This document shows, piece by piece, positions 1-64,000 of a stretch of DNA of 64,000 nucleotides. The notes under the pieces are model-generated. The model made no database searches and was not told where the DNA came from. It saw only the letters and a program-made list of their open reading frames with translations. The first letter of the stretch is position 1. Every line of letters begins with the position of its first letter. The stretch lies in the NCBI RefSeq assembly GCF_038630985.1, contig NZ_CP152049.1, positions 4,545,501 to 4,609,500 on the forward strand, given 5' to 3'. The stretch is from Paenibacillus sp. FSL H8-0548 (GTDB taxonomy: Bacteria > Bacillota > Bacilli > Paenibacillales > Paenibacillaceae). The position numbers and the translations under genes were made by a program.

Positions 1-602
1 AAGAGAAAGGAGTAGATAAAATCATTTTCATTATCTAAAGTTCGAAAATCAGGAATAACACTATTTTGATTAATCGCTTCATAACACTCTATCTCTTCAA
101 TATTAACATAGGGGATAAGATGCATTTGAATTTTTTGAATTTCCAATATGTTTTCATCTAACAAAAATTTACGCCAGTTTTCTAAAATAATTTTTATTTT
201 TTCAATTTCCTCCATAGTAAATGTTTTACCGTCACTCGGATCAACTACTGATTTGGATAATTCAGTTTCATATACAAATTGAGCATACCGCCATGAAACA
301 GAGAGAATGAAATATCTAAGGTGGTTATCTTTACTGTTTATTTGAAAAGTTTCCGGGTTTTTATCAATTTTTCGAAAAATTTCATTTGAAAAATAAGTCT
401 CATATTTACTAAATTGTTGCTCACATTTACCACAAAGAAATGGAGTTTTTAAACCATCTTGAACAATTCTATTTACATTGTTTGAAACACGCATTTTCCC
501 TGTAATAGAATTTCGAATAATATTTTTATAAAACATTTTCGGTATAATATGACTTTCTTTCAACTCAACATTATTTAAACATAATCTACATATTCCAGTC
601 AC
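1..602 (-). CDS. Zinc-finger/HNH-like protein, C-terminus cut by window edge
   Basis: A leftward reading frame starts at a GTG (complement of 600-602) just after an AAAGGAG ribosome binding site and stays open to the window edge, giving 200 codons without the C-terminus. The N-terminus reads MTGICRLCLNN, then a SHIIPKMFYK motif, and about 35 residues later CGKC. A CxxC, SHIIP, CxxC arrangement is typical of a poorly described family of putative HNH-type or zinc-binding proteins often found near mobile elements. The rest is rich in lysine, isoleucine and asparagine and AT-rich, unlike the chromosomal genes further right, which fits acquisition by transfer. I cannot assign a function; a nuclease role is only an inference from the motif. 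Confidence 0.55.
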   Translation of the reverse strand, partial: MTGICRLCLNNVELKESHIIPKMFYKNIIRNSITGKMRVSNNVNRIVQDGLKTPFLCGKCEQQFSKYETYFSNEIFRKIDKNPETFQINSKDNHLRYFILSVSWRYAQFVYETELSKSVVDPSDGKTFTMEEIEKIKIILENWRKFLLDENILEIQKIQMHLIPYVNIEEIECYEAINQNSVIPDFRTLDNENDFIYSFL

Positions 603-718
603 AATATATAACTCCTTTTAATGTTATTTTAAACTCAACAAATACCATTGTGATGCTATTTGTTTCACCAGACATAGTTGCTTACAATTTTTAGAAATGA
701 ACACTTACATGAAATGAC

Positions 719-742
719 TGTTTTTTGCAAGTGAAAAATGCT
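719..742 (+). repeat. IS21 left terminal inverted repeat
   Basis: Begins TGTTTTTTGCAAGTG and continues into AAAAATGCT. It matches the inverted right end at 3118-3141 in 18 of 24 positions. A second copy of the AAAATGC block lies just inside, near 753-767. Confidence 0.8.
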
Positions 743-787
743 TAAATATGCAGCGGAAAATGCCAAGACCGCTTGCCAGTGAAATTG

Positions 788-1516
788 TCACTGCGGTATA
801 CGTTCCATCGCTTGCTTGAGCCGGAAGCTATCGCCCGTGTATGAAAGAATATGCGCGTGATGCACAAGGCGATCTACCAAAGCGGACGTCAGTTTCGTGT
901 CTCCAAAAATCGATGTCCATTGACCGAACTCTAGATTGGATGTGACAATCACACTCTGCTGTTCGTAGCAATCGGCAATCACATTAAATAACAACTCTGA
1001 GCCCGTTTGGCTAAACGGAACATAGCCCACTTCATCCAAAATGATGAGATCCATCTTTTTCAGCTTCTCCCGAAAGCGGCTGAGCGTGCCCGCCGCAAAC
1101 TTCTCTTGCAGCAATGACACTAAATCGGAAGCTCGAAAAAATTGAACGCCATATCCTCTCCTACATGCCTCTACGTCGAGCGCAGTTGCCATATGCGTCT
1201 TACCTGTCCCAACCGCCCCCATTAGTAGCAAATTTTCACGCTGCGTCAGCCACCTCATATCGAGCAACGTCTCAAGCGTACAACCGACGGGAAATGAAAT
1301 GTGCTCTCGAACGTACCCCTCAAAGGTTTTTAAATGCGGGAATCCAGCCTGTTGCACGAGTTTCCCTAGCCGGGCTCGTCGTCGTCCTTCGCGCTCCGCC
1401 AGTAGCAATTGTTCGACAAACGCTTGCGTTTGCTCATCCTGTTGCTGCGTTACATAATCGACTACGTGGGCCAAACGAAGCTGCTTGCATAGGTCTGCCA
1501 GTTCCGGTTTCATCAT
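788..1516 (-). CDS. istB: IS21 IstB-like ATP-binding helper of transposition
   Basis: This 242-residue AAA+ ATPase is the IstB helper that forms oligomers on target DNA and activates the IstA transposase. Walker A reads GAVGTGKTH at about residues 100-108. A Walker B-like DLIILDEVGY follows at about 155-164, then a sensor region with VTSNLEFGQW. Length and domain order are normal for IstB. The ATG (part of ATGATG) overlaps the istA stop codon by one base, preceded by GGGAGTGAG, so translation is probably coupled. No truncation or frameshift is seen. Confidence 0.95.
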   Translation of the reverse strand: MMKPELADLCKQLRLAHVVDYVTQQQDEQTQAFVEQLLLAEREGRRRARLGKLVQQAGFPHLKTFEGYVREHISFPVGCTLETLLDMRWLTQRENLLLMGAVGTGKTHMATALDVEACRRGYGVQFFRASDLVSLLQEKFAAGTLSRFREKLKKMDLIILDEVGYVPFSQTGSELLFNVIADCYEQQSVIVTSNLEFGQWTSIFGDTKLTSALVDRLVHHAHILSYTGDSFRLKQAMERIPQ

Positions 1517-2994
1517 CAGCTCACTCCCATTAGTCGATCATATTGCTGTAGCGTTACCGTTGCTTGGGCGCCTGGCGGAGAGATCGTTTCGCTCCACGCT
1601 GCCGGTATGTCGCGGTTTGCTTGCACGAGTCCAAGTGCTGCCGTTAATTGCGTGACTGTAGCTTCGCTCGATGCTGTCGTCAGCACCTCGGCGATCTGCG
1701 CGATCGAGTAGACGCCGCACCAATGCGCTAGCGCTTGCAACCGCTCCTTACGTGAGGTAAGGTCAGCAACACTGGCATAAACCTGTACCACCTCCGGCAG
1801 CATCCGAATGAACTGCGAATGGCTCACGCTGCGCGGCTTTCGGAGCAGGTTAGCGAAGACTTGTGCCCACGGCACCTCGGCTGTACTGCCGGTATATGGA
1901 CGCGGCACCTCCCTCACCCGTTCATGCTCTGTCGTTAAGATCGTGAGTCGGTCCCAGAAAGTCTGGGTCAGAACTTCGCTACCTGGCGAAACGAGACCAA
2001 CTAGCGGGATGGTGGCGCCTTCAAATCGAATCTCGCCGTACTTGTTTACGACCGCTGCGCCAAGTCGGAACGGTTCGTAGGTTTCTTCTGGCAATGTCAG
2101 CAGTTGTACGCGGTCAGCCTCCCATAGTTCGGCGATGCGGACACCCTTGGCAAAGTGCAATCGCTCGCGGTCCTGCCGGGCTTTCTCGGCGAAATACGCG
2201 GCCAATTGCTCATGGTCTTCGTAAAGTGGAATGGGTACCGCCCAGTTGCGCTTGGCGTAGCCGCACTTGCTCTCCACATGCCCTTTCTCGTGACCGCTAT
2301 ACGGATTACAAAATACAGCCTCTATCCGGTAGTGCGCGCAAAAGCGTTGGAAGCCCTCTGTGAGCTGACGCTCACCATGCTTTTCAATGTGGACGACAGC
2401 GGCCGAAAGATTGTCGAACCAAACGCGCCGCGGAACGCCGCCCATCTGCTGAAAACATTGCTTCATCCCTTCAAGGAAGCATTCCTGGTTCTCCGCCGGT
2501 GTTGGGTAGACGAACGCCGTGTTGCTGGATGGAAAGGAGACAACGAGGAGCTTGTAGGTCACGAGTTGCTGATCGCGACTGACTTGCATTGTAGTAAAGT
2601 CCACTTGTGCTTCTCCTGGTGGATGTTCAAGTCGCTCGTATGTCTTCGCACGCTCTAACTGCATTCTGCTCTTCTGCAGTTGGACGTAAGAGAGGACCGT
2701 CCGTTGACCGCCAGTAAACGCATACTCTGCTTGCAGGCGTTGAAAGATTCGGACGCCGGTGTGCCTTTGTTTGCGCGGGAGCAATTGATCCTCTTCCAGC
2801 CAAGCATCCACAATCTCCATGTACGGCCCCATCACTGGGCTGTTGCTCTTGCGTTTACCAAGTCTTTTGTTCCAATCACTCTGATCCGCATATCGCTTGG
2901 CTGTTCTCCAATGAACACCCACCTGCCTAGCGATATCGCTCACCGATAGTCCTTCTGCTTCACGTAGAAATTTGATATACTCTTGTTGAGGCAT
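1516..2994 (-). CDS. istA: IS21 IstA transposase
   Basis: A DDE transposase of the IS21 family that cuts and joins the element ends. An N-terminal helix-turn-helix (about residues 10-30, LSVSDIARQVGVHWRTAKRY) is followed by an rve/integrase core. Core motifs include EAQVDFTT, with the first catalytic Asp, then VWFDNLSAAV and a downstream Glu in NPYSGHEKGHVES. I chose the ATG at 2994 because AAGGA lies nine bases upstream; an ATG nine bases earlier at 3003 is almost on top of that site. The stop overlaps istB. The frame is intact, at about 492 residues. Confidence 0.93.
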   Translation of the reverse strand: MPQQEYIKFLREAEGLSVSDIARQVGVHWRTAKRYADQSDWNKRLGKRKSNSPVMGPYMEIVDAWLEEDQLLPRKQRHTGVRIFQRLQAEYAFTGGQRTVLSYVQLQKSRMQLERAKTYERLEHPPGEAQVDFTTMQVSRDQQLVTYKLLVVSFPSSNTAFVYPTPAENQECFLEGMKQCFQQMGGVPRRVWFDNLSAAVVHIEKHGERQLTEGFQRFCAHYRIEAVFCNPYSGHEKGHVESKCGYAKRNWAVPIPLYEDHEQLAAYFAEKARQDRERLHFAKGVRIAELWEADRVQLLTLPEETYEPFRLGAAVVNKYGEIRFEGATIPLVGLVSPGSEVLTQTFWDRLTILTTEHERVREVPRPYTGSTAEVPWAQVFANLLRKPRSVSHSQFIRMLPEVVQVYASVADLTSRKERLQALAHWCGVYSIAQIAEVLTTASSEATVTQLTAALGLVQANRDIPAAWSETISPPGAQATVTLQQYDRLMGVS

Positions 2995-3117
2995 TTTCAG
3001 CATTCCTTCCAGTCTCCTTCGTCAGTTCTCGCAAACCTAACGATAGGAGGATAATAGGGTGCTGGCAAGTGTCTTTTCTCTTTGCCGTTACTTGAGCATT
3101 TTTACGCTGCAACACTC

Positions 3118-3141
3118 GGCACTTTTAGTATGCAATAAACA
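3118..3141 (-). repeat. IS21 right terminal inverted repeat
   Basis: Read inward on the minus strand it begins TGTTTATTGCATACT and continues into AAAAGTGCC. A subterminal GCAGCGTAAAAATGCTC block follows, mirroring the left end. Confidence 0.8.
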
Positions 3142-3246
3142 GACTGGTCTGCGGTAGACACCCTTGCGTAAGCTATTCTCATAATTCTCGTTCCTTACAT
3201 TTATTTATCATTAATCTGATTTTATCATAAATGTACCTTTACGTAA

Positions 3247-3660
3247 GTTACTATCCAACGAGCAGGAATCAAAAAGAATAACGCCGTTAAGGAACTCGAA
3301 AATGTTCAGCGCGAAATCAGTAAATTGGACAGAGAACTTGTACAACTTACGAGGAGTTGGACGAACGGCGACATCGATAAAGAAATGTTTAATGCTTGTT
3401 CTGTAGCGGTCAAAAATGAACGCCAAGTACTAGAGGAACGAAGTACGCGGCTTCAAACAGAAATCACTCACGAACTCAATACGGAATCGCGTGTATCGGT
3501 ATTCAAGGCGGAGTTAATGAAGTTTGCAGCGCTAGACGTAAGCAATGAAGAAACCCTACGAGATATGATTCACAAGATGATTAATCGTATTGAAGTTCAA
3601 TTTGACGGTTCTATCGAAATTAGTTACAACTTCCAAAACCCACTAAAACAAGGGGCGTAG
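3247..3660 (+). pseudogene. C-terminal remnant of a large serine recombinase
   Basis: Open reading without a convincing start encodes the coiled-coil and tail of a large serine recombinase. The segment holds ...NAVKELENVQREISKL, then QLTRSWTNGDIDKEMF, and ends DMIHKMINRIEVQFDG...SYNFQNPLKQGA. This pattern is typical of the last 120-140 residues of phage and transposon recombinases of about 500 residues. The catalytic N-terminus is absent; the IS21 right end lies about 100 bp upstream, with stops in between. It is a fragment, not a functional gene. Confidence 0.75.
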
Positions 3661-3685
3661 CCTATTTAGGTTCGCCCCTTCTTTC
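3650..3685 (+). terminator. Terminator overlapping the recombinase remnant stop
   Basis: AAGGGGCG (3650-3657) pairs with CGCCCCTT (3673-3680) around a 15-base loop, followed by CTTTC. The stem overlaps the TAG stop codon. It may act in both directions. Confidence 0.5.
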
Positions 3686-3688
3686 CAT

Positions 3689-3710
3689 CAATATTACGCA
3701 CTCCACATGT
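3689..3710 (+). repeat. 22-bp direct repeat, copy 1
   Basis: CAATATTACGCACTCCACAT followed by GT recurs at 5796-5817 with one change (C to A at position 9). This copy lies between two tail-to-tail recombinase remnants. The palindromic CACATGTG sits at its right edge. Confidence 0.6.
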
Positions 3711-3747
3711 GTTGAATGCTTATATTGATAGTAATGTAAGGGGGCAT

Positions 3748-3930
3748 TTAAGCCCCCTCTGGATCATTGAAGTCATAATGAATTTCAATTTTGCGCCTTT
3801 GGATTTCAACCCTCTTCTTGCTAATAAGTGGGTTGAACATTACGCTCCCACTCACAAATTCAGCATCGCTGCTTCCACATGAATTTCCTTTATCAATGCC
3901 CCCAGCAACGCCTTTTTTCTGCGTTATAGA
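3748..3930 (-). pseudogene. C-terminal remnant of a second serine recombinase (frameshifted)
   Basis: On the minus strand, codons just before a TAA stop encode NPLISKKRVEIQRRK followed by IEIHYDFNDPEGA. Upstream, another frame reads ALIKEIHVEAAMLNL. Together they resemble the tail of large serine recombinases, where a conserved Ile-Glu/His strand precedes a final DFNDPE-like sequence. A frameshift near 3875-3890 separates the two parts. The remnant points toward the recombinase fragment that ends at 3660, so the two tails face each other. A G/C hairpin (3739-3758) overlaps its stop. Confidence 0.5.
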
Positions 3931-4005
3931 TCTCTGGGAGATTCGCCCCTTCCTGCTGAATTGTAGGCACTGGAAATTAATTCATATCCGTGCCTGAGTT
4001 CACAA

Positions 4006-4260
4006 TTATAATTTTTCTTTAATTTGTTTTATAGTCAATCCTTCTTCTTCTTTCATTACACGAATTTCCTCAAGTCGCTTTAGTGCTAATTCACGCGGGT
4101 ATCTTCTTGTCAGTCTTATATCCTCTTGCTCAAATGAGATCATATCCTCTTCCGTGTAATATTTAATGGTACTGTATCGAACTCCAGAAAGTTCAACCAA
4201 CTCACTGATACTCACATACTCTGATGATGAAATTTTATCTAAACTTCTTTTTCTCCCCAT
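4006..4260 (-). CDS. MerR-type helix-turn-helix protein, small
   Basis: An 84-residue DNA-binding protein. Residues about 12-35 (YVSISELVELSGVRYSTIKYY) form a MerR-like winged helix-turn-helix. A short TEEDMISF turn and RRYPRELALKRLEEI helix follow, and the C-terminal helices (EEGLTIKQIKEKL) match the start of the MerR dimerisation helix. There is no effector domain. I chose the ATG at 4260 because AGGGGTGA lies six bases upstream; an upstream ATG would overlap the preceding gene. It lies 34 bp after the GPP34 gene and is probably co-transcribed with it, so it may regulate that operon. This is inference. Confidence 0.75.
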   Translation of the reverse strand: MGRKRSLDKISSSEYVSISELVELSGVRYSTIKYYTEEDMISFEQEDIRLTRRYPRELALKRLEEIRVMKEEEGLTIKQIKEKL

Positions 4261-4294
4261 ATTTTTCACCCCTATGTTGCTGCAATACTTGGAG

Positions 4295-4936
4295 CTATAT
4301 TCCAGAATCAAGATTTATGAGAGCTGTATAAATCGTTCTAATTTTTTTATAAATGTCCTCTTTACGTAATATCTCTAGTTTTTGCTTTAAAGTTTTTTGT
4401 TCGTAATCAGAAAAATAATCGTTTAACATATTTTTAATGTTTAAAAATAACACCAAGGCTAATGTATGATCTTCTACATTCCCATGTTCTAATAACTCAG
4501 CTCGTATTTTCTCTACGATGTGGTTCCGTGTATTGGCTACATCCAAATATTTTTTAACTGGAACAATAAATAAAACTTCCGTATTTTCAATCTCTAGAAC
4601 TCCTTTATCCGCAAGGCTTTCTATAACCATTTTATAAATTTCTTTTTGTTTAAAGTAGTAAAAGTAAGAAACCCACTCCTTAAGTTTCTTTGGTTTCTCA
4701 GCAGTAATAATCTCGAGTAATCTGTCCAGATATTTTTCACCTGTGGATGCTGAGTTAGAAATTCTGACTGTATCATCGTCTTCAAATGTAACATTGCCAT
4801 TTATAGAAAGTTCCACTATACAAGCCATTACCGTATACAAGCCAACATGCATTCGAAAAATAGACTTTAGCATATTAGTTTCACTATCTAATGCAAGTAA
4901 GACAAACTCTTGGGGAATTGATAAATTTTTCAACAT
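4295..4936 (-). CDS. GPP34 (GOLPH3/Vps74-like) family protein
   Basis: A 213-residue protein with the pattern of the GPP34 domain. The start LSIPQEFVLLALDSETN matches the bacterial family's typical 'L..EELLLLALD...G' opening, and a hydrophobic region (VGLYTVMACIVEL, SINGNVTFED) and a later LADKGVLEIE helix-strand follow. Eukaryotic GPP34 proteins bind phosphoinositides and Golgi glycosyltransferases; bacterial roles are mostly unknown. The start at 4936 has AAAGGATGA eight bases upstream. Codons are AT-rich compared with neighbours beyond 6 kb. The leader is unusual: 28 bases upstream of the start codon begins a 147-bp array of seven-base repeats. Confidence 0.75.
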   Translation of the reverse strand: MLKNLSIPQEFVLLALDSETNMLKSIFRMHVGLYTVMACIVELSINGNVTFEDDDTVRISNSASTGEKYLDRLLEIITAEKPKKLKEWVSYFYYFKQKEIYKMVIESLADKGVLEIENTEVLFIVPVKKYLDVANTRNHIVEKIRAELLEHGNVEDHTLALVLFLNIKNMLNDYFSDYEQKTLKQKLEILRKEDIYKKIRTIYTALINLDSGI

Positions 4937-4964
4937 GGAAATATCATCCTTTCGAAGGTTCTTC

Positions 4965-5111
4965 ACTTACTACTTACTACTTACTACTTACTACTTACTA
5001 CTTACTACTTACTACTTACTACTTACTACTTACTACTTACTACTTACTACTTACTACTTACTACTTACTACTTACTACTTACTACTTACTACTTACTACT
5101 TACTACTTACT
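4965..5111 (+). repeat. Perfect 21-copy heptanucleotide array in a gene leader
   Basis: Twenty-one exact head-to-tail copies of ACTTACT (AGTAAGT in the sense of the leftward gene) fill 147 bp with no mismatch. The array lies between a likely sigma-A promoter (5111-5138) and the ribosome binding site of the GPP34 gene, so it would make up almost the whole untranslated leader. Because seven is not a multiple of three, the plus strand reads as a 21-base, seven-residue periodic peptide, which creates spurious reading frames. Perfect copies imply recent or ongoing slippage. Confidence 0.95.
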
Positions 5112-5138
5112 TTATAGTACTAAATACAAAAAGTCAAA
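5111..5138 (-). promoter_or_regulatory. Probable sigma-A promoter of the GPP34-MerR operon
   Basis: Read leftward, TTTGAC (5133-5138) and TATAAA (5111-5116) are separated by 16 bp. An alternative pairing, TTGACT with TAAAGT, has 17 bp. Transcription would start inside the first repeat units of the heptamer array. Confidence 0.55.
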
Positions 5139-5244
5139 GGGTTTATTAATCATTTTGGGGGTTCAACTTCAAAATTAGTGCTTGACAAACATTGACCCGC
5201 AGATGTAACGTGTCAGCGACGCTTTATTTCGCTCGATGCGGGCT

Positions 5245-5700
5245 TTAATTGTTCAATTTCTTCCGGCTTTCCAGCGGTCTCTCTATGTCAAAAAATCTCT
5301 GTTCCAATGCGGGTTCATCCACTCTGGACAAGTTTTGATCAACAAACAAAATCCCCTCACAAGGTAAAAGTTCGTTGAAAGGGGATGGTTTTCAATATCA
5401 AGTATTGGTTCAATCATATACTCACGAAACACGCTCGATTTTTTGCGATACCCTCAATTGATCGATAAGAACATCCCGCACCAAACATAAGCTCCGAATT
5501 TCTTCGATGATTTCGCGCCGCCGCACTAAGTTCGTAACTGCTTTGCCATGTTCGAAGACGAGCTTGCAGTGACGTCTGCTATTTCTAATAAGTGTGCCGA
5601 TGTCGCATCGTCAAATTTCAGTCCAATTAAGGAATTGCGGTTGGAAGGTATGGCTTATTGTTCACTAGTAAAATCTCCTCAGTCATCAAGTTTGTTGTAT
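5245..5700 (-). pseudogene. Decayed unidentified gene
   Basis: Several coding-like stretches in different frames follow one another on the minus strand. A GTG with a GAGGAG site opens NNKPYLPTAIP. A frame change gives RNSRRHCKLVFEHGKAVTN and then REIIEEIRSLCLVRDVLIDQ, with a stop near 5425. A final piece reads GILFVDQNLSRVDEPALEQ and ends at 5247. Amino-acid composition looks like real protein, but stops and frameshifts break it at least three times. I do not recognise the family. It lies beside other mobile-element debris. Confidence 0.3.
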
Positions 5701-5795
5701 GTTAGCTCGGGTCGGAGGATTCTTCAAGATTAAATGCTTCTTCAAACTATTGATTTTGAGCCGTACTATCACATTCAGCTATTCTTTACGACCAC

Positions 5796-5817
5796 CAATA
5801 TTAAGCACTCCACATGT
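5796..5817 (+). repeat. 22-bp direct repeat, copy 2
   Basis: Matches 3689-3710 at 21 of 22 positions. Here the right part has become one arm of a perfect 9-bp hairpin. Confidence 0.6.
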
Positions 5818-5836
5818 ATGGAGTGCTGTGTATTTT
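5804..5836 (+). terminator. Hairpin terminator, possibly bidirectional
   Basis: AGCACTCCA (5804-5812) pairs with TGGAGTGCT (5819-5827) around a six-base loop, followed by GTGTATTTT. It would separate the mobile-element debris from the GH13 gene that ends at 5996. Confidence 0.5.
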
Positions 5837-5995
5837 ATAAAGATTAATAATGATGAACGCTCATGAGCATCCTTACTACACCGCTAACCTCCGTATTTCA
5901 ACACCAAACTTAGCATTAATAGGATACACTCATTCCATTTATATCCTTCATTGGTATTATGAAAAGAACAGGCTAGTGGGTGCGCTTCCCCCAGC

Positions 5996-7759
5996 CTATC
6001 CGATCGCCCCGTCTCCATGTTTATGCAATATCGCATAACCAAAAGGCGGGAGCTCCCAGTTTAATTGACCCTTTACTGCTATAACTAGCGAATTGGTCAC
6101 CATATCGGTCCAGACACCTTCCGCAATGGTTGACCGAAATGCAGAGCGATTCTCTGAATTGTTAATAAGAATTACAAAATGATCCCGGTCATCTCGGCGC
6201 TCATAGATTAAATTCCGGTCGTTCACCTGATCCTGTAGAAAAGTCAGCGCACCATCTTGCAGCGCGGAATGTTGGTGTCGCAAGCGAATCGTCTGTTTGA
6301 AAAATTCAAATAATTCACCATTTTGTTTCTGCGGGTCCCATTCCATACATTTGCGGTTATCGGGATCATGCTTCCCGTCCATACCGATTTCATCACCGTA
6401 ATAAATACAAGGTGCGCCTGGGTAAGTAAGCTGAAACAAAGAGACAAGCTTCATCCGCTCTGTGCTGTTTCCACACAAGGTGAGCAATCGAGAAGTATCG
6501 TGACTGCCGAGTAAATTAAAGGCAGCTTCATTAACTTGTCTCGAATAACCAACGATTTGACCACTGAGCTTATTAGCAAGCTGCCCGGCACCAATCCGAT
6601 CGTGTGCAAAAAAGTCCAGACATGCCTTCGTGAACGGATAGTTCATGACGGCATCAAATTGGTCTCCGAGCAGCCATGGCAGCGCATCATTCATAATTTC
6701 ACCCAAAATGTAAGCATCCGGATTAACAGCCTTCACTGTATTGCGAAACTCCCGCCAGAAAGCATGATCGACCTCGTTAGCCACATCGAGTCTCCAGCCG
6801 TCGATTTCGACTTCCTCGATCCAATACTTTGCCACCTTAAGCAGATATTCCTTCACTTCAGCATTTTCCGTATTCAATTTCGGCATAATTGGCTCGAAGC
6901 CAAATGTATCATAGGTCGGTACGCCATCCTTCACCGTTAGCGGCCATTCGCGTATATGAAACCAATCGGCAAAAGCAGAGGAAAGACCATTCTCCACGAC
7001 ATCAACAAAAGGTTTGAACGTGTGACCGCTATGATTGAACACCGCATCAAGCAACACGCGTATTCCCCGCTCATGACAAGCCTTCACGAGCTCCTTTAAC
7101 TTGTCATTCGTACCGAAATGCGGATCAACCTTGAAATAATCCTGTGTATCGTATTTATGGTTAGTCGTTCCTTCGAAAATTGGATTTAAATAAAGCGCAT
7201 TTATGCCCAGTGTGGTTAGGTAATCCAGATGATCGATGATGCCCTGCAAATCGCCGCCGAAGAAATTGCTTGGGGTAGGCTTGCCTCCCCATTCCTCCGT
7301 TCCTTCAGGATTGATCGTTGGATCGCCGTTTGCAAATCGTTCTGGAAATATTTGATAAAAAACCGCTTTTTTCACCCATGCTGGAGGCGTATGAACGTCC
7401 GCGGGATTGAGAAAAGGAAAATCGAACAGCCCTTCATAGAAAATGACAGGTGGAACATCGAAAAAACCTTTCTCCTGGAAATAGACGGTGCGTTCTCCAT
7501 CGTTCAAAGCAAAATAATAAACCAATCTACGGTATACCGGCTGAGCGGCTGCTTCCCAATAGTCGAACATAGCATCCGAGGCCAATAGTACCATTTGAGT
7601 TTCGGCGTTCGTCGTGTCCCAGCCATACTTATCGCCGTAATAAAGATCAATCCGTTTGATATCGTCTTTCTTCGTCCGAATCCGGATATGCAGAGTGTGC
7701 TCGTCATAGGCATAGGACCAATTTAATTTTGCACGATGATAAACAGCTTCTAAATTCAT
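5996..7759 (-). CDS. GH13 neopullulanase/cyclomaltodextrinase-like alpha-glycosidase
   Basis: A 587-residue alpha-amylase superfamily enzyme, probably cytoplasmic, as no signal peptide is seen. An N-terminal beta domain ([18 protein letters not shown], then ...[17 protein letters not shown]) is typical of neopullulanases, cyclomaltodextrinases and maltogenic amylases, which hydrolyse imported maltodextrins. The barrel holds [11 protein letters not shown] (region I), [11 protein letters not shown] with the nucleophile Asp (II), ILGEIMND with the acid Glu (III) and LLGSHDTSR (IV). The start at ATG 7759 was chosen for MNLEAVYHR, which matches the family's N-terminus; a GGAG lies 12 bases upstream. 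It is the last gene of the transporter operon, yet a terminator-like hairpin lies in its short leader. Confidence 0.88.
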
Positions 7760-7785
7760 ATTCTTATCATTCTCCTTTTCACAGG

Positions 7786-7829
7786 TCAACGCAAAAAGGG
7801 TCCAACCCCGTCTATACGAGGTTGAACCC
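7786..7829 (-). terminator. Terminator between the permease and GH13 genes
   Basis: Read leftward, GGGTTCAACC (7820-7829) pairs with GGTTGGACCC (7798-7807) with one mismatch, followed by TTTTTG. It ends only about 30 bases before the GH13 start codon, so it could limit read-through or act as an attenuator. Confidence 0.7.
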
Positions 7830-7960
7830 AAAGGTTACATTGCCTTTTTATTACAGTAAAGATAACATGGTGCACTTGTTTCGTCAACAAATTATTGAAA
7901 GGGTAAGGGAATAGATAAAAGCTAGATTCGATTCTTTTCCAAACTCAAAAACAATCCGTT

Positions 7961-8800
7961 TCAACCCTTTATGCCCGAAGAAGCAATGCCCTGCACAAAG
8001 TATTTCTGCAAGCCGAGAAAAACAATCAGAACCGGTATAATCGACACGACGCTGGCCGCCATAATCAAGCCATATTCCGCAGAATATTGCGAAATGAACA
8101 TTCGCAGTCCAATCTGAATCGTTTTGAGCGGCGTTTTTGTCAAATAAATCATTGGACCCAAAAAGTCATTCCACGTAGAAACAAAAGTGAAGATGGTCAA
8201 GGTTGAAAGCGCTGGCTTCGATAAGGGCACCATAATTCTTGCCCAAATCCCATATTCGCTTAAGCCGTCGATGCGGGCAGCTTCACACAGCTCATCCGGT
8301 ATTCCCTGATAAAACTGACGCATCAAAAATACACCGAATGCTGAAAAAGCCTGCAGACAGATAATCGCCAAATGGGTATTGTTCAGTCCGAGCGAACGCA
8401 TCATTATAAATTGCGGCACCATATACGCTTGCCATGGAATCGCGATCGTTGCGATATAGCCAAGAAAAAGGAGGTTCCTCCCTTTAAATCTCAGCTTCGA
8501 AAACGCATAGGCCGCAAAGCTAGAAGTAAGCAGCTGCAAAAAGGTGACCACGATTGCCAGCTTCGCTGTATTGAAAATAAACAGGCCTAATGGAATCCGG
8601 TTCCAAATGTCCACATAGTTTTGCCAGCGGGGCAATGCAGGAATCCATTGAATCGGGAAAGAAAAAACATCCTTGTTCAGCTTTAATGAAGCCGAAATCA
8701 TCCATACGTACGGAACCAGCATACACAATACAATGACGAACAATAGGATATATACAAATGCCACCATAACGATCTTGAGTCTTTTATCTGTGCCTACCAT
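7961..8800 (-). CDS. ABC sugar permease, MalG/CUT1 type
   Basis: A 279-residue inner-membrane permease of a carbohydrate-uptake ABC transporter (CUT1 family). About six transmembrane segments are visible, starting with VAFVYILLFVIVLCMLVPYV. The conserved cytoplasmic EAA loop is ELCEAARIDGLSEYGIWARI, which contacts the ATPase. An AGGAGG site lies ten bases before the ATG. It follows the first permease by 17 bp. No ATPase gene is in the locus, so it probably shares an MsmX-type ATPase, as is common in Firmicutes. The substrate is inferred to be maltodextrin-like from the GH13 neighbour. Confidence 0.9.
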   Translation of the reverse strand: MVGTDKRLKIVMVAFVYILLFVIVLCMLVPYVWMISASLKLNKDVFSFPIQWIPALPRWQNYVDIWNRIPLGLFIFNTAKLAIVVTFLQLLTSSFAAYAFSKLRFKGRNLLFLGYIATIAIPWQAYMVPQFIMMRSLGLNNTHLAIICLQAFSAFGVFLMRQFYQGIPDELCEAARIDGLSEYGIWARIMVPLSKPALSTLTIFTFVSTWNDFLGPMIYLTKTPLKTIQIGLRMFISQYSAEYGLIMAASVVSIIPVLIVFLGLQKYFVQGIASSGIKG

Positions 8801-8817
8801 ATGTCTATATCCTCCTA

Positions 8818-9753
8818 TTATCCGTACTTCTTCTCGCCGTTGAACTGAACGATCGTAATGCCCAGGACAAGCAGGAATAATACTATGGCCATTGCGCTGG
8901 CGTAACCGTAGTCCAGTGAACGGAAGGCCGTATTGTAAATTTGATAAACCATAACCCTTGTCGAATCATTGAGCTGGTTATCAGCGCCGGCAAATAGGTT
9001 AATAAAGATGTCGTATACCTTAAACGAGTTAATGACCAGAATCATCAACACAAAGAAGGTCGTAGGCGCGAGCTGCGGTACGGTCACATTACGAAATCTT
9101 CTCCATGCATTCGCACCATCCAATTGGGCGGCTTCGTACAATTCCGGATTAATTCCTTGCAGTCCCGCCAGGTAAATCACCATGTAATAACCCATGCTTT
9201 TCCAGACAGTAAACAAAACAACCGTAAACATCGCCCAATCTTTATCCGCGGCCCAGCGGGGAAGCTCCTCAATCGGTACCCCTGTAATAGCATGCAAAAT
9301 GTTGTTAAGCGGCCCCAAGGTAGGACTAAAGATAAAATTCCATACCGCCGCAACCGCTACGAGCGAAGCCACATAAGGAAAGAAAACTACCGTTCTAAGA
9401 AAGTTTCGGGCAAATATTTTCTGATTAAGCAAAATAGCCAGTCCCAGAGCACAAATCATCGTGACCGGTACGACGCCGACCGTATAAACAACCGTATTCC
9501 ATAATGCCTTATGAAACGTAGTATCATGGATAAGGCGGGTGAAATTATTAATTCCGATAAATGCCATAGGGTTTGCCCCATCCCATTTTACAAAGGCGAG
9601 GACAAAGGCAAAAAACATGGGAAGCAGTGTAAACACGGCAAAGCCGATAAAGTTAGGCGCAATAAAGCTGTATGCCACCAGATGCTCCCTGACGCCTTTT
9701 GACAGAAAAACCTTTTCGGGTTTTCCAGCTTCTAATCTAGTCTCATTTTGCAT
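8818..9753 (-). CDS. ABC sugar permease, MalF/CUT1 type
   Basis: A 311-residue partner permease. The first membrane segment is FIAPNFIGFAVFTLLPMFF, and the EAA loop reads ELYEAAQLDGANAWRRFRNV. Such permeases pair one MalF-like with one MalG-like subunit. The start has GGAGGAG four bases upstream of the ATG. It lies 89 bp after the binding-protein gene, and the gap holds a small GC-rich hairpin that probably lowers permease expression relative to the binding protein. Confidence 0.9.
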   Translation of the reverse strand: MQNETRLEAGKPEKVFLSKGVREHLVAYSFIAPNFIGFAVFTLLPMFFAFVLAFVKWDGANPMAFIGINNFTRLIHDTTFHKALWNTVVYTVGVVPVTMICALGLAILLNQKIFARNFLRTVVFFPYVASLVAVAAVWNFIFSPTLGPLNNILHAITGVPIEELPRWAADKDWAMFTVVLFTVWKSMGYYMVIYLAGLQGINPELYEAAQLDGANAWRRFRNVTVPQLAPTTFFVLMILVINSFKVYDIFINLFAGADNQLNDSTRVMVYQIYNTAFRSLDYGYASAMAIVLFLLVLGITIVQFNGEKKYG

Positions 9754-9797
9754 GATGTCTCCTCCATACCTTCCAGCTCAAAAGGGATTTCAAAGAA

Positions 9798-9813
9798 AGG
9801 CGAGCCTTCGCCC
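9798..9813 (-). terminator. Small intercistronic hairpin after the binding-protein gene
   Basis: GGCGA and TCGCC pair around GCCT (9799-9812), followed in the leftward direction by TTTCTTTG. It is a weak terminator or an mRNA-stabilising stem, often found after a binding-protein gene. Confidence 0.4.
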
Positions 9814-9842
9814 GCCCCTTCGATTCATCGTCTGTTTACAAT

Positions 9843-11186
9843 CTAATTGTTCAAGACCTGCTCTACGCGAGTTTTCATATCTGCCAAGCCTTTGTCAATC
9901 GTTGTGTTTTTGGTCATGATGTTATCATGAGCTTCGTTCAAAATCACTTCGATATCCGCGCTTTTCTCATGCATCGGCATTTCCAGATACGTCTTCACCG
10001 TGCCAAGAGCCGCTTTGCTGTTTTCATCGGAAGGGAAGCCTTCAATGGACGTAATAGAGCTGATAACTTCATCGTTTTTGATTGCAGGGATCGTGCCTGT
10101 TGCAGCAATTGCAGCTGCTCCTTCCGAACCTGTTACAAATTCCAGAAAATCAAGCGCTGCTTCTTTGTTAGCTGATTTTTTGTTAACCGCCAACGAAGTA
10201 ATCGTTCCGAGGGTCGTTCCAGCCTCTACGCCATCCGGATGCGGGTATTTCACAATGCCCCAATTGGTGGCTGCCGACTCGCCAGTTTTCACTTTATCAA
10301 TCTGCGTCGCTATAAACCAGCTTCCCATGTTCATCATGGCAATCGAGTTATTGTAGAACACGCCTGAGTAATGAGTGCTGGAGGTTTTCAGAGTAGCATA
10401 ATCCATGACTATGCCGTCATCCTGTTCTTTCAGAATTCGTTCATAAGTAGGCTTTAGGAAATCATAGTCTCCTTCAACGACCGTATGTTGACCATCCAAA
10501 ATACCGAACAGTTGGACTGCGCTGCGCCAAGTATGGTAGTGAGCTCCATAAACCTTGTTTACGCCGCTGCCTGCCGTCATTTGTCTGGCAATCTCATCAT
10601 ATTGGTTAAGTGTCATATCATTTGTAGGATAAGCGACACCTGCTTTGTCAAACAAATCCTTATTGTAATAGATAAGCCAGAAATCGCTGCGGAAAGGAAG
10701 CGCATAAACCTCATCATTTACCTGTATCTGTTCTACTGTGCCGCCATACGCAGAGGTGTCGATACCACTTTCAGAAATAAACCCTTTCAGAGGCTCCAAA
10801 TGATTTTGCTTCACAAGATTGGCATAGCCAGGAATATCCTTGATCGTTAGAACATCCAGATCTGCACCACCGGAGAGCTGCGTGCTCAGCATAGTCATAT
10901 AATCGGTAGAGCCAAGGTCAACATATTCAATGGTTACGTTTGGATGCTCCACCTTGTAAGCATCAATTAGAGGCTTATAGTACGCGGTTGCTTCCCAATC
11001 CCATAAAGCCCATTTTAACGTGATAGGTTTGTCAGCAGGCTTTTCGGAAGCGCTTGCAGTGCTTTCCGTCGTTGGAGCCGCAGTCGGCGCAGTGCTATTG
11101 TTGCCGTTATTACCGGAGCAAGCGGCTATCATGCTCAGGGAAAACATTGTTGCCAAGCTGATGCTGAACACTCTTTTCAACTTCAT
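9843..11186 (-). CDS. Sugar-binding lipoprotein of ABC transporter (family 1 SBP)
   Basis: A 447-residue extracellular binding protein. The signal peptide MKLKRVFSISLATMF ends at a lipobox with Cys (SMIAACSGNNG), so the mature protein is lipid-anchored. A Ser/Thr/Ala-rich linker follows, then a family 1 solute-binding fold (TLKWALWDWEATAYYKPL, VTIEYVDLGSTDYMTML). I chose the ATG at 11186 because AAGGGGAG lies seven bases upstream; an upstream ATG would place a hydrophilic extension before the signal peptide. It is the first gene of the operon and diverges from the sensor kinase gene, whose protein may sense the same sugar. Confidence 0.9.
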   Translation of the reverse strand: MKLKRVFSISLATMFSLSMIAACSGNNGNNSTAPTAAPTTESTASASEKPADKPITLKWALWDWEATAYYKPLIDAYKVEHPNVTIEYVDLGSTDYMTMLSTQLSGGADLDVLTIKDIPGYANLVKQNHLEPLKGFISESGIDTSAYGGTVEQIQVNDEVYALPFRSDFWLIYYNKDLFDKAGVAYPTNDMTLNQYDEIARQMTAGSGVNKVYGAHYHTWRSAVQLFGILDGQHTVVEGDYDFLKPTYERILKEQDDGIVMDYATLKTSSTHYSGVFYNNSIAMMNMGSWFIATQIDKVKTGESAATNWGIVKYPHPDGVEAGTTLGTITSLAVNKKSANKEAALDFLEFVTGSEGAAAIAATGTIPAIKNDEVISSITSIEGFPSDENSKAALGTVKTYLEMPMHEKSADIEVILNEAHDNIMTKNTTIDKGLADMKTRVEQVLNN

Positions 11187-11440
11187 TTTATAACTCCCCT
11201 TTTCCATCATATAATATTGCAGTTGATTCGGGATTGCCGAACCCTATGACAAATTCTAATCGCTTTTGAAGCCAAATGGGATGTATTTTCCAACTCATAT
11301 CATGTATTATTTGGTTTAGTTTATGTCGGCCCTCAACATGAAACCTGTAAAATCATACACAAAACATGTAATATTGGTTGTTTTCTCCTCCTATACATCA
11401 ACTCTTCTGCAAACTCTTGGAAGGATATGCTATCATAAAT

Positions 11441-11454
11441 TGTAAACGCTTTAA
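11441..11454 (+). promoter_or_regulatory. Probable cre site (CcpA)
   Basis: TGTAAACGCTTTAA matches the cre consensus TGWAANCGNTNWCA at all positions except one. It lies about 25 bp before the kinase gene and 255 bp before the binding-protein gene, so catabolite repression by CcpA could act on either promoter. Confidence 0.55.
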
Positions 11455-11476
11455 TCATCGGGTTTGTTGACAAGGA

Positions 11477-13252
11477 GTGTTTAACACGAACAGAAAGTCT
11501 ACCATAAAAAGCCGAATCATACTCATTATGACTATCTTTGCTTTGCTGATCGCCATCTTATTATCGTTTTTCAGCTATGAGATGATTTCTTATTTTCAGC
11601 GCAAAACAGCGATTCAGGCAACCGAGTTCAATTTACAGCTCATTTCCCACATTATAGATCAGGATTTGCTCAACCTTTACGCCTTAGCCATGGTTTGCAG
11701 TACCAATTCAAGCACCAATACCCTGCTGGCCAATTATTTCGAATCACCTCAGGCAAGCGCTAAGGATGCTGTTGATGTATTTACTGCGATGCAGGAGGCT
11801 TTCCGGGTTAATCCCTCCAACGCCTACGCCCGTCGCCTGATCGTTACGGATCATAAAGGGAAATTTATTCAGGTAGACAATGCCGGCGGTCTTTCTTCTT
11901 CGTTAAATGTCCATAACATCGATAAGCTCACCGGACTTACTCAGGATGCGGCGGAAGCATGGGGACGTGTCGTTCGCGACCCCCTTTCGAGTTCAGACGG
12001 CATTCCTATCGTTTGGCCGATTTACGGCACGGGAGCTTCCCGCATCGGTACGGTCTATCTGCTTGCCAACACGTCTGTCGTTACCGACAAGCTGAAAGGC
12101 TACGCTTTGCCGGCAAATTCCCGGTTATTGCTCAGGCTTGGCGACACGCCTTATGAAATTATGGATGGCAAGGTTGCGCCGGTATCGACCGATTTCAAAG
12201 AGAGGGCCTACCAAAAGGATAGTCCCACGGGAGCCCAAACCGTCTTGAGTGTCATTGAGTCTGGTGCAGAAGAGAAAATTGCAGTGTCCTACCCGGTTCG
12301 CGAAGGGGTTATTCTTACCCAGACCTTATCCGACAAGCAGCTTGCTAAAATATTTAACATCTGGATATTTATTGCGATCTCAGTCTGCTTTCTCGTGATT
12401 ATCCTAAGCGGCATTATTACCCTTTACCTGACTCGTACGATCAGCCTTCCAGTCGAAAAGCTGAAAAAAAGGATGGATAAAATTGCCCAAGGCTACTTCA
12501 CCGTGGACCGAAATATTGAATGGAACAGCGAGCTCGGAGATGTGGGCAGAGGGATCAATCGTCTCTCGCAGGACATTGTTGTTTTAATGGAAAGTCGGGT
12601 GGCTGACGTGAAGCAGAAGCAGGAATTGGAATACCGTATGCTGCAAAACCAAATTAGCCCTCATTTTCTCTACAACACTTTAAATTCCGTCAAATGGATG
12701 GCTACTATTCAAAATGCCACAGGCATTGCGGAAATGGTTACCTCCCTATCCAGACTTTTGCGAAGCATTTCCAAGGATATTCGAAAAGTAGTGCAGCTGA
12801 AGGATGAACTCGATTTGCTGGGCGACTATTTTATCATTCAAAAATACCGCTACGGCAGCACGATTACCATGGAGATGAAGGTTCCTGACGAAGCCTTGCT
12901 TATGGCCCCTATTCCCCGTTTTTCTTTGCAGCCTTTGGTTGAAAATGCGATTTTTCACGGGGTTGAGCCCAAAGGCAGAGGACATATCACCGTTTCGGTT
13001 GTCCAATGCGAAAGCAAAGACATTTTAATAACGATTGAAGATAACGGAGTCGGGATGCCTGACGAGCAAATCTCCTCTATCCTCTCCGACGAGGCAGTTG
13101 AAGGGAACGGTTTATTGAAAAATATAGGGCTTCGAAGCGTAAATGAGCGTTTGCGTCTCGCTTTTGGCGACAAATACGGTCTGTCTATTGAAAGCAAGCT
13201 GGGGGTTTATACGAGGATGAGCATTTTGGTCCCCTTCCCTACGAAGGAATAG
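11477..13252 (+). CDS. YesM-type membrane sensor histidine kinase
   Basis: A sensor kinase of up to 591 residues. The first membrane segment is near residues 15-35 (ILIMTIFALLIAILLSFF), then an extracellular sensor domain to about 290, a second membrane segment (IFIAISVCFLVIILSGII), HAMP, a His_kinase block (QNQISPHFLYNTLNSVKW, phospho-acceptor His) and an HATPase domain (LVENAIFHGVEPKG, GNGLLKNIGL). The start is ambiguous. GTG 11477 overlaps AAGGAG itself, the next well-spaced codon is ACG at 11486, and the first in-frame ATG (11528) lies inside the membrane segment. It pairs with the regulator gene 29 bp downstream and probably controls the divergent sugar transporter. Confidence 0.9.
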   Translation: MFNTNRKSTIKSRIILIMTIFALLIAILLSFFSYEMISYFQRKTAIQATEFNLQLISHIIDQDLLNLYALAMVCSTNSSTNTLLANYFESPQASAKDAVDVFTAMQEAFRVNPSNAYARRLIVTDHKGKFIQVDNAGGLSSSLNVHNIDKLTGLTQDAAEAWGRVVRDPLSSSDGIPIVWPIYGTGASRIGTVYLLANTSVVTDKLKGYALPANSRLLLRLGDTPYEIMDGKVAPVSTDFKERAYQKDSPTGAQTVLSVIESGAEEKIAVSYPVREGVILTQTLSDKQLAKIFNIWIFIAISVCFLVIILSGIITLYLTRTISLPVEKLKKRMDKIAQGYFTVDRNIEWNSELGDVGRGINRLSQDIVVLMESRVADVKQKQELEYRMLQNQISPHFLYNTLNSVKWMATIQNATGIAEMVTSLSRLLRSISKDIRKVVQLKDELDLLGDYFIIQKYRYGSTITMEMKVPDEALLMAPIPRFSLQPLVENAIFHGVEPKGRGHITVSVVQCESKDILITIEDNGVGMPDEQISSILSDEAVEGNGLLKNIGLRSVNERLRLAFGDKYGLSIESKLGVYTRMSILVPFPTKE

Positions 13253-13281
13253 TTTAGCCAAATAGGCAGGGAGTGAAGGCT

Positions 13282-14886
13282 ATGATTAAGCTGCTGATCG
13301 CTGATGATGAAGCTTTGGTCTGTATCGGTTTGCAGTCCATGCTGAAATGGGAGAAGTATAATATTGAAATTGTCGGGATTGCACATAACGGCGCCCAGGA
13401 AGAAGAAATGATTGAATCCTTGCAGCCGGACATTGTGATAACCGATATCAAAATGCCAGTGAAAAGCGGCTTGGAGGTTGCCGAATCCGTGCGAGAAAAG
13501 CATGGCAGGCTTCCACTTTTCATCATCCTGACCAGCTATGAGGAGTTTGAATACGCACACGCCGCCATAAAGGTACAGGCTGTAGATTATTTGGTCAAGC
13601 TGGACCTGACACCGCAGACGCTGGAGAACTCCATCAAGAAGGTTACTGCTATCATTGGAGACTACAAAAGCTCTGACGTTCATCCGGCGATGATTCATCG
13701 CAGCACCTTGCAAGAGCAGCGGGATAAATTTTTTATCCGTTTATACAATAATTTGTTTGAAAATAAAAACCAGTATCTTCTGCAAAAAGAAGATCTCGCT
13801 GTCGATTTATCCGAAGCAGCCTATGTCGTTTGCACCTGCCGCATATTAGGCCCAGATACCGTGCCTCCCCGGGGAGATAAGCTGGTCGCCTTATGCTCCA
13901 GTACGGTACAAATGGCCAAAGATACCTTGTCGGCTGTAAGGCCTTGCCATGTAACGAGTCTCGACCTGCGCAACTTTGCCATTACACTGCCTGTTACCGC
14001 AACAGATCCTCAGCAGTGGATGCCGGAAATTCAACAGCTGCTTGCCAGTATGGCCATGGTTCTGCATAGTTACTTCAATGTTGTCATCATAGGAGCGATC
14101 GGATTTGCGGTTGAAGATCCTTACTTCATTCGGGAAAGCTATGTGGCTGCCCGAAAGGTGCTACCTGCTGCCCTGCAAGCAAATGGATTCGTCTTTTTCT
14201 CCCAAGCTGAGATTGCCAGTCAGACACCGGTGCTGTTCGATTTTTCCGAATCTCGCTCCGAAATACGGCGTGCCTTTGAAGAAATCGATACCGCTACGCT
14301 GCATGCTATTATAACGAAGTTAATCGAAACCTTTGAGGGCCGCTCGGACTTGCTTGTGCCTGCAACCGATGCAGCCTGCAACGTTTTATATATGGCTACT
14401 TCTTTGCTTGCGGATGGAGAAAATATGGTAGAGCAGATCTTTGAGAAGGAGCCGGAGGGCTATCGCGCTCTCTACCGAAAGCATACCATTGACGGAATCG
14501 TAGACTGGCTGATCGAGTTTCGCGATGGCTGCTGTGATTTGCTATCCTCCAGAAAGCAAAGCTACAAGGAACAGCTGGTCAAAAACGTACAGGATTACAT
14601 TAAGAGAAATCTGAATCAGAAGCTTTCTCTAAATCAGGTTGCTGACGTATTTAACTTCAGTCCGAACTATTTAAGCCATCTTTTCTCCAAAATTGCTAAG
14701 ATCAATTATGTGGAATATATAACCGAAACCAAAATTGCGGCTGCCAAAGAAATGATGCTGCGCGGCGAAGGGCGAGTATATGAAATTTCGCAGAAGCTCG
14801 GGTTCGAGAGCTCCTTTTATTTCAGCAAGGTTTTCAAAAAGGTAGAAGGTGTCTCCCCTCGGGAGTTCATGCAGCGGATTGGGTGA
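13282..14886 (+). CDS. YesN-type response regulator with AraC output domain
   Basis: A 534-residue response regulator. The receiver domain (about 1-120) begins IKLLIADDEALVCIG, with the phospho-acceptor in DIVITDIKMPVKSG and the conserved Lys in YLVKLDLTP. A middle domain of unknown fold follows. The C-terminal AraC helix-turn-helix pair spans about 435-534 (KLSLNQVADVFNFSPNYLSH, GFESSFYFSKVFKKVEG). The ATG at 13282 was chosen because AGGGAG lies eight bases upstream. Its cognate kinase is the gene before it. The likely target is the divergent binding-protein operon. Confidence 0.92.
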   Translation: MIKLLIADDEALVCIGLQSMLKWEKYNIEIVGIAHNGAQEEEMIESLQPDIVITDIKMPVKSGLEVAESVREKHGRLPLFIILTSYEEFEYAHAAIKVQAVDYLVKLDLTPQTLENSIKKVTAIIGDYKSSDVHPAMIHRSTLQEQRDKFFIRLYNNLFENKNQYLLQKEDLAVDLSEAAYVVCTCRILGPDTVPPRGDKLVALCSSTVQMAKDTLSAVRPCHVTSLDLRNFAITLPVTATDPQQWMPEIQQLLASMAMVLHSYFNVVIIGAIGFAVEDPYFIRESYVAARKVLPAALQANGFVFFSQAEIASQTPVLFDFSESRSEIRRAFEEIDTATLHAIITKLIETFEGRSDLLVPATDAACNVLYMATSLLADGENMVEQIFEKEPEGYRALYRKHTIDGIVDWLIEFRDGCCDLLSSRKQSYKEQLVKNVQDYIKRNLNQKLSLNQVADVFNFSPNYLSHLFSKIAKINYVEYITETKIAAAKEMMLRGEGRVYEISQKLGFESSFYFSKVFKKVEGVSPREFMQRIG

Positions 14887-14919
14887 GAAGGGGTTAATTC
14901 CCCCTCTCTACGGCCTTCT

Positions 14920-15477
14920 TTAATTCTCTGAATAAAGCCGGTCATCGTCAGCAATGCTTTGGATATCCTCCGAGCTGATGCTAATGTACTCATAGCCCTC
15001 TGCCTGCTGCTTCTTTAACGCTTTTTGCTTGAAAAACTTTGGGCTGCCCTCGCCTGCGTCCTCATCATAAACGAGCAAAATGCCATCCGTCTTCCGGAAC
15101 AGCAGCTCGTCCCGTGCTGTGAACTGCCATATGCCGTCATACGGCTGATTGCTTATCGATGCATAATAATCGACTCCTTTTAATACCTGCTCGTAAAACT
15201 CTTTTTTATCGTCCTTCCACTTTTCTTCCTGATTGCTATAGGCCGTAATAATAGAAAGCTTCAGCTGCGGATATTTTTCTTTTAATTCAATGACCACCTC
15301 GCACGCCCAAAGATCAACCCCATATTGACCAGGGGTAATGACCCATTCCAGTCCATCCTCAATGAAGGGTATAAGCTTGCTGGTCAGCGCTTTTTTTATA
15401 TAAACGATTCCTTCATGCTTCTGGCTGAAAATATTAAGCTCATGCGCACGATAGCCGGTAACGAGTAAATTTTTCAA
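14920..15477 (-). CDS. ypsA: YpsA-like SLOG-domain protein (DUF1273)
   Basis: A 185-residue protein of the YpsA family. It opens LLVTGYRAHELNIF, the family's characteristic 'TGYR..EL' sequence, and later has VITPGQYGVDLWACEV, the nucleotide-binding SLOG motif. In Bacillus subtilis and Staphylococcus aureus YpsA affects cell division; the biochemical role is not firmly known. The start codon is TTG with AAAGGTGA eight bases upstream. It stands alone and converges on the response-regulator gene, with a weak GC hairpin at 14885-14909 between them. Confidence 0.9.
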   Translation of the reverse strand: MKNLLVTGYRAHELNIFSQKHEGIVYIKKALTSKLIPFIEDGLEWVITPGQYGVDLWACEVVIELKEKYPQLKLSIITAYSNQEEKWKDDKKEFYEQVLKGVDYYASISNQPYDGIWQFTARDELLFRKTDGILLVYDEDAGEGSPKFFKQKALKKQQAEGYEYISISSEDIQSIADDDRLYSEN

Positions 15478-15506
15478 TGTTATATCACCTTTTCATATAA
15501 ATATGG

Positions 15507-15534
15507 TTTACATCTCTCCAGTGTATGCTATAGT
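15507..15534 (+). promoter_or_regulatory. Promoter of the thiM leader
   Basis: TTTACA (15507-15512) and TATAGT (15529-15534) with a 16-bp spacer precede the TPP riboswitch by about 28 bp. Confidence 0.5.
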
Positions 15535-15562
15535 AGAAAAAATACAAATTGAATATTTTATT

Positions 15563-15649
15563 CACTAGGGGAGTTTAACGGCTGAGATAGAGCGCATGCT
15601 CTGGACCCTTGGAACCTGATCTGGATCATTCCAGCGGAGGGAAGTGGAG
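15563..15649 (+). ncRNA. TPP riboswitch (THI element) of thiM-thiD
   Basis: The conserved core is present: CTAGGGGAG, then GGCTGAGATAG, CCCTTGGAACCTGATCTGG and a final CCAGCGGAGGGAAGTGGA. These are the pyrimidine- and pyrophosphate-sensing helices of the thiamin pyrophosphate aptamer. A 20-bp terminator follows, so TPP should stop transcription before thiM. Confidence 0.95.
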
Positions 15650-15683
15650 CAGGATCATCCAAGCGCTTAGAACCTAGCTGGAT

Positions 15684-15736
15684 AATAAGACCCGCTCATT
15701 TCCCTTCGGAAATGAGCGGGTCTTATTCATTTTTGG
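15684..15736 (+). terminator. Riboswitch-controlled terminator before thiM
   Basis: A perfect 20-bp stem (15684-15703 with 15708-15727) closes on a four-base CTTC loop. CATTTTT follows. This is the expression platform of the upstream TPP riboswitch. Confidence 0.9.
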
Positions 15737-15798
15737 AGAAAATACTTCTTCTAGTCAGTCATTAGAGCTTACTCTAATCAATCAGGAGGAACCATTAC

Positions 15799-16605
15799 AT
15801 GAATTTTCTAAATAAGGTTCGCGAGCAAAATCCACTCATTCACAACATTACCAACATCGTCGTCGCCAATTTTACCGCTAATGGGCTGCTTGCTTTAGGC
15901 GCATCTCCCTTTATGGCTTATGCCCACGAGGAGGTCGCCGATGTCGCAAAAATGGCAAGTGCCGTTGTCCTTAATATCGGCACATTAGATGAGCAAATCG
16001 TACAAGCCTGCTTGATTGCCGGTAAGTCGGCCAATGAACATCATGTTCCTGTCGTATTTGATCCTGTTGGAGCAGGGGCTACAGCTTATCGTACCGCCTC
16101 CGCCCACAAAATTATTGCGGGCGTAAAGATTGCTGTATTGAGAGGAAACGTTGCCGAAATCGCTCATATTGCTGGCGAGAGCTGGACGATCAAGGGGGTA
16201 GACGCCGGCACTGGGGATGGTGACACTGTCGCATTAGCGCAAATAACAGCACGCAAGCTCGGATGTATCGTTGTCATTACCGGCAAAGAGGATGTTATTA
16301 CCGATGGCGAGGTCACCTTTCTCGTTAGCAATGGCCATCCGCTTCTAACCAAAATCACCGGAGCAGGCTGCTTGCTAAGCTCAGTAGTTGGCGCATTTCT
16401 GGCCGTCGGCGTGAATGCCAGCGTTGTTGCAGCAGCCGAAGCAGTAGCATTCTATGGCCTTGCTGCTGAGAAGGCTTATGAAGCGAGCAAGGAACAAGGG
16501 CCCGGCAGCTTTCAAACAGCATTTATTGACCAATTGTCAATCATATCTGCCTGTACACTTAAGCGAGAAGCTAGACTCAAGCAGCTATTTAAGGAGGAAG
16601 CATAA
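15799..16605 (+). CDS. thiM: Hydroxyethylthiazole kinase
   Basis: ThiM phosphorylates 4-methyl-5-(2-hydroxyethyl)thiazole, a salvage step of thiamin synthesis in the cytoplasm. The 268-residue protein shows the family's start [19 protein letters not shown], the [12 protein letters not shown] motif, and the C-terminal [18 protein letters not shown] with the catalytic Cys/Gly-rich anion hole. AGGAGG lies nine bases before the ATG. Its stop overlaps the thiD start by one base. The TPP riboswitch upstream supports the assignment. Confidence 0.96.
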
Positions 16606-17423
16606 TGAAAATATATAAAGCATTAACCATAGCAGGCTCAGACAGCGGCGGCGGCGCAGGCATCCAAGCCGATCTAAAAACCTTTCAGGAGCTCGGTGCC
16701 TTTGGCATGTCTGTCATTACCGCTGTAACCGCGCAAAACACACTCGGTGTTCAAGGTGTCTATCCCATGGACGCTGCTGCCGTTCGTGGACAGCTGAATG
16801 CCATCGGGGAGGATTTGGAGCCTGACGCGCTTAAGACGGGAATGCTCTTTAGTACAGAAATCATTGAGATCGTCGCCGCCAAAATCAAACAATATAAATG
16901 GCAGAACCTAATTATTGATCCTGTTATGGTAGCCAAAGGCGGCTCCCCCCTCCTTCAGCAGGAAGCTATTCAATCCCTGATCAAGCATCTGCTGCCGCTT
17001 GCGCTCATCACTACACCCAATATCCCTGAAGCTGAGCTGCTCGCAAGGATGCCCATTCGTACGCTTCAAGACCGCGAGGAAGCAGCGAAACGTCTGTTTC
17101 AAATGGGCTCTCGTTATATCGTCATTAAGGGTGGTCATACCAAAGAAAGCGAGCCGCTTGTCGATCTGATCTACGATGGGCAAAGCTTCGAGTATTTGGA
17201 GAGCACTCGAATTAACACCGTCCACACGCATGGTACTGGATGCACCTTCTCTGCTGCCGCAACCGCTGAGATCGCACAAGGAAAATCCGTACACGAAGCA
17301 ATAGTGACAGCCAAAGCCTTCATTCAAGCCGCTATTGAAGATCAGCTTGGCTTTGGTGCTGGACATGGTCCAACGAATCACTTTGCGTATCAGCGCAGAT
17401 TACGGGCGGGGCAGCAGGTCTAG
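16605..17423 (+). CDS. thiD: Hydroxymethylpyrimidine (phosphate) kinase
   Basis: ThiD phosphorylates HMP and HMP-phosphate to HMP-PP, the pyrimidine half of thiamin. The 272-residue ribokinase-fold protein begins ALTIAGSDSGGGAGIQADLK, the family signature, and has DPVMVAKGG and the C-terminal HTHGTGCTFSAAATAEI motif with the catalytic Asp-equivalent region. The ATG overlaps the thiM stop, and AAGGAGG lies seven bases upstream. No thiE follows here, so thiamin-phosphate synthase must be encoded elsewhere. Confidence 0.96.
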   Translation: MKIYKALTIAGSDSGGGAGIQADLKTFQELGAFGMSVITAVTAQNTLGVQGVYPMDAAAVRGQLNAIGEDLEPDALKTGMLFSTEIIEIVAAKIKQYKWQNLIIDPVMVAKGGSPLLQQEAIQSLIKHLLPLALITTPNIPEAELLARMPIRTLQDREEAAKRLFQMGSRYIVIKGGHTKESEPLVDLIYDGQSFEYLESTRINTVHTHGTGCTFSAAATAEIAQGKSVHEAIVTAKAFIQAAIEDQLGFGAGHGPTNHFAYQRRLRAGQQV

Positions 17424-17522
17424 TGCTAATAATAGCAAAATAGACCTAATACCACCTGGCGTTCACCAAATGTGCACAACAACACGGCTGCTCCTTCCTC
17501 AGGTAAGGGACCGATAATGGAA

Positions 17523-19031
17523 TCAAACCTTCTTCAAGCTAATACTCTTGAAAAGCAGCATTAATTTGGCTGTTCCGAATGCTAGCAGAGTAATGGACGC
17601 CATATACACCAGCTGCGATATACCCGGTATCATGGCAAACATCAGCTGCCAAGGCGTTTGTAGAAGCGTTGGCAGCACAAACAATATAAATACAGGAATA
17701 ATGAGATGAAAAAGTCCGATAGAAACGGCCTGCAGCGTAATCGATATGTGCGTGTATTTAAAGACCTTGTTCCAAGCAGCAGCAACATAAATGGATCGAA
17801 TTACGAACAATATAATTAATAATCCAATTATCCGCATTGCCCAGCTGCCTCCGCTAGCGGTTGGGAGCTCTTCAAGCGATGGCTCCTGACCATCCATAAT
17901 TGCCCGCACACCCTCAGTCATAACTTCGGCACCAAAAACAAAAGCATCATTTTTATTCAATAAAATCACGATTCCGATGTCCCCATCGATCAACATATTA
18001 GATTGGAAATTTTCAACCCCGCCATCATGAGAAATCGAATTCCCTCGCTTCATCCAGCCCATTCCGTAATACCTGTCATCCTCTATTAAAACACCCTGCT
18101 CACCCTGCATTAAAGCTATACTTTGCGTCGATACAACTTGCTTGCCCGCGAAAGCACCGCCATTCATCTGCGCGATTAAATACCTTGTCATATCCTCCGC
18201 GCTTGCTTTAATATACCCTGATGGTATGTCAGCGGGCCTCTCCTTCGGGCTTGTCGTGATCATCCAACCGAACAGCGATTGATGTCCATCTGACAGCCCT
18301 AGCTTGACAGCCTCCACGTAGGACGCCGCTGTATTCTTCATCCCTAGCGGTTCAAAGATATGAGACTTCATATACTCCCCATAGGGCTGACCTGAAACGG
18401 CCTGTACCAATGCCCCAAGCACATTGTAGTTGGCGTTCGAATATTGAAATAAGCTTCCTGCCGGCTCGCTAAGTTTAGTGCGGAGCTGTGCCGCTGGATA
18501 AAGCTCAAGCTTTAGCTCTGGCGCTGGGAGCTTTAAACCTGCAATCGTTGGAATACCGCTTGTTTGGTTTAGCAAGCTCCGAACAGTCATTGCTTCTGAA
18601 GCTTTTTCATCCGCTACACGAAATTCCGGCAAATATCGCTGTACAGGAGCGTTCAGCTCTATTTTTCCCGAGTCCACCAGCTGCATAACCGCCATAGCCG
18701 TAAAGGATTTACTCATCGAGCCTATTATAAATGGTGTCTGTGGCGTGATCTGACTGTTCTTGGAATCTGCTGTTCCATAACCTTTTATGTATAAGGGGCC
18801 ATCCTTGTGAACGATACCTAGCGCAGCCCCTGGAATGTCCAGCTTCTCCATCGCTGACTGCATATAGCGATCGATCTTGGTATATTCCGTGCCTGCTGTA
18901 TCACTCTCCGCTGCATGAGCTTTTTCCGGTGCGACCCCGTAACTCGTTAACGCCGCCGCAATGGTGTAAAACAATACCGACATACACAACGCATTTCTTA
19001 TAATGGACCTTCCGCTCATCTTCTCACCCAT
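17523..19031 (-). CDS. Serine beta-lactamase-fold hydrolase with C-terminal membrane segments
   Basis: A 502-residue protein of the beta-lactamase/penicillin-binding-protein-like (class C fold) family. A signal or membrane segment lies at residues 10-40. The catalytic SxxK is GSMSKSFTAMA, the YxN motif is FQYSNANYNVLG, and an HxG-like triad is SHDGGVENF. After about residue 395 three or four hydrophobic segments follow (MRIIGLLIILFVIRSI, IPVFILFVLPTLL). Such proteins are exported esterases, peptidases or peptidoglycan-related hydrolases; the substrate cannot be told and resistance is not implied. The start is uncertain between ATG 19031 and ATG 19019. Confidence 0.85.
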   Translation of the reverse strand: MGEKMSGRSIIRNALCMSVLFYTIAAALTSYGVAPEKAHAAESDTAGTEYTKIDRYMQSAMEKLDIPGAALGIVHKDGPLYIKGYGTADSKNSQITPQTPFIIGSMSKSFTAMAVMQLVDSGKIELNAPVQRYLPEFRVADEKASEAMTVRSLLNQTSGIPTIAGLKLPAPELKLELYPAAQLRTKLSEPAGSLFQYSNANYNVLGALVQAVSGQPYGEYMKSHIFEPLGMKNTAASYVEAVKLGLSDGHQSLFGWMITTSPKERPADIPSGYIKASAEDMTRYLIAQMNGGAFAGKQVVSTQSIALMQGEQGVLIEDDRYYGMGWMKRGNSISHDGGVENFQSNMLIDGDIGIVILLNKNDAFVFGAEVMTEGVRAIMDGQEPSLEELPTASGGSWAMRIIGLLIILFVIRSIYVAAAWNKVFKYTHISITLQAVSIGLFHLIIPVFILFVLPTLLQTPWQLMFAMIPGISQLVYMASITLLAFGTAKLMLLFKSISLKKV

Positions 19032-19040
19032 TCTTTATCT

Positions 19041-19247
19041 ATAATAAGTTCAACTAAAAATTTACGTTTTTGGCGCTGTGCGAGAAGATCATTCTTACGC
19101 TCGCGGTTGCAGCCAGATTCTTGATTTCCTACGACCTTTAAAGGTAAGAATATGGGCTGCAAAGGCGAACACTTCGTTTCTCCAGAACGATTTTCACGCT
19201 TCGCTTAAACTTCATTTTTTAAGTTCAACTTTTCTATAATAAAAATA
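19041..19247. repeat. Candidate small non-coding repeat element with inverted ends
   Basis: A roughly 200-bp intergenic block is bounded by similar, imperfectly inverted ends. CTATAATAAGTTCAACTAAA lies at the left, and AAGTTCAACTTTTCTATAAT at the right. No reading frame fits. Its form resembles a MITE or a mobile palindromic unit, but only one copy is in the window, so this is tentative. Confidence 0.35.
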
Positions 19248-19339
19248 AGTATAGATGATTTGCTTTCAAATGAAATGGACTTGTGGTATGACAGCATACT
19301 GGACTTTAGGCGGGCCAAATCAACAGCCTCAGTACAATT

Positions 19340-19634
19340 GGAAATCGCAGTCGCGTCAGCTCACACTTCTAACGGAAACCACAAACGCTAAATCGCCTTT
19401 ATTTTTCGTTTCAAGATTGTAACGGAAGCACAGGCCTCTATTTGTACAAAAGATACACGATATCGCTTCATTTCTGCGTAATAGCGTCTCCCACTTCCGT
19501 TAAAATATGACGTTAACCCAAAATGCAAATTTAGCGTCGCTGGCTTCCGTTAGCTTTCGTTATCTGCTCACTGGCTGCTGCCGCAGCATCGTTATCAGCA
19601 GGTTCGGAGAACCCATAGTTTCCTATACCTATAA
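19340..19634 (+). repeat. Dispersed intergenic repeat family 1, copy A
   Basis: About 295 bp, closely similar along its whole length to 47338-47632 in the same orientation. Two forward TAACGGAA blocks (19370-19377, 19420-19427) face two inverted TTCCGTTA blocks (19495-19502, 19545-19552). The outer pair extends into ACGCTAAA and TTTAGCGT, so the element can fold as nested hairpins. It has no coding frame. Confidence 0.85.
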
Positions 19635-19649
19635 ATGAGCAAAAGCGGA

Positions 19650-19930
19650 TACAGAACTATCCAATTGGACTTGCTTACGAATAGCACACAATCCATCACC
19701 AAACGGACAAGGCTGTCCGATACCGGTGGTACAGTACAAATGCGTCCAGGCTAGCAGCGCCCACAATCGGATAAAGGCGGTTGCTCAACGAACCTGGTAC
19801 ATATCAAAGCCAAGGTTATTCTTGGACTGGCCAACATAGGAGAACAGCGGCGTTTTCATCGGACCGCTGGTCGTTATTATTTACATGGCTGCACGTAAAG
19901 CAGGACTATTCCAAGTGAAATTTAAGCTTT
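19650..19930 (-). pseudogene. C-terminal remnant of a DDE transposase (IS701/IS4-like)
   Basis: On the minus strand, broken frames encode AVLLCWPVQE, then after frame changes WALLAWTHLYCTTGI, PFGDGLCAIRKQVQLDSS. This resembles the tail of IS701-like transposases ('LL...CCTG...FGDGLR..RK'). A sequence very like the AVLLCWPVQE segment recurs, in the opposite orientation, near 23630-23680. Stops and frameshifts make it non-functional. Confidence 0.55.
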
Positions 19931-20000
19931 AGTAAGGTCCGTCAAGCTGTCTATGGATAGCGGATTGAAAATCATGATTTCTTAATTTTGGAAAATAGAG

Positions 20001-20030
20001 TTGACACTTTTCTTGCATTAACGTTATAGT
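20001..20030 (+). promoter_or_regulatory. Promoter of the thiC leader
   Basis: TTGACA (20001-20006) and TATAGT (20025-20030) with an 18-bp spacer lie just before the second TPP riboswitch. Confidence 0.65.
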
Positions 20031-20042
20031 CAAACAAGGAAA

Positions 20043-20133
20043 TCCACTAGGGGCGCCATCACGGCTGAGATAAAGCGATATGCTTTTGTCCCTTTGAACC
20101 TGATCTGGGTCATGCCAGCGTAGGAAAGTGGGA
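20043..20133 (+). ncRNA. TPP riboswitch (THI element) of thiC
   Basis: The core is complete: CACTAGGGGCGCC, ACGGCTGAGATAAAG, CCCTTTGAACCTGATCTGG and CCAGCGTAGGAAAGTGGGA. A terminator follows at 20273. The start codon of thiC is more than 500 bases further down. Confidence 0.95.
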
Positions 20134-20272
20134 CTGTGCGTTTATTTTAAATGCGCGTGAGGTGTGCTATGCCGCATTCGGCTGTATTTTAGCAGGAATG
20201 AGACCGGATGGCAGAGCCAAGGGTCGGTTGTTTCGGACCCTTGCAGAATACTTGCGCATGACGACACATTTC

Positions 20273-20304
20273 AACCGCTCCTTTCGTTGGGGGCGGTTTT
20301 TTTA
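20273..20304 (+). terminator. Riboswitch-linked terminator in the thiC leader
   Basis: AACCGCTCC (20273-20281) pairs with GGGGCGGTT (20290-20298, one G-U pair) and seven to eight T residues follow. It is the likely off switch of the TPP riboswitch. Confidence 0.85.
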
Positions 20305-20545
20305 TTGATTTGTAAGGAAGTATATGGTTTTCTCCAAATATAAGAAAGTATAGGTTTCACTCTTATACGAACGCTTATATTTCAGCGCTAAACGCCGCAA
20401 TGCCGCCAAATGACGGTAAAGCCGTTTATGCTTATATACTTGACTTATAGGTCATTGCGAAACAAGCTTTCGCTGCCCCCATTGAAAGCATCTTCTCATC
20501 TTTGTGGATGTGGAGACTTATGATAGAGCGACTAACTTTCTACGC

Positions 20546-20644
20546 GAAACGGAATCGTCCTAAGACAAGGACGATCAAACCGTTTCTGCTTGTGTGCGTG
20601 TATACCTCCAGGTGGAATTCCACTATTCCGTTGGGAGGTTTTTT
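20546..20644 (+). promoter_or_regulatory. Second structured block before thiC: hairpin plus SD-masking terminator
   Basis: Hairpin one pairs GAAACGG with CCGTTTC and ATCGTCCT with AGGACGAT (20546-20586). Hairpin two pairs ACCTCC (20604-20609) with GGAGGT (20634-20639), has an inner palindrome GTGGAATTCCAC, and is followed by TTTTTT. The 3' arm is also the GGGAGG ribosome binding site of thiC, so folding would both mask translation and act as a terminator. What would switch it is unknown. Confidence 0.6.
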
Positions 20645-20646
20645 GA

Positions 20647-22413
<1,767 letters not shown>

Positions 22414-22454
22414 AGTCGTTGATCACGAATGGTCTGATCGTTATTCGATGAAGC

Positions 22455-22995
22455 GGACGCGATTGCTGTCCTGCCGAAGGCAGTCGCAGCTGTGAATAAG
22501 CTCCGTACTATTAATAGTGAGATATGCATTCTTGCGGATGTACATGATGTTAATCAATCAAACGTTGTCCCGCTCGTCAAAGGGGCGAACCTCGTGCTTG
22601 ACGGTACGGATAATGCGGCTGCTCGTTTGCTATTAAGCGATGTATGCTTTCGGCAGCGCATTCCATTCCTATACGGTGGTCCCAGGGAATGAGCGCAGCG
22701 CTCATTCTAGGACGTACTGCGTGCTTACGATGCTTGATTGGCGAATCTGAAGAGGAAGAGGGATCGGCTACCTGTGATACAGTAGGCGTTCTTTCCCCCA
22801 CGGTAGAATTTATTGCTTCACTGTAAGCTGTGGAGGCGATTAAATGGCTGTCTGGTAATGGTGACACGATACGCCGAACGTGGATCAATGCTGATTTATG
22901 GTCATTTCGCCTTCGTGAATCGATTCTTCCTTCCGGTAGAGCAGCTTGCAGACCCGTGGCTGCGAGACCCTTATTCACTTTTTCCGTTCCTCGGC
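22455..22995 (+). pseudogene. Decayed thiF/MoeB-like adenylyltransferase
   Basis: Fragments in shifting frames encode pieces of a ThiF-family enzyme that activates the sulfur carrier ThiS. These are AVAAVNKLRTINSEICILA, then NLVLDGTDNAAARLLLSDV with the family's DGTDN motif, IPFLYGG, CLRCLIGES with zinc-type cysteines, and SPTVEFIASL followed, after a stop codon, by AVEAIKWLSGNGDTI. The N-terminal ATP-binding glycine loop is missing and at least two frameshifts or stops occur. It lies about 40 bp after thiC, the usual neighbourhood for thiamin sulfur genes. Confidence 0.75.
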
Positions 22996-23059
22996 ATGGT
23001 CTCTGGAATTGCTTCTACTGACATGGCTTCAGGTGGTTCGAAGCGCAGCCCCTCTTCTG

Positions 23060-23690
23060 TACGTCCATCCGAGCGTGGTCCTCATGGGCGATGGGATGAA
23101 ATAGGCCAAAGAAGCTCGCCGGATGCCCGGCGTTAAGAAACTTCATCAGGAATCTGAGAATTCCTCCAAGGCGGAGTCTATCTTCGGGCATCTGTTTGGG
23201 GCCATCGGCATTCTCATGGGAACGCCGCAACAGTGGTTTTGCCTACCCTTGTTCATGAATTTGCAGGATGCACATCGTTACAAAGGCCAAGTCAAACGCT
23301 GTGGCGTATGAGCCTCCTTCCATGACGAATAAGGAAAGAGGCCGTCCACGAAAAAAGGGAGCTATTCTCAAACGGAAGTCCCTGTTTCAAAGTCGTGCTG
23401 CGGCGTTTCAAACGGCCGCTACGCTGCCACTTCCGTCTCATGGCGGCTATGCGCTAGTGGATTCCTGCTTTACCTGCACCCGTGTGATCCATAGCTATGC
23501 TGCCGTGGGATATCACCTCATTGGCGGTCTCAAAACCAATCGCATGATCTATCCGCAAAGAAGCCGTTCACCTTGTGACCGTGAACGGAACTTCGTACTG
23601 GACGTACCGATATGAAGGTGCCTTTAATGAGCCGCTGTTCTCCTGTGTTGGCCAGTCCAAGAATAACCTTGGATTATACACTAAAAAAAA
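23060..23690 (+). pseudogene. Decayed DDE transposase (IS701/IS4-like)
   Basis: Broken frames read KAESIFGHLFGAIGILMG and PQQWFCLPLFMNLQD, then GRPRKKGAILKRK, ALVDSCFTCTRVIHS, GYHLIGGLKTNRMIYPQ and VTVNGTSYWTYRYEG. The order matches the core of an IS701/IS4-like DDE transposase ('GHHWG.LG...WFCLPL', 'GFH.IG.LKTNRVIYP'). Several frameshifts are present. The 3' end is similar to the inverted remnant near 19820-19860, so both come from one IS family. Confidence 0.65.
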
Positions 23691-23716
23691 GCCCCTTCCT
23701 CATCCGAGGAAGGGCT
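23682..23716 (-). terminator. Terminator of the queCDEF operon
   Basis: Read leftward, AGCCCTTCCTC pairs with GAGGAAGGGGCT around a four-base loop, with one bulged or mismatched base, and eight T residues follow. It lies about ten bases after the queF stop. Confidence 0.85.
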
Positions 23717-23725
23717 CCTATATAA

Positions 23726-24223
23726 CTAACGATTGTCGATCTTCTCAGGATACAAATCATGATTCATCAAGCGATGGTCAGCCATTTGTTCAAACTTCGT
23801 GCCGGGCTGGCCCCAGTTGCAGTAAGGATCAATAGAGATGCCCCCGCGAGGCGTAAACTTACCCCATACCTCAATATATCTTGGGTCCATAAGCTTGATT
23901 AAATCATTCATAATAATATTCATGCAGTCCTCATGAAAATCGCCGTGGTTGCGGAAGCTGAACAAATACAGCTTAAGCGACTTGCTTTCCACCATTTTGA
24001 GACCAGGAATATAAGATATATAGATTGTCGCAAAATCCGGCTGTCCCGTCATCGGACAAAGGCTCGTAAATTCCGGACAATTAAATTTGACAAAATAGTC
24101 ACGATTAGGATGCTTATTATCGAATGCCTCCAAAATTTCCGGCGAATAATTGAATAAATATTGCGTGCCCTGATTACCGAGCAGCGTCACGCCGCTGAGC
24201 TCTTCCTTGCTTCTTCCGTCCAT
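23726..24223 (-). CDS. queF: NADPH-dependent 7-cyano-7-deazaguanine reductase, short form
   Basis: QueF reduces the nitrile preQ0 to preQ1, the last pre-tRNA step of queuosine synthesis. This 165-residue protein is the short, YkvM-like form. The catalytic Cys lies in [13 protein letters not shown] and the substrate-binding Glu in [24 protein letters not shown] lies before the ATG. It closes the queC-queD-queE-queF operon, 27 bp after queE. Confidence 0.96.
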
Positions 24224-24250
24224 TAACTATCTCCCTTTCTATTCTATTGC

Positions 24251-25000
24251 TTAAACGCCCTTCTTATTGCCCCATACCCAAGTATGCAGCTGCGGGAGCA
24301 CATGCACCCGCTTCAATTCCGGGTTCGGCATGACGCGATCAATCAACCATTCATAACGCTCCACTAAATACGGCAGCATACGCTGCGGCTCAGTTTCCTG
24401 CAATTGCCCATTGCCCGCTTGTACATAGAACGGAACGTTAGGATAACGCAGATGGACACTGGTTGCATATTTCAAATCCTCATCGTCAAAAACGACGGTC
24501 TTCAAGCAAAAGCTGGTTGCTCGATTATTCAGCTTGGATACGATGTCGTCAAGCACGCTCCAATCGGTCTTCATTCCGGAGCTTGGCGGCTTTGGAGACA
24601 GGGTCAGGTCATCAATCGACCAAAACCAATCCTGCCAGCGGCTGCCCTGGGTTTCTAACGCTACACTGATATTAAGTTTATGAAGCTCATCTATCAAAAA
24701 GCTCAGCCCAGGCAATAAGGCAGGATTTCCACCTGAAATGGTCACATGATCAAAGGCATTGCCGCCGATTTCATTTAATTGCTCTATAATTTCATCTGCA
24801 CTCAGCATGCGTATATCAGATTTGGCGCTGCCATCCCATGTAAATGCCGAATCGCACCAAGAACAGCTGTAATCACAGCCTGCTGTACGAACGAACATCG
24901 TTTTCCGGCCAATGACCATACCTTCCCCTTGAACCGTCGGTCCAAACATTTCCAGTACAGGAATCCGTTTAATTGGCTTGCTGGATTGGTTAGCTTGCAT
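24251..25000 (-). CDS. queE: 7-carboxy-7-deazaguanine synthase
   Basis: QueE is a radical-SAM enzyme that contracts 6-carboxytetrahydropterin to 7-carboxy-7-deazaguanine. In 249 residues it has the start FGPTVQGEGMVIGRKTMFVR, the iron-sulfur motif CDYSCSWCD (CxxxCxxC), and the SAM-binding HVTISGGNPALLP. The start overlaps the queD end by 11 bp. The order and overlap support one transcript. Confidence 0.95.
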   Translation of the reverse strand: MQANQSSKPIKRIPVLEMFGPTVQGEGMVIGRKTMFVRTAGCDYSCSWCDSAFTWDGSAKSDIRMLSADEIIEQLNEIGGNAFDHVTISGGNPALLPGLSFLIDELHKLNISVALETQGSRWQDWFWSIDDLTLSPKPPSSGMKTDWSVLDDIVSKLNNRATSFCLKTVVFDDEDLKYATSVHLRYPNVPFYVQAGNGQLQETEPQRMLPYLVERYEWLIDRVMPNPELKRVHVLPQLHTWVWGNKKGV

Positions 25001-25442
25001 CCGATCCCGCCTTTCGCTTCGGCCGATAGATGCAATAGCTCGTTGGGGTTTCTCGCAGATACACCTGAATACACTGCGGACGATTCACCATACCATCCAA
25101 ATACTGTTGAACGATTTCATAGATTGTGCGCGCCACGACTTCCGTTGTAGGGTAACGCTCTGGCTCAGTGTTATTGAAGCTCTCTTTATCGTCATTCAGC
25201 AGGGAGTGATCGAATCGATCATGAATAAGCTGCTTAATTATCGCAAAATTAACTAGAAATCCTGCCGAATCCAGCTCATCTCCAGCTACGGTAACATTCG
25301 CATAATACGTGTGCCCGTGCAGCTGGCGACATTTGCCTGCTTCCTCGACGGGGATGTAATGTGCCGCGGCAAAATGAAAATCCTTATTCAGCTCGTAGCT
25401 ATATTCATGCAACGCTGCGGGATAAATCTGTTGGAGCATCAT
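24990..25442 (-). CDS. queD: 6-carboxytetrahydropterin synthase
   Basis: QueD makes 6-carboxytetrahydropterin from dihydroneopterin triphosphate. The 150-residue T-fold protein has zinc-binding histidines in [10 protein letters not shown] and [11 protein letters not shown], and a further HSLLND His and Glu pair. I chose the ATG at 25442, which overlaps the queC stop as ATGA and has GGAGG seven to eight bases upstream, within the end of queC. Confidence 0.95.
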
Positions 25443-26104
25443 GACTTCATCCTCCAAATACGCGAGGCCAAATAATCATCCAGCCCTTTCTTTCGAAGCT
25501 GGCATGAAGGGCAATGCCCGCAGCCGTCAGAAATAATTCCGTTATAGCAAGTTAACGTTTTCTCGCGGACAAATTCGAATGCGCCGAGCGTCTCGGCCAG
25601 CTCCCATGTTTCGGATTTGGTAAGCCACATCAGCGGTGTATCGATGACAAATGGAAAATCCATCGATAGATTAAGCGTCACATTCAGTGATTTCACGAAT
25701 ATATCCCGGCAATCCGGATATCCGCTAAAATCCGTCTCACATACGCCTGTTACGATATGCTTGGCGCCAAGCTGCTTAGCGAGCACGGCTGCAAAGGTGA
25801 GGAACAAGAGATTTCGCCCATCAACAAAAGTCGTAGGAAGTTCCCCTTCCTTCTGTTCTATGGCTATATCATCCCTAGTCAGCGCGTTAGGCGCCAACTG
25901 ATTTAACAGCGACATATCTAGAATATGATGCTTAATCCCAAGCTCCTTAGCGATATCTGCCGCGCAATCGAGTTCAAGCTTATGGCGCTGCCCATAGTTG
26001 AACGTTATGGCTTCTACCTCCGTGAAACGCTCCATAGCCCAGAACAGGCAAGTCGTGCTATCCTGGCCGCCGCTAAATACGACAACTGCTTTTTCTTTTT
26101 TCAT
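25439..26104 (-). CDS. queC: 7-cyano-7-deazaguanine synthase
   Basis: QueC adenylates 7-carboxy-7-deazaguanine and converts it to preQ0 with ammonia and ATP. The 221-residue protein has the ATP pyrophosphatase loop [16 protein letters not shown] and the zinc-binding C-terminus [13 protein letters not shown]. It is the first gene of the operon, about 150 bases downstream of a preQ1-I riboswitch, which should shut the pathway off when preQ1 is abundant. Confidence 0.96.
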
Positions 26105-26162
26105 GCTGCATCTTCCTCTCTGGTTTGAGAAGACAGAGCTCGCCTGACATCCTTCTGATACA

Positions 26163-26212
26163 TTAAAAAAACCAAAGAAACGGCGCGAAACGGTGAGTAC
26201 CGCTTCACGCCG
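26163..26212 (-). terminator. Riboswitch-controlled terminator before queC
   Basis: CGGCGTGAAGCGGT (26199-26212, read leftward) pairs with ACCGTTTCGCGCCG (26181-26194) around four bases, with a U-rich run ending in seven T residues (26163-26169). Confidence 0.9.
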
Positions 26213-26256
26213 AACGCAAAAACGACGATGTCACCTGACGGGACAATCGTTTCGCA

Positions 26257-26290
26257 TAGTTTTTTATAGAGGGAGTTCGCGAACCTCTCC
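26257..26290 (-). ncRNA. preQ1 class I riboswitch
   Basis: Read leftward, GGGAGAGGTTCGCGAACT continues into CCCTCTATAAAAAACTA. This is the class I pattern of a short stem followed by an A-rich tail that folds back as a pseudoknot. A promoter with TTTCCA and TATAGT (17-bp spacer, 26355-26383) lies upstream, and a terminator follows before queC. Confidence 0.93.
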
Positions 26291-26427
26291 CGGCTGCCAA
26301 TAAAGTCCTAAGACTAGGGGCCGGAATTTCATCTTCAGTTGTTCATTCTTCTGTACTATAGCATAGAGCAAGCAGAATGGAAACCGCTAGTATTTACGAG
26401 ATAACATGAGTTCATACTGCTTTTTCC

Positions 26428-26955
26428 TTATTGTTCAGGAAGCAGCTCTCCCAGCTTCGTCAGCGTCTGAAGCATATGCTTGATCAAATCCGGAAGATCA
26501 TCCATTTGCTCCTCGCTAATTTTGCGGTTGAAGCTTAGCTCGATAACATTCGAATAAATAGGTGTATCCGAGCCAAATAAATAGCTGATCGTTTGCGTTG
26601 GAGTTTGGTCCGGCTCCCAAATACGCTGCATTACCTGCTCAATCTGCCGGCATTGCTCGTCAACATTGTTGATCTCCATATAGAAACGCAGCCTTAATGT
26701 GCTAGCTGGAGATTCTCCCTCTAATTCCAAAATTTCAGCCGCAAGCTCCTTAAGCGAGGCCGTAAGCTGAATTTCTGCGGATACCTCCGAACGCTCAGCC
26801 AGCTTGAACTGAAGTGAGAATTCCCGAGACATCACCGCAAGCTCCAAACGGTCAACCCGATTAATAATATCAATCTTGCGATCCAGCGTGTCCAGATCGT
26901 AAAGCTGATTCTCAAACGCTATTTTCAAATTTTCAAATACAGTTGGATCAAACAT
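26428..26955 (-). CDS. Conserved-looking protein of unknown function
   Basis: A 175-residue soluble, acidic protein. It opens MFDPTVFENLKIAFENQLYD and looks helical, with a later WEPDQTPTQTISYLFG segment and a C-terminal leucine-rich helix (DLIKHMLQTLTKLGELLP). There is no signal peptide, membrane segment or metal motif. The ATG at 26955 has GAGG eight bases upstream; the frame extends nine codons further without a good site. It reads leftward like the que operon but stands apart from it behind the riboswitch promoter. I do not recognise the family. Confidence 0.7.
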   Translation of the reverse strand: MFDPTVFENLKIAFENQLYDLDTLDRKIDIINRVDRLELAVMSREFSLQFKLAERSEVSAEIQLTASLKELAAEILELEGESPASTLRLRFYMEINNVDEQCRQIEQVMQRIWEPDQTPTQTISYLFGSDTPIYSNVIELSFNRKISEEQMDDLPDLIKHMLQTLTKLGELLPEQ

Positions 26956-27134
26956 AATATTTTCCTCACTCTTTCTTTGCATATCATCTTAGCTATTGTA
27001 GACCATTTGGACAGTATAATCGAGACTTCTTTGGAAGCTCTAAACTTCAGCACGTCAATGAGGCCCAGCCTAGCATGAAGCTGCCTGCTTCATCGACCAT
27101 GGCGAATCAACAAAGTTGCAGCAATAAATCAATA

Positions 27135-27178
27135 ATAAAGAACAGTTGAGCAGGGATAACCCTGTTCAACTGTTCTTT
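27135..27178 (-). terminator. Terminator of the GH30-SLH gene
   Basis: GAACAGTTGA and TCAACTGTTC style arms with an inner CAGGG/CCCTG pair form a long stem at 27140-27175, eighteen bases after the stop. It is flanked by AAAG and CTTTT, so it could work in both directions. Confidence 0.8.
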
Positions 27179-27195
27179 TCAATTCATTTTGCTAG

Positions 27196-30100
27196 TCAAT
27201 CCATTCTCATGAAAATTTTATAAATAACTACGGCTGCTTCTGCTCTTGTTGCTTCAGATAACGGAGCAAATATACCATTACCCTTACCGTTGATAATTCC
27301 TGCAGCCTGCATTACGGCTACACTCCTCTGTGCGTATTTCGATATGCTCCTATGATCGATGAAGGTGGACTCTCCCGTTTCACTTGTTTTTAGCCCAATA
27401 TGCTCCATCACTTTATAAGCCATCACAGCCATATCCTGTCTTGTGATCTTGTCTTGAATACCAAAGCTGCCGTCTGGTCTGCCGCTTATGATGCCTAATT
27501 GAGAGGCAGTCGCAACTTCATCATAATACCATGCGCCCTCCTTCACATCACTAAATGTCGAGGTCGCATTCGCATCAGTCAAATCAAACAAATTCATAAG
27601 CATCGTAATAAATTCTGCTCTTGTCACGAGTCCTTCTGGCGAGAAACGTTCTTCTCCTATGCCTTGAATGATTCCTCTTGCTGCCAAGCCTTCAATTGGG
27701 TCCTTTGCCCACGCAGCATTCACATCCTTGAAGCTAATGTCCGAATATGCTGCTGCATAATTGCTAAAATGCTTAGGCTTGAATTCGACCTTGCCCGTTT
27801 CCGGATTGTATCTGCCATTCATCACAGTCTCGAGCTCACTGCTGTCATTAATGTAATAAACGATCAGCTTATGCGGATTCTCCCCGTTTTGAAGTGTGTA
27901 ACTCAGTGCGACTTGAACGTCGTTACTGCCATTAAATTGACTAACCTTCTTACCATCTATCTCGAGAGTAAAATCATAGACATTAACTCCCCCCAGCTTC
28001 GCTTGAATATCTGCCGGCAAGCGGGTTATATCAACTTTTATTACAGTAATGCTGACGCTTCGCGCATCCGCTGCATGTTTAGCTATAAAATCAGTTGAGA
28101 TGGTTACCGCAGCAAGTCCAGTATCCACTTCAATGCTTTGATTCAGCTTACTCTCATTTGCCAGAATTTTTTCCACTGGAACATCCACTTTTACTTCCCT
28201 TGCGTCTTCCGTGCCTTTAACCTTAATTTTCAACTTCCCGTCTAAAATACGCTCCAACGCTTTATTTAGCGTTTCCGCAGCTAGTTGAACCGTAGTCGAA
28301 CCTTTGGCATCGATCACAGGCTGCACATTCACTTCACCATTGCTATCGATCTCAGCTTTAGGAGCAACTGGAGTTGGATTAGCAGTCGGTATCGGTGCTA
28401 CATATGTTGGTTCTGGACTTGCCGTCGGTGTCGGTACTGCGTCTGTTGGTTCTGGACTTGCCGTTGGTGTTGGTGTTGGATCTGTTGGATCTATCTGACT
28501 AAGATAAGTTACTTTTATCCAACCTACCGCAGGTTTGTCATTTCCCCTTTTTACAAGCTTTACTTCTAACAAACCATCCTTAACCTCTGCTATGAATTCT
28601 TTAATTTCCCGCTTGTCGCCAGTAACATATTCCTCCAGTACCAACTCGTGCTCGATCAAAATATCCATGATCCTGCCGCTGTGGTCCCAAGGGTCATCAA
28701 AACCGAATTCGATCTTATATTTCCCTTCTGGCACTTCAAAATGGTAAGCAAGCCCTTTTCCCATTTCATCCCCATCATATTGACGGATGGATAGATACGG
28801 ATCGGTTTCATCACTTTTCGCCCAAGTTAAATCATCATCAGCAATATACCCCCAAGAAAATCCAGTAACCGAATCTTTCCCAAATGGTTGGTCTGCCAGT
28901 GACTGCTTTATGCCGATTAAGACACCGTCTTGAATAATTTGAGCTCCTGCGTCAACATAATAATAAACATTTGGGTCAGAAGATCCAGTTGGCTTTGCTG
29001 TTAATTCTTGCGACGCCTCACTTACGTGATCAACTCGAATCGTTTTCATCACGAAATGATAGGTTACATTATTATCTAGACCACTAACGGTGTACTGCGA
29101 TAAATTCCCAGGTACAACAACAGAATGAGTGTATTGTCCTGCTGCCGTGCCGTATTCAATCTGATAAGAAGCATTAATCGTTTCGTCAAAATATAATGTG
29201 GCCTGATTTTCCCCTGATTTTATACTTTTAATTGTTGGTATGCCCGATGTACCTTGATCATAATAAACGGCTATCCAACTGATCATCGGTTTACTGTTGC
29301 CGGATTTAATGATCTTAACATTAAGCTCGCCATCACTAACTTCGACATCAACAATCCGTTTAATGTCTCTGCCCTGCCCAATAACATAATCGACTAATAC
29401 GTCCTCTCCTTCAACGTTCACCTTCATCATACGATTTGCATCATCCCATGGGTCATCAAAACCTAGCTCAAGCTTATATTTGCCATTCGGCACTTCAAAC
29501 TGGTAGCTCAGTCCATTACCATTGGTATCTCCGTCATACTGCCTAACACTTTCCCACTTCGTTTCATTTTCGTTAGCCCAAGTTTTTCCTTCATCAGCAA
29601 TATATCCCCACTTATAGCCTGTAGTCGGATCTTGTTGGTAACTCTGATCCTCTACCGTATTCCTAACACCAAATTCCTCGCCTTCTTCAAGAGTAGTCTT
29701 GCTGCTGTCTCCGGCGTCAACGTAATACAACAGTTCTTTCTCAACTTTAATCCAGCTTATCATTGGCTTCGTATTTGATTGTTTTACCATTTTCACCGTA
29801 AGCTCTCCATTAGTAACTACGGCATCAAACTGCTTGCTTTCTCGCTTGCTTCCAATAATATAATTGGATGCTTTTGTTGTTCCGTTAATAAGGATATCCA
29901 TAGCCCGGTTGTTATCATCCCACGGATCGTCAAAGCCTAAGATCACTTTGTACGTACCATTTGGCAATGTGAATTTATAGGATAATCCCTTGCCGTTCTG
30001 ATCACCATCATATTGTCGTATCGTGTCGTATGCATCCAGCATATCCGACTTTGCCCAGGTTTTATCATCATCGGCCACATATCCCCATGCTGCACCGGTA

Positions 30101-33100
30101 ACCGGATCCTCGCCGTAAGCCTGATCCTCCGTTCCATTATATACACCGAAGGCTTCCCCTTCTTCCAACTCAAATACAGATCCATCCCCGGCATCAACAT
30201 AATACATCAGCTGCGGATCACGTAATGCACGCGGCGTTGCAGAAAGCTCGTTAGAGGTAGTAATTGTAGAGCCTTGAACAGCTTCAACTACAAAATAGTA
30301 CCGCTGTTCGTTTTCAAGTCCGTTAATAACAGCATTTCCAAGGCTGCCTTCAGCTTCATGTGTGTATACACCGCTCTGGGTGCCGTACTTGACCTTATAT
30401 GATTCAGCGCCTTCTACCTCGGAATAGGTGAGCTGCATACGATGATCACCCGGCTTAACTGCATACAATTGCGGTGCCTTCATCGGGGTTGCCGGACGGC
30501 TCGCTTTGAAATAAGTGAACGCTGCGTCAGCCCAGCTATGAAAGCCTATCATGCCACTGGAATACATCGTATCTTCCAGTTCAAATTTCAAGTCCCCGTC
30601 CAAATAGGCTTGGATATGACTGCCCTCCAGCTCAACTTTTAACTCGTATATTTCGCCCAGCTTTACTGTATACGGCAATGGGGCAAGTATGTTTTCGCCG
30701 TTCTTCCTCATAAATAACACATCATTTTCAAATCCAAAGGAATAGGCGCGTTTATAATCCGTTCCTCGGAAGACAATACCCCAATCCGCTCCTGGAGAAC
30801 TATGTTTAGCTATCGCGGTAATCGTGCCGTCAATGATTGTTCTGTTCTTAATGGAGAGCTCCCCTTGATGATCTCCCCCGGATTGGTGTTTTAGTATTCC
30901 CTCCTCCACACCCCACTTGCTTACATCTTGATTATAATCAGCTGATAAAACCGTATCGTTGAATGTATCTTCCCAGATCACAATCTCATTAGTAGGAGTA
31001 ATGATTACAGGCTGTGTCGGTGCTCCAAAACCGCCAACCCCTTCTGAAGTCACCTGGAAGGCATATTCCTGCTGATTAGTTAAGTTTGAAATGGTCATAT
31101 TGTTTTTCACTAAATACTCGGAATCAGTCATCGTGTTTAACTCTGACAAACCATACTCAAGCTCGAAGCTTTCTGCGCCTTCAACATCCGAGAACTCAAC
31201 TTGAGCTTTCTCATTTCCAGGTATTACAAATAGCTTATTCGGCGCATCAATTTTCGGGACAACCTCAGCTTCTGTCGATACAGGACCTTCTTCGTCCCCA
31301 TCTTGGGCATGAATGGCTATATAATACGTCGATCCGTTCTCCAAGCCTCTTACAATGTGGGAAAGTTTAGTTTTCCCATTTACAGCTGCAGTAAACGAAT
31401 CTTGATATTTACCGCTCTCAGTTCCCCATTGAATGACATAATCAGGCACATTAGGGTCACTAGTGAATGTAACTTCAAAACCGCCATCCGATGGGAAAAC
31501 CGTTACATCCTGAGGCGCGATTAATGAAGGGGTGACCATCACTTCGTTAGAGATCAAGCTTTCTCCGTTTTCATTTAGCGCTGTGACAGCTAAATAATAG
31601 TTCGTATTATTCACTAAATTCGAAAGGGTAAAGGTGGTGCTGAGAAACGATTCGCTCACTTGTGTCAAATCTCCAGGCGCTGTGCCGTATTTCACTTTGT
31701 ACGCTTGCGCGCCTGCCACACCATCGATCTTAATTTGAGCAGCCTTATTCAGCGGAACAATAGAAATCACGTTCGGTTGTTTAGGCGCTTCATCGACGGG
31801 ATAATACTCCCCCTGAAGCGTTACGATGGATTTAGCAGGAAGCGTGTAAACGAAAGATCCCTCTTTATTAGGCAAAATCATCGATTGCTCCGCTAAATCC
31901 AGTGATTCCGATGTGACGTAAGGGGTTAATTGATAAACTTCATATCCTTCAGGCAATTGTTCAATTTGAATCGAAACCTGCTTGGCCTCATTGGAATTAT
32001 TCACGTATACGTTGGTGATTTTCCGGTCCTGCTCGTGGATATAGGCAGATCCCATAAGTCCATAAGGTTCGTTATCGTTTAGACCCAGTACACCAATGCG
32101 CTTTGCACCTGGCCGAATGAATTTGCTGAAATTCCCCATACCCCACAGCATCTTGGATTCATAAATGGTCTGCTCATCGCCAGGCAATTTATAATCGGTA
32201 TAGATCAAACCGTCCTTATAATCTTCCTTCGATACCGCAGTCCACCATTGCCATGCCGATGCGTTAGCCCTTGTCAAATCATAGTGGATCGTCCTTGCCA
32301 TAACTAATGCCGGGTCGATCCCCAAATCTCTGCCGTTGCCAGGCAAGTCCCCTCCGCTACCTAGAATACAATACTCTGTCACCCAATATCGTACCAACGG
32401 GTCCATTTCCTGCAAATTTTCCCATAATAAATCACGCAAATAGCCTAGCCGATCGCCGTTCACAGCATCTTTATGGTCAGACCAGTAGGAATGAGACGCA
32501 ATTTTATGGTCAATTTTACCTGCAATTTCGCTGTCTCCCAACAGATCTTTGATATACTCGCGGTATTTACCAACATTCAGTGAATTGGCTCCTCCTGAGT
32601 ATTGTTGCTTATTGTCATTAGCGTTTGTCGATGTCGCCATGAATTGTTGATAATACGAATCATCAAGCAATGAAGTGATCTCCACTCCGTCAGGCGCACT
32701 TATTTTGGCTCCAAGATTTCGTTCTGAAAGTTCATCATAGAGTGCATGAATAACACTCTTAATATCCTCATTGTTATACCGATTGGCTTCTTGACCCGCT
32801 TTATTCCAATCCCACGTAGGTTCATTGATAGGACTGATGTAATCAAATTCGATACCTTTTTCATCTTTAAAATGCTCCAGAACATCGGATACAAATATTG
32901 CAAAATCATCAATATAGCTCGGATTTAAATTTGTTGACCCTACACTTGCATCCGGTTGTGCGTGACCATTCTTGGTCATCCAAACTGGAGGGCTGTTGAC
33001 AAAAGCAATTAAGGTATCAACGCCTCGAGCCTCAGCTGCATCCAAGAACCATTGCTGTCCTGCTTGCTTGGACCAATCATATGGACCTGATTCCGTTTGT

Positions 33101-33444
33101 TTAAAGGACTCTGAACGACGCCATGGGTTCGAAATAATGGTCTGATCGGTTTCCGTAGACCCCGCTCCAATATTGAAACGCCAAGACGATAATCCAATTC
33201 CTTTTTCAACGGAGAATAATAAATCTGCTACTCTGTTCTTATTTTCTTCAGACCATTCTTTACCAAGGGGATCCATCGACCAAGCATCGGAGGCTCCGAA
33301 ATTCTCAATCGTTTGATTAATTTGACTCGCATCAATAGTTACGGATATCGGTGATTCAGCAGTTGCAGCTACCGGTTGAATATTTAACATCGATGAAGCA
33401 ACTAACAGGGAAAGTACTCCTATCCCGAATCGTCTTAGCATCAT
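27196..33444 (-). CDS. Giant secreted GH30-like glycosidase with Fn3, beta-sandwich repeats and SLH anchor
   Basis: A 2082-residue cell-surface enzyme. A signal peptide (1-27, cut near VAATAES) is followed by a GH30-like barrel to about 555. The likely acid is Glu in SPINEPTWDWN (about 207) and the nucleophile Glu in YWVTEYCILG (about 356), as in endo-beta-1,6-galactanases. Three fibronectin III domains follow, then a lectin-like domain (about 825-985), another Fn3, and three related domains starting YYVDAG (about 1078, 1238, 1490), the last two separated by an Fn3. A Pro-Thr linker (about 1650-1690) leads to a C-terminal domain and three SLH repeats (about 1900-2082) that would bind cell-wall polymer. 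GGGAGATAAT precedes ATGATG. The substrate is inferred as a plant galactan or arabinogalactan. Confidence 0.85.
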   Translation of the reverse strand: MMLRRFGIGVLSLLVASSMLNIQPVAATAESPISVTIDASQINQTIENFGASDAWSMDPLGKEWSEENKNRVADLLFSVEKGIGLSSWRFNIGAGSTETDQTIISNPWRRSESFKQTESGPYDWSKQAGQQWFLDAAEARGVDTLIAFVNSPPVWMTKNGHAQPDASVGSTNLNPSYIDDFAIFVSDVLEHFKDEKGIEFDYISPINEPTWDWNKAGQEANRYNNEDIKSVIHALYDELSERNLGAKISAPDGVEITSLLDDSYYQQFMATSTNANDNKQQYSGGANSLNVGKYREYIKDLLGDSEIAGKIDHKIASHSYWSDHKDAVNGDRLGYLRDLLWENLQEMDPLVRYWVTEYCILGSGGDLPGNGRDLGIDPALVMARTIHYDLTRANASAWQWWTAVSKEDYKDGLIYTDYKLPGDEQTIYESKMLWGMGNFSKFIRPGAKRIGVLGLNDNEPYGLMGSAYIHEQDRKITNVYVNNSNEAKQVSIQIEQLPEGYEVYQLTPYVTSESLDLAEQSMILPNKEGSFVYTLPAKSIVTLQGEYYPVDEAPKQPNVISIVPLNKAAQIKIDGVAGAQAYKVKYGTAPGDLTQVSESFLSTTFTLSNLVNNTNYYLAVTALNENGESLISNEVMVTPSLIAPQDVTVFPSDGGFEVTFTSDPNVPDYVIQWGTESGKYQDSFTAAVNGKTKLSHIVRGLENGSTYYIAIHAQDGDEEGPVSTEAEVVPKIDAPNKLFVIPGNEKAQVEFSDVEGAESFELEYGLSELNTMTDSEYLVKNNMTISNLTNQQEYAFQVTSEGVGGFGAPTQPVIITPTNEIVIWEDTFNDTVLSADYNQDVSKWGVEEGILKHQSGGDHQGELSIKNRTIIDGTITAIAKHSSPGADWGIVFRGTDYKRAYSFGFENDVLFMRKNGENILAPLPYTVKLGEIYELKVELEGSHIQAYLDGDLKFELEDTMYSSGMIGFHSWADAAFTYFKASRPATPMKAPQLYAVKPGDHRMQLTYSEVEGAESYKVKYGTQSGVYTHEAEGSLGNAVINGLENEQRYYFVVEAVQGSTITTSNELSATPRALRDPQLMYYVDAGDGSVFELEEGEAFGVYNGTEDQAYGEDPVTGAAWGYVADDDKTWAKSDMLDAYDTIRQYDGDQNGKGLSYKFTLPNGTYKVILGFDDPWDDNNRAMDILINGTTKASNYIIGSKRESKQFDAVVTNGELTVKMVKQSNTKPMISWIKVEKELLYYVDAGDSSKTTLEEGEEFGVRNTVEDQSYQQDPTTGYKWGYIADEGKTWANENETKWESVRQYDGDTNGNGLSYQFEVPNGKYKLELGFDDPWDDANRMMKVNVEGEDVLVDYVIGQGRDIKRIVDVEVSDGELNVKIIKSGNSKPMISWIAVYYDQGTSGIPTIKSIKSGENQATLYFDETINASYQIEYGTAAGQYTHSVVVPGNLSQYTVSGLDNNVTYHFVMKTIRVDHVSEASQELTAKPTGSSDPNVYYYVDAGAQIIQDGVLIGIKQSLADQPFGKDSVTGFSWGYIADDDLTWAKSDETDPYLSIRQYDGDEMGKGLAYHFEVPEGKYKIEFGFDDPWDHSGRIMDILIEHELVLEEYVTGDKREIKEFIAEVKDGLLEVKLVKRGNDKPAVGWIKVTYLSQIDPTDPTPTPTASPEPTDAVPTPTASPEPTYVAPIPTANPTPVAPKAEIDSNGEVNVQPVIDAKGSTTVQLAAETLNKALERILDGKLKIKVKGTEDAREVKVDVPVEKILANESKLNQSIEVDTGLAAVTISTDFIAKHAADARSVSITVIKVDITRLPADIQAKLGGVNVYDFTLEIDGKKVSQFNGSNDVQVALSYTLQNGENPHKLIVYYINDSSELETVMNGRYNPETGKVEFKPKHFSNYAAAYSDISFKDVNAAWAKDPIEGLAARGIIQGIGEERFSPEGLVTRAEFITMLMNLFDLTDANATSTFSDVKEGAWYYDEVATASQLGIISGRPDGSFGIQDKITRQDMAVMAYKVMEHIGLKTSETGESTFIDHRSISKYAQRSVAVMQAAGIINGKGNGIFAPLSEATRAEAAVVIYKIFMRMD

Positions 33445-33665
33445 ATTATCTCCCTTTCATATCAATAATGAATGCGCTTACTTTTCTCCGTAAAGGCTCT
33501 GTTCTTGTCACCTTTCCACTATATCCCCGCCCCACCACCTTCAAACTTCAAGTAGAAGATTCTTAATTTAATCATGAAGTGAGGAAATCACAACATCATT
33601 AAATCCATCCTACGGAAACTATCCTAGAAAATAAGAGCCGAAAGCTTCCTTTCCTCATTTTCAGC

Positions 33666-33707
33666 CCTCTTATGAAACCGATTTCCTGAAATGGGTTTCA
33701 TAAGAGG
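33666..33707. repeat. Perfect 14-bp inverted repeat upstream of the giant glycosidase
   Basis: CCTCTTATGAAACC (33666-33679) is exactly complementary to GGTTTCATAAGAGG (33694-33707), and the loop itself holds ATTTC and GAAAT. It lies about 220 bp before the glycosidase start in a 395-bp gap with no gene. It could be an operator or a terminator. Confidence 0.6.
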
Positions 33708-33773
33708 TTTGAAAATATTTTAATCCCTATATTATTGGGTGTCAACAGATATTTATTGAGGCATGCTGACGTA

Positions 33774-33806
33774 AAAAAAGAGATCAACCCTGCGATCAGG
33801 TTAATC
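33774..33806 (-). terminator. Terminator of the acetylesterase gene
   Basis: Read leftward, GATTAACCTG pairs with CAGGGTTGATC around ATCG with one bulge, and TCTTTTTTT follows. Confidence 0.8.
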
Positions 33807-33839
33807 CCTTCCTCATGAATACCTCAGCCAATTGCCTAG

Positions 33840-34949
33840 TTAAATCCCCTTTAAATATAAAGACAGAGGCGATAATTGCAGCTCACGTACGCTTTCCGCC
33901 ACCAAGCCTGCAATAGCAATACCGCCAAGCTCTTGGAAATGAGTGTCATCCTGTGCTCCTTCTGGAAAATGTATGAACTCTCCAGGGTAAGCCCACATGA
34001 ACAATGACTTTGAGGGCTCATCGCCCCATTTCTCATACAATGCCTTGCTCTTCGCTGCCAAATCAATTAACGGTACATTCAGCTCAGCCGCAAGCTCCTT
34101 CATCCCGAGTAAATAATCGCCATGTGTATCAATAATTAGGCCCTGTGCATCAAACTTGCGGCGATGCATCGGCGTAATAAGTACAGGTCTTGCTCCGCGC
34201 GCGCGCGCCTCTTCCACATACACAGTCAGCATTTCCTTATAACTGCCGAAAGGATCTGTAGCGCGCTCCGCATCCTGCTTCTGATCATTATGACCGAACT
34301 GAATCCACAAATAGTCGCTCGGCTTTATTTGCTCCAGTATAGCAGCAAGTCTGCCTTCATTAATGAAGCTTCTTGAGCTCCGCCCCGACTTCGCATGATT
34401 ATCAATTGCGATCTCCGTTTTAAAATAGAGCGGAAGCATCTGTCCCCAGCCGGCATAAGGAAAGGTGTCCTGATCCGTTACTGTAGAGTCGCCTGCGAGA
34501 TAAATCGTCGTCGCTTGCTTCGCCTCATCGATCTGAAGCGCATTGATACGCGGTGCAATGCCTGAGAATGCAAGGCGCACACGTCCATCCGTTACTTTAA
34601 CTGTAAAGCTGTGCACCATATACTGACCTGCCGAGGTCGCAGCCTTGTTTAGCACGATGCGGCCTACGCCATATTTTAAAGTGGTGCTCGTAGGCGCTAT
34701 TGCATCTCCAATGGTAGCTGTTATCGTATATAGCCCATTTGGCAGATCAACCGTAAATACAGCCTCCAACGGGATGCAGAAAGCGCCGTGCAGACGGTCA
34801 GACTCATCACGATTACGCGAGCTGACTCGATCATTGGACTCGAAGCCATAACCCGTCACATCGTCATATAGCGTGCTTGGAAGCACTTGTACATAGGGCG
34901 AAGCAGGCGCGCTTCCAATTCCAAAATCAAATTTTAACGAAACTGTCAT
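33840..34949 (-). CDS. CE12-type rhamnogalacturonan acetylesterase (SGNH hydrolase)
   Basis: A 369-residue esterase that would remove acetyl groups from rhamnogalacturonan or similar pectin. The N-terminal beta-domain (LKFDFGIGSAPASPYVQV, GYGFESNDRVSSRNRD) is typical of bacterial CE12 enzymes. The SGNH core has IYLAGDSTVTDQ (Ser nucleophile), FGHNDQKQDAERATDPFGSY (Asn block) and DDTHFQELGG (Asp and His). No signal peptide is seen, so it may act on imported oligomers. The ATG at 34949 was chosen because GAGG lies upstream; a TTG seven codons earlier is less likely. It lies beside the giant glycosidase, upstream in the same direction, but with its own terminator. Confidence 0.9.
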   Translation of the reverse strand: MTVSLKFDFGIGSAPASPYVQVLPSTLYDDVTGYGFESNDRVSSRNRDESDRLHGAFCIPLEAVFTVDLPNGLYTITATIGDAIAPTSTTLKYGVGRIVLNKAATSAGQYMVHSFTVKVTDGRVRLAFSGIAPRINALQIDEAKQATTIYLAGDSTVTDQDTFPYAGWGQMLPLYFKTEIAIDNHAKSGRSSRSFINEGRLAAILEQIKPSDYLWIQFGHNDQKQDAERATDPFGSYKEMLTVYVEEARARGARPVLITPMHRRKFDAQGLIIDTHGDYLLGMKELAAELNVPLIDLAAKSKALYEKWGDEPSKSLFMWAYPGEFIHFPEGAQDDTHFQELGGIAIAGLVAESVRELQLSPLSLYLKGI

Positions 34950-35108
34950 GTGTACACCATCCTCAGTCAAAGTTGTCCTATTCTAAGAATAGCAAATCAT
35001 GGTAGAATGTGAAGTTAATTTTCCAACTATTTTGTTCGAAATTCAGTCACGTCGCACAGGGATGTGGAGGAGCCTCTGCAAACCATGCATTCATATAACC
35101 GTCAAAAT

Positions 35109-35136
35109 TTGCGTTAGCTGTAGAATTCCGTATACT
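35109..35136 (+). promoter_or_regulatory. Promoter of the J-domain-like gene
   Basis: TTGCGT (35109-35114) and TATACT (35131-35136) with a 16-bp spacer lie 49 bp before the GTG start. Confidence 0.45.
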
Positions 35137-35184
35137 AATAGATAGGAATCATATAGGAGCTACTTACTAATTGAGGTGACACAA

Positions 35185-36084
35185 GTGGAAGAATTGAAAC
35201 AAGCCTATCAGACTATGGGACTACCTGAGCTTGCGGCGAAAGAGGAAGTGGAGAAGCGCTATACGACACTTATGCGCCAAACCCGCTCTAGAGCGCAGCG
35301 GCAAAAGGAAAACACGACGGACGCGGAGGATTCATTTGCAAAGATAACGCAGGCGTACAGGCTTATTCTTGAGTATGAGGATCGTAAGCTGACCGATGCG
35401 TTCAATGAACAGGAATATGGTAAATACAAGAAAATGGCTGGACAAGCTGAGAAAATGGATCATTTTTGGCGCTATTACAAATTCCACACATTCGGAGCTG
35501 TGTTAGCGGTTGCACTTATCATTTACGGCATATTCAGCTTTGTGAATTATCGGGAAGAGCAGGAGCGGCTAGCCAACTTGCCTCCGGTTGACTTGGATGT
35601 TTCTTTTATGGGCAATTACATGCTGACGGAGGATGCACCTAAGGAAGAGCCGATTGAAAACGCACTTTTGACAGCGTTTCCGGAATGGCAAAGGTTTGTA
35701 TCGAATCTAACGATGGTCCCTTCTGATGAGGCACAGCAATATGCCTATTTACAGAAGGCGGTGCTTATTCTAGCTACCGAGCATCCTGATATTTACATTA
35801 TGGACAAAAACATTTTTAATTGGATAGGCGGACAAGGTGTCCTGATCGAGCTTGATGATCTCGTGAATGGTGATTTCAAGCCATTAATGAAGGACGATCT
35901 TGCAATGACGCTGAACACAGAAGATGACGGCGAGCATATTTACGGCATCGATATTAGCGACAGCGCCCTTGTTGATGATATTCCATTATACAAGCAAAGC
36001 ATGATCGTCGGTATCCGTCCCGACAGCAAGAACCCGGAAAAAGCAAAGGAATTTATTAAACATTATTTAGCTACGATAAAATAG
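35185..36084 (+). CDS. J-domain-like single-pass membrane protein
   Basis: A 299-residue protein. Residues about 1-75 resemble a DnaJ J-domain (LKQAYQTMGLPELAAKEEVE, FAKITQAYRLILEYEDRK), but the HPD tripeptide that stimulates DnaK is absent; RQTRSRAQ stands in its place. A membrane segment lies at about 105-122 (FGAVLAVALIIYGIF). The C-terminal 170 residues are outside by prediction and resemble an extracytoplasmic binding-type fold (HPDIYIMDKNIFNWIGGQG). The GTG at 35185 was chosen because GAGGTGA lies about five bases upstream. Function is unknown; a co-chaperone role is doubtful without HPD. Confidence 0.75.
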   Translation: MEELKQAYQTMGLPELAAKEEVEKRYTTLMRQTRSRAQRQKENTTDAEDSFAKITQAYRLILEYEDRKLTDAFNEQEYGKYKKMAGQAEKMDHFWRYYKFHTFGAVLAVALIIYGIFSFVNYREEQERLANLPPVDLDVSFMGNYMLTEDAPKEEPIENALLTAFPEWQRFVSNLTMVPSDEAQQYAYLQKAVLILATEHPDIYIMDKNIFNWIGGQGVLIELDDLVNGDFKPLMKDDLAMTLNTEDDGEHIYGIDISDSALVDDIPLYKQSMIVGIRPDSKNPEKAKEFIKHYLATIK

Positions 36085-36097
36085 CATAACATGACGA

Positions 36098-36147
36098 AAG
36101 CAAGGAAGCCGCAGCCCTCCATAAGGAGGACAGCGGCTTCCTTGCTT
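36098..36147 (+). terminator. Strong terminator after the J-domain-like gene
   Basis: A 15-bp perfect stem (36098-36112 with 36133-36147) has a smaller inner CCTCC/GGAGG stem. It lies 14 bases after the stop codon. Confidence 0.8.
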
Positions 36148-36244
36148 CATAGAACTAATTTTGCAGCATCGTTAGCTGCGTATGACCCCATATTCGCTGT
36201 ATCACACACTGTAAAATCCCCCACTAGTTTAAGGAGAAGCAGCC

Positions 36245-36440
36245 TAGACTGCACTTAGTGCAACAGAAACCTTACATGAGAGCTGTTCCGGACGGCTACA
36301 ATGTAGTTATGCAGTAGAATTAGCTCCAAACCAACGAATTGCGCCATAAAATAGGCAAGTCATTGCACAAACTGCAATGTATGCAGGAAGTTAGGCGAGT
36401 AAGGTCGCTTATATTGTATAAAGTGCAGCGTAGCCTCGTC
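36245..36440 (+). repeat. Dispersed intergenic repeat family 2, copy C
   Basis: About 196 bp, similar to the reverse complement of 51044-51240. Both copies begin near GTGCAACAGAAACCT or TTGCAACAGAAACCT, and both end AAGTGCAG(C/T)GTAGCCTCG. The middle has diverged more. It lies in a 450-bp gap between a terminator and the pentapeptide gene, with no coding frame. Confidence 0.7.
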
Positions 36441-36533
36441 TTAAAAAGTTGTTTCATGGATTGAACAATCTATATAAGGTGAACTAGCCAGATGCAGTCT
36501 TTATTTATACTATTTTCGTCCCCTGCTATTTCG

Positions 36534-36956
36534 TTATTCAGCAGATGCATACTTTTTTATTAATTCCTCGATATTTACGCCATTGATGACCAAACCAGAA
36601 ATATTACAGTTCTCCAAATTAGCATTCGTTAAATTACAATCATGAAACACGGCTCCTTCTAAAAGACAATTGGTGAACTGCACAGGTGTACTGTTGAATT
36701 CTACTTCTGGTTGACTGGGGTTTCCGAAGCCAATACATTGAAATCGTGCGCCGCCCCACTGCGCGCCATTAATATGAAGCTCACTCAAATTCGCATCAGA
36801 GATATTTAAGCCTGTCAAATTCACATCATTCATACTCATTCCACTGAGATTGCAGCATTCAAGCTTCAACTGCTCTGCTCGAACATTTTCGAAGCTGGAT
36901 TCTGTAATATCAGCATTCAGTACTGTAAGAACCTCTTTTTTATTTTCCAAATTCAT
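36534..36956 (-). CDS. Pentapeptide-repeat protein
   Basis: A 140-residue protein built of pentapeptide repeats of the A(D/N)LXX type: ADITESSFENV, CNLSGMSMNDVNLTGLNISD, ANLSELHINGA, and later CLLEGAVFHDC and LTNANLENCNISGL. Such repeats form a right-handed four-sided beta-helix. Some family members mimic DNA and protect gyrase, but most have no known role. A linker (WGGARFQCIGFGNPSQPEVE) interrupts the repeats. AGGAGTGA lies before the ATG. It stands alone with no operon partner. Confidence 0.85.
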   Translation of the reverse strand: MNLENKKEVLTVLNADITESSFENVRAEQLKLECCNLSGMSMNDVNLTGLNISDANLSELHINGAQWGGARFQCIGFGNPSQPEVEFNSTPVQFTNCLLEGAVFHDCNLTNANLENCNISGLVINGVNIEELIKKYASAE

Positions 36957-37085
36957 GGTTAATCACTCCTATTGAATGGTTGTTTAGATGTAATCCTTTG
37001 CTATTGATACATTCTGTATGTTCCGCGGATTTACCTTTTTACAGAAACCAGAAAAGCAATTAATAGCTGGCTGAAGTTGGTTTTC

Positions 37086-37135
37086 ATAAAAACAACCACA
37101 AACAGGCCAATCAGATTCCTCTGACCAGCCTGTTT
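37086..37135 (-). terminator. Terminator of the lut operon
   Basis: AAACAGGC (37100-37107) pairs with GCCTGTTT (37128-37135), with further inner pairing of CAGA and TCTG. Read leftward it is followed by GTGGTTGTTTTT. Confidence 0.65.
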
Positions 37136-37178
37136 CCTACCTGCATAACCGATGGCGCTGCATCCGACGGGCTATCCG

Positions 37179-37904
37179 CTAGCTATTGCCTAAATGCTTC
37201 CGCACAATACTTTCAATATGCTGCAAATGCTGCTTCATCCGCTCCGCTGCAAGCTCAGAATTTTGCTGCTTGATCGCTTCAAATATAGCAGAATGCTCCG
37301 TATAAAGCCGTTCTGCAACCGCTGTGCTTGCGTAAAGCTCGACGCGCCTAATATCGTGGATCGCCGTTTCAATATGATTCATAATCGATTCAAATAAACG
37401 GACCATTATCGTATTGTGAGTAGCTTTGGCTAAAGTGAGATGAAACTGAAGGTCTAGCCGCTCTCCCTCCGCTTCGTCGCCGGCAGTACGCCTCATCTCA
37501 GCGATAAGGCTGGCGAGCTGAGCAGCATCCTCTTCGGTCCGCTTTACGGCTGCTATAGCCGCATTAGACACCTCTAACGATTCGCGGGCCTCTAACAGCT
37601 CCAGCACTGTTTTGCGGTTCATTCGCAGAGACTTCAGCTCCGGGAGCTCCATTTCAACAGGCAAGCTGCGTATGACGCGACAGCCGCCACCCTGCCGAAT
37701 GTCGATCAGTCCCATCGCTTTTAGCGCACTGAGTGCTTCACGCGTTGTCGAGCGTCCAACTCCAAACTGCTCGGACATCTGCTTCGTAGAAGGCAGCTTA
37801 TCTCCTACCTTCAGCTTTCCGTCCAAAATAAGCCGTTTCACCTGCTCGGTTATTTCCTCGTAATGGTTGCGTTTCGAAAGCTTTTCTACCTCTAATGACG
37901 GCAT
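37179..37904 (-). CDS. lutR: FadR/LldR-type GntR regulator of lactate use
   Basis: A 241-residue GntR-family regulator. The winged helix (residues about 15-75: ITEQVKRLILDGKLKVGDKL, FGVGRSTTREALSALK) is followed by an all-helical FCD domain (LDLQFHLTLAKATHN, with metal-type His and Asp). In Firmicutes, LutR of this type represses lutABC and is relieved by lactate. It is the fourth gene of the lut cluster, in the same direction, with GGGAGGTGA before the ATG. A perfect TNGTNNNACNA site lies before lutA. Assignment to lactate comes from context. Confidence 0.85.
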   Translation of the reverse strand: MPSLEVEKLSKRNHYEEITEQVKRLILDGKLKVGDKLPSTKQMSEQFGVGRSTTREALSALKAMGLIDIRQGGGCRVIRSLPVEMELPELKSLRMNRKTVLELLEARESLEVSNAAIAAVKRTEEDAAQLASLIAEMRRTAGDEAEGERLDLQFHLTLAKATHNTIMVRLFESIMNHIETAIHDIRRVELYASTAVAERLYTEHSAIFEAIKQQNSELAAERMKQHLQHIESIVRKHLGNS

Positions 37905-37990
37905 AGCCAGTCACCTCCCAAGCGTAAACGGCTGATGCAAATCTGCGGCGGCATTCGTGACCAATTATACGTCCATGTTTGGAATGTATT

Positions 37991-38716
37991 TTAACCTACC
38001 AGCAAAGCATACACAATACCAGGTCCATGAACTCCTATGGTTAGGTCGTTTTCAATATCGGACGAGCGGCTTGGGCCAGAAATAAAATGAATTCCCGCCG
38101 GCAGCTGCTCGCGGCCTGCCTCGTCAAACTTCACTAGCACCTCACCGAGTCTTGTTTTCAAGCGTTCAATCGGGATAATAATAATAAGCACCGTAGGCAG
38201 CAAGCTGACCGAGCGGCCTTTACTCGGAGCTGACAATACGGTAACCGAGCCCGTATAGGCAACTGCATGATCTGCCATCACGATGCCAAAATCGGCCTCA
38301 GCCGCTCGGGCGCGCCAATACTGCTCCTCATCCGTATTCCATACCGACACCTGAGAGTCTGAAAGGGAGCCCTCAAGATCAAGCGCATCCAGCTCCGGCT
38401 CATTTTGACGGATGACGTATTTCGCGCTCATTTCCTCCGCCTTCTGCACAATAAAGGATTTCGCTTCCTCCATCGTCTGAAGACGGGCGACATGTCCTCC
38501 TACCGATAGGAAGTTGTCGGTAAAGCCTTTAATCCGCTCTTCCTCCGTCCATTCAAAAGCGTTCCAAAAATCAGGAGCGCCTCGGAACGGATGCTGCGGC
38601 TTCTCATACATTCTTGGATGTCTTAGCTTAGCTGAAATATCATTCATAAAGAGCTCCTGCTTCGCCCTTGACTCTGCTTCCAGCTTATCCAGCCACTGCT
38701 TATGCGTATCAGCCAT
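37991..38716 (-). CDS. lutC: Lactate utilization protein C
   Basis: LutC is a subunit of the LutABC complex that oxidises L-lactate to pyruvate in the cytoplasm. The 241-residue LUD-domain protein has LGEVLVKFDEAGREQLPAG and the end HFISGPSRSSDIENDLTIGV (with HGPG just after), typical of the family. Its start overlaps the lutB end by eight bases. LutC is usually fused or next to LutB, as here. Confidence 0.94.
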   Translation of the reverse strand: MADTHKQWLDKLEAESRAKQELFMNDISAKLRHPRMYEKPQHPFRGAPDFWNAFEWTEEERIKGFTDNFLSVGGHVARLQTMEEAKSFIVQKAEEMSAKYVIRQNEPELDALDLEGSLSDSQVSVWNTDEEQYWRARAAEADFGIVMADHAVAYTGSVTVLSAPSKGRSVSLLPTVLIIIIPIERLKTRLGEVLVKFDEAGREQLPAGIHFISGPSRSSDIENDLTIGVHGPGIVYALLVG

Positions 38717-40238
38717 GTCCGTGGCCCCCTTTGCCCTGCTTCTCTTCCAGCTCGCGCTTGCGCACTATTTCCTCCATCCGATTTTCCATCGATGGCTCCA
38801 TCTGTTTAAGACCCTGCTTTAATTCCTGATCAAGCGTATCCCAGCGATCACGGAACGATTCCTTCGGCAAGCTAGGCGTAACACGGTACGTGTTCCAGCC
38901 TTTGAGCGGCCCAAGCTTAGTTTTAATGACACCGCTGCGAACGACCAGCTTTTGACCAAGCTTCCCTAAGCGCAGCATACCGCCAAGGCGGGAGGAATTG
39001 CCCATGACTGTAGCAAAGCCTTGCATGCCTATCGATTCGATTTTGCTGCCATTGCCGCTCTCCACCTTGCGTCTTCGCAAATAAACGAGCATATCATGGA
39101 GCGGTATTTTGACCGGACAAGCCTCATAACATGCCCCGCATAAGCTTGAAGCGTTCGCGACATCATCCCACTCCGCAATATTTTTGTTCAAGGATGGCGT
39201 TAGCACTGCGCCAATCGGACCGCTGTAGGTGCTTCCGTATGCGTGACCGCCAATGTGGCGATAAACAGGACATGCATTTAAGCAAGCGCCGCAGCGAATA
39301 CAGTTGAGCAGCTCTTGAAATTCCGGATCACCGAGCTGCAGCGAGCGCCCATTGTCGATGATGATAATATGCATTTCGTCAGGACCGTCCGCATCGTCGG
39401 AGCGGCGCGGTCCGGTAATTCCGGACATATACATCGTCAGCTTCTGGCCTGTTGCCGAACGCGGCAGCAGCGTCGCCATCACCTCGAGGTCAGACCATGA
39501 GGGAATGATGCGCTCCATGCCCATAAGCGTAATTTGAGTTTTGGGGACGGTAGTAACCATACGAGCATTGCCTTCATTTTCGAAAAGCACCATCGATCCC
39601 GTCTCTGCTATCGCAAAGTTGCAGCCGGTCATGCCAACCTCTGCATCTAGAAACTTCTCGCGAAGCTTCTTGCGAACAAAGCCTGCAAGCGCAGTCGTAT
39701 CCGGCGGCAAGGTGTAGCCTGCTTCCTTCGAGAGAAGCTCGGCAATTTGATAGCGATTTTTGTGAATTGCTGGAATTACAATATGGGAGGGCATCTCGCC
39801 TGCAAGCTGAATAATGTATTCACCGAGATCCGTTTCAACCGCTTCTACACCGATCGATTCAAGCGCATGATTGAGATGAAGCTCCTCCGATACCATCGAT
39901 TTTGATTTTACAACGGACTTGGCATTCGCATGCTCGGCGATGTCGAGCGTAAGCTTGACAGCCTCCTCAGCCGTACTCGCAAAATGAATATGAACACCGT
40001 TGGCACGGGCATTGTTTACGAATAAGTCCAAATAATAATCCAGATGTGCGATCGTATGAAGACGAATTTGCTTGCCGCGCTCCCGCCATTCCTCCCAGTT
40101 GCCATGCTCATCTGTCGCTTTTTTCTTGCCGTTGCGCAGTCGCTCCGTTGTAAATCTAACCGCTTTGCGCAGAAATTCGTCATTAAGGGCGAGTTCCGCT
40201 CTTGCTTTTACAGTAGCATCCGATTTTACTGCAGCCAT
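38709..40238 (-). CDS. lutB: Lactate utilization iron-sulfur protein B
   Basis: LutB carries the iron-sulfur clusters of the lactate oxidation complex. The 509-residue protein has an N-terminal LUD domain (GMTGCNFAIAETGSMVLFEN) and a double 4Fe-4S ferredoxin motif (CIRCGACLNACPVYRH and LCGACYEACPVKIP). It starts two bases after the lutA stop. Confidence 0.95.
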   Translation of the reverse strand: MAAVKSDATVKARAELALNDEFLRKAVRFTTERLRNGKKKATDEHGNWEEWRERGKQIRLHTIAHLDYYLDLFVNNARANGVHIHFASTAEEAVKLTLDIAEHANAKSVVKSKSMVSEELHLNHALESIGVEAVETDLGEYIIQLAGEMPSHIVIPAIHKNRYQIAELLSKEAGYTLPPDTTALAGFVRKKLREKFLDAEVGMTGCNFAIAETGSMVLFENEGNARMVTTVPKTQITLMGMERIIPSWSDLEVMATLLPRSATGQKLTMYMSGITGPRRSDDADGPDEMHIIIIDNGRSLQLGDPEFQELLNCIRCGACLNACPVYRHIGGHAYGSTYSGPIGAVLTPSLNKNIAEWDDVANASSLCGACYEACPVKIPLHDMLVYLRRRKVESGNGSKIESIGMQGFATVMGNSSRLGGMLRLGKLGQKLVVRSGVIKTKLGPLKGWNTYRVTPSLPKESFRDRWDTLDQELKQGLKQMEPSMENRMEEIVRKRELEEKQGKGGHGHG

Positions 40239-40240
40239 CC

Positions 40241-40963
40241 TTATTTCACCCCTTCATATAGAAGCTCAGCCAAATGCATGACGCGAACCGGCTCGTTGCG
40301 ATAGCGAAGATTTCCAGCGATATTAAGCAAACATGCCATGTCGAGACCGACCAGTACCTCTGCTTCCGTCTCCAATACATGATCGGCCTTCTCTGTTACC
40401 ATCGCGCCGGAAATATCAGCCATTTTGATCGCAAACGTTCCACCAAAACCGCAGCAATCCTCCGCGAATGGCAGCGGTATAAGCTCAAGTCCCTTCACGT
40501 TTTGCATGAGCGCCATCGGTTCTGCCTTAACGCCAAGAATTCGACTGCCGTGGCACGATGGATGGTAAGTTACCTTATGTGGAAATGAAGCGCCAACATC
40601 CGTAACGCCCAGCACCTGCACCAAAAATTGAGTAAACTCAAACGATTTGCTTTGCAGCTTATTAGCACGACTGAGCATAACCGGATCATCTTCAAATAGC
40701 TTCGGATAATGATGGATCATGCCTGTGCACGAGCCTGACGGTGAAATAACGAAATCACTGTCCTCAAAAGCATCCAAAATCGTTTTTGCCGAATCCCTTG
40801 CTTCCTTCCAATAGCCGCTGTTAAAAGCAGGCTGTCCGCAGCAGGTTTGTACCGTCGGAAATTCCAATGAAACACCATACTTCGCCAGCAAGCGTACCAT
40901 CGCTTCTCCTACCCTTGGATATAGCGCATCGCTTAAGCAAGTAATAAATAATGATACCTTCAT
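40241..40963 (-). CDS. lutA: Lactate utilization protein A
   Basis: LutA has two CCG domains (pfam Cys-rich, as in heterodisulfide and glycolate reductases): CCGQPAFNSGYW near residue 50 and EDCCGFGGTFAIK near 180. The 240-residue length is normal. The ATG at 40963 begins MKVSLFITCLSD, with a G-rich site (GGGGTG) upstream; a start nine codons earlier has no good site. It is the first gene of lutABC-lutR. Confidence 0.95.
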   Translation of the reverse strand: MKVSLFITCLSDALYPRVGEAMVRLLAKYGVSLEFPTVQTCCGQPAFNSGYWKEARDSAKTILDAFEDSDFVISPSGSCTGMIHHYPKLFEDDPVMLSRANKLQSKSFEFTQFLVQVLGVTDVGASFPHKVTYHPSCHGSRILGVKAEPMALMQNVKGLELIPLPFAEDCCGFGGTFAIKMADISGAMVTEKADHVLETEAEVLVGLDMACLLNIAGNLRYRNEPVRVMHLAELLYEGVK

Positions 40964-41004
40964 ACCCGCACCCCTTTCGTTGCTTATCATTCTATTCTAT
41001 CAGG

Positions 41005-41015
41005 TTGTCAGACAA
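41005..41015. promoter_or_regulatory. Probable LutR operator
   Basis: TTGTCAGACAA is a perfect palindrome around one base and fits TNGTNNNACNA, the consensus bound by FadR-subfamily GntR proteins. It lies 42 bp before the lutA start. Confidence 0.65.
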
Positions 41016-41110
41016 GTTTGATTAAAAAGAAAAATTAAATAAAAATTTCAGCGAGTAATCTACTACGTTCTAGCTCAATAAGCACCCAGCCCACATAGAT
41101 CAATGAAGAA

Positions 41111-41141
41111 CGGCGCTGCGCTTCAACTGAAGCCAGCGCCG
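41111..41141 (-). terminator. Hairpin after the DeoR-type regulator gene
   Basis: CGGCGCTG pairs with CAGCGCCG and GCTTCA with TGAAGC, with one bulged base. It starts seven bases after the rhaR stop. The T run that follows is short, so it may also stabilise the mRNA. Confidence 0.6.
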
Positions 41142-41147
41142 AACCGC

Positions 41148-41906
41148 TTAAACCGTTGTAACCGAAATTTGCCGTTCCTTGAGCTGCACACGCAGCTCAG
41201 GAGACAATTGTCCATCGGTAATAATAATATCAACCCCGCTCAAATCAGCGACATGCGTGAACGCTTGAACGCCGAATTTACTGGAATCGGCAAGCAGGAT
41301 AACCTGATCGGCCATACCTACCATTTTATGCTTGATGCGTGCTTGCAGCTCATTCGACTCGCTTATGCCGCGTTCCAAATGAACGCCCTTGCACGAGAAA
41401 AATGCTTTATCCACATGATACGCATCGAGGGAACGCTCTGCTAGCGGACCGACATAGGACAAGGAACGTGAAGCTAGAATACCGCCCGTTGAGATGACCT
41501 CGATCTTCTCCTTGCTGCTCAGCTCCATCGCAACCTTAATGGAGTTCGTTAGCACCGTCAGCGGAATATCCGGCATGCTAGCCGCCATATACCAAGCCGT
41601 CGAGCTCGCATCAAGCAGAATACGATCCTTCGGTTGAATGAGCTTTATCGCTTCCTCAGCGATACGCCTCTTCTCCTCGGCATGCGTAATCTCCCGCTCA
41701 AAATAGGGGATTTCCGGCTGCTGATCCTTCACGCTAACCGCACCGCCATGGGAGCGGCGCAAACGTCCTGCTTGTTCCAAGCGGTCAAGGTCACGCCGAA
41801 TCGTTTCCTCGGTCACCTGACAAAGCTCGCTCAGCTCCGTTACACGGATGCTGCCTCTCTCATTTACCAGCTGTACAATTTTGTCGTATCGTTCCTGGGC
41901 CAGCAT
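41148..41906 (-). CDS. rhaR: DeoR-family regulator, probably of rhamnose use
   Basis: A 252-residue DeoR-type repressor. The N-terminal winged helix (ERGSIRVTELSELCQVTEET, IRRDLDRLEQAGRLRRSHGG) is followed by a sugar-phosphate-sensing domain (RILLDASSTAWYMA, STGGILASRSLSYVGP, GVHLERGISE). In B. subtilis the rhamnose operon is controlled by a DeoR regulator that responds to rhamnulose-1-phosphate. This gene is the last of the rha cluster, 37 bp after rhaB. Confidence 0.87.
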   Translation of the reverse strand: MLAQERYDKIVQLVNERGSIRVTELSELCQVTEETIRRDLDRLEQAGRLRRSHGGAVSVKDQQPEIPYFEREITHAEEKRRIAEEAIKLIQPKDRILLDASSTAWYMAASMPDIPLTVLTNSIKVAMELSSKEKIEVISTGGILASRSLSYVGPLAERSLDAYHVDKAFFSCKGVHLERGISESNELQARIKHKMVGMADQVILLADSSKFGVQAFTHVADLSGVDIIITDGQLSPELRVQLKERQISVTTV

Positions 41907-41943
41907 AGCGTACCTCTTCCTTACTTATATTTGAATTCGTCTT

Positions 41944-43413
41944 TTAAACGATTCCCGTTTTTTGCTTAAATAGACTGTATGCGCTCTCCCACGCTTCCGG
42001 CTGCTCTGGCTCATATACATCAACAGGGAAGGAATCGCGAATGACTTTACGCGCCTCCCAAATGTCCGCAAGCGCTCCGCTTGCAATCCACTGAACGATC
42101 ATATTGCCAATCGCGCTGCCCTCTACGGGTCCTGCCCATACCGGTTTACCGATCGCATTGGCCGTCCACTGACACAACAGTGTATTTTGAATGCCGCCGC
42201 CAACCATATGCAAGCCGCCAAACGCTTGACCCGACAATTGCTCGGTAAGCTCCAGTACGTAACGATATTTCAATGCTAAGCTCTCTAAAATACAGCGAAC
42301 GATCGCACCGGCTTCCGCAGGGGCCTCTTGACCCGTACGCAAACAATATTCGGTTATACGAGCAGGCATATCGCCCGGATGGAGAAATAATGGATCATCA
42401 GGATCGATGAACGAAACGAACGGCTTCGCTTCACCTGCCAGCTTAACTAATTCTGGGAAGGTGTACGAAATTCCTGCACGCTCCCATGAACGTCTGCATT
42501 CCTGCAAAATCCATAGGCCCATAATGTTCTTCAGCAAGCGATAAGTGCCGTAAGCACCGCCTTCATTCGTGAAGTTCAACTGCTCCGCCAGCTCATTAAT
42601 TACTGGGGAATCAACCTCTGTCCCCATCAGTGACCAGGTTCCGCAGCTTAAGTAGGCAAATGATCGGTCAAGCGCAGGTACGGCTGCAACTGCTGATCCT
42701 GTATCATGCTCCGCTGCTGCAATGACTGGAACGGAATCAACGCTAAGCTCCTCACACAACGATTGCCTCAAGCTGCCAACCTTCGCTCCTGGCTGGACGA
42801 CCGTACCAAACAGCTCCGGCGAAATGCCGATTGCGCGGATTAGCTCTTCATCCCAGCTTTCCGTTACCGGATTATACAGCTGAGTTGTCGTAGCGTTGGA
42901 GAATTCATTGAACATTTCTCCGGTCAAGAAATAACGCAGCAAATCCGGAATCATCAGAAAATGCTTTGCATCGCGAAGAAGTGGAGAATCTGCCTTCTTC
43001 AAAGCGGCGAGCTGATAAATCGTATTAAACGGCAAAAACTGAATACCCGTTTTCTCGAAAATACCCGATTTGGTAAGCTCTTCTACAACCTCTTCCATTA
43101 CGCCATCCGTATGATGATCGCGATAATGATAAGGGTTTCCGAGAAGCTCTCCATTGCTGCCGATCAAGCCAAAATCGACCGCCCATGAATCTATCGCGAT
43201 GCTGTCCAGCTTAATATCACGATGCTTAACCTTCAAAAGTGCTTGCTTAAGCTCATGCAGCAATCGTAAAACATCCCACTGCAGCCGATCGCCGACCTGC
43301 ACCGGATCATTCGAGAACCGGTGCAGCTCCTCAACCTCGATCTTGCCGTTATTCAGTCGGCCAAGCAGCGCTCTGCCGCTGCTCGCCCCGAGATCATAAG
43401 CGAGAATGGTCAC
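41944..43413 (-). CDS. rhaB: Rhamnulokinase
   Basis: RhaB phosphorylates L-rhamnulose at C1. The 489-residue FGGY kinase has ILAYDLGASSGRALLGRL (phosphate 1 and RhaB-type AS SGR), HTDGVMEEV, and C-terminal HMVGGGIQNTLLCQWTAN (adenosine and phosphate 2). The GTG start overlaps the rhaA stop as GTGA, so translation is coupled. Confidence 0.95.
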   Translation of the reverse strand: MTILAYDLGASSGRALLGRLNNGKIEVEELHRFSNDPVQVGDRLQWDVLRLLHELKQALLKVKHRDIKLDSIAIDSWAVDFGLIGSNGELLGNPYHYRDHHTDGVMEEVVEELTKSGIFEKTGIQFLPFNTIYQLAALKKADSPLLRDAKHFLMIPDLLRYFLTGEMFNEFSNATTTQLYNPVTESWDEELIRAIGISPELFGTVVQPGAKVGSLRQSLCEELSVDSVPVIAAAEHDTGSAVAAVPALDRSFAYLSCGTWSLMGTEVDSPVINELAEQLNFTNEGGAYGTYRLLKNIMGLWILQECRRSWERAGISYTFPELVKLAGEAKPFVSFIDPDDPLFLHPGDMPARITEYCLRTGQEAPAEAGAIVRCILESLALKYRYVLELTEQLSGQAFGGLHMVGGGIQNTLLCQWTANAIGKPVWAGPVEGSAIGNMIVQWIASGALADIWEARKVIRDSFPVDVYEPEQPEAWESAYSLFKQKTGIV

Positions 43414-44630
43414 CAGCTGGCACCACCCTTGCCTCTCACCAAAATATCATTGCCATAGCTGCTGCTAAGGTATGCTTTCATCGGATCATGCGGCAAGCCT
43501 TGCTCTTCGCGAATCGCGTGCAATAACGGAGTTACGTCAAATTCGAATGCACGGCGAACTGCATCCTCAGCACCTAGAACATCATGGCGCTCTGCAGCTT
43601 CGTTCACTTCGTCGTGGTTGATAAGCAATGCTTTTGCAAGCTGAGTTTGTACATTTAGTACGGAACGAAGCATTGCTGGAATTTTTTGTTCAATATTATG
43701 TGATTGGTCGATCATATAAGTGATATTTTCAGCATTTTGGCGAACAGCCGCATCAGCATCTCCAGCAGCGCTTAGAATTTGATAGAAAATCAAGAACAGC
43801 TCATAAGGATTGACCGTGCCCACAATGAGATCATCATCGGCATATTTGCGGCTGTTGAAGTGGAAACCGCCAAGACGCTTCTCATCTAGCAGATAAGCAA
43901 CGATATGCTCAATGTTGGCGCCCGGCAAATGGTGGCCTGTATCTACAAGCACTTCCGCCTGCGGTCCAAGCTTTTGCGCTAGGTTGTAAGCCATACCCCA
44001 ATCGGCAATATCTGTATGGTAGAACGCAGGCTCAAAGCATTTGTATTCAATAAGCATACGCATTTCAGGCGTCATCGCACTATACATTTCAGCTAATGCT
44101 TCCTGCATCCACGCTTTACGCTTGCGGATATGGCCTTGACCTGGATAGTTGGTGCCGTCAGCAAACCACAAGCTGAATTCATTTGATCCTGTTTCCTTCG
44201 CAATGTCTACGCATTCCAGCAAGTGAGCTATCGCTTTCCGGCGAATAGCGCTGTCTGAATTCGTTACACTACCTAGCATATAATCTTCATCCTGGAACAA
44301 ATTCGGATTAATTGCTCCAATCGATAGTCCTAGATTTTCAGCATGGCTCTTAAGTTTGCTGTAATCCTCCACCTTGTCCCAAGGAATATGAATCGCTACT
44401 GAAGGAGCAATGCCTGTTAGCTTATGAACCTGCGCTGCATCATCAAATTTCTCAAATGGATTGCGAGGAACGCCTTCCTTTTGGAACACCTTGAAACGAG
44501 TACCAGAATCTCCGTAGCCCCATGATGGAGTTTCGATTTTGAGCGCTTTCAATCTTGCTTTCACTTCATCTATATTAATTCCTCTTGCTTTCTGCTGCTC
44601 CTCAAAAAACGCGTATGCGCGATCGGACAT
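43410..44630 (-). CDS. rhaA: L-rhamnose isomerase, RhaI type
   Basis: This 406-residue TIM-barrel isomerase converts L-rhamnose to L-rhamnulose. It belongs to the group related to Pseudomonas stutzeri rhamnose isomerase. Motifs include SVAIHIPWDKVEDY, NEFSLWFADGTNYPGQGH (metal and substrate), LIEYKCFEPAFYHTD and DTGHHLPGANIEHI. I chose ATG 44630, since AAAGGGTG lies six bases upstream; a start three codons earlier is less likely. It overlaps rhaB by four bases. Confidence 0.93.
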   Translation of the reverse strand: MSDRAYAFFEEQQKARGINIDEVKARLKALKIETPSWGYGDSGTRFKVFQKEGVPRNPFEKFDDAAQVHKLTGIAPSVAIHIPWDKVEDYSKLKSHAENLGLSIGAINPNLFQDEDYMLGSVTNSDSAIRRKAIAHLLECVDIAKETGSNEFSLWFADGTNYPGQGHIRKRKAWMQEALAEMYSAMTPEMRMLIEYKCFEPAFYHTDIADWGMAYNLAQKLGPQAEVLVDTGHHLPGANIEHIVAYLLDEKRLGGFHFNSRKYADDDLIVGTVNPYELFLIFYQILSAAGDADAAVRQNAENITYMIDQSHNIEQKIPAMLRSVLNVQTQLAKALLINHDEVNEAAERHDVLGAEDAVRRAFEFDVTPLLHAIREEQGLPHDPMKAYLSSSYGNDILVRGKGGASW

Positions 44631-44658
44631 ATCGAACACCCTTTCAAATGTGTAGTTA

Positions 44659-45030
44659 TTATTTTATTGGAAAAGCCATCGTAGACATCAGCGTGTTCTC
44701 TGCTTGTGTGGAATCTAGTCGACTATATTGTACAATAATGCGAATATCGCTCTGCACCTCGATGGCATAAGGAACGCCGATAGGTATCGACGCTCCTTCC
44801 TTCATCAATGAGCTAGTGCGAATATGCTTCGTGCGTCTGCCCTGTACGACAACCAATATATTTTCCAATGGCTCGCGATCCTCGAAATAAATCGTAATAT
44901 TAATAAGTGCTTCTTCTGAGGAACAGTTTAGTACGCATATCGATTCATGGCTGGTGAGAGCTCCTGTGCTATCCGGCGGAATATAACCATCCGGAATAAA
45001 CCAATGCTTTTCTCCACGCGCTTGAAACAT
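44659..45030 (-). CDS. Sensory-rhodopsin-transducer-like protein (ASRT family)
   Basis: A 123-residue protein with the pattern of the Anabaena sensory rhodopsin transducer family. It opens HWFIPDGYIPPDSTGALTSH ESI, then VLNCSSEEALINITIYFEDR, a GRRTKHIRTSSL block, and ends VQYSRLDSTQAENTLMSTMA. In Anabaena the protein forms a tetramer with sensory rhodopsin, but most homologues occur without rhodopsin beside sugar catabolism genes, and some bind carbohydrates. Here it lies between rhaEW and rhaA with AGGAGG upstream. A role in rhamnose sensing or metabolism is inferred; no rhodopsin gene is in the window. Confidence 0.8.
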   Translation of the reverse strand: MFQARGEKHWFIPDGYIPPDSTGALTSHESICVLNCSSEEALINITIYFEDREPLENILVVVQGRRTKHIRTSSLMKEGASIPIGVPYAIEVQSDIRIIVQYSRLDSTQAENTLMSTMAFPIK

Positions 45031-45044
45031 ATCGCAGCCGCCTC

Positions 45045-47114
45045 CTAGCGTGTGAAAGCAGCAGGAACGCCGCCATCAATAGTCAGCATACAGCCAGTCG
45101 TTTTGTCCGATTTGGAGGATGCGAAGAATGCGATTCCTTCAGCAATGTCACGCGGATAAATGTTAACGAGCAGCGTCGTACGTTTGCGGTAATGCTCTTC
45201 GAGCTGATCCGGCTCAATACCGTAAGCTGCTGCACGCTCATTGCGCCAGCTGCCGTTCCAAATTGCCGATCCCTGCAAAATCGCATCCGGCAAAATCGTG
45301 TTTACACGAATACCGAATTCGCCGCCTTCACTTGCGATACAGCGAGCTAGATGTGCTTCAAGCGCTTTTACCGAGCTGTATGCAGAAGCATTTTTACCTG
45401 CATAAATCGAGTTTTTCGAGCCGATAAATACCATATTGCCGCCGATGCTTTGTTGCTTCATCAATTTGAACGCTTCGCGTGCTACCAAGAAATAGCCCGT
45501 ACCCAGCACGTTCATATTCAGGTTCCACTCTTTAAGCGACGTTTCATCGAACGGGCTTGAAGTCGCAAGACCTGCATTGTTGATGATAATATCTACACCA
45601 CCGTAGGCAAGTGCCGTAGCCGCATAAGCAGCAACCACCTGCTCCTCGCTCGTTACGTCCATTTTCACAGCTGTTGCACGGTTATCGCCGTATTGCTCAT
45701 TAATTTCTGCAGCAACCTTCTGTGCGCCTTCAAGATTAAGGTCAGCAAGCACAACATGTGCGCCTTCAGATACTAAACGGCGTGCTGTTTCGCTTCCGAT
45801 ACCGCCAGCGCCGCCAGTAATGAAGGCAACCTTGCGTGAGAACTCAGTTTCAGCTGGAGCAAGTGACAATTTGTAAAGCTCAAGCGGCCAATATTCCACG
45901 TTGTATGACTCATTCTCGCTAAGCGATACGAAATCGCCAAGTGCTGTTGCACCGCGCATAACCGCGATTGCACGGTGATAAAGCGCGCCGCTTACCTGTG
46001 CCATAGCCCAGCTCTTGCCTGTATTAATCATGCCGATACCTGGAATTAGAATAACACGAGGCGCTGCTTCAAACATGATGTCACCTTCGTTTTTGTTGCG
46101 ATCAAAATAGGCTTTATATTGCTCTTTATAAGCAGCGATACCTTCAGTTAGCTTCGCTTTCAAGCCATCGATATCCTCTGCATTAGGCGTCCAGTCAATA
46201 AATAATGGAACAACTTTCGTGTGTACCAAATGATCCGGGCAAGCTGCGCCAACCTGGGACAGCTGCGGGGAATCTTGTCCGCTGACGAATGCAAGCACAT
46301 CCGCTTCATCATCAAAGGTCAAAATCATTTTTTTCGCATCGCTTACTGCGCCGCGAATCGTTGGCATTACTTGTGCAGCAACGCTTCTGCGAGCGTCAGC
46401 ATCAAGCACTTCATATTTTACGCCGCCAAACAAAGACGCTTCGTCAAAACGGGATTCAATAAATGCTTCCGCTTCAGAAATGATTTTGATCGTTTGTGCG
46501 TAGCACTCTTCGCTTGTTTCACCCCAAGTAACAAGACCATGCTTCTCCATAAGCACGAGTTCTGCATTCGGATTAGCAAGAACGCCCTCTGCGATCATTT
46601 TGGATAGATTAAAACCAGGACGAACATAAGGAACCCATACGAAGCGGTCGCCGAAAATTTCCTTCGCAAGCGCTTTGCCGTTATCTGCACAGCAGAGGCT
46701 AATAATAGAATCCGGGTGTGTATGATCCACATGTTTAAATGGAAGGAAAGCATGCAGCAGCGTTTCAATAGACGCGCGCGGGTGCTTCGAATCGATCATA
46801 CAGTTGACGAGGTAAGCAACCATTTCCTCATCAGGCATTTCAGAGCGTTCGAACAAAGGACGAATATCATCCATGCGAAGACCTGTGAAGTTGCCCGCCT
46901 TCATCGATGCAAGGTCCGAGCCGCTGCCCTTCACATACATCACTTCAACGTCACGGCCGCGAAAATCCTTAACGGTTGTTTTGCTCGATGTGTTGCCGCC
47001 GCCAAAATTACAAACCCGACGATCTGTACCAATAATGTTGGAGCGGTAGACAAGCTCTGCTAGTCCGCCTTCAAGCTGTGATGCTTTTTCGTTTTCCCAT
47101 AAACTCTGTACCAT
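45045..47114 (-). CDS. rhaEW: Bifunctional rhamnulose-1-phosphate aldolase/lactaldehyde dehydrogenase
   Basis: This 689-residue enzyme joins an aldolase and a short-chain dehydrogenase. The N-terminal half (class II aldolase) has SIETLLHAFLPFKHVDHTHP with the zinc histidines, and splits rhamnulose-1-phosphate to dihydroxyacetone phosphate and L-lactaldehyde. The C-terminal half (about 445-689) has a Rossmann AFITGGAGGIGSETARRL and the YxxxK in AYSSVKALEAH, and would oxidise lactaldehyde to lactate, as in B. subtilis RhaEW. The ATG at 47114 has CGGAGG seven to eight bases upstream; an upstream 45-codon extension looks like promoter DNA. It is the first gene of the operon, and its lactate product feeds the lut genes nearby. 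Confidence 0.92.
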   Translation of the reverse strand: MVQSLWENEKASQLEGGLAELVYRSNIIGTDRRVCNFGGGNTSSKTTVKDFRGRDVEVMYVKGSGSDLASMKAGNFTGLRMDDIRPLFERSEMPDEEMVAYLVNCMIDSKHPRASIETLLHAFLPFKHVDHTHPDSIISLCCADNGKALAKEIFGDRFVWVPYVRPGFNLSKMIAEGVLANPNAELVLMEKHGLVTWGETSEECYAQTIKIISEAEAFIESRFDEASLFGGVKYEVLDADARRSVAAQVMPTIRGAVSDAKKMILTFDDEADVLAFVSGQDSPQLSQVGAACPDHLVHTKVVPLFIDWTPNAEDIDGLKAKLTEGIAAYKEQYKAYFDRNKNEGDIMFEAAPRVILIPGIGMINTGKSWAMAQVSGALYHRAIAVMRGATALGDFVSLSENESYNVEYWPLELYKLSLAPAETEFSRKVAFITGGAGGIGSETARRLVSEGAHVVLADLNLEGAQKVAAEINEQYGDNRATAVKMDVTSEEQVVAAYAATALAYGGVDIIINNAGLATSSPFDETSLKEWNLNMNVLGTGYFLVAREAFKLMKQQSIGGNMVFIGSKNSIYAGKNASAYSSVKALEAHLARCIASEGGEFGIRVNTILPDAILQGSAIWNGSWRNERAAAYGIEPDQLEEHYRKRTTLLVNIYPRDIAEGIAFFASSKSDKTTGCMLTIDGGVPAAFTR

Positions 47115-47134
47115 GGATATACCTCCGAATGATG

Positions 47135-47230
47135 TTTTGTATTTGTTTGAATTGATCATATCATATTTGTTTATGTTTGAATATAAGAATTTCAAAGAAA
47201 AACGGAAATAAACAAAAAACAAACAATTCA
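47135..47230 (-). promoter_or_regulatory. Possible DeoR operator region upstream of rhaEW
   Basis: Several close copies of a TTCAAACA(T)AAACAAA-like block occur in the AT-rich leader (around 47147-47182 and 47205-47230). DeoR-type repressors often bind such short tandem repeats. The exact operator cannot be fixed by eye. Confidence 0.3.
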
Positions 47231-47337
47231 AAATAAGAAAAATCCACAACCGGATACGATTGTGGATTTACATGGTGGAGTATAAATGTGAAACTTATAT
47301 TTTCCTATATTTGAACAAATCCTCCTTACGGGTGATG

Positions 47338-47632
47338 GGAAATCGCAGACGAGTCAGCTCACACTTCTAACGGAAACCAGAGACGCTAAATCGCCTTTAT
47401 TTTTCGTTTCAAGATTGTAACGGAAACACGCGCCTCTATTTGTATCCTACATGCCCGATTTCAGTTCATTTCTGCGTAATAGCGTCTCCCTGTTCCGTTA
47501 AAAGGTGACGCTATCCAAAAATGGAGCTTTAGCGTCTCTGGCTTCCGTTAGCTTTCGTTATCCGCTCTCCGGCTGCTCTCGCAGCATCGTTATCAACAGG
47601 TTCTGAGAATACATAGTCCCCTATATAATAAA
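47338..47632 (+). repeat. Dispersed intergenic repeat family 1, copy B
   Basis: About 295 bp with the same ends, order and length as 19340-19634. The outer arms (47367-47390 and 47528-47551) are complementary at 23 of 24 positions. The inner pair is TAACGGAA at 47418-47425 and TTCCGTTA at 47493-47500. It lies in a 635-bp gap between the rhaEW promoter and the reductase terminator, with no gene. Confidence 0.85.
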
Positions 47633-47633
47633 A

Positions 47634-47657
47634 AGTCCACCAAAAGGTGGACTTTAC
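47634..47657 (-). terminator. Terminator of the reductase gene
   Basis: AAAGTCCACC pairs with GGTGGACTTT around four bases. Read leftward it is followed by TTATTAT. Confidence 0.7.
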
Positions 47658-47749
47658 TAAAGAAGAATGCAAAATCATAGATAAGAGTGGAGAGTCTATC
47701 AACCAATATATGACGGCGGTACTTCGAATTGCAGCGCATGAGGCTCCAC

Positions 47750-48802
47750 TTATTTTGAATATAAATGCTTCAGTAGTTCCCTATTTTTCTGGGCAAATAA
47801 ATCGTTGTGGGATGACACTGATCCCCATGCCCAGGCTTCAGGCGTAATATACTGCTTGGCCCGGTTTACCGCATTTGCGGCATCCTGGAAGGCACCGGCA
47901 ATTAAGTGCAGCTTCCCTTCATGGTGCAAGATATCCCCGGTAGCATATAAACCTTCTACAGATGTTTCGCTCATTGGAGTTCCCTTGACTCCCCCATCAT
48001 CAGTCATCTCAATACGCATCGCGCTATTATCCAGCAAATCCCGATCCCGATCGTAACCGTGGCTGATAATAACTTCATCAACTTCCAATTCAGTCTCGGC
48101 ATCAGTATCTTGTCGATGCAGCACAACTGTAGAAATATGCTCATGATCTTCGGAAGCAACCAATCGCTGAATCGTCACGTTGAACAAGCATTCAATCGAG
48201 CTTTCACGCAGTAACGTCACCTGAGCCTCATGTCCGTTCAACATATCTTTCCTGTACGTCAGATACACTTTTTTCGCTATTGATTCCAACTCAATCGCCC
48301 AATCGATGGCCGAGTTGCCTCCGCCCGAGATGAGAACAACTTTGTCTTTAAAACGGGCCAGCGATTTTACCGTATAATGCAAGTTCGAAACTTCGAATCG
48401 CTCTGCCCCGTCAATTTGCAGCTTTGTCGGTTGAAAAATGCCGTAGCCGACGGCTAGAATAACGGTTTTCGAGTAATGATTCTGACCTGACGAAGTGTGC
48501 AGCACAAATTGTCCGTCTTCTTTTTTAGATATCGATGTCACCTTCTCGCCTAGTACAACTTCAGGCTCGAATGTTAATGCTTGCTCCGTCATCTGCTCAA
48601 TGAGCTGCTCACCAGAGACCGGACGCATGCCGCCTACATCCCAGATCATCTTTTCCGGATACAGATGTACTTTACCGCCGAGAAAAGGCTGAAATTCAAT
48701 CAACTTCGTTTTCATCTCGCGCAAGCCGCTATAGAATGCAGCATACAATCCTGCGGGGCCACCACCAACTATCGTTACATCATATAATTGATCTTCAATC
48801 AT
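47750..48802 (-). CDS. YumC-type ferredoxin/flavodoxin-NADP reductase
   Basis: A 350-residue flavoprotein of the thioredoxin-reductase-like FNR family (B. subtilis YumC). FAD-binding VTIVGGGPAGLYAAFYSG is at residues 9-26, the NADPH site is LISGGGNSAIDWAIEL, and the second FAD motif is GLYATGDILHH. It lacks the redox CxxC of thioredoxin reductases. It transfers electrons from NADPH to ferredoxin or flavodoxin, and some members reduce ferri-siderophores. It starts nine bases after the AraC-binding-protein gene, so it is likely co-transcribed and Fur-controlled. Confidence 0.9.
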   Translation of the reverse strand: MIEDQLYDVTIVGGGPAGLYAAFYSGLREMKTKLIEFQPFLGGKVHLYPEKMIWDVGGMRPVSGEQLIEQMTEQALTFEPEVVLGEKVTSISKKEDGQFVLHTSSGQNHYSKTVILAVGYGIFQPTKLQIDGAERFEVSNLHYTVKSLARFKDKVVLISGGGNSAIDWAIELESIAKKVYLTYRKDMLNGHEAQVTLLRESSIECLFNVTIQRLVASEDHEHISTVVLHRQDTDAETELEVDEVIISHGYDRDRDLLDNSAMRIEMTDDGGVKGTPMSETSVEGLYATGDILHHEGKLHLIAGAFQDAANAVNRAKQYITPEAWAWGSVSSHNDLFAQKNRELLKHLYSK

Positions 48803-48811
48803 GATCTCCCT

Positions 48812-49816
48812 CTACTTTCTGGCGGCTTCAATAATCCAATCAGCCAAGCTGTTTATTTGTTCTTCAACGGCAATCGGGTCGCGAAACCATGACTGATTTT
48901 CATTCCATAGGTACGCTTTTCCATTCTGAATCGCCGGCAGCTTGCCCCAAATCGGATCGGCCTGCAACTGCTCCAATGACGATTCCGTCGTCAGAATCAA
49001 GTAATCCCCAGTATATTTAGGCAGCAACTCCAGCGAAAGTTCATAATATGATTCAGTCAGCATATAATCAGGAACTGCCGAGGGCGGCTTCGTGCCCAGC
49101 ATTTCATACATAATTCGACCGCCGCGTCCGGACTTCGGCCCGAATATAAATGCCAGGCCATCATACTCTTGCATGACGGACACGGTCTCGCCCTTACCGA
49201 GTGCGGACTGTACCTTTTCGTGCAAATTGCCTATCTTGCTTTCAAAATCAGCAACCCACTGTTCAGCAACATCTTTTTTGTCCAGCACATCTCCAAAATA
49301 ACGCATTTCCTCCTGAATGGACGTAAAGCTGTTGTAAGGCATAGCCACCGTCGGTGCAATCAGCGAATACTTGTCCACTTTTTCTATTTCGTTAATTTGC
49401 GTAATGATTAAATCCGGTTCCATTTCAAGCAGTGCTTCCAGCGAATCGCCCACATCAGTCACACCGTCAAGCTTCCCTTTCACATAGGGACTATTCATCA
49501 AAAAAGTTTCAGCTGCAACAGGCTGGACGCCAAGCGCCAACACGGTTCCCAAATATGCCTGTGCCGCAACACGCTGCGGGTGCACAGGCACTTCCACATC
49601 GCCAACCGATGTCGTAATTGTTCGCTTTTCAACGTTGGCAGGAGCCTCCGCCTCTGATTGGTTCGAATTCGATGCGCTATTTGCTGTACGATTCTCTGTT
49701 TTACTGGTTGCTCCGCTATTTCCTCCTGCGCCTTCCGATGCTGTCCCGCACCCCGTCGCCGCCATAGTCAGACATAACAGCGCCGTCGCCAATAGATTTC
49801 TTTTCCTGCTTGCCAT
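48812..49816 (-). CDS. Iron-siderophore-binding lipoprotein, internal start
   Basis: A 334-residue protein from an internal ATG (49816) with GGGGG nine bases upstream, in frame with the AraC gene. The signal peptide MASRKRNLLATALLC ends at the lipobox Cys of AATGCGTASEG. A Ser/Asn-rich linker follows, then the FeuA/FhuD fold (ITTSVGDVEVPVHPQRVAAQ, LLEMEPDLIITQIN, ending FRDPIAVEEQINSLADWI). It would capture ferric siderophores at the outer face of the membrane. No permease genes are adjacent, so it must use a transporter encoded elsewhere. Confidence 0.75.
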   Translation of the reverse strand: MASRKRNLLATALLCLTMAATGCGTASEGAGGNSGATSKTENRTANSASNSNQSEAEAPANVEKRTITTSVGDVEVPVHPQRVAAQAYLGTVLALGVQPVAAETFLMNSPYVKGKLDGVTDVGDSLEALLEMEPDLIITQINEIEKVDKYSLIAPTVAMPYNSFTSIQEEMRYFGDVLDKKDVAEQWVADFESKIGNLHEKVQSALGKGETVSVMQEYDGLAFIFGPKSGRGGRIMYEMLGTKPPSAVPDYMLTESYYELSLELLPKYTGDYLILTTESSLEQLQADPIWGKLPAIQNGKAYLWNENQSWFRDPIAVEEQINSLADWIIEAARK

Positions 49817-50809
49817 ACCATTTCCCCCATCCATTTCTAATAGATAATGATTATCATTACTAATTACATCATACATTGCTGGATGAGCTGCAACATCAGA
49901 TAAATCTGACCAATTCGTTGTATCTTTCGAAACTGCATTACGATATTTTTTGCGGTATTGACCTGGCGTTATGCCTGTTTGTTTCTTAAACATACGGTTA
50001 AAATATATGTTGTCCTGATAACCAACATAAGCAGCTACTTCCTGCAGCGTCGCTGCGGTATCACGCAGCATTTTTCGCGCCAAGTCCATGCGCAGCCGGA
50101 TCACATAATCTAGCGGACTACATCCCATCTGCTCTTTGAATTTCCTCGAAACATACTGCGGGGTATAATTCATTTGCTGAGCCAACCGTTCCACGGAAAT
50201 CAATCCACGATAATTCCTTGCCATATAACGAATAGCCTGCTCTGCCAACGAAGGCATGCCCGCATGCTCCGTCCGCTCCCGCAACGCCGCATGCGCGAAA
50301 TGGATGAAATCCCCTTTGGCCTTCAACCGCCTCAATCCGTCTACCTTCCCAATGTTTATCTTTGTGTCGAGCTGCCCGTTGATCCCATCATCCGCTTTTT
50401 GCCAGCCGTCAAGCATGGTTTCGAGCATCTCCAGCAAAACGAGCGGTTCTGACGGCGACAACCCCCAACTTTCCATAAATGGATTGTCAGTTTGCATCAT
50501 CATATGAAACTCCCGCAACGCTGAAGCTGGCAACGAGGCATTGTATGAAACCATATAGACGTCAAGCGAGCCGACTGCTCGAACATTTACCCGTTTTCCC
50601 TTTCCGATATGAAGCAAATGAAACCGCTCGGACAACCACACATCGCCGTCCGCCCACAGTTCAGCATATCCATTAGCCGCAAATATAAATGTACTTGCCG
50701 GAGTTATATAGTCACGAATTTCGTCGCCGCGTCCAATTCCTATCACCCGAACATCCAGCACCCTAACGATAACTTGATTCCACAGTAGAATTTGCTCGCT
50801 TATGTTCAT
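48812..50809 (-). CDS. AraC regulator fused in frame to a siderophore-binding lipoprotein
   Basis: One unbroken frame of 665 codons encodes two proteins' worth of sequence. Residues about 1-195 are a cupin-like sensing domain (FIFAANGYAELWADGDVW), and about 197-290 an AraC helix-turn-helix pair (SVERLAQQMNYTPQYVSRKF, GYQDNIYFNRMFKKQTGITP). A 40-residue linker leads to a lipoprotein signal peptide at 332 and a periplasmic-binding fold. B. subtilis Btr joins AraC to a similar domain, but without a signal peptide. Here the linker DNA holds a Fur box and ribosome binding site, so the tail may be made separately. Confidence 0.8.
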   Translation of the reverse strand: MNISEQILLWNQVIVRVLDVRVIGIGRGDEIRDYITPASTFIFAANGYAELWADGDVWLSERFHLLHIGKGKRVNVRAVGSLDVYMVSYNASLPASALREFHMMMQTDNPFMESWGLSPSEPLVLLEMLETMLDGWQKADDGINGQLDTKINIGKVDGLRRLKAKGDFIHFAHAALRERTEHAGMPSLAEQAIRYMARNYRGLISVERLAQQMNYTPQYVSRKFKEQMGCSPLDYVIRLRMDLARKMLRDTAATLQEVAAYVGYQDNIYFNRMFKKQTGITPGQYRKKYRNAVSKDTTNWSDLSDVAAHPAMYDVISNDNHYLLEMDGGNGMASRKRNLLATALLCLTMAATGCGTASEGAGGNSGATSKTENRTANSASNSNQSEAEAPANVEKRTITTSVGDVEVPVHPQRVAAQAYLGTVLALGVQPVAAETFLMNSPYVKGKLDGVTDVGDSLEALLEMEPDLIITQINEIEKVDKYSLIAPTVAMPYNSFTSIQEEMRYFGDVLDKKDVAEQWVADFESKIGNLHEKVQSALGKGETVSVMQEYDGLAFIFGPKSGRGGRIMYEMLGTKPPSAVPDYMLTESYYELSLELLPKYTGDYLILTTESSLEQLQADPIWGKLPAIQNGKAYLWNENQSWFRDPIAVEEQINSLADWIIEAARK
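49842..49860 (-). promoter_or_regulatory. Fur box inside the AraC-lipoprotein reading frame
   Basis: Read leftward, TGATAATCATTATCT matches the Bacillus 7-1-7 Fur box TGATAATNATTATCA in all but the last base. It lies about 28 bp before the internal lipoprotein start. It codes for SNDNHYL in the long frame. Confidence 0.85.
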
Positions 50810-50892
50810 AATAATGCCACGTAACGGACGTTATCCTTCCTGTCCATCAGATCGCTCCTCCGAAATAAGTATTTCAAAATTAATATTCATGT

Positions 50893-50917
50893 AATGATTA
50901 TGATTTTCATTATCATT
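50893..50917 (-). promoter_or_regulatory. Fur box upstream of the AraC gene
   Basis: Overlapping near-matches, TGATAATGAAAATCA and TGAAAATCATAATCA, each two bases from the 7-1-7 consensus, lie about 90 bp before the AraC start at 50809. The whole operon is probably iron-repressed. Confidence 0.7.
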
Positions 50918-51043
50918 AAGACTTCAACAATAACGAATACTAACAGATGATGTCAAGCTGGAGAGGAATGAACTTCGTATGCGCGTGAGAGACTGAGCAG
51001 CGGGCAAATCTAGAGACACTTTCGTGCTGAGAGCGATGTACTA

Positions 51044-51240
51044 GCGAGGCTACACTGCACTTTTTACAACGAAATGGGCGATAACTCGACTTAAACTTAC
51101 CGTACACTGTACTTTTTACAACGGATTAGCTGTTTTAATCGTAAAGTCGTTCGTTTAACCACTATCCTATTGCATTATTGCATTGTAGAGATGCCAATCT
51201 GCTTTCATGTGAGGTTTCTGTTGCAAAAAGTACACTGTAG
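51044..51240 (-). repeat. Dispersed intergenic repeat family 2, copy D
   Basis: About 197 bp, inverted relative to 36245-36440. It contains TTTTTGCAACAGAAACCT and repeated ACTTTTTACAACG blocks at 51058 and 51110. It lies in a 595-bp gap upstream of the AraC gene, next to a G-rich stretch (51241-51263), with no coding frame. Confidence 0.7.
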
Positions 51241-51404
51241 GCGGGGCGGGGCGAGGCGGAGGTAGCATCGTTTTAGGCTGAAAATGTAGTTGGTAGCATC
51301 GTCTTGGATGGGAAAGCAGCAACGTTCTACGCCATAGGTGATGAATACACGAAGAAGGGACTTTGCAAGCCCCCTTTCATCGCTTTAGCCCACCCTCTCC
51401 CCAA

Positions 51405-52310
51405 TTACAAACAGCGAAGCGTGACTTCTATATCTTGATTGTGATTACCGAAGCCTTTGCCGAAGAGGGTCACGCCACCGCAGTTTTTCGCTGTCGCGCT
51501 GCATGAAATTCGGAATAATATTTCTTTATCATAGGCAAGCATGAGCTGCTCTATCGTCACATCCGACACTTGAACTCCATCTATAAAAGAGCCCTGCTTA
51601 TTAATTCGAAGTGTTTTCATTAACCCGTGCTGAATATTTTTATACCACCATTCAGGGGTATGCGTGCCTCGCGTGTTGCCAAAATCGCCTGGATAGGTCC
51701 AGATGCCAATACCCACACCATTTATGGAAAAAGCGATATCGGAAGGCAGATGATTAACCGCACAAGGAGTTTCCGAGCATATCTCCATTGAAATCTCCAA
51801 TGAGTCCGGCGTTTCATTGTTCACCATATAATTAGGTATGCGATATTCAACAAAACCAGAGCCAAACCATATGACTCTCGCATGGACATGCTCCGGATCG
51901 GCGAAATAACGCGGGTCATCGCACATGCCAATCATTTTTGAATCCGAGGCAAGACCGCATGTCGGCTTAATCTGATATGCAGAATAATGGCCGACGGGAA
52001 CGGACACCGCGTAGCGCTTCGTCTCAGCCTTTTCCGGTATGCTTTTGAATAGAAGCATCGCCTGAGTTAGCTGCAAATGACAAATCTTTTGCATGCCTCG
52101 TTTGCCTGGCACATTCTCACAGCGGATGATGCCCGCTTCCTCTAACATATGAATATGTCTCGTTACAATAGGAGACTTTATATCAAGCGCCTCAGATAAG
52201 CTCTTTATATTCAACGGTTGAACACCGAGCAATTCAATCATTTTAACTCTCGTTTGCGATGAGAAGCATTCAAAAAACTTCATATTTTTGCTGTTTACTT
52301 CTACTTCCAT
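51405..52310 (-). CDS. ArsR-type winged-helix regulator with large C-terminal domain
   Basis: A 301-residue protein. Residues 9-70 are a winged helix (FECFSSQTRVKMIELLGVQP, SLSEALDIKSPIVTRHIHML). The C-terminal 200 residues form a separate domain (GHYSAYQIKPTCGLASDSKM, VIWFGSGFVEYRIPNYMVN, HTPEWWYKNIQHG) seen in Firmicute regulators near carbohydrate genes; its ligand is unknown. It lacks the metal-binding Cys of classical ArsR. It diverges from the alcohol dehydrogenase gene, and AGGTTATCC repeats flank that promoter. Confidence 0.82.
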   Translation of the reverse strand: MEVEVNSKNMKFFECFSSQTRVKMIELLGVQPLNIKSLSEALDIKSPIVTRHIHMLEEAGIIRCENVPGKRGMQKICHLQLTQAMLLFKSIPEKAETKRYAVSVPVGHYSAYQIKPTCGLASDSKMIGMCDDPRYFADPEHVHARVIWFGSGFVEYRIPNYMVNNETPDSLEISMEICSETPCAVNHLPSDIAFSINGVGIGIWTYPGDFGNTRGTHTPEWWYKNIQHGLMKTLRINKQGSFIDGVQVSDVTIEQLMLAYDKEILFRISCSATAKNCGGVTLFGKGFGNHNQDIEVTLRCL

Positions 52311-52350
52311 AGCTGCTGCCCCCTTGCTACTAGCTCATTGCCACTCATTA

Positions 52351-52480
52351 TATAACTAATAGGTTATCCTTTCAATCTTATTTTTCGATTTCCTTGACTT
52401 TTCACACTCTTTTCACTAAAATAAACGGCACATACATATCTAAACAACTCTTTTAGTTACTTAAAAGGTTATCCAATCAA
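52351..52480 (+). promoter_or_regulatory. Operator pair and promoter of the alcohol dehydrogenase operon
   Basis: TTGACT (52394-52399) and TAAAAT (52417-52422) have an ideal 17-bp spacer. AGGTTATCCTTTCAA (52361-52375) and AGGTTATCCAATCAA (52466-52480) lie on either side. Each copy also forms an imperfect palindrome such as ATAACTAATAGGTTAT. The divergent ArsR-type protein is the obvious binder, perhaps looping the promoter. Confidence 0.6.
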
Positions 52481-52497
52481 CCGTAGGAGGTTTAAGA

Positions 52498-53664
52498 ATG
52501 AACTCTTTTCAATTTGTAAACCCAACTCATATTATCTTTGGTGAAGGTACGGTCAGCCAAGTAGGCGAATTATCCGCAAAGTATGGCAAAACCGTCCTAC
52601 TCGTATACGGCTCTGGCAGTGTGAAAAAAACAGGCTTGTACGATAAAACGCTTAGCCAGCTACATGAAGCAGGTCTTACGGTGCATGAGCTTCCTAACAT
52701 TGAACCCAACCCGCGCCTGACTACGGTAAACAAAGGCATTGACATTTGCCGCTCAGAAGGTGTTGATTTCATACTAGCTGTCGGGGGAGGCAGCGTTATT
52801 GATGCATCCAAAGCCATTGCAGCTGGCGTTCCCTATGAGGGCGACGTTTGGGATTTCTTTACTGGAAAAGCAGTCATCCAGCAGGCGCTTCCGCTCGGAA
52901 CGATCCTTACGCTTGCAGCAACAGGATCAGAGATGAACGGATCTTCGGTTGTCACGAATTGGGAGGAAAACTTGAAGCGCGGCGCAGGCAGTGCACATAT
53001 GTATCCTAAATTTTCGATTCTCGATCCTACGCTTACTTACACGGTGCCTCGCAATCATACCGTTAATGGTTCAGTCGACATCATGTCGCATGTATTCGAG
53101 CAATATTTCAGCTTAACGGAAAACACACCGCTGCAGGAAAGATTTTGTGAGTCAATTTTGCAAACGGTTATTGAAAATGTAGAAATCGCTTTGGAGAACC
53201 CTCAGGATGCTGCGGCTCGCGCCAATCTGATGTGGAGCGGCACGATCGCATTGAACGGCGGACTTATTAGCGTCGGGATGGCGAACGACTGGGCGTCTCA
53301 TGGTATTGAGCATGAAGTGAGTGCCATTTACGACATTCCGCACGGTGCAGGCCTTGCTGTTATATTCCCGAACTGGATGAAATACGTCCACGAGGAGCGG
53401 ATCGATCGTTTCGTGCAATATGCAACACGCGTATGGGGCGTAAATCCAGAGGGCAAATCAGATAAAGAAGTAGCGCTTGAAGGAATTCAAGCCACTCGTG
53501 ACTTCTTCACACGAATCGGCGCCGAGTCGCGTCTGGCTGACTTCGAGATTGGCAGCGACAAGCTTGATCGGATGGCAGAGGAAGCTGTTCGCTATGGCGC
53601 GATTGGCTCTTTCAAACGTTTAGAGAAACAGGATGTTAAAGCGATTTTGGAATTATCACTTTAG
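52498..53664 (+). CDS. Iron-containing alcohol dehydrogenase (butanol-dehydrogenase type)
   Basis: A 388-residue group III alcohol dehydrogenase that reduces aldehydes with NAD(P)H. Motifs are GEGTVSQVGELSAKYGKTVL, the cofactor loop AVGGGSVIDASKAIAAG, and metal ligands in VNGSVDIMSHVFEQYF and YDIPHGAGLAVIFP. It resembles the YugJ/BdhA group. AGGAGG lies eight bases before the ATG. It is followed 17 bp later by an aldo-keto reductase, and regulated by the divergent ArsR-type gene. Confidence 0.93.
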   Translation: MNSFQFVNPTHIIFGEGTVSQVGELSAKYGKTVLLVYGSGSVKKTGLYDKTLSQLHEAGLTVHELPNIEPNPRLTTVNKGIDICRSEGVDFILAVGGGSVIDASKAIAAGVPYEGDVWDFFTGKAVIQQALPLGTILTLAATGSEMNGSSVVTNWEENLKRGAGSAHMYPKFSILDPTLTYTVPRNHTVNGSVDIMSHVFEQYFSLTENTPLQERFCESILQTVIENVEIALENPQDAAARANLMWSGTIALNGGLISVGMANDWASHGIEHEVSAIYDIPHGAGLAVIFPNWMKYVHEERIDRFVQYATRVWGVNPEGKSDKEVALEGIQATRDFFTRIGAESRLADFEIGSDKLDRMAEEAVRYGAIGSFKRLEKQDVKAILELSL

Positions 53665-53681
53665 TAGGAGGTTATTCACTA

Positions 53682-54509
53682 ATGACTAACGCGCGAACAG
53701 AATCGACGATATTAAGCAATGGTGTTAAGATGCCTTGGCTCGGCCTTGGCGTATGGAAGGTAAAGGATGACGGTGAAGCAGAAAGAACAGTAACCTCTGC
53801 TATTGAGGCTGGCTATAGAAGCATTGATACAGCAGCAGCGTATAATAATGAAGAAGGCGTAGGCGCAGGCATTCGCAATAGCGGCATCACACGTGATGAA
53901 ATTTTTGTAACGACAAAAATTTGGAATTCCGCACAAGGATATGAGTCCTCCCTAGCTGCCTTCGAGGAAAGCAGAAAAAAACTTGGCCTAGATGTGGTTG
54001 ATTTGCTGCTCATCCACTGGCCTGTGAAAGAGAAGTACAAGGAGACTTGGCGCGCGCTTGAAAAGCTTTACCGCGACGGCTACGTCCGCGCTATTGGTGT
54101 CAGCAACTTTCAAATTCATCATTTGCGTGATGTTATCGCTTCCGGCGAGTTCGTTCCGATGGTCAATCAAGTGGAGTTTCATCCACTTCTTACCCAGACA
54201 GAGCTTCTCAGCTTCACGAAGAGCAACAAGATTCAGCTCGAAGCCTGGAGCCCGCTTATGCAGGGCAATCTTGACCACAGCATACTTGCAGAGATTGGTG
54301 CAAAATACGGCAAATCTCCTGCACAGGTTGTGCTTCGCTGGGATCTTCAAAACGGAGTCATTACGATTCCAAAATCAACTAACCCAGTACGTATCAAGGA
54401 AAACGCAGATATTTTCGACTTTTCACTGACAGCTGAGGAAATATCACAAATTAGTGCGCTTAACCGCGATCAACGATTTGGTTCAGACCCGGATAATTTT
54501 AATTTCTAA
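53682..54509 (+). CDS. Aldo-keto reductase
   Basis: A 275-residue NADPH-dependent reductase of the AKR5-like group. The catalytic Asp and Tyr are in SIDTAAAYNNEEGVG, Lys in IFVTTKIWN and His in LLIHWPVKEK. NADPH-binding residues lie in TIPKSTNPVRIKEN. It is the second gene of the alcohol dehydrogenase operon, with AGGAGG upstream. Together the two enzymes could detoxify aldehydes or reduce sugar-derived carbonyls; the substrate is not known. Confidence 0.93.
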   Translation: MTNARTESTILSNGVKMPWLGLGVWKVKDDGEAERTVTSAIEAGYRSIDTAAAYNNEEGVGAGIRNSGITRDEIFVTTKIWNSAQGYESSLAAFEESRKKLGLDVVDLLLIHWPVKEKYKETWRALEKLYRDGYVRAIGVSNFQIHHLRDVIASGEFVPMVNQVEFHPLLTQTELLSFTKSNKIQLEAWSPLMQGNLDHSILAEIGAKYGKSPAQVVLRWDLQNGVITIPKSTNPVRIKENADIFDFSLTAEEISQISALNRDQRFGSDPDNFNF

Positions 54510-54529
54510 ATAACAGCTTGAGAATAAAG

Positions 54530-54569
54530 AGCGGCTCCATTCCTTAAGTCAAGGGATGGAGCCGCTTCT
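54530..54569. terminator. Bidirectional terminator
   Basis: AGCGGCTCCAT (54530-54540) pairs with ATGGAGCCGCT (54556-54566) with extra inner CC/GG pairs. It is followed by TCTATTATTTT on the plus strand and preceded by A-rich sequence, and serves the converging aldo-keto reductase and Gfo/Idh genes. Confidence 0.85.
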
Positions 54570-54581
54570 ATTATTTTCCTG

Positions 54582-55634
54582 TTATTTAACGGCAGCCGCA
54601 CCTATAAAGTCGGCAATTTTCACCTTCTGGCCTTTTTCAGCGCTCTCTAGTGCTGCTAGAACCATTGCCATACTGTAGATGTTGTCGCTGCAATCCGTTT
54701 CCGGCTTGCGGCCCTCTTCAAGTGAGGCGAACATGTCATCTAGGCAGCCCTTATGGAACGTATTCGCCATTTCCGGAAGCTCTGTTTCTACGCGCTCGTA
54801 ATCGCGAATAAACTTGCCTATCTGATCTCCAGCCGCCACAACTTCCGCATATGGATTTCCAATACCGTCCCAAATTGCCGTACCATGCTCACCGGTTACC
54901 CGCCATGACGCCTCCCATGAGGTTGTTGCACCTTCCGCGCACCAAGAGCCGCGATAATTGAAGACCGAGCCATCCGACATTTCATAAATACAAATCGCCA
55001 TAGCATTTCCAGCATACCATGAGCCCGGCGGGTTATATTCATGACAATAGACAGATACTGGATTGGCACCGGAAATATATCTCGCTTGATCAAAGGTATG
55101 AATCGCCATATCAAGCAGCAGCGGACTTTCCATCGCATCACGGAAACCTCCAAAATGAGCTCCCAAAAAGAAATCCGCACCTATAAACCCTGGCTTGCCG
55201 ATCGTTCCGTCCGCAATGAGCTGATGAAACGCGCGAATACGCGGGTCAAATCTACGATTTTGCATGACGGCATGCGTTTTGCCTGATTCCTGAGAAATAC
55301 GTACAATTGCGCTGCAGTCTTCCATCGTTTCCGCTAACGGCTTTTCTCCAAACACATGACAGCCATGCTCCAATGCAGAGGTGCTAATCGTATAATGGCT
55401 CGCTGGAATCGTTACATCGAATACCATCGTCGCACCTGTCTCTGCGATTGCTTGTCTGATATCAGTGAAGACTGGACAGGCCAGTTCTTTACGCTCCGCC
55501 ATCGCCTGCGCAAACTCCAACTTGATATCGACAAGCGCTACAATTTCCGTATCTGCTCTTTCCTTGGCATAATCCACCCATGTATTGGCCATACCGCCAC
55601 AGCCAGCAACAACCACTCGATGCTTTATCGTCAT
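54582..55634 (-). CDS. Gfo/Idh/MocA-type dehydrogenase
   Basis: A 350-residue NAD(P)-dependent oxidoreductase of sugars or inositols. A Rossmann fold begins RVVVAGCGGMANTWVDYA, and the family's catalytic EKP is in CHVFGEKPLAETM. The C-terminal alpha/beta domain contains PLLLDMAIHTFDQARYI. It lies 32 bp after the isomerase-like gene and forms a two-gene operon with it, divergent from an AraC regulator. The substrate is unknown; an unusual sugar or cyclitol is likely. Confidence 0.9.
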   Translation of the reverse strand: MTIKHRVVVAGCGGMANTWVDYAKERADTEIVALVDIKLEFAQAMAERKELACPVFTDIRQAIAETGATMVFDVTIPASHYTISTSALEHGCHVFGEKPLAETMEDCSAIVRISQESGKTHAVMQNRRFDPRIRAFHQLIADGTIGKPGFIGADFFLGAHFGGFRDAMESPLLLDMAIHTFDQARYISGANPVSVYCHEYNPPGSWYAGNAMAICIYEMSDGSVFNYRGSWCAEGATTSWEASWRVTGEHGTAIWDGIGNPYAEVVAAGDQIGKFIRDYERVETELPEMANTFHKGCLDDMFASLEEGRKPETDCSDNIYSMAMVLAALESAEKGQKVKIADFIGAAAVK

Positions 55635-55666
55635 CCTCTTCTCTCCTCGCCTTCTCTTTTTATTCG

Positions 55667-56554
55667 TTAGACTGGATTTGGAACAAAATCTCCACCGCGA
55701 CAGCGCTTCAAGTAATTCAACCCATGTACTTGTCCTGTCATTTCCAGCTCATCCTTATAAACTGGGTCATGCCAGCCTTCTATATCAATCGTTCCTTTAT
55801 AGCCATTCTGTCTCAGGATGGAGATAATATCCGTCCAGTTCGTGTCTCCGAAGCCCGGTGTCCGGTGCCATACGAATGGCTGCTTGCCGTGGACACCATG
55901 CTCCTTTACAATATCCCAAGCAATCGTCGCATCCTTCCCGTGTACATGAAACACCTTGTTCACCCATTTGCGAAGCTGTGGAATCGGATCAATCAAGCTG
56001 ACCATCTGATGGCAGGGCTCCCACTCTAGTCCGATATTGTCCTCAGGCACCGCATCAAACATGAGCTCCCACGCTGTAGGGTTATGTGCGATATTCCAGT
56101 CTCCGGTAGCCCAAGTACCGCCCATATCACAGTTTTCAAAAGCGATTCGAACACCTTTTTCTGCTGCTCTGCGCGTAAGCTCACCGAACACCTCTTTAAA
56201 TTTCGGAATCGACTCGTCGATCGATTGCCCTGTCAAACGTCCTGTAAAGCCGGATACAATATCCGCTCCAAACAAATGAGCATGATCGATAAGACGCTCC
56301 CAGCTCGCGAGCGTATCCGCGTTATTGCCTTCCCCAGTCAACGGATTTCCGAAAACGCTTACAGCTGGCACAACAAAATCATGCTCCTCCGCGAGCGCGC
56401 TTACCCGTTTCGCCATCTCCACAAGATCTGTACTGCCCGTCGTCTGCCAAAAGGTAAGATTAAACGATTCAAAGCCATGCTTTACAATTTGTGGAATAAC
56501 ATGATCCGCATTTCCTCCGCCTACAAGTGTTCCAATTCGCAATTTATTTTCCAT
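55667..56554 (-). CDS. Sugar phosphate isomerase/epimerase-like TIM barrel
   Basis: A 295-residue AP-endonuclease-2-like barrel. It opens LRIGTLVGGGNADHVIPQIV and has RIAFENCDMGGTWATGDWN, LEWEPCHQMVSLIDP and KVFHVHGKDATIAWD, and ends with GTIDIEGWHDPVY, with metal-type Glu, Asp and His. Such enzymes isomerise or epimerise keto sugars and inosose. It is the first gene of an operon with the Gfo/Idh dehydrogenase and diverges from the AraC gene. Confidence 0.87.
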   Translation of the reverse strand: MENKLRIGTLVGGGNADHVIPQIVKHGFESFNLTFWQTTGSTDLVEMAKRVSALAEEHDFVVPAVSVFGNPLTGEGNNADTLASWERLIDHAHLFGADIVSGFTGRLTGQSIDESIPKFKEVFGELTRRAAEKGVRIAFENCDMGGTWATGDWNIAHNPTAWELMFDAVPEDNIGLEWEPCHQMVSLIDPIPQLRKWVNKVFHVHGKDATIAWDIVKEHGVHGKQPFVWHRTPGFGDTNWTDIISILRQNGYKGTIDIEGWHDPVYKDELEMTGQVHGLNYLKRCRGGDFVPNPV

Positions 56555-56679
56555 CCTTGTATATCACTCCAATATTGGCTTATAGTGTTCTTAATAACTC
56601 CATTATAGCTAGCAGTTTTGCATATGACTCTATACAATCTTGCGTAATAATAGTCTAATCTTGTGGTGGTGAGCAGGGA

Positions 56680-57567
56680 ATGACCTATCCAAGGGAACTT
56701 TGGGAAAATACCCGTCTAGAACATAAAACGTATCCGATTCAGCTTTTTCGAAATCGCTGTCATTCTGTCAAACCAAATGACTGCATTCTTTATTTGCATT
56801 GGCATGAGCATTTCGAAATCATCGTCATGAGAGAAGGCAGCGCGATGTTCCATATCGACAGCCGCCCTTATCTCTTGAATAGCGGCGATGTCATTATCAT
56901 ACCCGGCGGCGGACTTCATGTCGGTTACGCCCTTCGGTACGAAAATGTTCATTACGACTGCATCGTACTTAATTCGTCACTCTTCAATGATTGGGTTCAT
57001 GATCCGGTGCACGCGCAGTTTGTCGCTCCATATCTTGAAGGAAGGCTTCACCTTCCGGTTAAGCCTTCTGATCAAGATGAAGCTTGTCTTAGCTACTACC
57101 CGATTCTTGACGAGGTCATTGCCGAGCTTGAGATGAAGCCTCCCGCCTATCAGCTTGTCGTAAAATCAAAGCTGTATGCTCTGTTTACACTGCTCTCGCG
57201 CACTTTTATAGAGCAGCAGCTTGCAAACAAACCTGCGGAGCCCTATTTCGTGAACCGCGACCGTTTCAAGCTGCTCATTCAACGCATCGAGTCTGATTTT
57301 GTCGAGAAAATATCAATTACACAAGCAGCCAAAGAGGTTAGCCTTAACCCTTACCATTTTTGCAAGCTGTTCAAGAAGCTGACCGGACGAACGTTCGTCG
57401 AATACGTCAACGTTAGTCGAATGAACGAGGCTGAAAGACTGCTTCGCCAGAGCAATGATACGATTACCGAAATTGCCGCCAAGGTCGGCTGCGAGAATCC
57501 GAACTATTTTACAAAGCTGTATAAGCAATATAAGGGAATGACACCTTCGCAGGCGCGAAAATTCTAA
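56680..57567 (+). CDS. AraC-family regulator with cupin sensor
   Basis: A 295-residue regulator. The N-terminal cupin (about 30-140) has LYLHWHEHFEIIVMREGSAM and LNSGDVIIIPGGGLHVGYAL. The C-terminal AraC domain has ISITQAAKEVSLNPYHFCKL and VGCENPNYFTKLYKQYKGMT. It has a GTGGTGAG site before the ATG. It diverges from the isomerase/dehydrogenase pair by 125 bp and probably activates it. Confidence 0.92.
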   Translation: MTYPRELWENTRLEHKTYPIQLFRNRCHSVKPNDCILYLHWHEHFEIIVMREGSAMFHIDSRPYLLNSGDVIIIPGGGLHVGYALRYENVHYDCIVLNSSLFNDWVHDPVHAQFVAPYLEGRLHLPVKPSDQDEACLSYYPILDEVIAELEMKPPAYQLVVKSKLYALFTLLSRTFIEQQLANKPAEPYFVNRDRFKLLIQRIESDFVEKISITQAAKEVSLNPYHFCKLFKKLTGRTFVEYVNVSRMNEAERLLRQSNDTITEIAAKVGCENPNYFTKLYKQYKGMTPSQARKF

Positions 57568-57644
57568 CCTAAAATGATTGATACTGCAACTATTATCATT
57601 CCTTAGCGTCTAAACCTATAACAACAATAAAAGGGGAAATTAGG

Positions 57645-58550
57645 GTGTTTATGTCTAAAAACAACTATTTATGCGTTGCCTTGCTGGCAGCAGCAATAGT
57701 CATATTAGCTGTTGGCTGCAGCAATAATGAAAATTCAACAATAAATACCTCTAATATATCGGCTGAAACGATTACGACGGAGCAGCCGAGTGAGGCCCCT
57801 CCATCGGATGAGCCGGAAGTATCGGACGAGCCATCTGCCGCTATCGATCCAACTGCTGCGGCAGAGCCAACAGCTGTACCTGAAACAGAGAAACCGAAAG
57901 CGACTCAGGAGCCTGTAACCGGATCTGGTCATGAAGCAGCACCGACGGCAAAACCGACCAAAAAACCTACCCAGACGCTTAAGCCATCTGCGACAGTCAA
58001 GCCACCGGTTATTGTGCTGCCATCGTCAACACCAAAACCAACACCGACACCAAGCGCTAAGCCGACAGCAACACCGCAGCCATCTATGCTGCCGATTGCA
58101 ACGACATCGCCTTCGCCGAAACCAACAGCCGAACTAGGTGACGAAGATTCTAGTTCAGAGGTTACCACAGCTTCTATTGCAGCGAAACTTGAAGCCGATT
58201 CTGGACTCGGTCCGCTCTTGGCGGTTGAAGGAGAACAGATTAAAGAAATCTTTGGGATTGACCCGGAAACACAGCTTATTGCTGGCAGCTTCTATCAGCC
58301 TAAAATGATGATACAAGCTGGAGAGTTTTCAGTCGTGCAGCTAAAATCGGATACTAGCTTTTCAGATATCGAAGCAGCCTTCAAGCAGCGTGCTGAAACG
58401 GTGCAAAAGGCTTATGAAGCGTATTTGCAGGATCAATATGAGCAAGCGACAAACTATCAAATTATCCGAAATGGAGACTTTGTACTGTTTTCCATTTCGC
58501 CCGATCAGAAAAAAACAGCCGATATATTCAATAGCTTCTTCGCTAAATAG
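57645..58550 (+). CDS. DUF4358 lipoprotein with long Pro/Thr-rich linker
   Basis: A 301-residue lipoprotein. The signal peptide ends at AVGCSNNENS (lipid-bearing Cys). Residues about 45-165 are a low-complexity Pro, Thr, Ala and Lys linker (with repeats such as KPTPTPSAKPTATPQPS) that would reach through the wall. The C-terminal 120 residues match DUF4358 (GSFYQPKMMIQAGEFSVVQL, RAETVQKAYEAYLQDQYEQA). No function is known. The GTG at 57645 lies eight bases after AAAGGGG; an ATG two codons later is an alternative. Confidence 0.8.
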   Translation: MFMSKNNYLCVALLAAAIVILAVGCSNNENSTINTSNISAETITTEQPSEAPPSDEPEVSDEPSAAIDPTAAAEPTAVPETEKPKATQEPVTGSGHEAAPTAKPTKKPTQTLKPSATVKPPVIVLPSSTPKPTPTPSAKPTATPQPSMLPIATTSPSPKPTAELGDEDSSSEVTTASIAAKLEADSGLGPLLAVEGEQIKEIFGIDPETQLIAGSFYQPKMMIQAGEFSVVQLKSDTSFSDIEAAFKQRAETVQKAYEAYLQDQYEQATNYQIIRNGDFVLFSISPDQKKTADIFNSFFAK

Positions 58551-58643
58551 AAATAATTTCAAAGAAAAATTTGCTCTTAGCACAGCCTCTCTCCAGCAGA
58601 TGGTTTATAATGAAAAGAAATTCACCATTAGGAGGTGTGTGCC

Positions 58644-59186
58644 GTGTCTGTATTAACGACAGAAAGGCTAATCCTTAGGCAGCTGGAAGAAGGCGATGCC
58701 GATGAATTGGAACGATTAATTAATGATTATGACGTAGCTCGCACAACGTTAAATATCCCTTATCCTTATCCGAAGGGCGGAGCTCTTTCATTCATTCGCC
58801 ATCGAGCCGAGGTTTTACGGGATGGTGCTGGCTACTCGTTTGGCATCATTAACAAAGAAACCAATGGATTTATGGGAACCATCGGCATGCAGCTCGACAA
58901 TCATAATAACAGAGCCGAGCTTGGCTACTGGCTGGGTAAACCCTTTTGGAACCAAGGCTTTGTTACGGAGGGCGTAAAACGAATTACTGCTTTTGGCTTT
59001 GATGAGCTTAAGCTTCATAAAATTCATGCAGCTGCTATGACCAAAAATCCCGCTTCGTCCAGCGTAATGAAAAAAGCAGGGATGAAATACGAAGGTACCC
59101 TTCGTCAGCATTACTTGAAGTGGGATGCGTATGAGGACATCGACTATTACGGTATTTTGCGCGAGGAATATTTGAAGCTCTCTTAA
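58644..59186 (+). CDS. RimJ/RimL-type GNAT acetyltransferase
   Basis: A 180-residue N-acetyltransferase. It begins SVLTTERLILRQLEEGDADE, with the acetyl-CoA loop ELGYWLGKPFWNQGFVTEG and the C-terminal NPASSSVMKKAGMKYEGTL. This subfamily acetylates protein N-termini or small amines. The start is GTG 58644, eight bases after AGGAGG; the frame continues three codons upstream over the binding site. No operon partner is evident. Confidence 0.9.
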   Translation: MSVLTTERLILRQLEEGDADELERLINDYDVARTTLNIPYPYPKGGALSFIRHRAEVLRDGAGYSFGIINKETNGFMGTIGMQLDNHNNRAELGYWLGKPFWNQGFVTEGVKRITAFGFDELKLHKIHAAAMTKNPASSSVMKKAGMKYEGTLRQHYLKWDAYEDIDYYGILREEYLKLS

Positions 59187-59255
59187 TTATATAAGTTGAT
59201 CTAAACATTTACTTGTTGGGAAAACCCACCTTTTAAGGAAAATACTGCATATCTG

Positions 59256-59274
59256 AGGGGGCGCCACGCCCCCT
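59256..59274. terminator. GC-rich hairpin between converging genes
   Basis: AGGGGGCG pairs with CGCCCCCT around three bases (59256-59274). It lies between the GNAT gene and xylH, which converge. No strong T run follows, so its efficiency is uncertain. Confidence 0.5.
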
Positions 59275-59283
59275 TCAACATAA

Positions 59284-60462
59284 CTATGCTTTCTTCCGCT
59301 GCCGCGTATAAATGTCCACATACACCGCTAGAATGAGAATGCCTCCTTTTACGATATATTGCCAGAACGACTCCAGATTCATCAAGCTCATCCCATTGTC
59401 CAAGCTAGCCATCACCAGTGCGCCAATAATCGCGCCAACGATGCTGCCCGTCCCGCCCATTAAGCTCGTTCCGCCAATGACGCATGCCGCTATCGCATCA
59501 AGCTCATAGTTTTGTCCTGCGCTCATCGTCGCCGCATTCAAGCGGGCAGTCAAGACAAGCGCAGCAATCGCTGCCAATGTGTTGCAAAGTACAAACACGA
59601 GCAGGATGCGCCGCTTAATGTTAATGCCGGATAGACGAGCTGCCTCAGCATTGCCCCCGATTGCGAAGATTTGCCTGCCGAACGTCGTATTTTTCGATAT
59701 GAATGTGAAAATAAGTGCCAGTACGATCACCATTACGAATGGAACGGGGATGCCTTTATAGCTGTTCATTAAATAAACGAAACCAATAACGAGCGCCCCA
59801 ATGACACCAAGCCGCAGTACGCTTACCGCAAACGGTTCCACATCGAAGCCAAATTTAGCTCTAGCTGCCCGCTTGCGCATGACCAAATAACCAGCAACTG
59901 CTAATGCGGCTATCCCAAAAATCCAACCGATCATATCTCCTACATAAGACTGTCCTATCGCCTTCACAGAAGGTGTCAGCGGTGCGATCGTAACGCTGCC
60001 TGTCGTTCCGAATAACACGCCTCGAAAAATAAGCATACCGCCCAAGGTGACAATAAACGCCGGAACTGCTCGATAAGCGATAATCCAGCCCTGTATAAAT
60101 CCAATAGCCGCACCTATTCCGAGCGTGGCAATAATAACTGGAATCAAATTCCACTCATACCATACGTTCAGAATGGCCGCGATACCGCCCGTCAGCCCGA
60201 CTAGCGAGCCTACCGACAAATCGATTTGACCAGCAACGATGACCAGCACCATGCCAATAGCCAAAATCGAAGTGACTGACATTTGCAAAAATAAATTCGA
60301 AATATTCGTCGGAGACAAGAAGCGGTCATGCAGCAGTGAAAATAATACCCAGATCGACAATAAGGCACCGATCATCGTGTACGCCCGCGCATCAAACTTA
60401 AACCAGTTCGGTCGTCGCTTCGCTTTTGTTTGGTTCAATAGCGTCTCTTGATTCATGCTCAT
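59284..60462 (-). CDS. xylH: Xylose-type ABC transporter permease
   Basis: A 392-residue CUT2-family inner-membrane permease with about ten hydrophobic segments ([55 protein letters not shown]). The GQIDLSVGS loop is a CUT2 hallmark. It starts with ATGA overlapping the xylG stop and is the last gene of xylF-xylG-xylH. Confidence 0.92.
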
Positions 60463-61982
60463 CTTCCTTTTCCTCCCGTTGCAGCCGTCATAATCAGCTC
60501 CTGCGTTGCTTCATCCGCTGTAAATTCACCTGTTTGCTTGCCTTCCGCAATGACGATAATTCTATGGCTCATGCCGAGCAGCTCTGGAAGCTCGGAGGAT
60601 ACCATAATAATGGAAACTCCCTGCGTAATTAATTCGTTCATAATATTGTAAATTTCAAATTTGGCCCCAACATCAATACCGCGAGTAGGTTCATCCAATA
60701 TTAATATTTTGGGAACGGTCATCAGCCATTTGCCAAGCACTACCTTCTGCTGGTTGCCCCCGCTTAACGTGCCAACTATCGTCTCTACCGAATTTGCTTT
60801 CACACGAAGCGAGTGCAAATATTGATTGCCTGCGGCGATTTCCGCATTGTGATTAAGAACACCCGCAGAGGATAACGAGCCTAGGCTGGCAAGACTCATA
60901 TTGCTCTTAATATCCATGCCGAGCACTAGTCCGTATTTTTTACGGTCCTCCGATACGAGCGCCATGCCCGCCTTAATCGCTTGCTGCGTATTTTTGATCC
61001 TGACTGCCTTTCCTTCAATCTCGACTTTTCCCATGCTCTCACCTGGATAAGAGCCGAACAAACTCATGACTAGCTCTGTACGCCCAGCCCCCATTAAACC
61101 CGCGATGCCTAGAATTTCACCCTTTCGCAGCTCAAAGCTCAGATTGTCGATGACCCGCCTTCCCTGCCGCTCTGGATTCATCACCGAATAGTTCTGAACC
61201 TTCAGCATAACCCCGCCCGGAGTTGAATCGATGCGGGGAAACCGCTCCTTAAGCTCCCGTCCCACCATAAGCGCGATGATTTTATCCTCATTCATCTCTT
61301 CAATCGCATAGGTACCAACGGTCTGGCCATCCCTCAGCACCGTAACGGTGTCTGCGATTGCAAAAACCTCATTGAGCTTATGGGAAATATAAATGCAGGT
61401 CACGCCCCGCTTCTTGAACTCTTGCAAAATCCCCAGCAGGATCTCGACCTCCTGCTCCGTCAAAGCCGCAGTCGGCTCGTCTAAAATAAGAATGTTAGCC
61501 CTCTTGGACAATGCCTTGGCAATCTCAATTTGCTGCTGCTTGCCAATGCCAAGGCCGCCGATCACCTGCTCCGGATTAACATCGTGCAGACCGACCTCCT
61601 TCAGCCAACGCTCACTTTCCTTGAACACACGCTCCCAGTTAATAACGCCGAAAACAGCTGGCTCTTTGCCCAAAAATAAGTTTTCGCCAATGGACAGCTC
61701 TTTAACCAAAGCAAGCTCCTGATAGATGATGGCGATGCCTGCTTCCTCTGCATCCTTTATTTTATTGAACCGTTTTTCTTCCCCGTTAATGAGAATCTGA
61801 CCTTCATAGGTACCATGCGGATACAATCCGCTAAGCACCTTCATCAGTGTCGATTTACCCGCACCATTCTCACCGCATAACGCGTGCACCTCGCCTTTTT
61901 TCACTGAAAAGGTTACTTCATCAAGCGCCTTAACGCCTGGAAATTGCTTCGTTATTTTGCGCATTTCTAATGCTGCCGCCAT
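60459..61982 (-). CDS. xylG: Xylose-type ABC transporter ATP-binding protein
   Basis: A 507-residue double ATPase of the CUT2 group. The first half has Walker A GENGAGKSTLMKVLSG and ILILDEPTAALT. The second half has a degenerate Walker A (GLMGAGRTEL), the signature LSGGNQQKVVLGKWL and ILILDEPTRGIDVG. GGAGG lies before the ATG. It pairs with XylF and XylH to import xylose or a similar pentose. Confidence 0.94.
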   Translation of the reverse strand: MAAALEMRKITKQFPGVKALDEVTFSVKKGEVHALCGENGAGKSTLMKVLSGLYPHGTYEGQILINGEEKRFNKIKDAEEAGIAIIYQELALVKELSIGENLFLGKEPAVFGVINWERVFKESERWLKEVGLHDVNPEQVIGGLGIGKQQQIEIAKALSKRANILILDEPTAALTEQEVEILLGILQEFKKRGVTCIYISHKLNEVFAIADTVTVLRDGQTVGTYAIEEMNEDKIIALMVGRELKERFPRIDSTPGGVMLKVQNYSVMNPERQGRRVIDNLSFELRKGEILGIAGLMGAGRTELVMSLFGSYPGESMGKVEIEGKAVRIKNTQQAIKAGMALVSEDRKKYGLVLGMDIKSNMSLASLGSLSSAGVLNHNAEIAAGNQYLHSLRVKANSVETIVGTLSGGNQQKVVLGKWLMTVPKILILDEPTRGIDVGAKFEIYNIMNELITQGVSIIMVSSELPELLGMSHRIIVIAEGKQTGEFTADEATQELIMTAATGGKGR

Positions 61983-62012
61983 CTTGCCTCCACCTCCGAA
62001 TATAAGAAAGAG

Positions 62013-62047
62013 AGGGATGAGCGTCAGAGTGCCCGTCGCTTCATCCC
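62013..62047 (-). terminator. Intercistronic hairpin between xylF and xylG
   Basis: GGGATGAGCG and CGCTTCATCCC pair around a 15-base loop with one bulge. It probably limits transcription into xylG or stabilises the xylF message. Confidence 0.45.
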
Positions 62048-62069
62048 CCTAGCGCCCCATCAAAAGCAG

Positions 62070-63164
62070 CTATTTCACGTTTTTGTAAACATCTTCCTTG
62101 GAGTGGAAGCCATCCGCTATGACCGTCGCATCGATGTTCGATTTATCTACGGCTACTGGATCAAGCAAAACAGAGGGTACATCGATCTTGCCATTGTTCA
62201 CTGATTTATCCGCTCCAACATCCTCGCCCTTAGCAAGCTTTACAGCAAGCTCCGCAGCTTTCTCGGCCAAATCCTTGATCGGCTTATACACGGTCATGAC
62301 TTGTGTGCCTTCAACGATGCGCTGTGCTGCTGCAAGCTCCGCATCCTGACCGGATACCGGTATTTTACCAGCCATTCCTTGTGCTGCAAGCGCCTGAATT
62401 ACTCCACCTGCTGTACCATCATTCGCTGCAACTACCGCATCCACTTTATTGTCGTTTGCCGTAAGTGCATTCTCCATATTCGCTAATGCATTCGCAGGAT
62501 TCCAATCCTTCGTCCATTGATCGAATACGACTTGAATGTCACCGCTGTCAATAAGCGGCTGCAAAATATTAAAGGCGCCTTTCTTGAATAAATGCGCGTT
62601 ATTGTCCGTTTCCGAGCCGCCGATGTAAACAAATTTACCTTTAGGAGCTAGCTTAACAATCGCTTCCGCCTGCATTTCTCCTACCTTCTCGTTATCAAAG
62701 GAAATGTATAAATCCAAATCAGAGTTTTTAATTAAGCGGTCATAAGCAAGTACTTTAATGCCAGCTGCATGAGCCTTTTCTACAATTGCAGCCGTTGCTT
62801 CCGCATTATGAGGAACGACAACAAGAACATCCACACCTTGGCTAATCAGGTTCTCTGCCTGCGAAATTTGCTTCGCATCATCACTGTTGGCTGCCTGTAC
62901 TTCAACCTTCGCGCCTAGCGCCTCCGCTGCTGCAATGAACAAGTCACGATCACGCTGCCAGCGTTCCTCCTGCAGTGTATCCAGCGAGAAGCCGATGACC
63001 AGCTGTTCATCGCCTGACTTTACGTTGCTCTTTGTTGCAGTCGATCCCTTCGTATTCGATTTAGAAGCCCCTTCATTCCCGTTGCCTCCTGAGCAAGCCG
63101 CCAACACGAGCACTAACGCCAATACTAACGATATAGCCCCGCCTCTTTTAAATCTTTTCCTCAT
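62070..63164 (-). CDS. xylF: Xylose-binding lipoprotein
   Basis: A 364-residue periplasmic-type binding protein. The signal peptide ends at a lipobox (LVLAACSGGNG). The CUT2 fold has IGFSLDTLQEERWQRDRDLF, LAYDRLIKNSDLDLYISFDN, VVAANDGTAGGVIQALA and a GQDAELAAAQRI loop, which is the XylF pattern for D-xylose. GGGAGCGGGG lies before the ATG. It is the first gene of xylFGH and follows a YesN-like regulator. Confidence 0.93.
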   Translation of the reverse strand: MRKRFKRGGAISLVLALVLVLAACSGGNGNEGASKSNTKGSTATKSNVKSGDEQLVIGFSLDTLQEERWQRDRDLFIAAAEALGAKVEVQAANSDDAKQISQAENLISQGVDVLVVVPHNAEATAAIVEKAHAAGIKVLAYDRLIKNSDLDLYISFDNEKVGEMQAEAIVKLAPKGKFVYIGGSETDNNAHLFKKGAFNILQPLIDSGDIQVVFDQWTKDWNPANALANMENALTANDNKVDAVVAANDGTAGGVIQALAAQGMAGKIPVSGQDAELAAAQRIVEGTQVMTVYKPIKDLAEKAAELAVKLAKGEDVGADKSVNNGKIDVPSVLLDPVAVDKSNIDATVIADGFHSKEDVYKNVK

Positions 63165-63186
63165 TTTCCCCGCTCCCTCATCTCAC

Positions 63187-63208
63187 AAAATGTAACTGCT
63201 TACATTTT
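63187..63208. promoter_or_regulatory. Palindromic cre-like operator before xylF
   Basis: AAAATGTAA and TTACATTTT are exact complements around CTGC. The core TGTAACTGCTTACA differs from the cre consensus by one base, so CcpA or another LacI-type protein may bind. It lies 23 bp before the xylF start. Confidence 0.6.
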
Positions 63209-63298
63209 CAAATATAGCATTTAAATGGAAGAGCGAAGTCGTGCAATTCCAGCACTCTTTTGCGATCGTCTGCATTTTTTTACGACGGACAGCCTCCT

Positions 63299-64000
63299 TT
63301 ATCTTTTGCTGCCAATAATCGATCTGCGATAATCGGTAGGCGACGCCCCCGATACCTTCTTAAACACCTTACTGAAGTAATTCGGATCGTTATAACCCAC
63401 CTCAAACGTAATTTCCTTGAAGCTGCGCTCCGGGTCCGCCATCAGCTGCTTTGCCTTCTCAATTCTGCACTCGGTAAGAAAATCGATATAATTAATGCCT
63501 TCCTGATCCTTGAACATTTTGCTCATATAGAACGGACTGAGGCCGATCCGCTTCGCCATCAGCTCCAGTGAAATATCCTGATCGGAATTTGCGATAATAT
63601 ATTGCTTCATTTGCGCAACCGCATCGGGCTGCACACTTTCCTGATGAGCCTTGACTCGCTCGATAAGCTTGCTGAGCAAGCATTCTGTTTCTGCACGAAG
63701 CTGCTGATACTGCCTCACTTGAAACGAAAATAGCGGCTTCTCTACCTCGATTCCCATTTCCATTGCAACACGGGCAATAATCCACAGTCGCTCCAGCACC
63801 CACTGCCCCGCCTCAGCCAATGCCGCATGACGTTGATCGCAGACTGCAATTAGATCCATAACGGTATTCCGAACCTCATCCCATTTCCCTAAACGGATAA
63901 TATCAATGAATTGCTTCTCGGCTGCTCTGTCCTGATAACCGCCGAGGCTTGTCGCCTGCAGCTGCATCTCCCCATAAAATTGATGCTTCACAGGTTGATC
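63299..64000 (-). CDS. YesN-like response regulator or AraC protein, N-terminus beyond the window
   Basis: An open frame of 233 codons runs off the right edge. Its C-terminal 100 residues are an AraC helix-turn-helix pair (DISLELMAKRIGLSPFYMSK, VGYNDPNYFSKVFKKVSGAS). The part before it (LGKWDEVRNTVMDLI, then helices) resembles the middle domain of YesN-type response regulators. The receiver domain is not in the window. It lies directly upstream of xylFGH in the same direction, so it probably controls that transporter, with a kinase gene beyond the edge. Confidence 0.8.
   Translation of the reverse strand, partial: DQPVKHQFYGEMQLQATSLGGYQDRAAEKQFIDIIRLGKWDEVRNTVMDLIAVCDQRHAALAEAGQWVLERLWIIARVAMEMGIEVEKPLFSFQVRQYQQLRAETECLLSKLIERVKAHQESVQPDAVAQMKQYIIANSDQDISLELMAKRIGLSPFYMSKMFKDQEGINYIDFLTECRIEKAKQLMADPERSFKEITFEVGYNDPNYFSKVFKKVSGASPTDYRRSIIGSKR

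Follow-up and report, generated by a model that had tools for sequence, protein, structure and literature searches.

Classical MerR proteins bind palindromic DNA as symmetric dimers (PMC5859096). BldC, a pleiotropic regulator of Streptomyces that consists of a MerR-like HTH domain only, is described in the same report as assembling head to tail on direct repeats of varying number, each 9 bp long (AATTXXXX(C)) and present in two to four copies. Head-to-tail filaments have also been described for RdfS, a small wHTH protein of a Mesorhizobium ICE whose N-terminal helix lies in the interface (PMC11963761). Contiguous heptamers are known from TAACTGA arrays of Beggiatoaceae, Cyanobacteria and Bacteroidetes, which reach up to 43 copies and often precede start codons; for those of Beggiatoaceae, an action at the level of RNA or translation, including through stop codons, has been proposed (PMC4679880). 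Among GOLPH3-like proteins, SCO4440 of Streptomyces coelicolor has an influence on peptidoglycan dimers and on wall-deficient cells; the paper presents such proteins as previously undescribed in prokaryotes (PMC12402492).

Direct-repeat sites of HTH-only MerR proteins (BldC) and heptamer arrays (TAACTGA) are thus already known. The literature searched, which included few subscription papers, held no GPP34-MerR system and no MerR-linked heptamer array, nor any description of the TAAGTRR unit reported here, its tie to a MerR gene, the 7-bp step or the link to GPP34.

The GPP34-MerR locus

The locus lies in a window of 64,000 nucleotides (the whole stretch of DNA that was analysed) from Paenibacillus sp. 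FSL H8-0548. Its array of heptamers is proposed, with a probability of roughly 0.75 and from sequence comparison, to be a multi-site operator on which MerR monomers would assemble head to tail, in the fashion of BldC, and repress their own operon. The features concerned are the following.

5109..5137, minus strand: promoter-like TTGACT-17-TAAAGT, 9/12 matches, conserved in relatives
4965-5111, minus strand (operon strand): heptamer array (Tandem Repeats Finder), proposed multi-site MerR operator
4948..4952, minus strand: ribosome-binding site AAAGG of GPP34, read from the sequence
4295..4936, minus strand: GPP34 (GOLPH3-like) gene, 213 aa, ATG at 4936, PF05719; start agrees with relatives
4006..4260, minus strand: MerR-type gene, 84 aa, HTH only, PF13411; proposed array-binding autoregulator

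The preliminary description of this DNA reported 21 perfect ACTTACT units, and Tandem Repeats Finder returns the same array for 4965-5111 (period 7, 21.0 copies, 100% matches, unit ACTTACT on the plus strand). In the operon-strand register common to relatives the unit reads TAAGTRR, with TAAGTGA nearest the gene and TAAGTAG as the remaining 20. The array is separated from the GPP34 ATG by 28 bases, and GPP34 from MerR by 34 bp. A promoter touching the array had also been described: the predicted -10 shares three bases with it, the predicted start site falls inside unit one or two, and the leader would, as had been anticipated, be almost entirely AGTAAGT, with the array placed to control the GPP34-MerR operon. 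Promoter-like matches in this AT-rich stretch are not rarer than chance (6 found, 6.5 expected), so it is conservation in relatives that makes the promoter call credible. From the -35 to the array the distance is 28 nt in seven of eight visible promoters and 35 nt in the eighth; these values are restricted to the window's close relatives, automatic -35 picking having failed at many distant loci. Across 45 loci, the gap between the array and the GPP34 start codon ranges from about 19 to 305 nt. A nearly fixed distance to the -10 and a variable one to the start codon point to an operator of transcription, and its position to autorepression.

Three adjacent ACTTACT units occur only at this array in the whole 7.35-Mb genome, and two adjacent TAAGTRR units with at most one mismatch give 20 matches in the window against a shuffle mean of 0.10. 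A wider MerR regulon was sought in the genome with nearly three units, allowing either purine (R) at the variable positions and as many as two mismatches, and was rejected: beyond the array this search returned a single weak site, with two mismatches. All three plus-strand frames run open through the array, giving TTYYLLL-repeat open frames at 4743-5117 and 4891-5178 that are probably annotation traps rather than genes.

Assignment of the GPP34 domain is firm (PF05719, E 5.5e-28, 98.8 bits, cut-off 29.1); the sequence match to the solved Vps74 is weak (E 0.0043). The MerR protein matches PF13411 (E 2.5e-11, 44 bits against a cut-off of 21.6), and MerR_1 spans residues 18-85 of the 85-residue translation. 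Its model (mean pLDDT 92.1) shows a short N-terminal helix at residues 8-13 and a chain that ends with the last MerR helix; ending after the HTH domain, the protein is devoid of a C-terminal coiled coil or effector domain. Among 20 aligned orthologs the recognition helix RYST[IL]K is invariant and the wing nearly so. Foldseek with the MerR model places BldC (6ama) at rank 32 with a weak E of 0.074, below GlnR, MtaN and SoxR, and BldC is absent among the best 50 VIA-align matches listed for this model.

Like BldC, the window MerR is small, with a MerR-type HTH and neither coiled coil nor effector domain, and appears to have its own site of direct repeats in variable number, a likeness drawn from association rather than from binding. 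Unlike the 9-bp AATTXXXX(C) repeats of BldC sites, the repeats here are 7 bp long, contiguous and present in 3-21 exact copies of TAAGTRR, and a three-unit search finds the array at one locus per genome. The C-terminal coiled coil and effector domain of classical MerR regulators are missing. Whereas a classical MerR operator is a palindrome between the -35 and -10, with a spacer of 19-20 bp, the direct repeats begin on the -10 and continue beyond it, and the promoter has a 17-bp spacer. Nor does the C-free array offer a palindrome of the kind bound by GlnR/TnrA and other MerR-type DNA-binding domains.

TAACTGA arrays are similar in being contiguous heptamers of related sequence (TAACTGA versus TAAGTGA). 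According to their description, however, they form many sets per genome, before unrelated genes and next to the start codon, with no identified binding protein (PMC4679880), whereas the TAAGTRR array is confined to one locus and tied to a promoter -10 and a MerR gene. The predicted N-terminal helix of the MerR protein recalls RdfS, a resemblance only; RdfS differs in being an excision factor, for which the authors found no consensus motif (PMC11963761). SCO4440 is likewise a bacterial GPP34-domain protein, and its gene belongs to a conserved pair in which a putative regulator domain is also encoded. Its partner SCO4439 is, however, a D-Ala-D-Ala carboxypeptidase carrying that domain and not an HTH-only MerR protein, and the accessible sections mention no repeat array (PMC12402492).

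Distribution and copy number

A GPP34 protein search of named genomes gave ten loci, all in Paenibacillus. Across 394 genomes of the host's family, the MerR gene was found in 55, and the GPP34 query, which is insensitive, found 24; this and the other genome sets are samples. In close relatives the heptamer array starts at the -10 and comprises 5 to at least 17 copies when imperfect units are included, some arrays being mixed. Exceptions are L020, with one exact unit, and L021, with a broken GPP34 and a decayed array. The array also precedes distant GPP34 genes that are only about 22-33% identical (22-32% for L024, L026, L029, L031, L033 and the like). The divergent proteins of L031, L033 and similar loci occupy longer open frames of 334-352 aa, with a C-terminal part that carries no domain assignment, and that of L031 matched none of the NCBIfam models.

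Beyond the family, the array recurs in one other class and, within the class itself, in two further families, f18 and f31. Among 398 class genomes, seven from these two families encode MerR relatives at E below 1e-29; at E 1e-15 such relatives are found in 7 of 23 f18 genomes and 2 of 10 f31 genomes. Four of these outlying loci (L206, L208, L209 and L238) combine GPP34 with 4, 5, 6 and 6 exact units, respectively. At L210 two units stand ahead of a shortened GPP34, and L212 has a broken MerR and no array. The other class is represented by G831 (L239), with MerR, GPP34 and four exact units, the sole case in 299 genomes of the phylum. A private or recent simple repeat is rejected by this conservation across relatives: the array is, on the evidence of its sequence and place, an old cis-element.

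A plasmid origin was rejected, the plasmid search having given no similar stretch, as was a phage origin, GPP34 relatives being absent among the phages searched. Of 50 IMG/VR stretches containing three exact units, only L108 (three units) encodes GPP34 and MerR, and this contig may represent host sequence that flanks a provirus.

The preliminary description took copy number to be changeable, and comparison among relatives gives 3 to 21 exact units per locus (median 5, 45 loci), with the window holding the most. This variation is between species, one genome per species having been compared, and the lower limit of 3 is in part an effect of selection, since 27 of the 45 loci come from searches needing nearly three exact units. 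The set leaves out L205, L207 and L210, with 2 exact units each, and L211, with none at the promoter. With loci weighted equally, the unit frequencies are 0.65 for TAAGTAG, 0.18 for TAAGTAA, 0.14 for TAAGTGA and 0.03 for TAAGTGG, the last being rarer than base composition predicts (0.033 versus 0.117). Short arrays of mixed units predominate (37/45).

Co-occurrence and co-loss

Presence of the array was scored by the exact 19-base run TAAGTRRTAAGTRRTAAGT, nearly three units, which occurs in 63 of the 394 family genomes; the reversed-pattern control occurs in 8. MerR and array are found together in 51 genomes, MerR only in 4, the array only in 12 and neither in 327 (contingency p 1.5e-47, which ignores kinship). 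In the 46 co-occurring genomes that were tabulated, the array precedes MerR on the same strand by 0.7-1.4 kb; the five others (G008, G336, G344, G368 and G371) were inspected separately. No GPP34 or MerR was found within 1.5 kb of the 12 array-only runs. The nearest background is provided by L172, L174 and L175 (G133, G181 and G195), purine-rich intergenic TAAGTGA runs of 3-5 units with neither MerR nor GPP34.

In each of the four MerR-only genomes the operon lacks its 5' portion, with at least the first 93 GPP34 residues absent. GPP34 gives no match in G290, where MerR is shortened, and is reduced to 29 C-terminal residues in G303; it is absent before residue 96 in G125 and before residue 94 in G091, both with a stop in MerR.

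Loci that hold one gene without the other bear on the partner of the array. Among the loci used for the GPP34 tree, at least three exact units accompany 30 of 31 GPP34 genes that have a MerR gene, and GPP34 without MerR (L020, L025, L027, which equals L044, and L028) is preceded by 1, 1, 1 and 0 exact units. Whole-genome searches of all four gave no MerR ortholog, although G063, one of their number, encodes a distant MerR-type protein (E 3.8e-9). The tree contains four separate changes of MerR label, forced by well-supported branches, and hence four independent losses. The cleanest pair is L026/L027, a single locus with flanks 84% and 87% identical, at which L027 has lost the MerR gene and the five units of L026 are reduced to one. 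L027 and L044 are identical stretches from one genome with 9% contamination and were counted once. Outside the tree and the loss count are L021/L023 (one genome; broken GPP34, no MerR, two adjacent exact units), and outside the tree also L016, L022, L034 and L045, which are duplicates or partial hits.

The reverse situation occurs in another family, where MerR genes with no GPP34 nearby are preceded by 2 exact units (L205) or by 2 exact and about 2 imperfect units (L207). Loci with GPP34 but no MerR thus keep at most one unit, and loci with MerR but no GPP34 nearby keep the array, which argues that array presence tracks MerR and not GPP34, as judged from the genomes compared. GPP34 and MerR are each able to persist without the other. 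No two adjacent units were found within 1.5 kb of 15 MerR-type proteins of other subfamilies (L213-L227). A counter-example is L211, where MerR (51% identical) and GPP34 are both open and the array is missing; the wing of this MerR is unlike that of the aligned orthologs.

A proposed operator and its alternatives

In the proposed mechanism, each TAAGTRR heptamer would be one MerR binding unit, and binding would be directional, in tandem and head to tail. The operon strand of TAAGTRR is C-free and can form no inverted repeat with G-C pairs, which argues for a head-to-tail arrangement rather than a symmetric dimer. The recognition helix and the array unit are both constant across the 20 aligned orthologs. 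The array begins at the -10 and extends over the predicted start site, so MerR bound to it would be expected to block RNA polymerase, giving negative autoregulation of GPP34-MerR. Direct binding, head-to-tail assembly and repression are what we infer, with repression preferred to activation on position alone. On DNA with 10.5 bp per turn, a step of 7 bp would by simple arithmetic set neighbouring protomers 240 degrees apart and place three of them in two turns. Since BldC takes up 9 bp for each protomer, packing on the 7-bp unit would have to differ, or some units would stay unfilled.

That the strength of control is set by copy number, itself changeable through slippage, is speculation, and so is the idea that GPP34 supplies the signal lacking in a sensor-less MerR. 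A fuller version, in which a MerR filament advances in 7-bp steps, copy number is an evolvable dial of autorepression and membrane GPP34 lifts the filament, is doubtful. If true, such an expandable operator would link a gene switch to GOLPH3-like proteins and add a DNA-binding geometry new to MerR proteins, and a real 7-bp step would mean MerR packing on DNA unlike that of BldC. Within about 1.2 kb the locus would combine regulator, operator and target, a package present in 51 of 394 family genomes and beyond, and it would give a regulatory handle on bacterial GOLPH3-like proteins, little known so far. A simple-sequence array is here tied to a DNA-binding protein through co-occurrence and co-loss, and natural variants of 3 to 21 copies make repeat-length tuning of expression testable.

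The preliminary description had suggested that the array could be a phase-variable or length-tuned leader. On that reading a private, recent contingency repeat would alter GPP34 expression by slippage, without a dedicated binding protein. The window array does look as slippage predicts, with 21 nearly homogeneous copies, the longest among 45 loci; copy number varies between species, and contig ends interrupt the array in L019 and G318. Given its length and near-homogeneity, the window array probably grew by slippage, and that part of the proposal stands. Its privacy does not: unit and place are conserved over deep divergence, in three families and the other class, and array loss goes with MerR loss instead of being random. 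The short, mixed arrays that predominate would, moreover, slip less. A leader governed by slippage alone is consequently improbable, and an operator role and an effect of length are compatible with each other. An RNA or translational element, with transcribed repeats that bind an RNA-binding protein or act through stop codons, is quite improbable. Each TAAGTRR unit does contain the stop codons TAA and TAG/TGA/TAA, the array is predicted to be in the transcript and always in one orientation, and TAAGTGG, in which the second stop codon is lost, is the variant that is rarer than expected. The -10 distance, however, is the nearly fixed one and the start-codon distance the variable one, predicted leader folding is weak (z -1.6), no Rfam family was found at the array, and it accompanies the gene of a DNA-binding protein.

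The remaining alternatives accept a bound protein and change its action or identity. MerR on the array could activate the promoter instead of repressing it, as classical MerR proteins often do, and some homologous -10 elements are weak, such as TAAAGT in the window. The spacer is an ordinary 17 bp, and the array occupies the -10 and the sequence beyond it rather than the interval from -35 to -10, which makes activation unlikely. That the array serves a partner other than MerR, such as GPP34 itself or a host factor, would suit the GPP34 genes that accompany nearly all arrays, but is highly improbable: no more than one unit is present in 4/4 genomes with GPP34 and no MerR, and the array is kept in 2/2 loci with MerR and without GPP34. 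GPP34 as the partner was rejected on these one-gene loci.

Neighbouring elements

About 1 kb downstream of the GPP34-MerR operon lies an IS21-type element (788-3003, minus strand); it encodes an IstB-like ATPase (PF01695) together with an IstA-like protein that has an integrase core. A 111-aa open frame at 3325-3660 (plus strand) matches nothing in Pfam and, in NCBIfam, reaches SA1320 below the cut-off (E 0.0073); we take it to resemble the C-terminal end of a serine recombinase, perhaps a mobile-element remnant. Farther along the window are two TPP riboswitches (15557-15659 and 20039-20143, both plus strand), a PreQ1 riboswitch (26250-26293, minus strand) and a 39-bp tandem repeat at 28385-28492 (2.8 copies, 82% matches). 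In P. endophyticus (G008, record L016), a frame resembling a small membrane exporter follows MerR (L010, 2499-2978); none was seen in the window.
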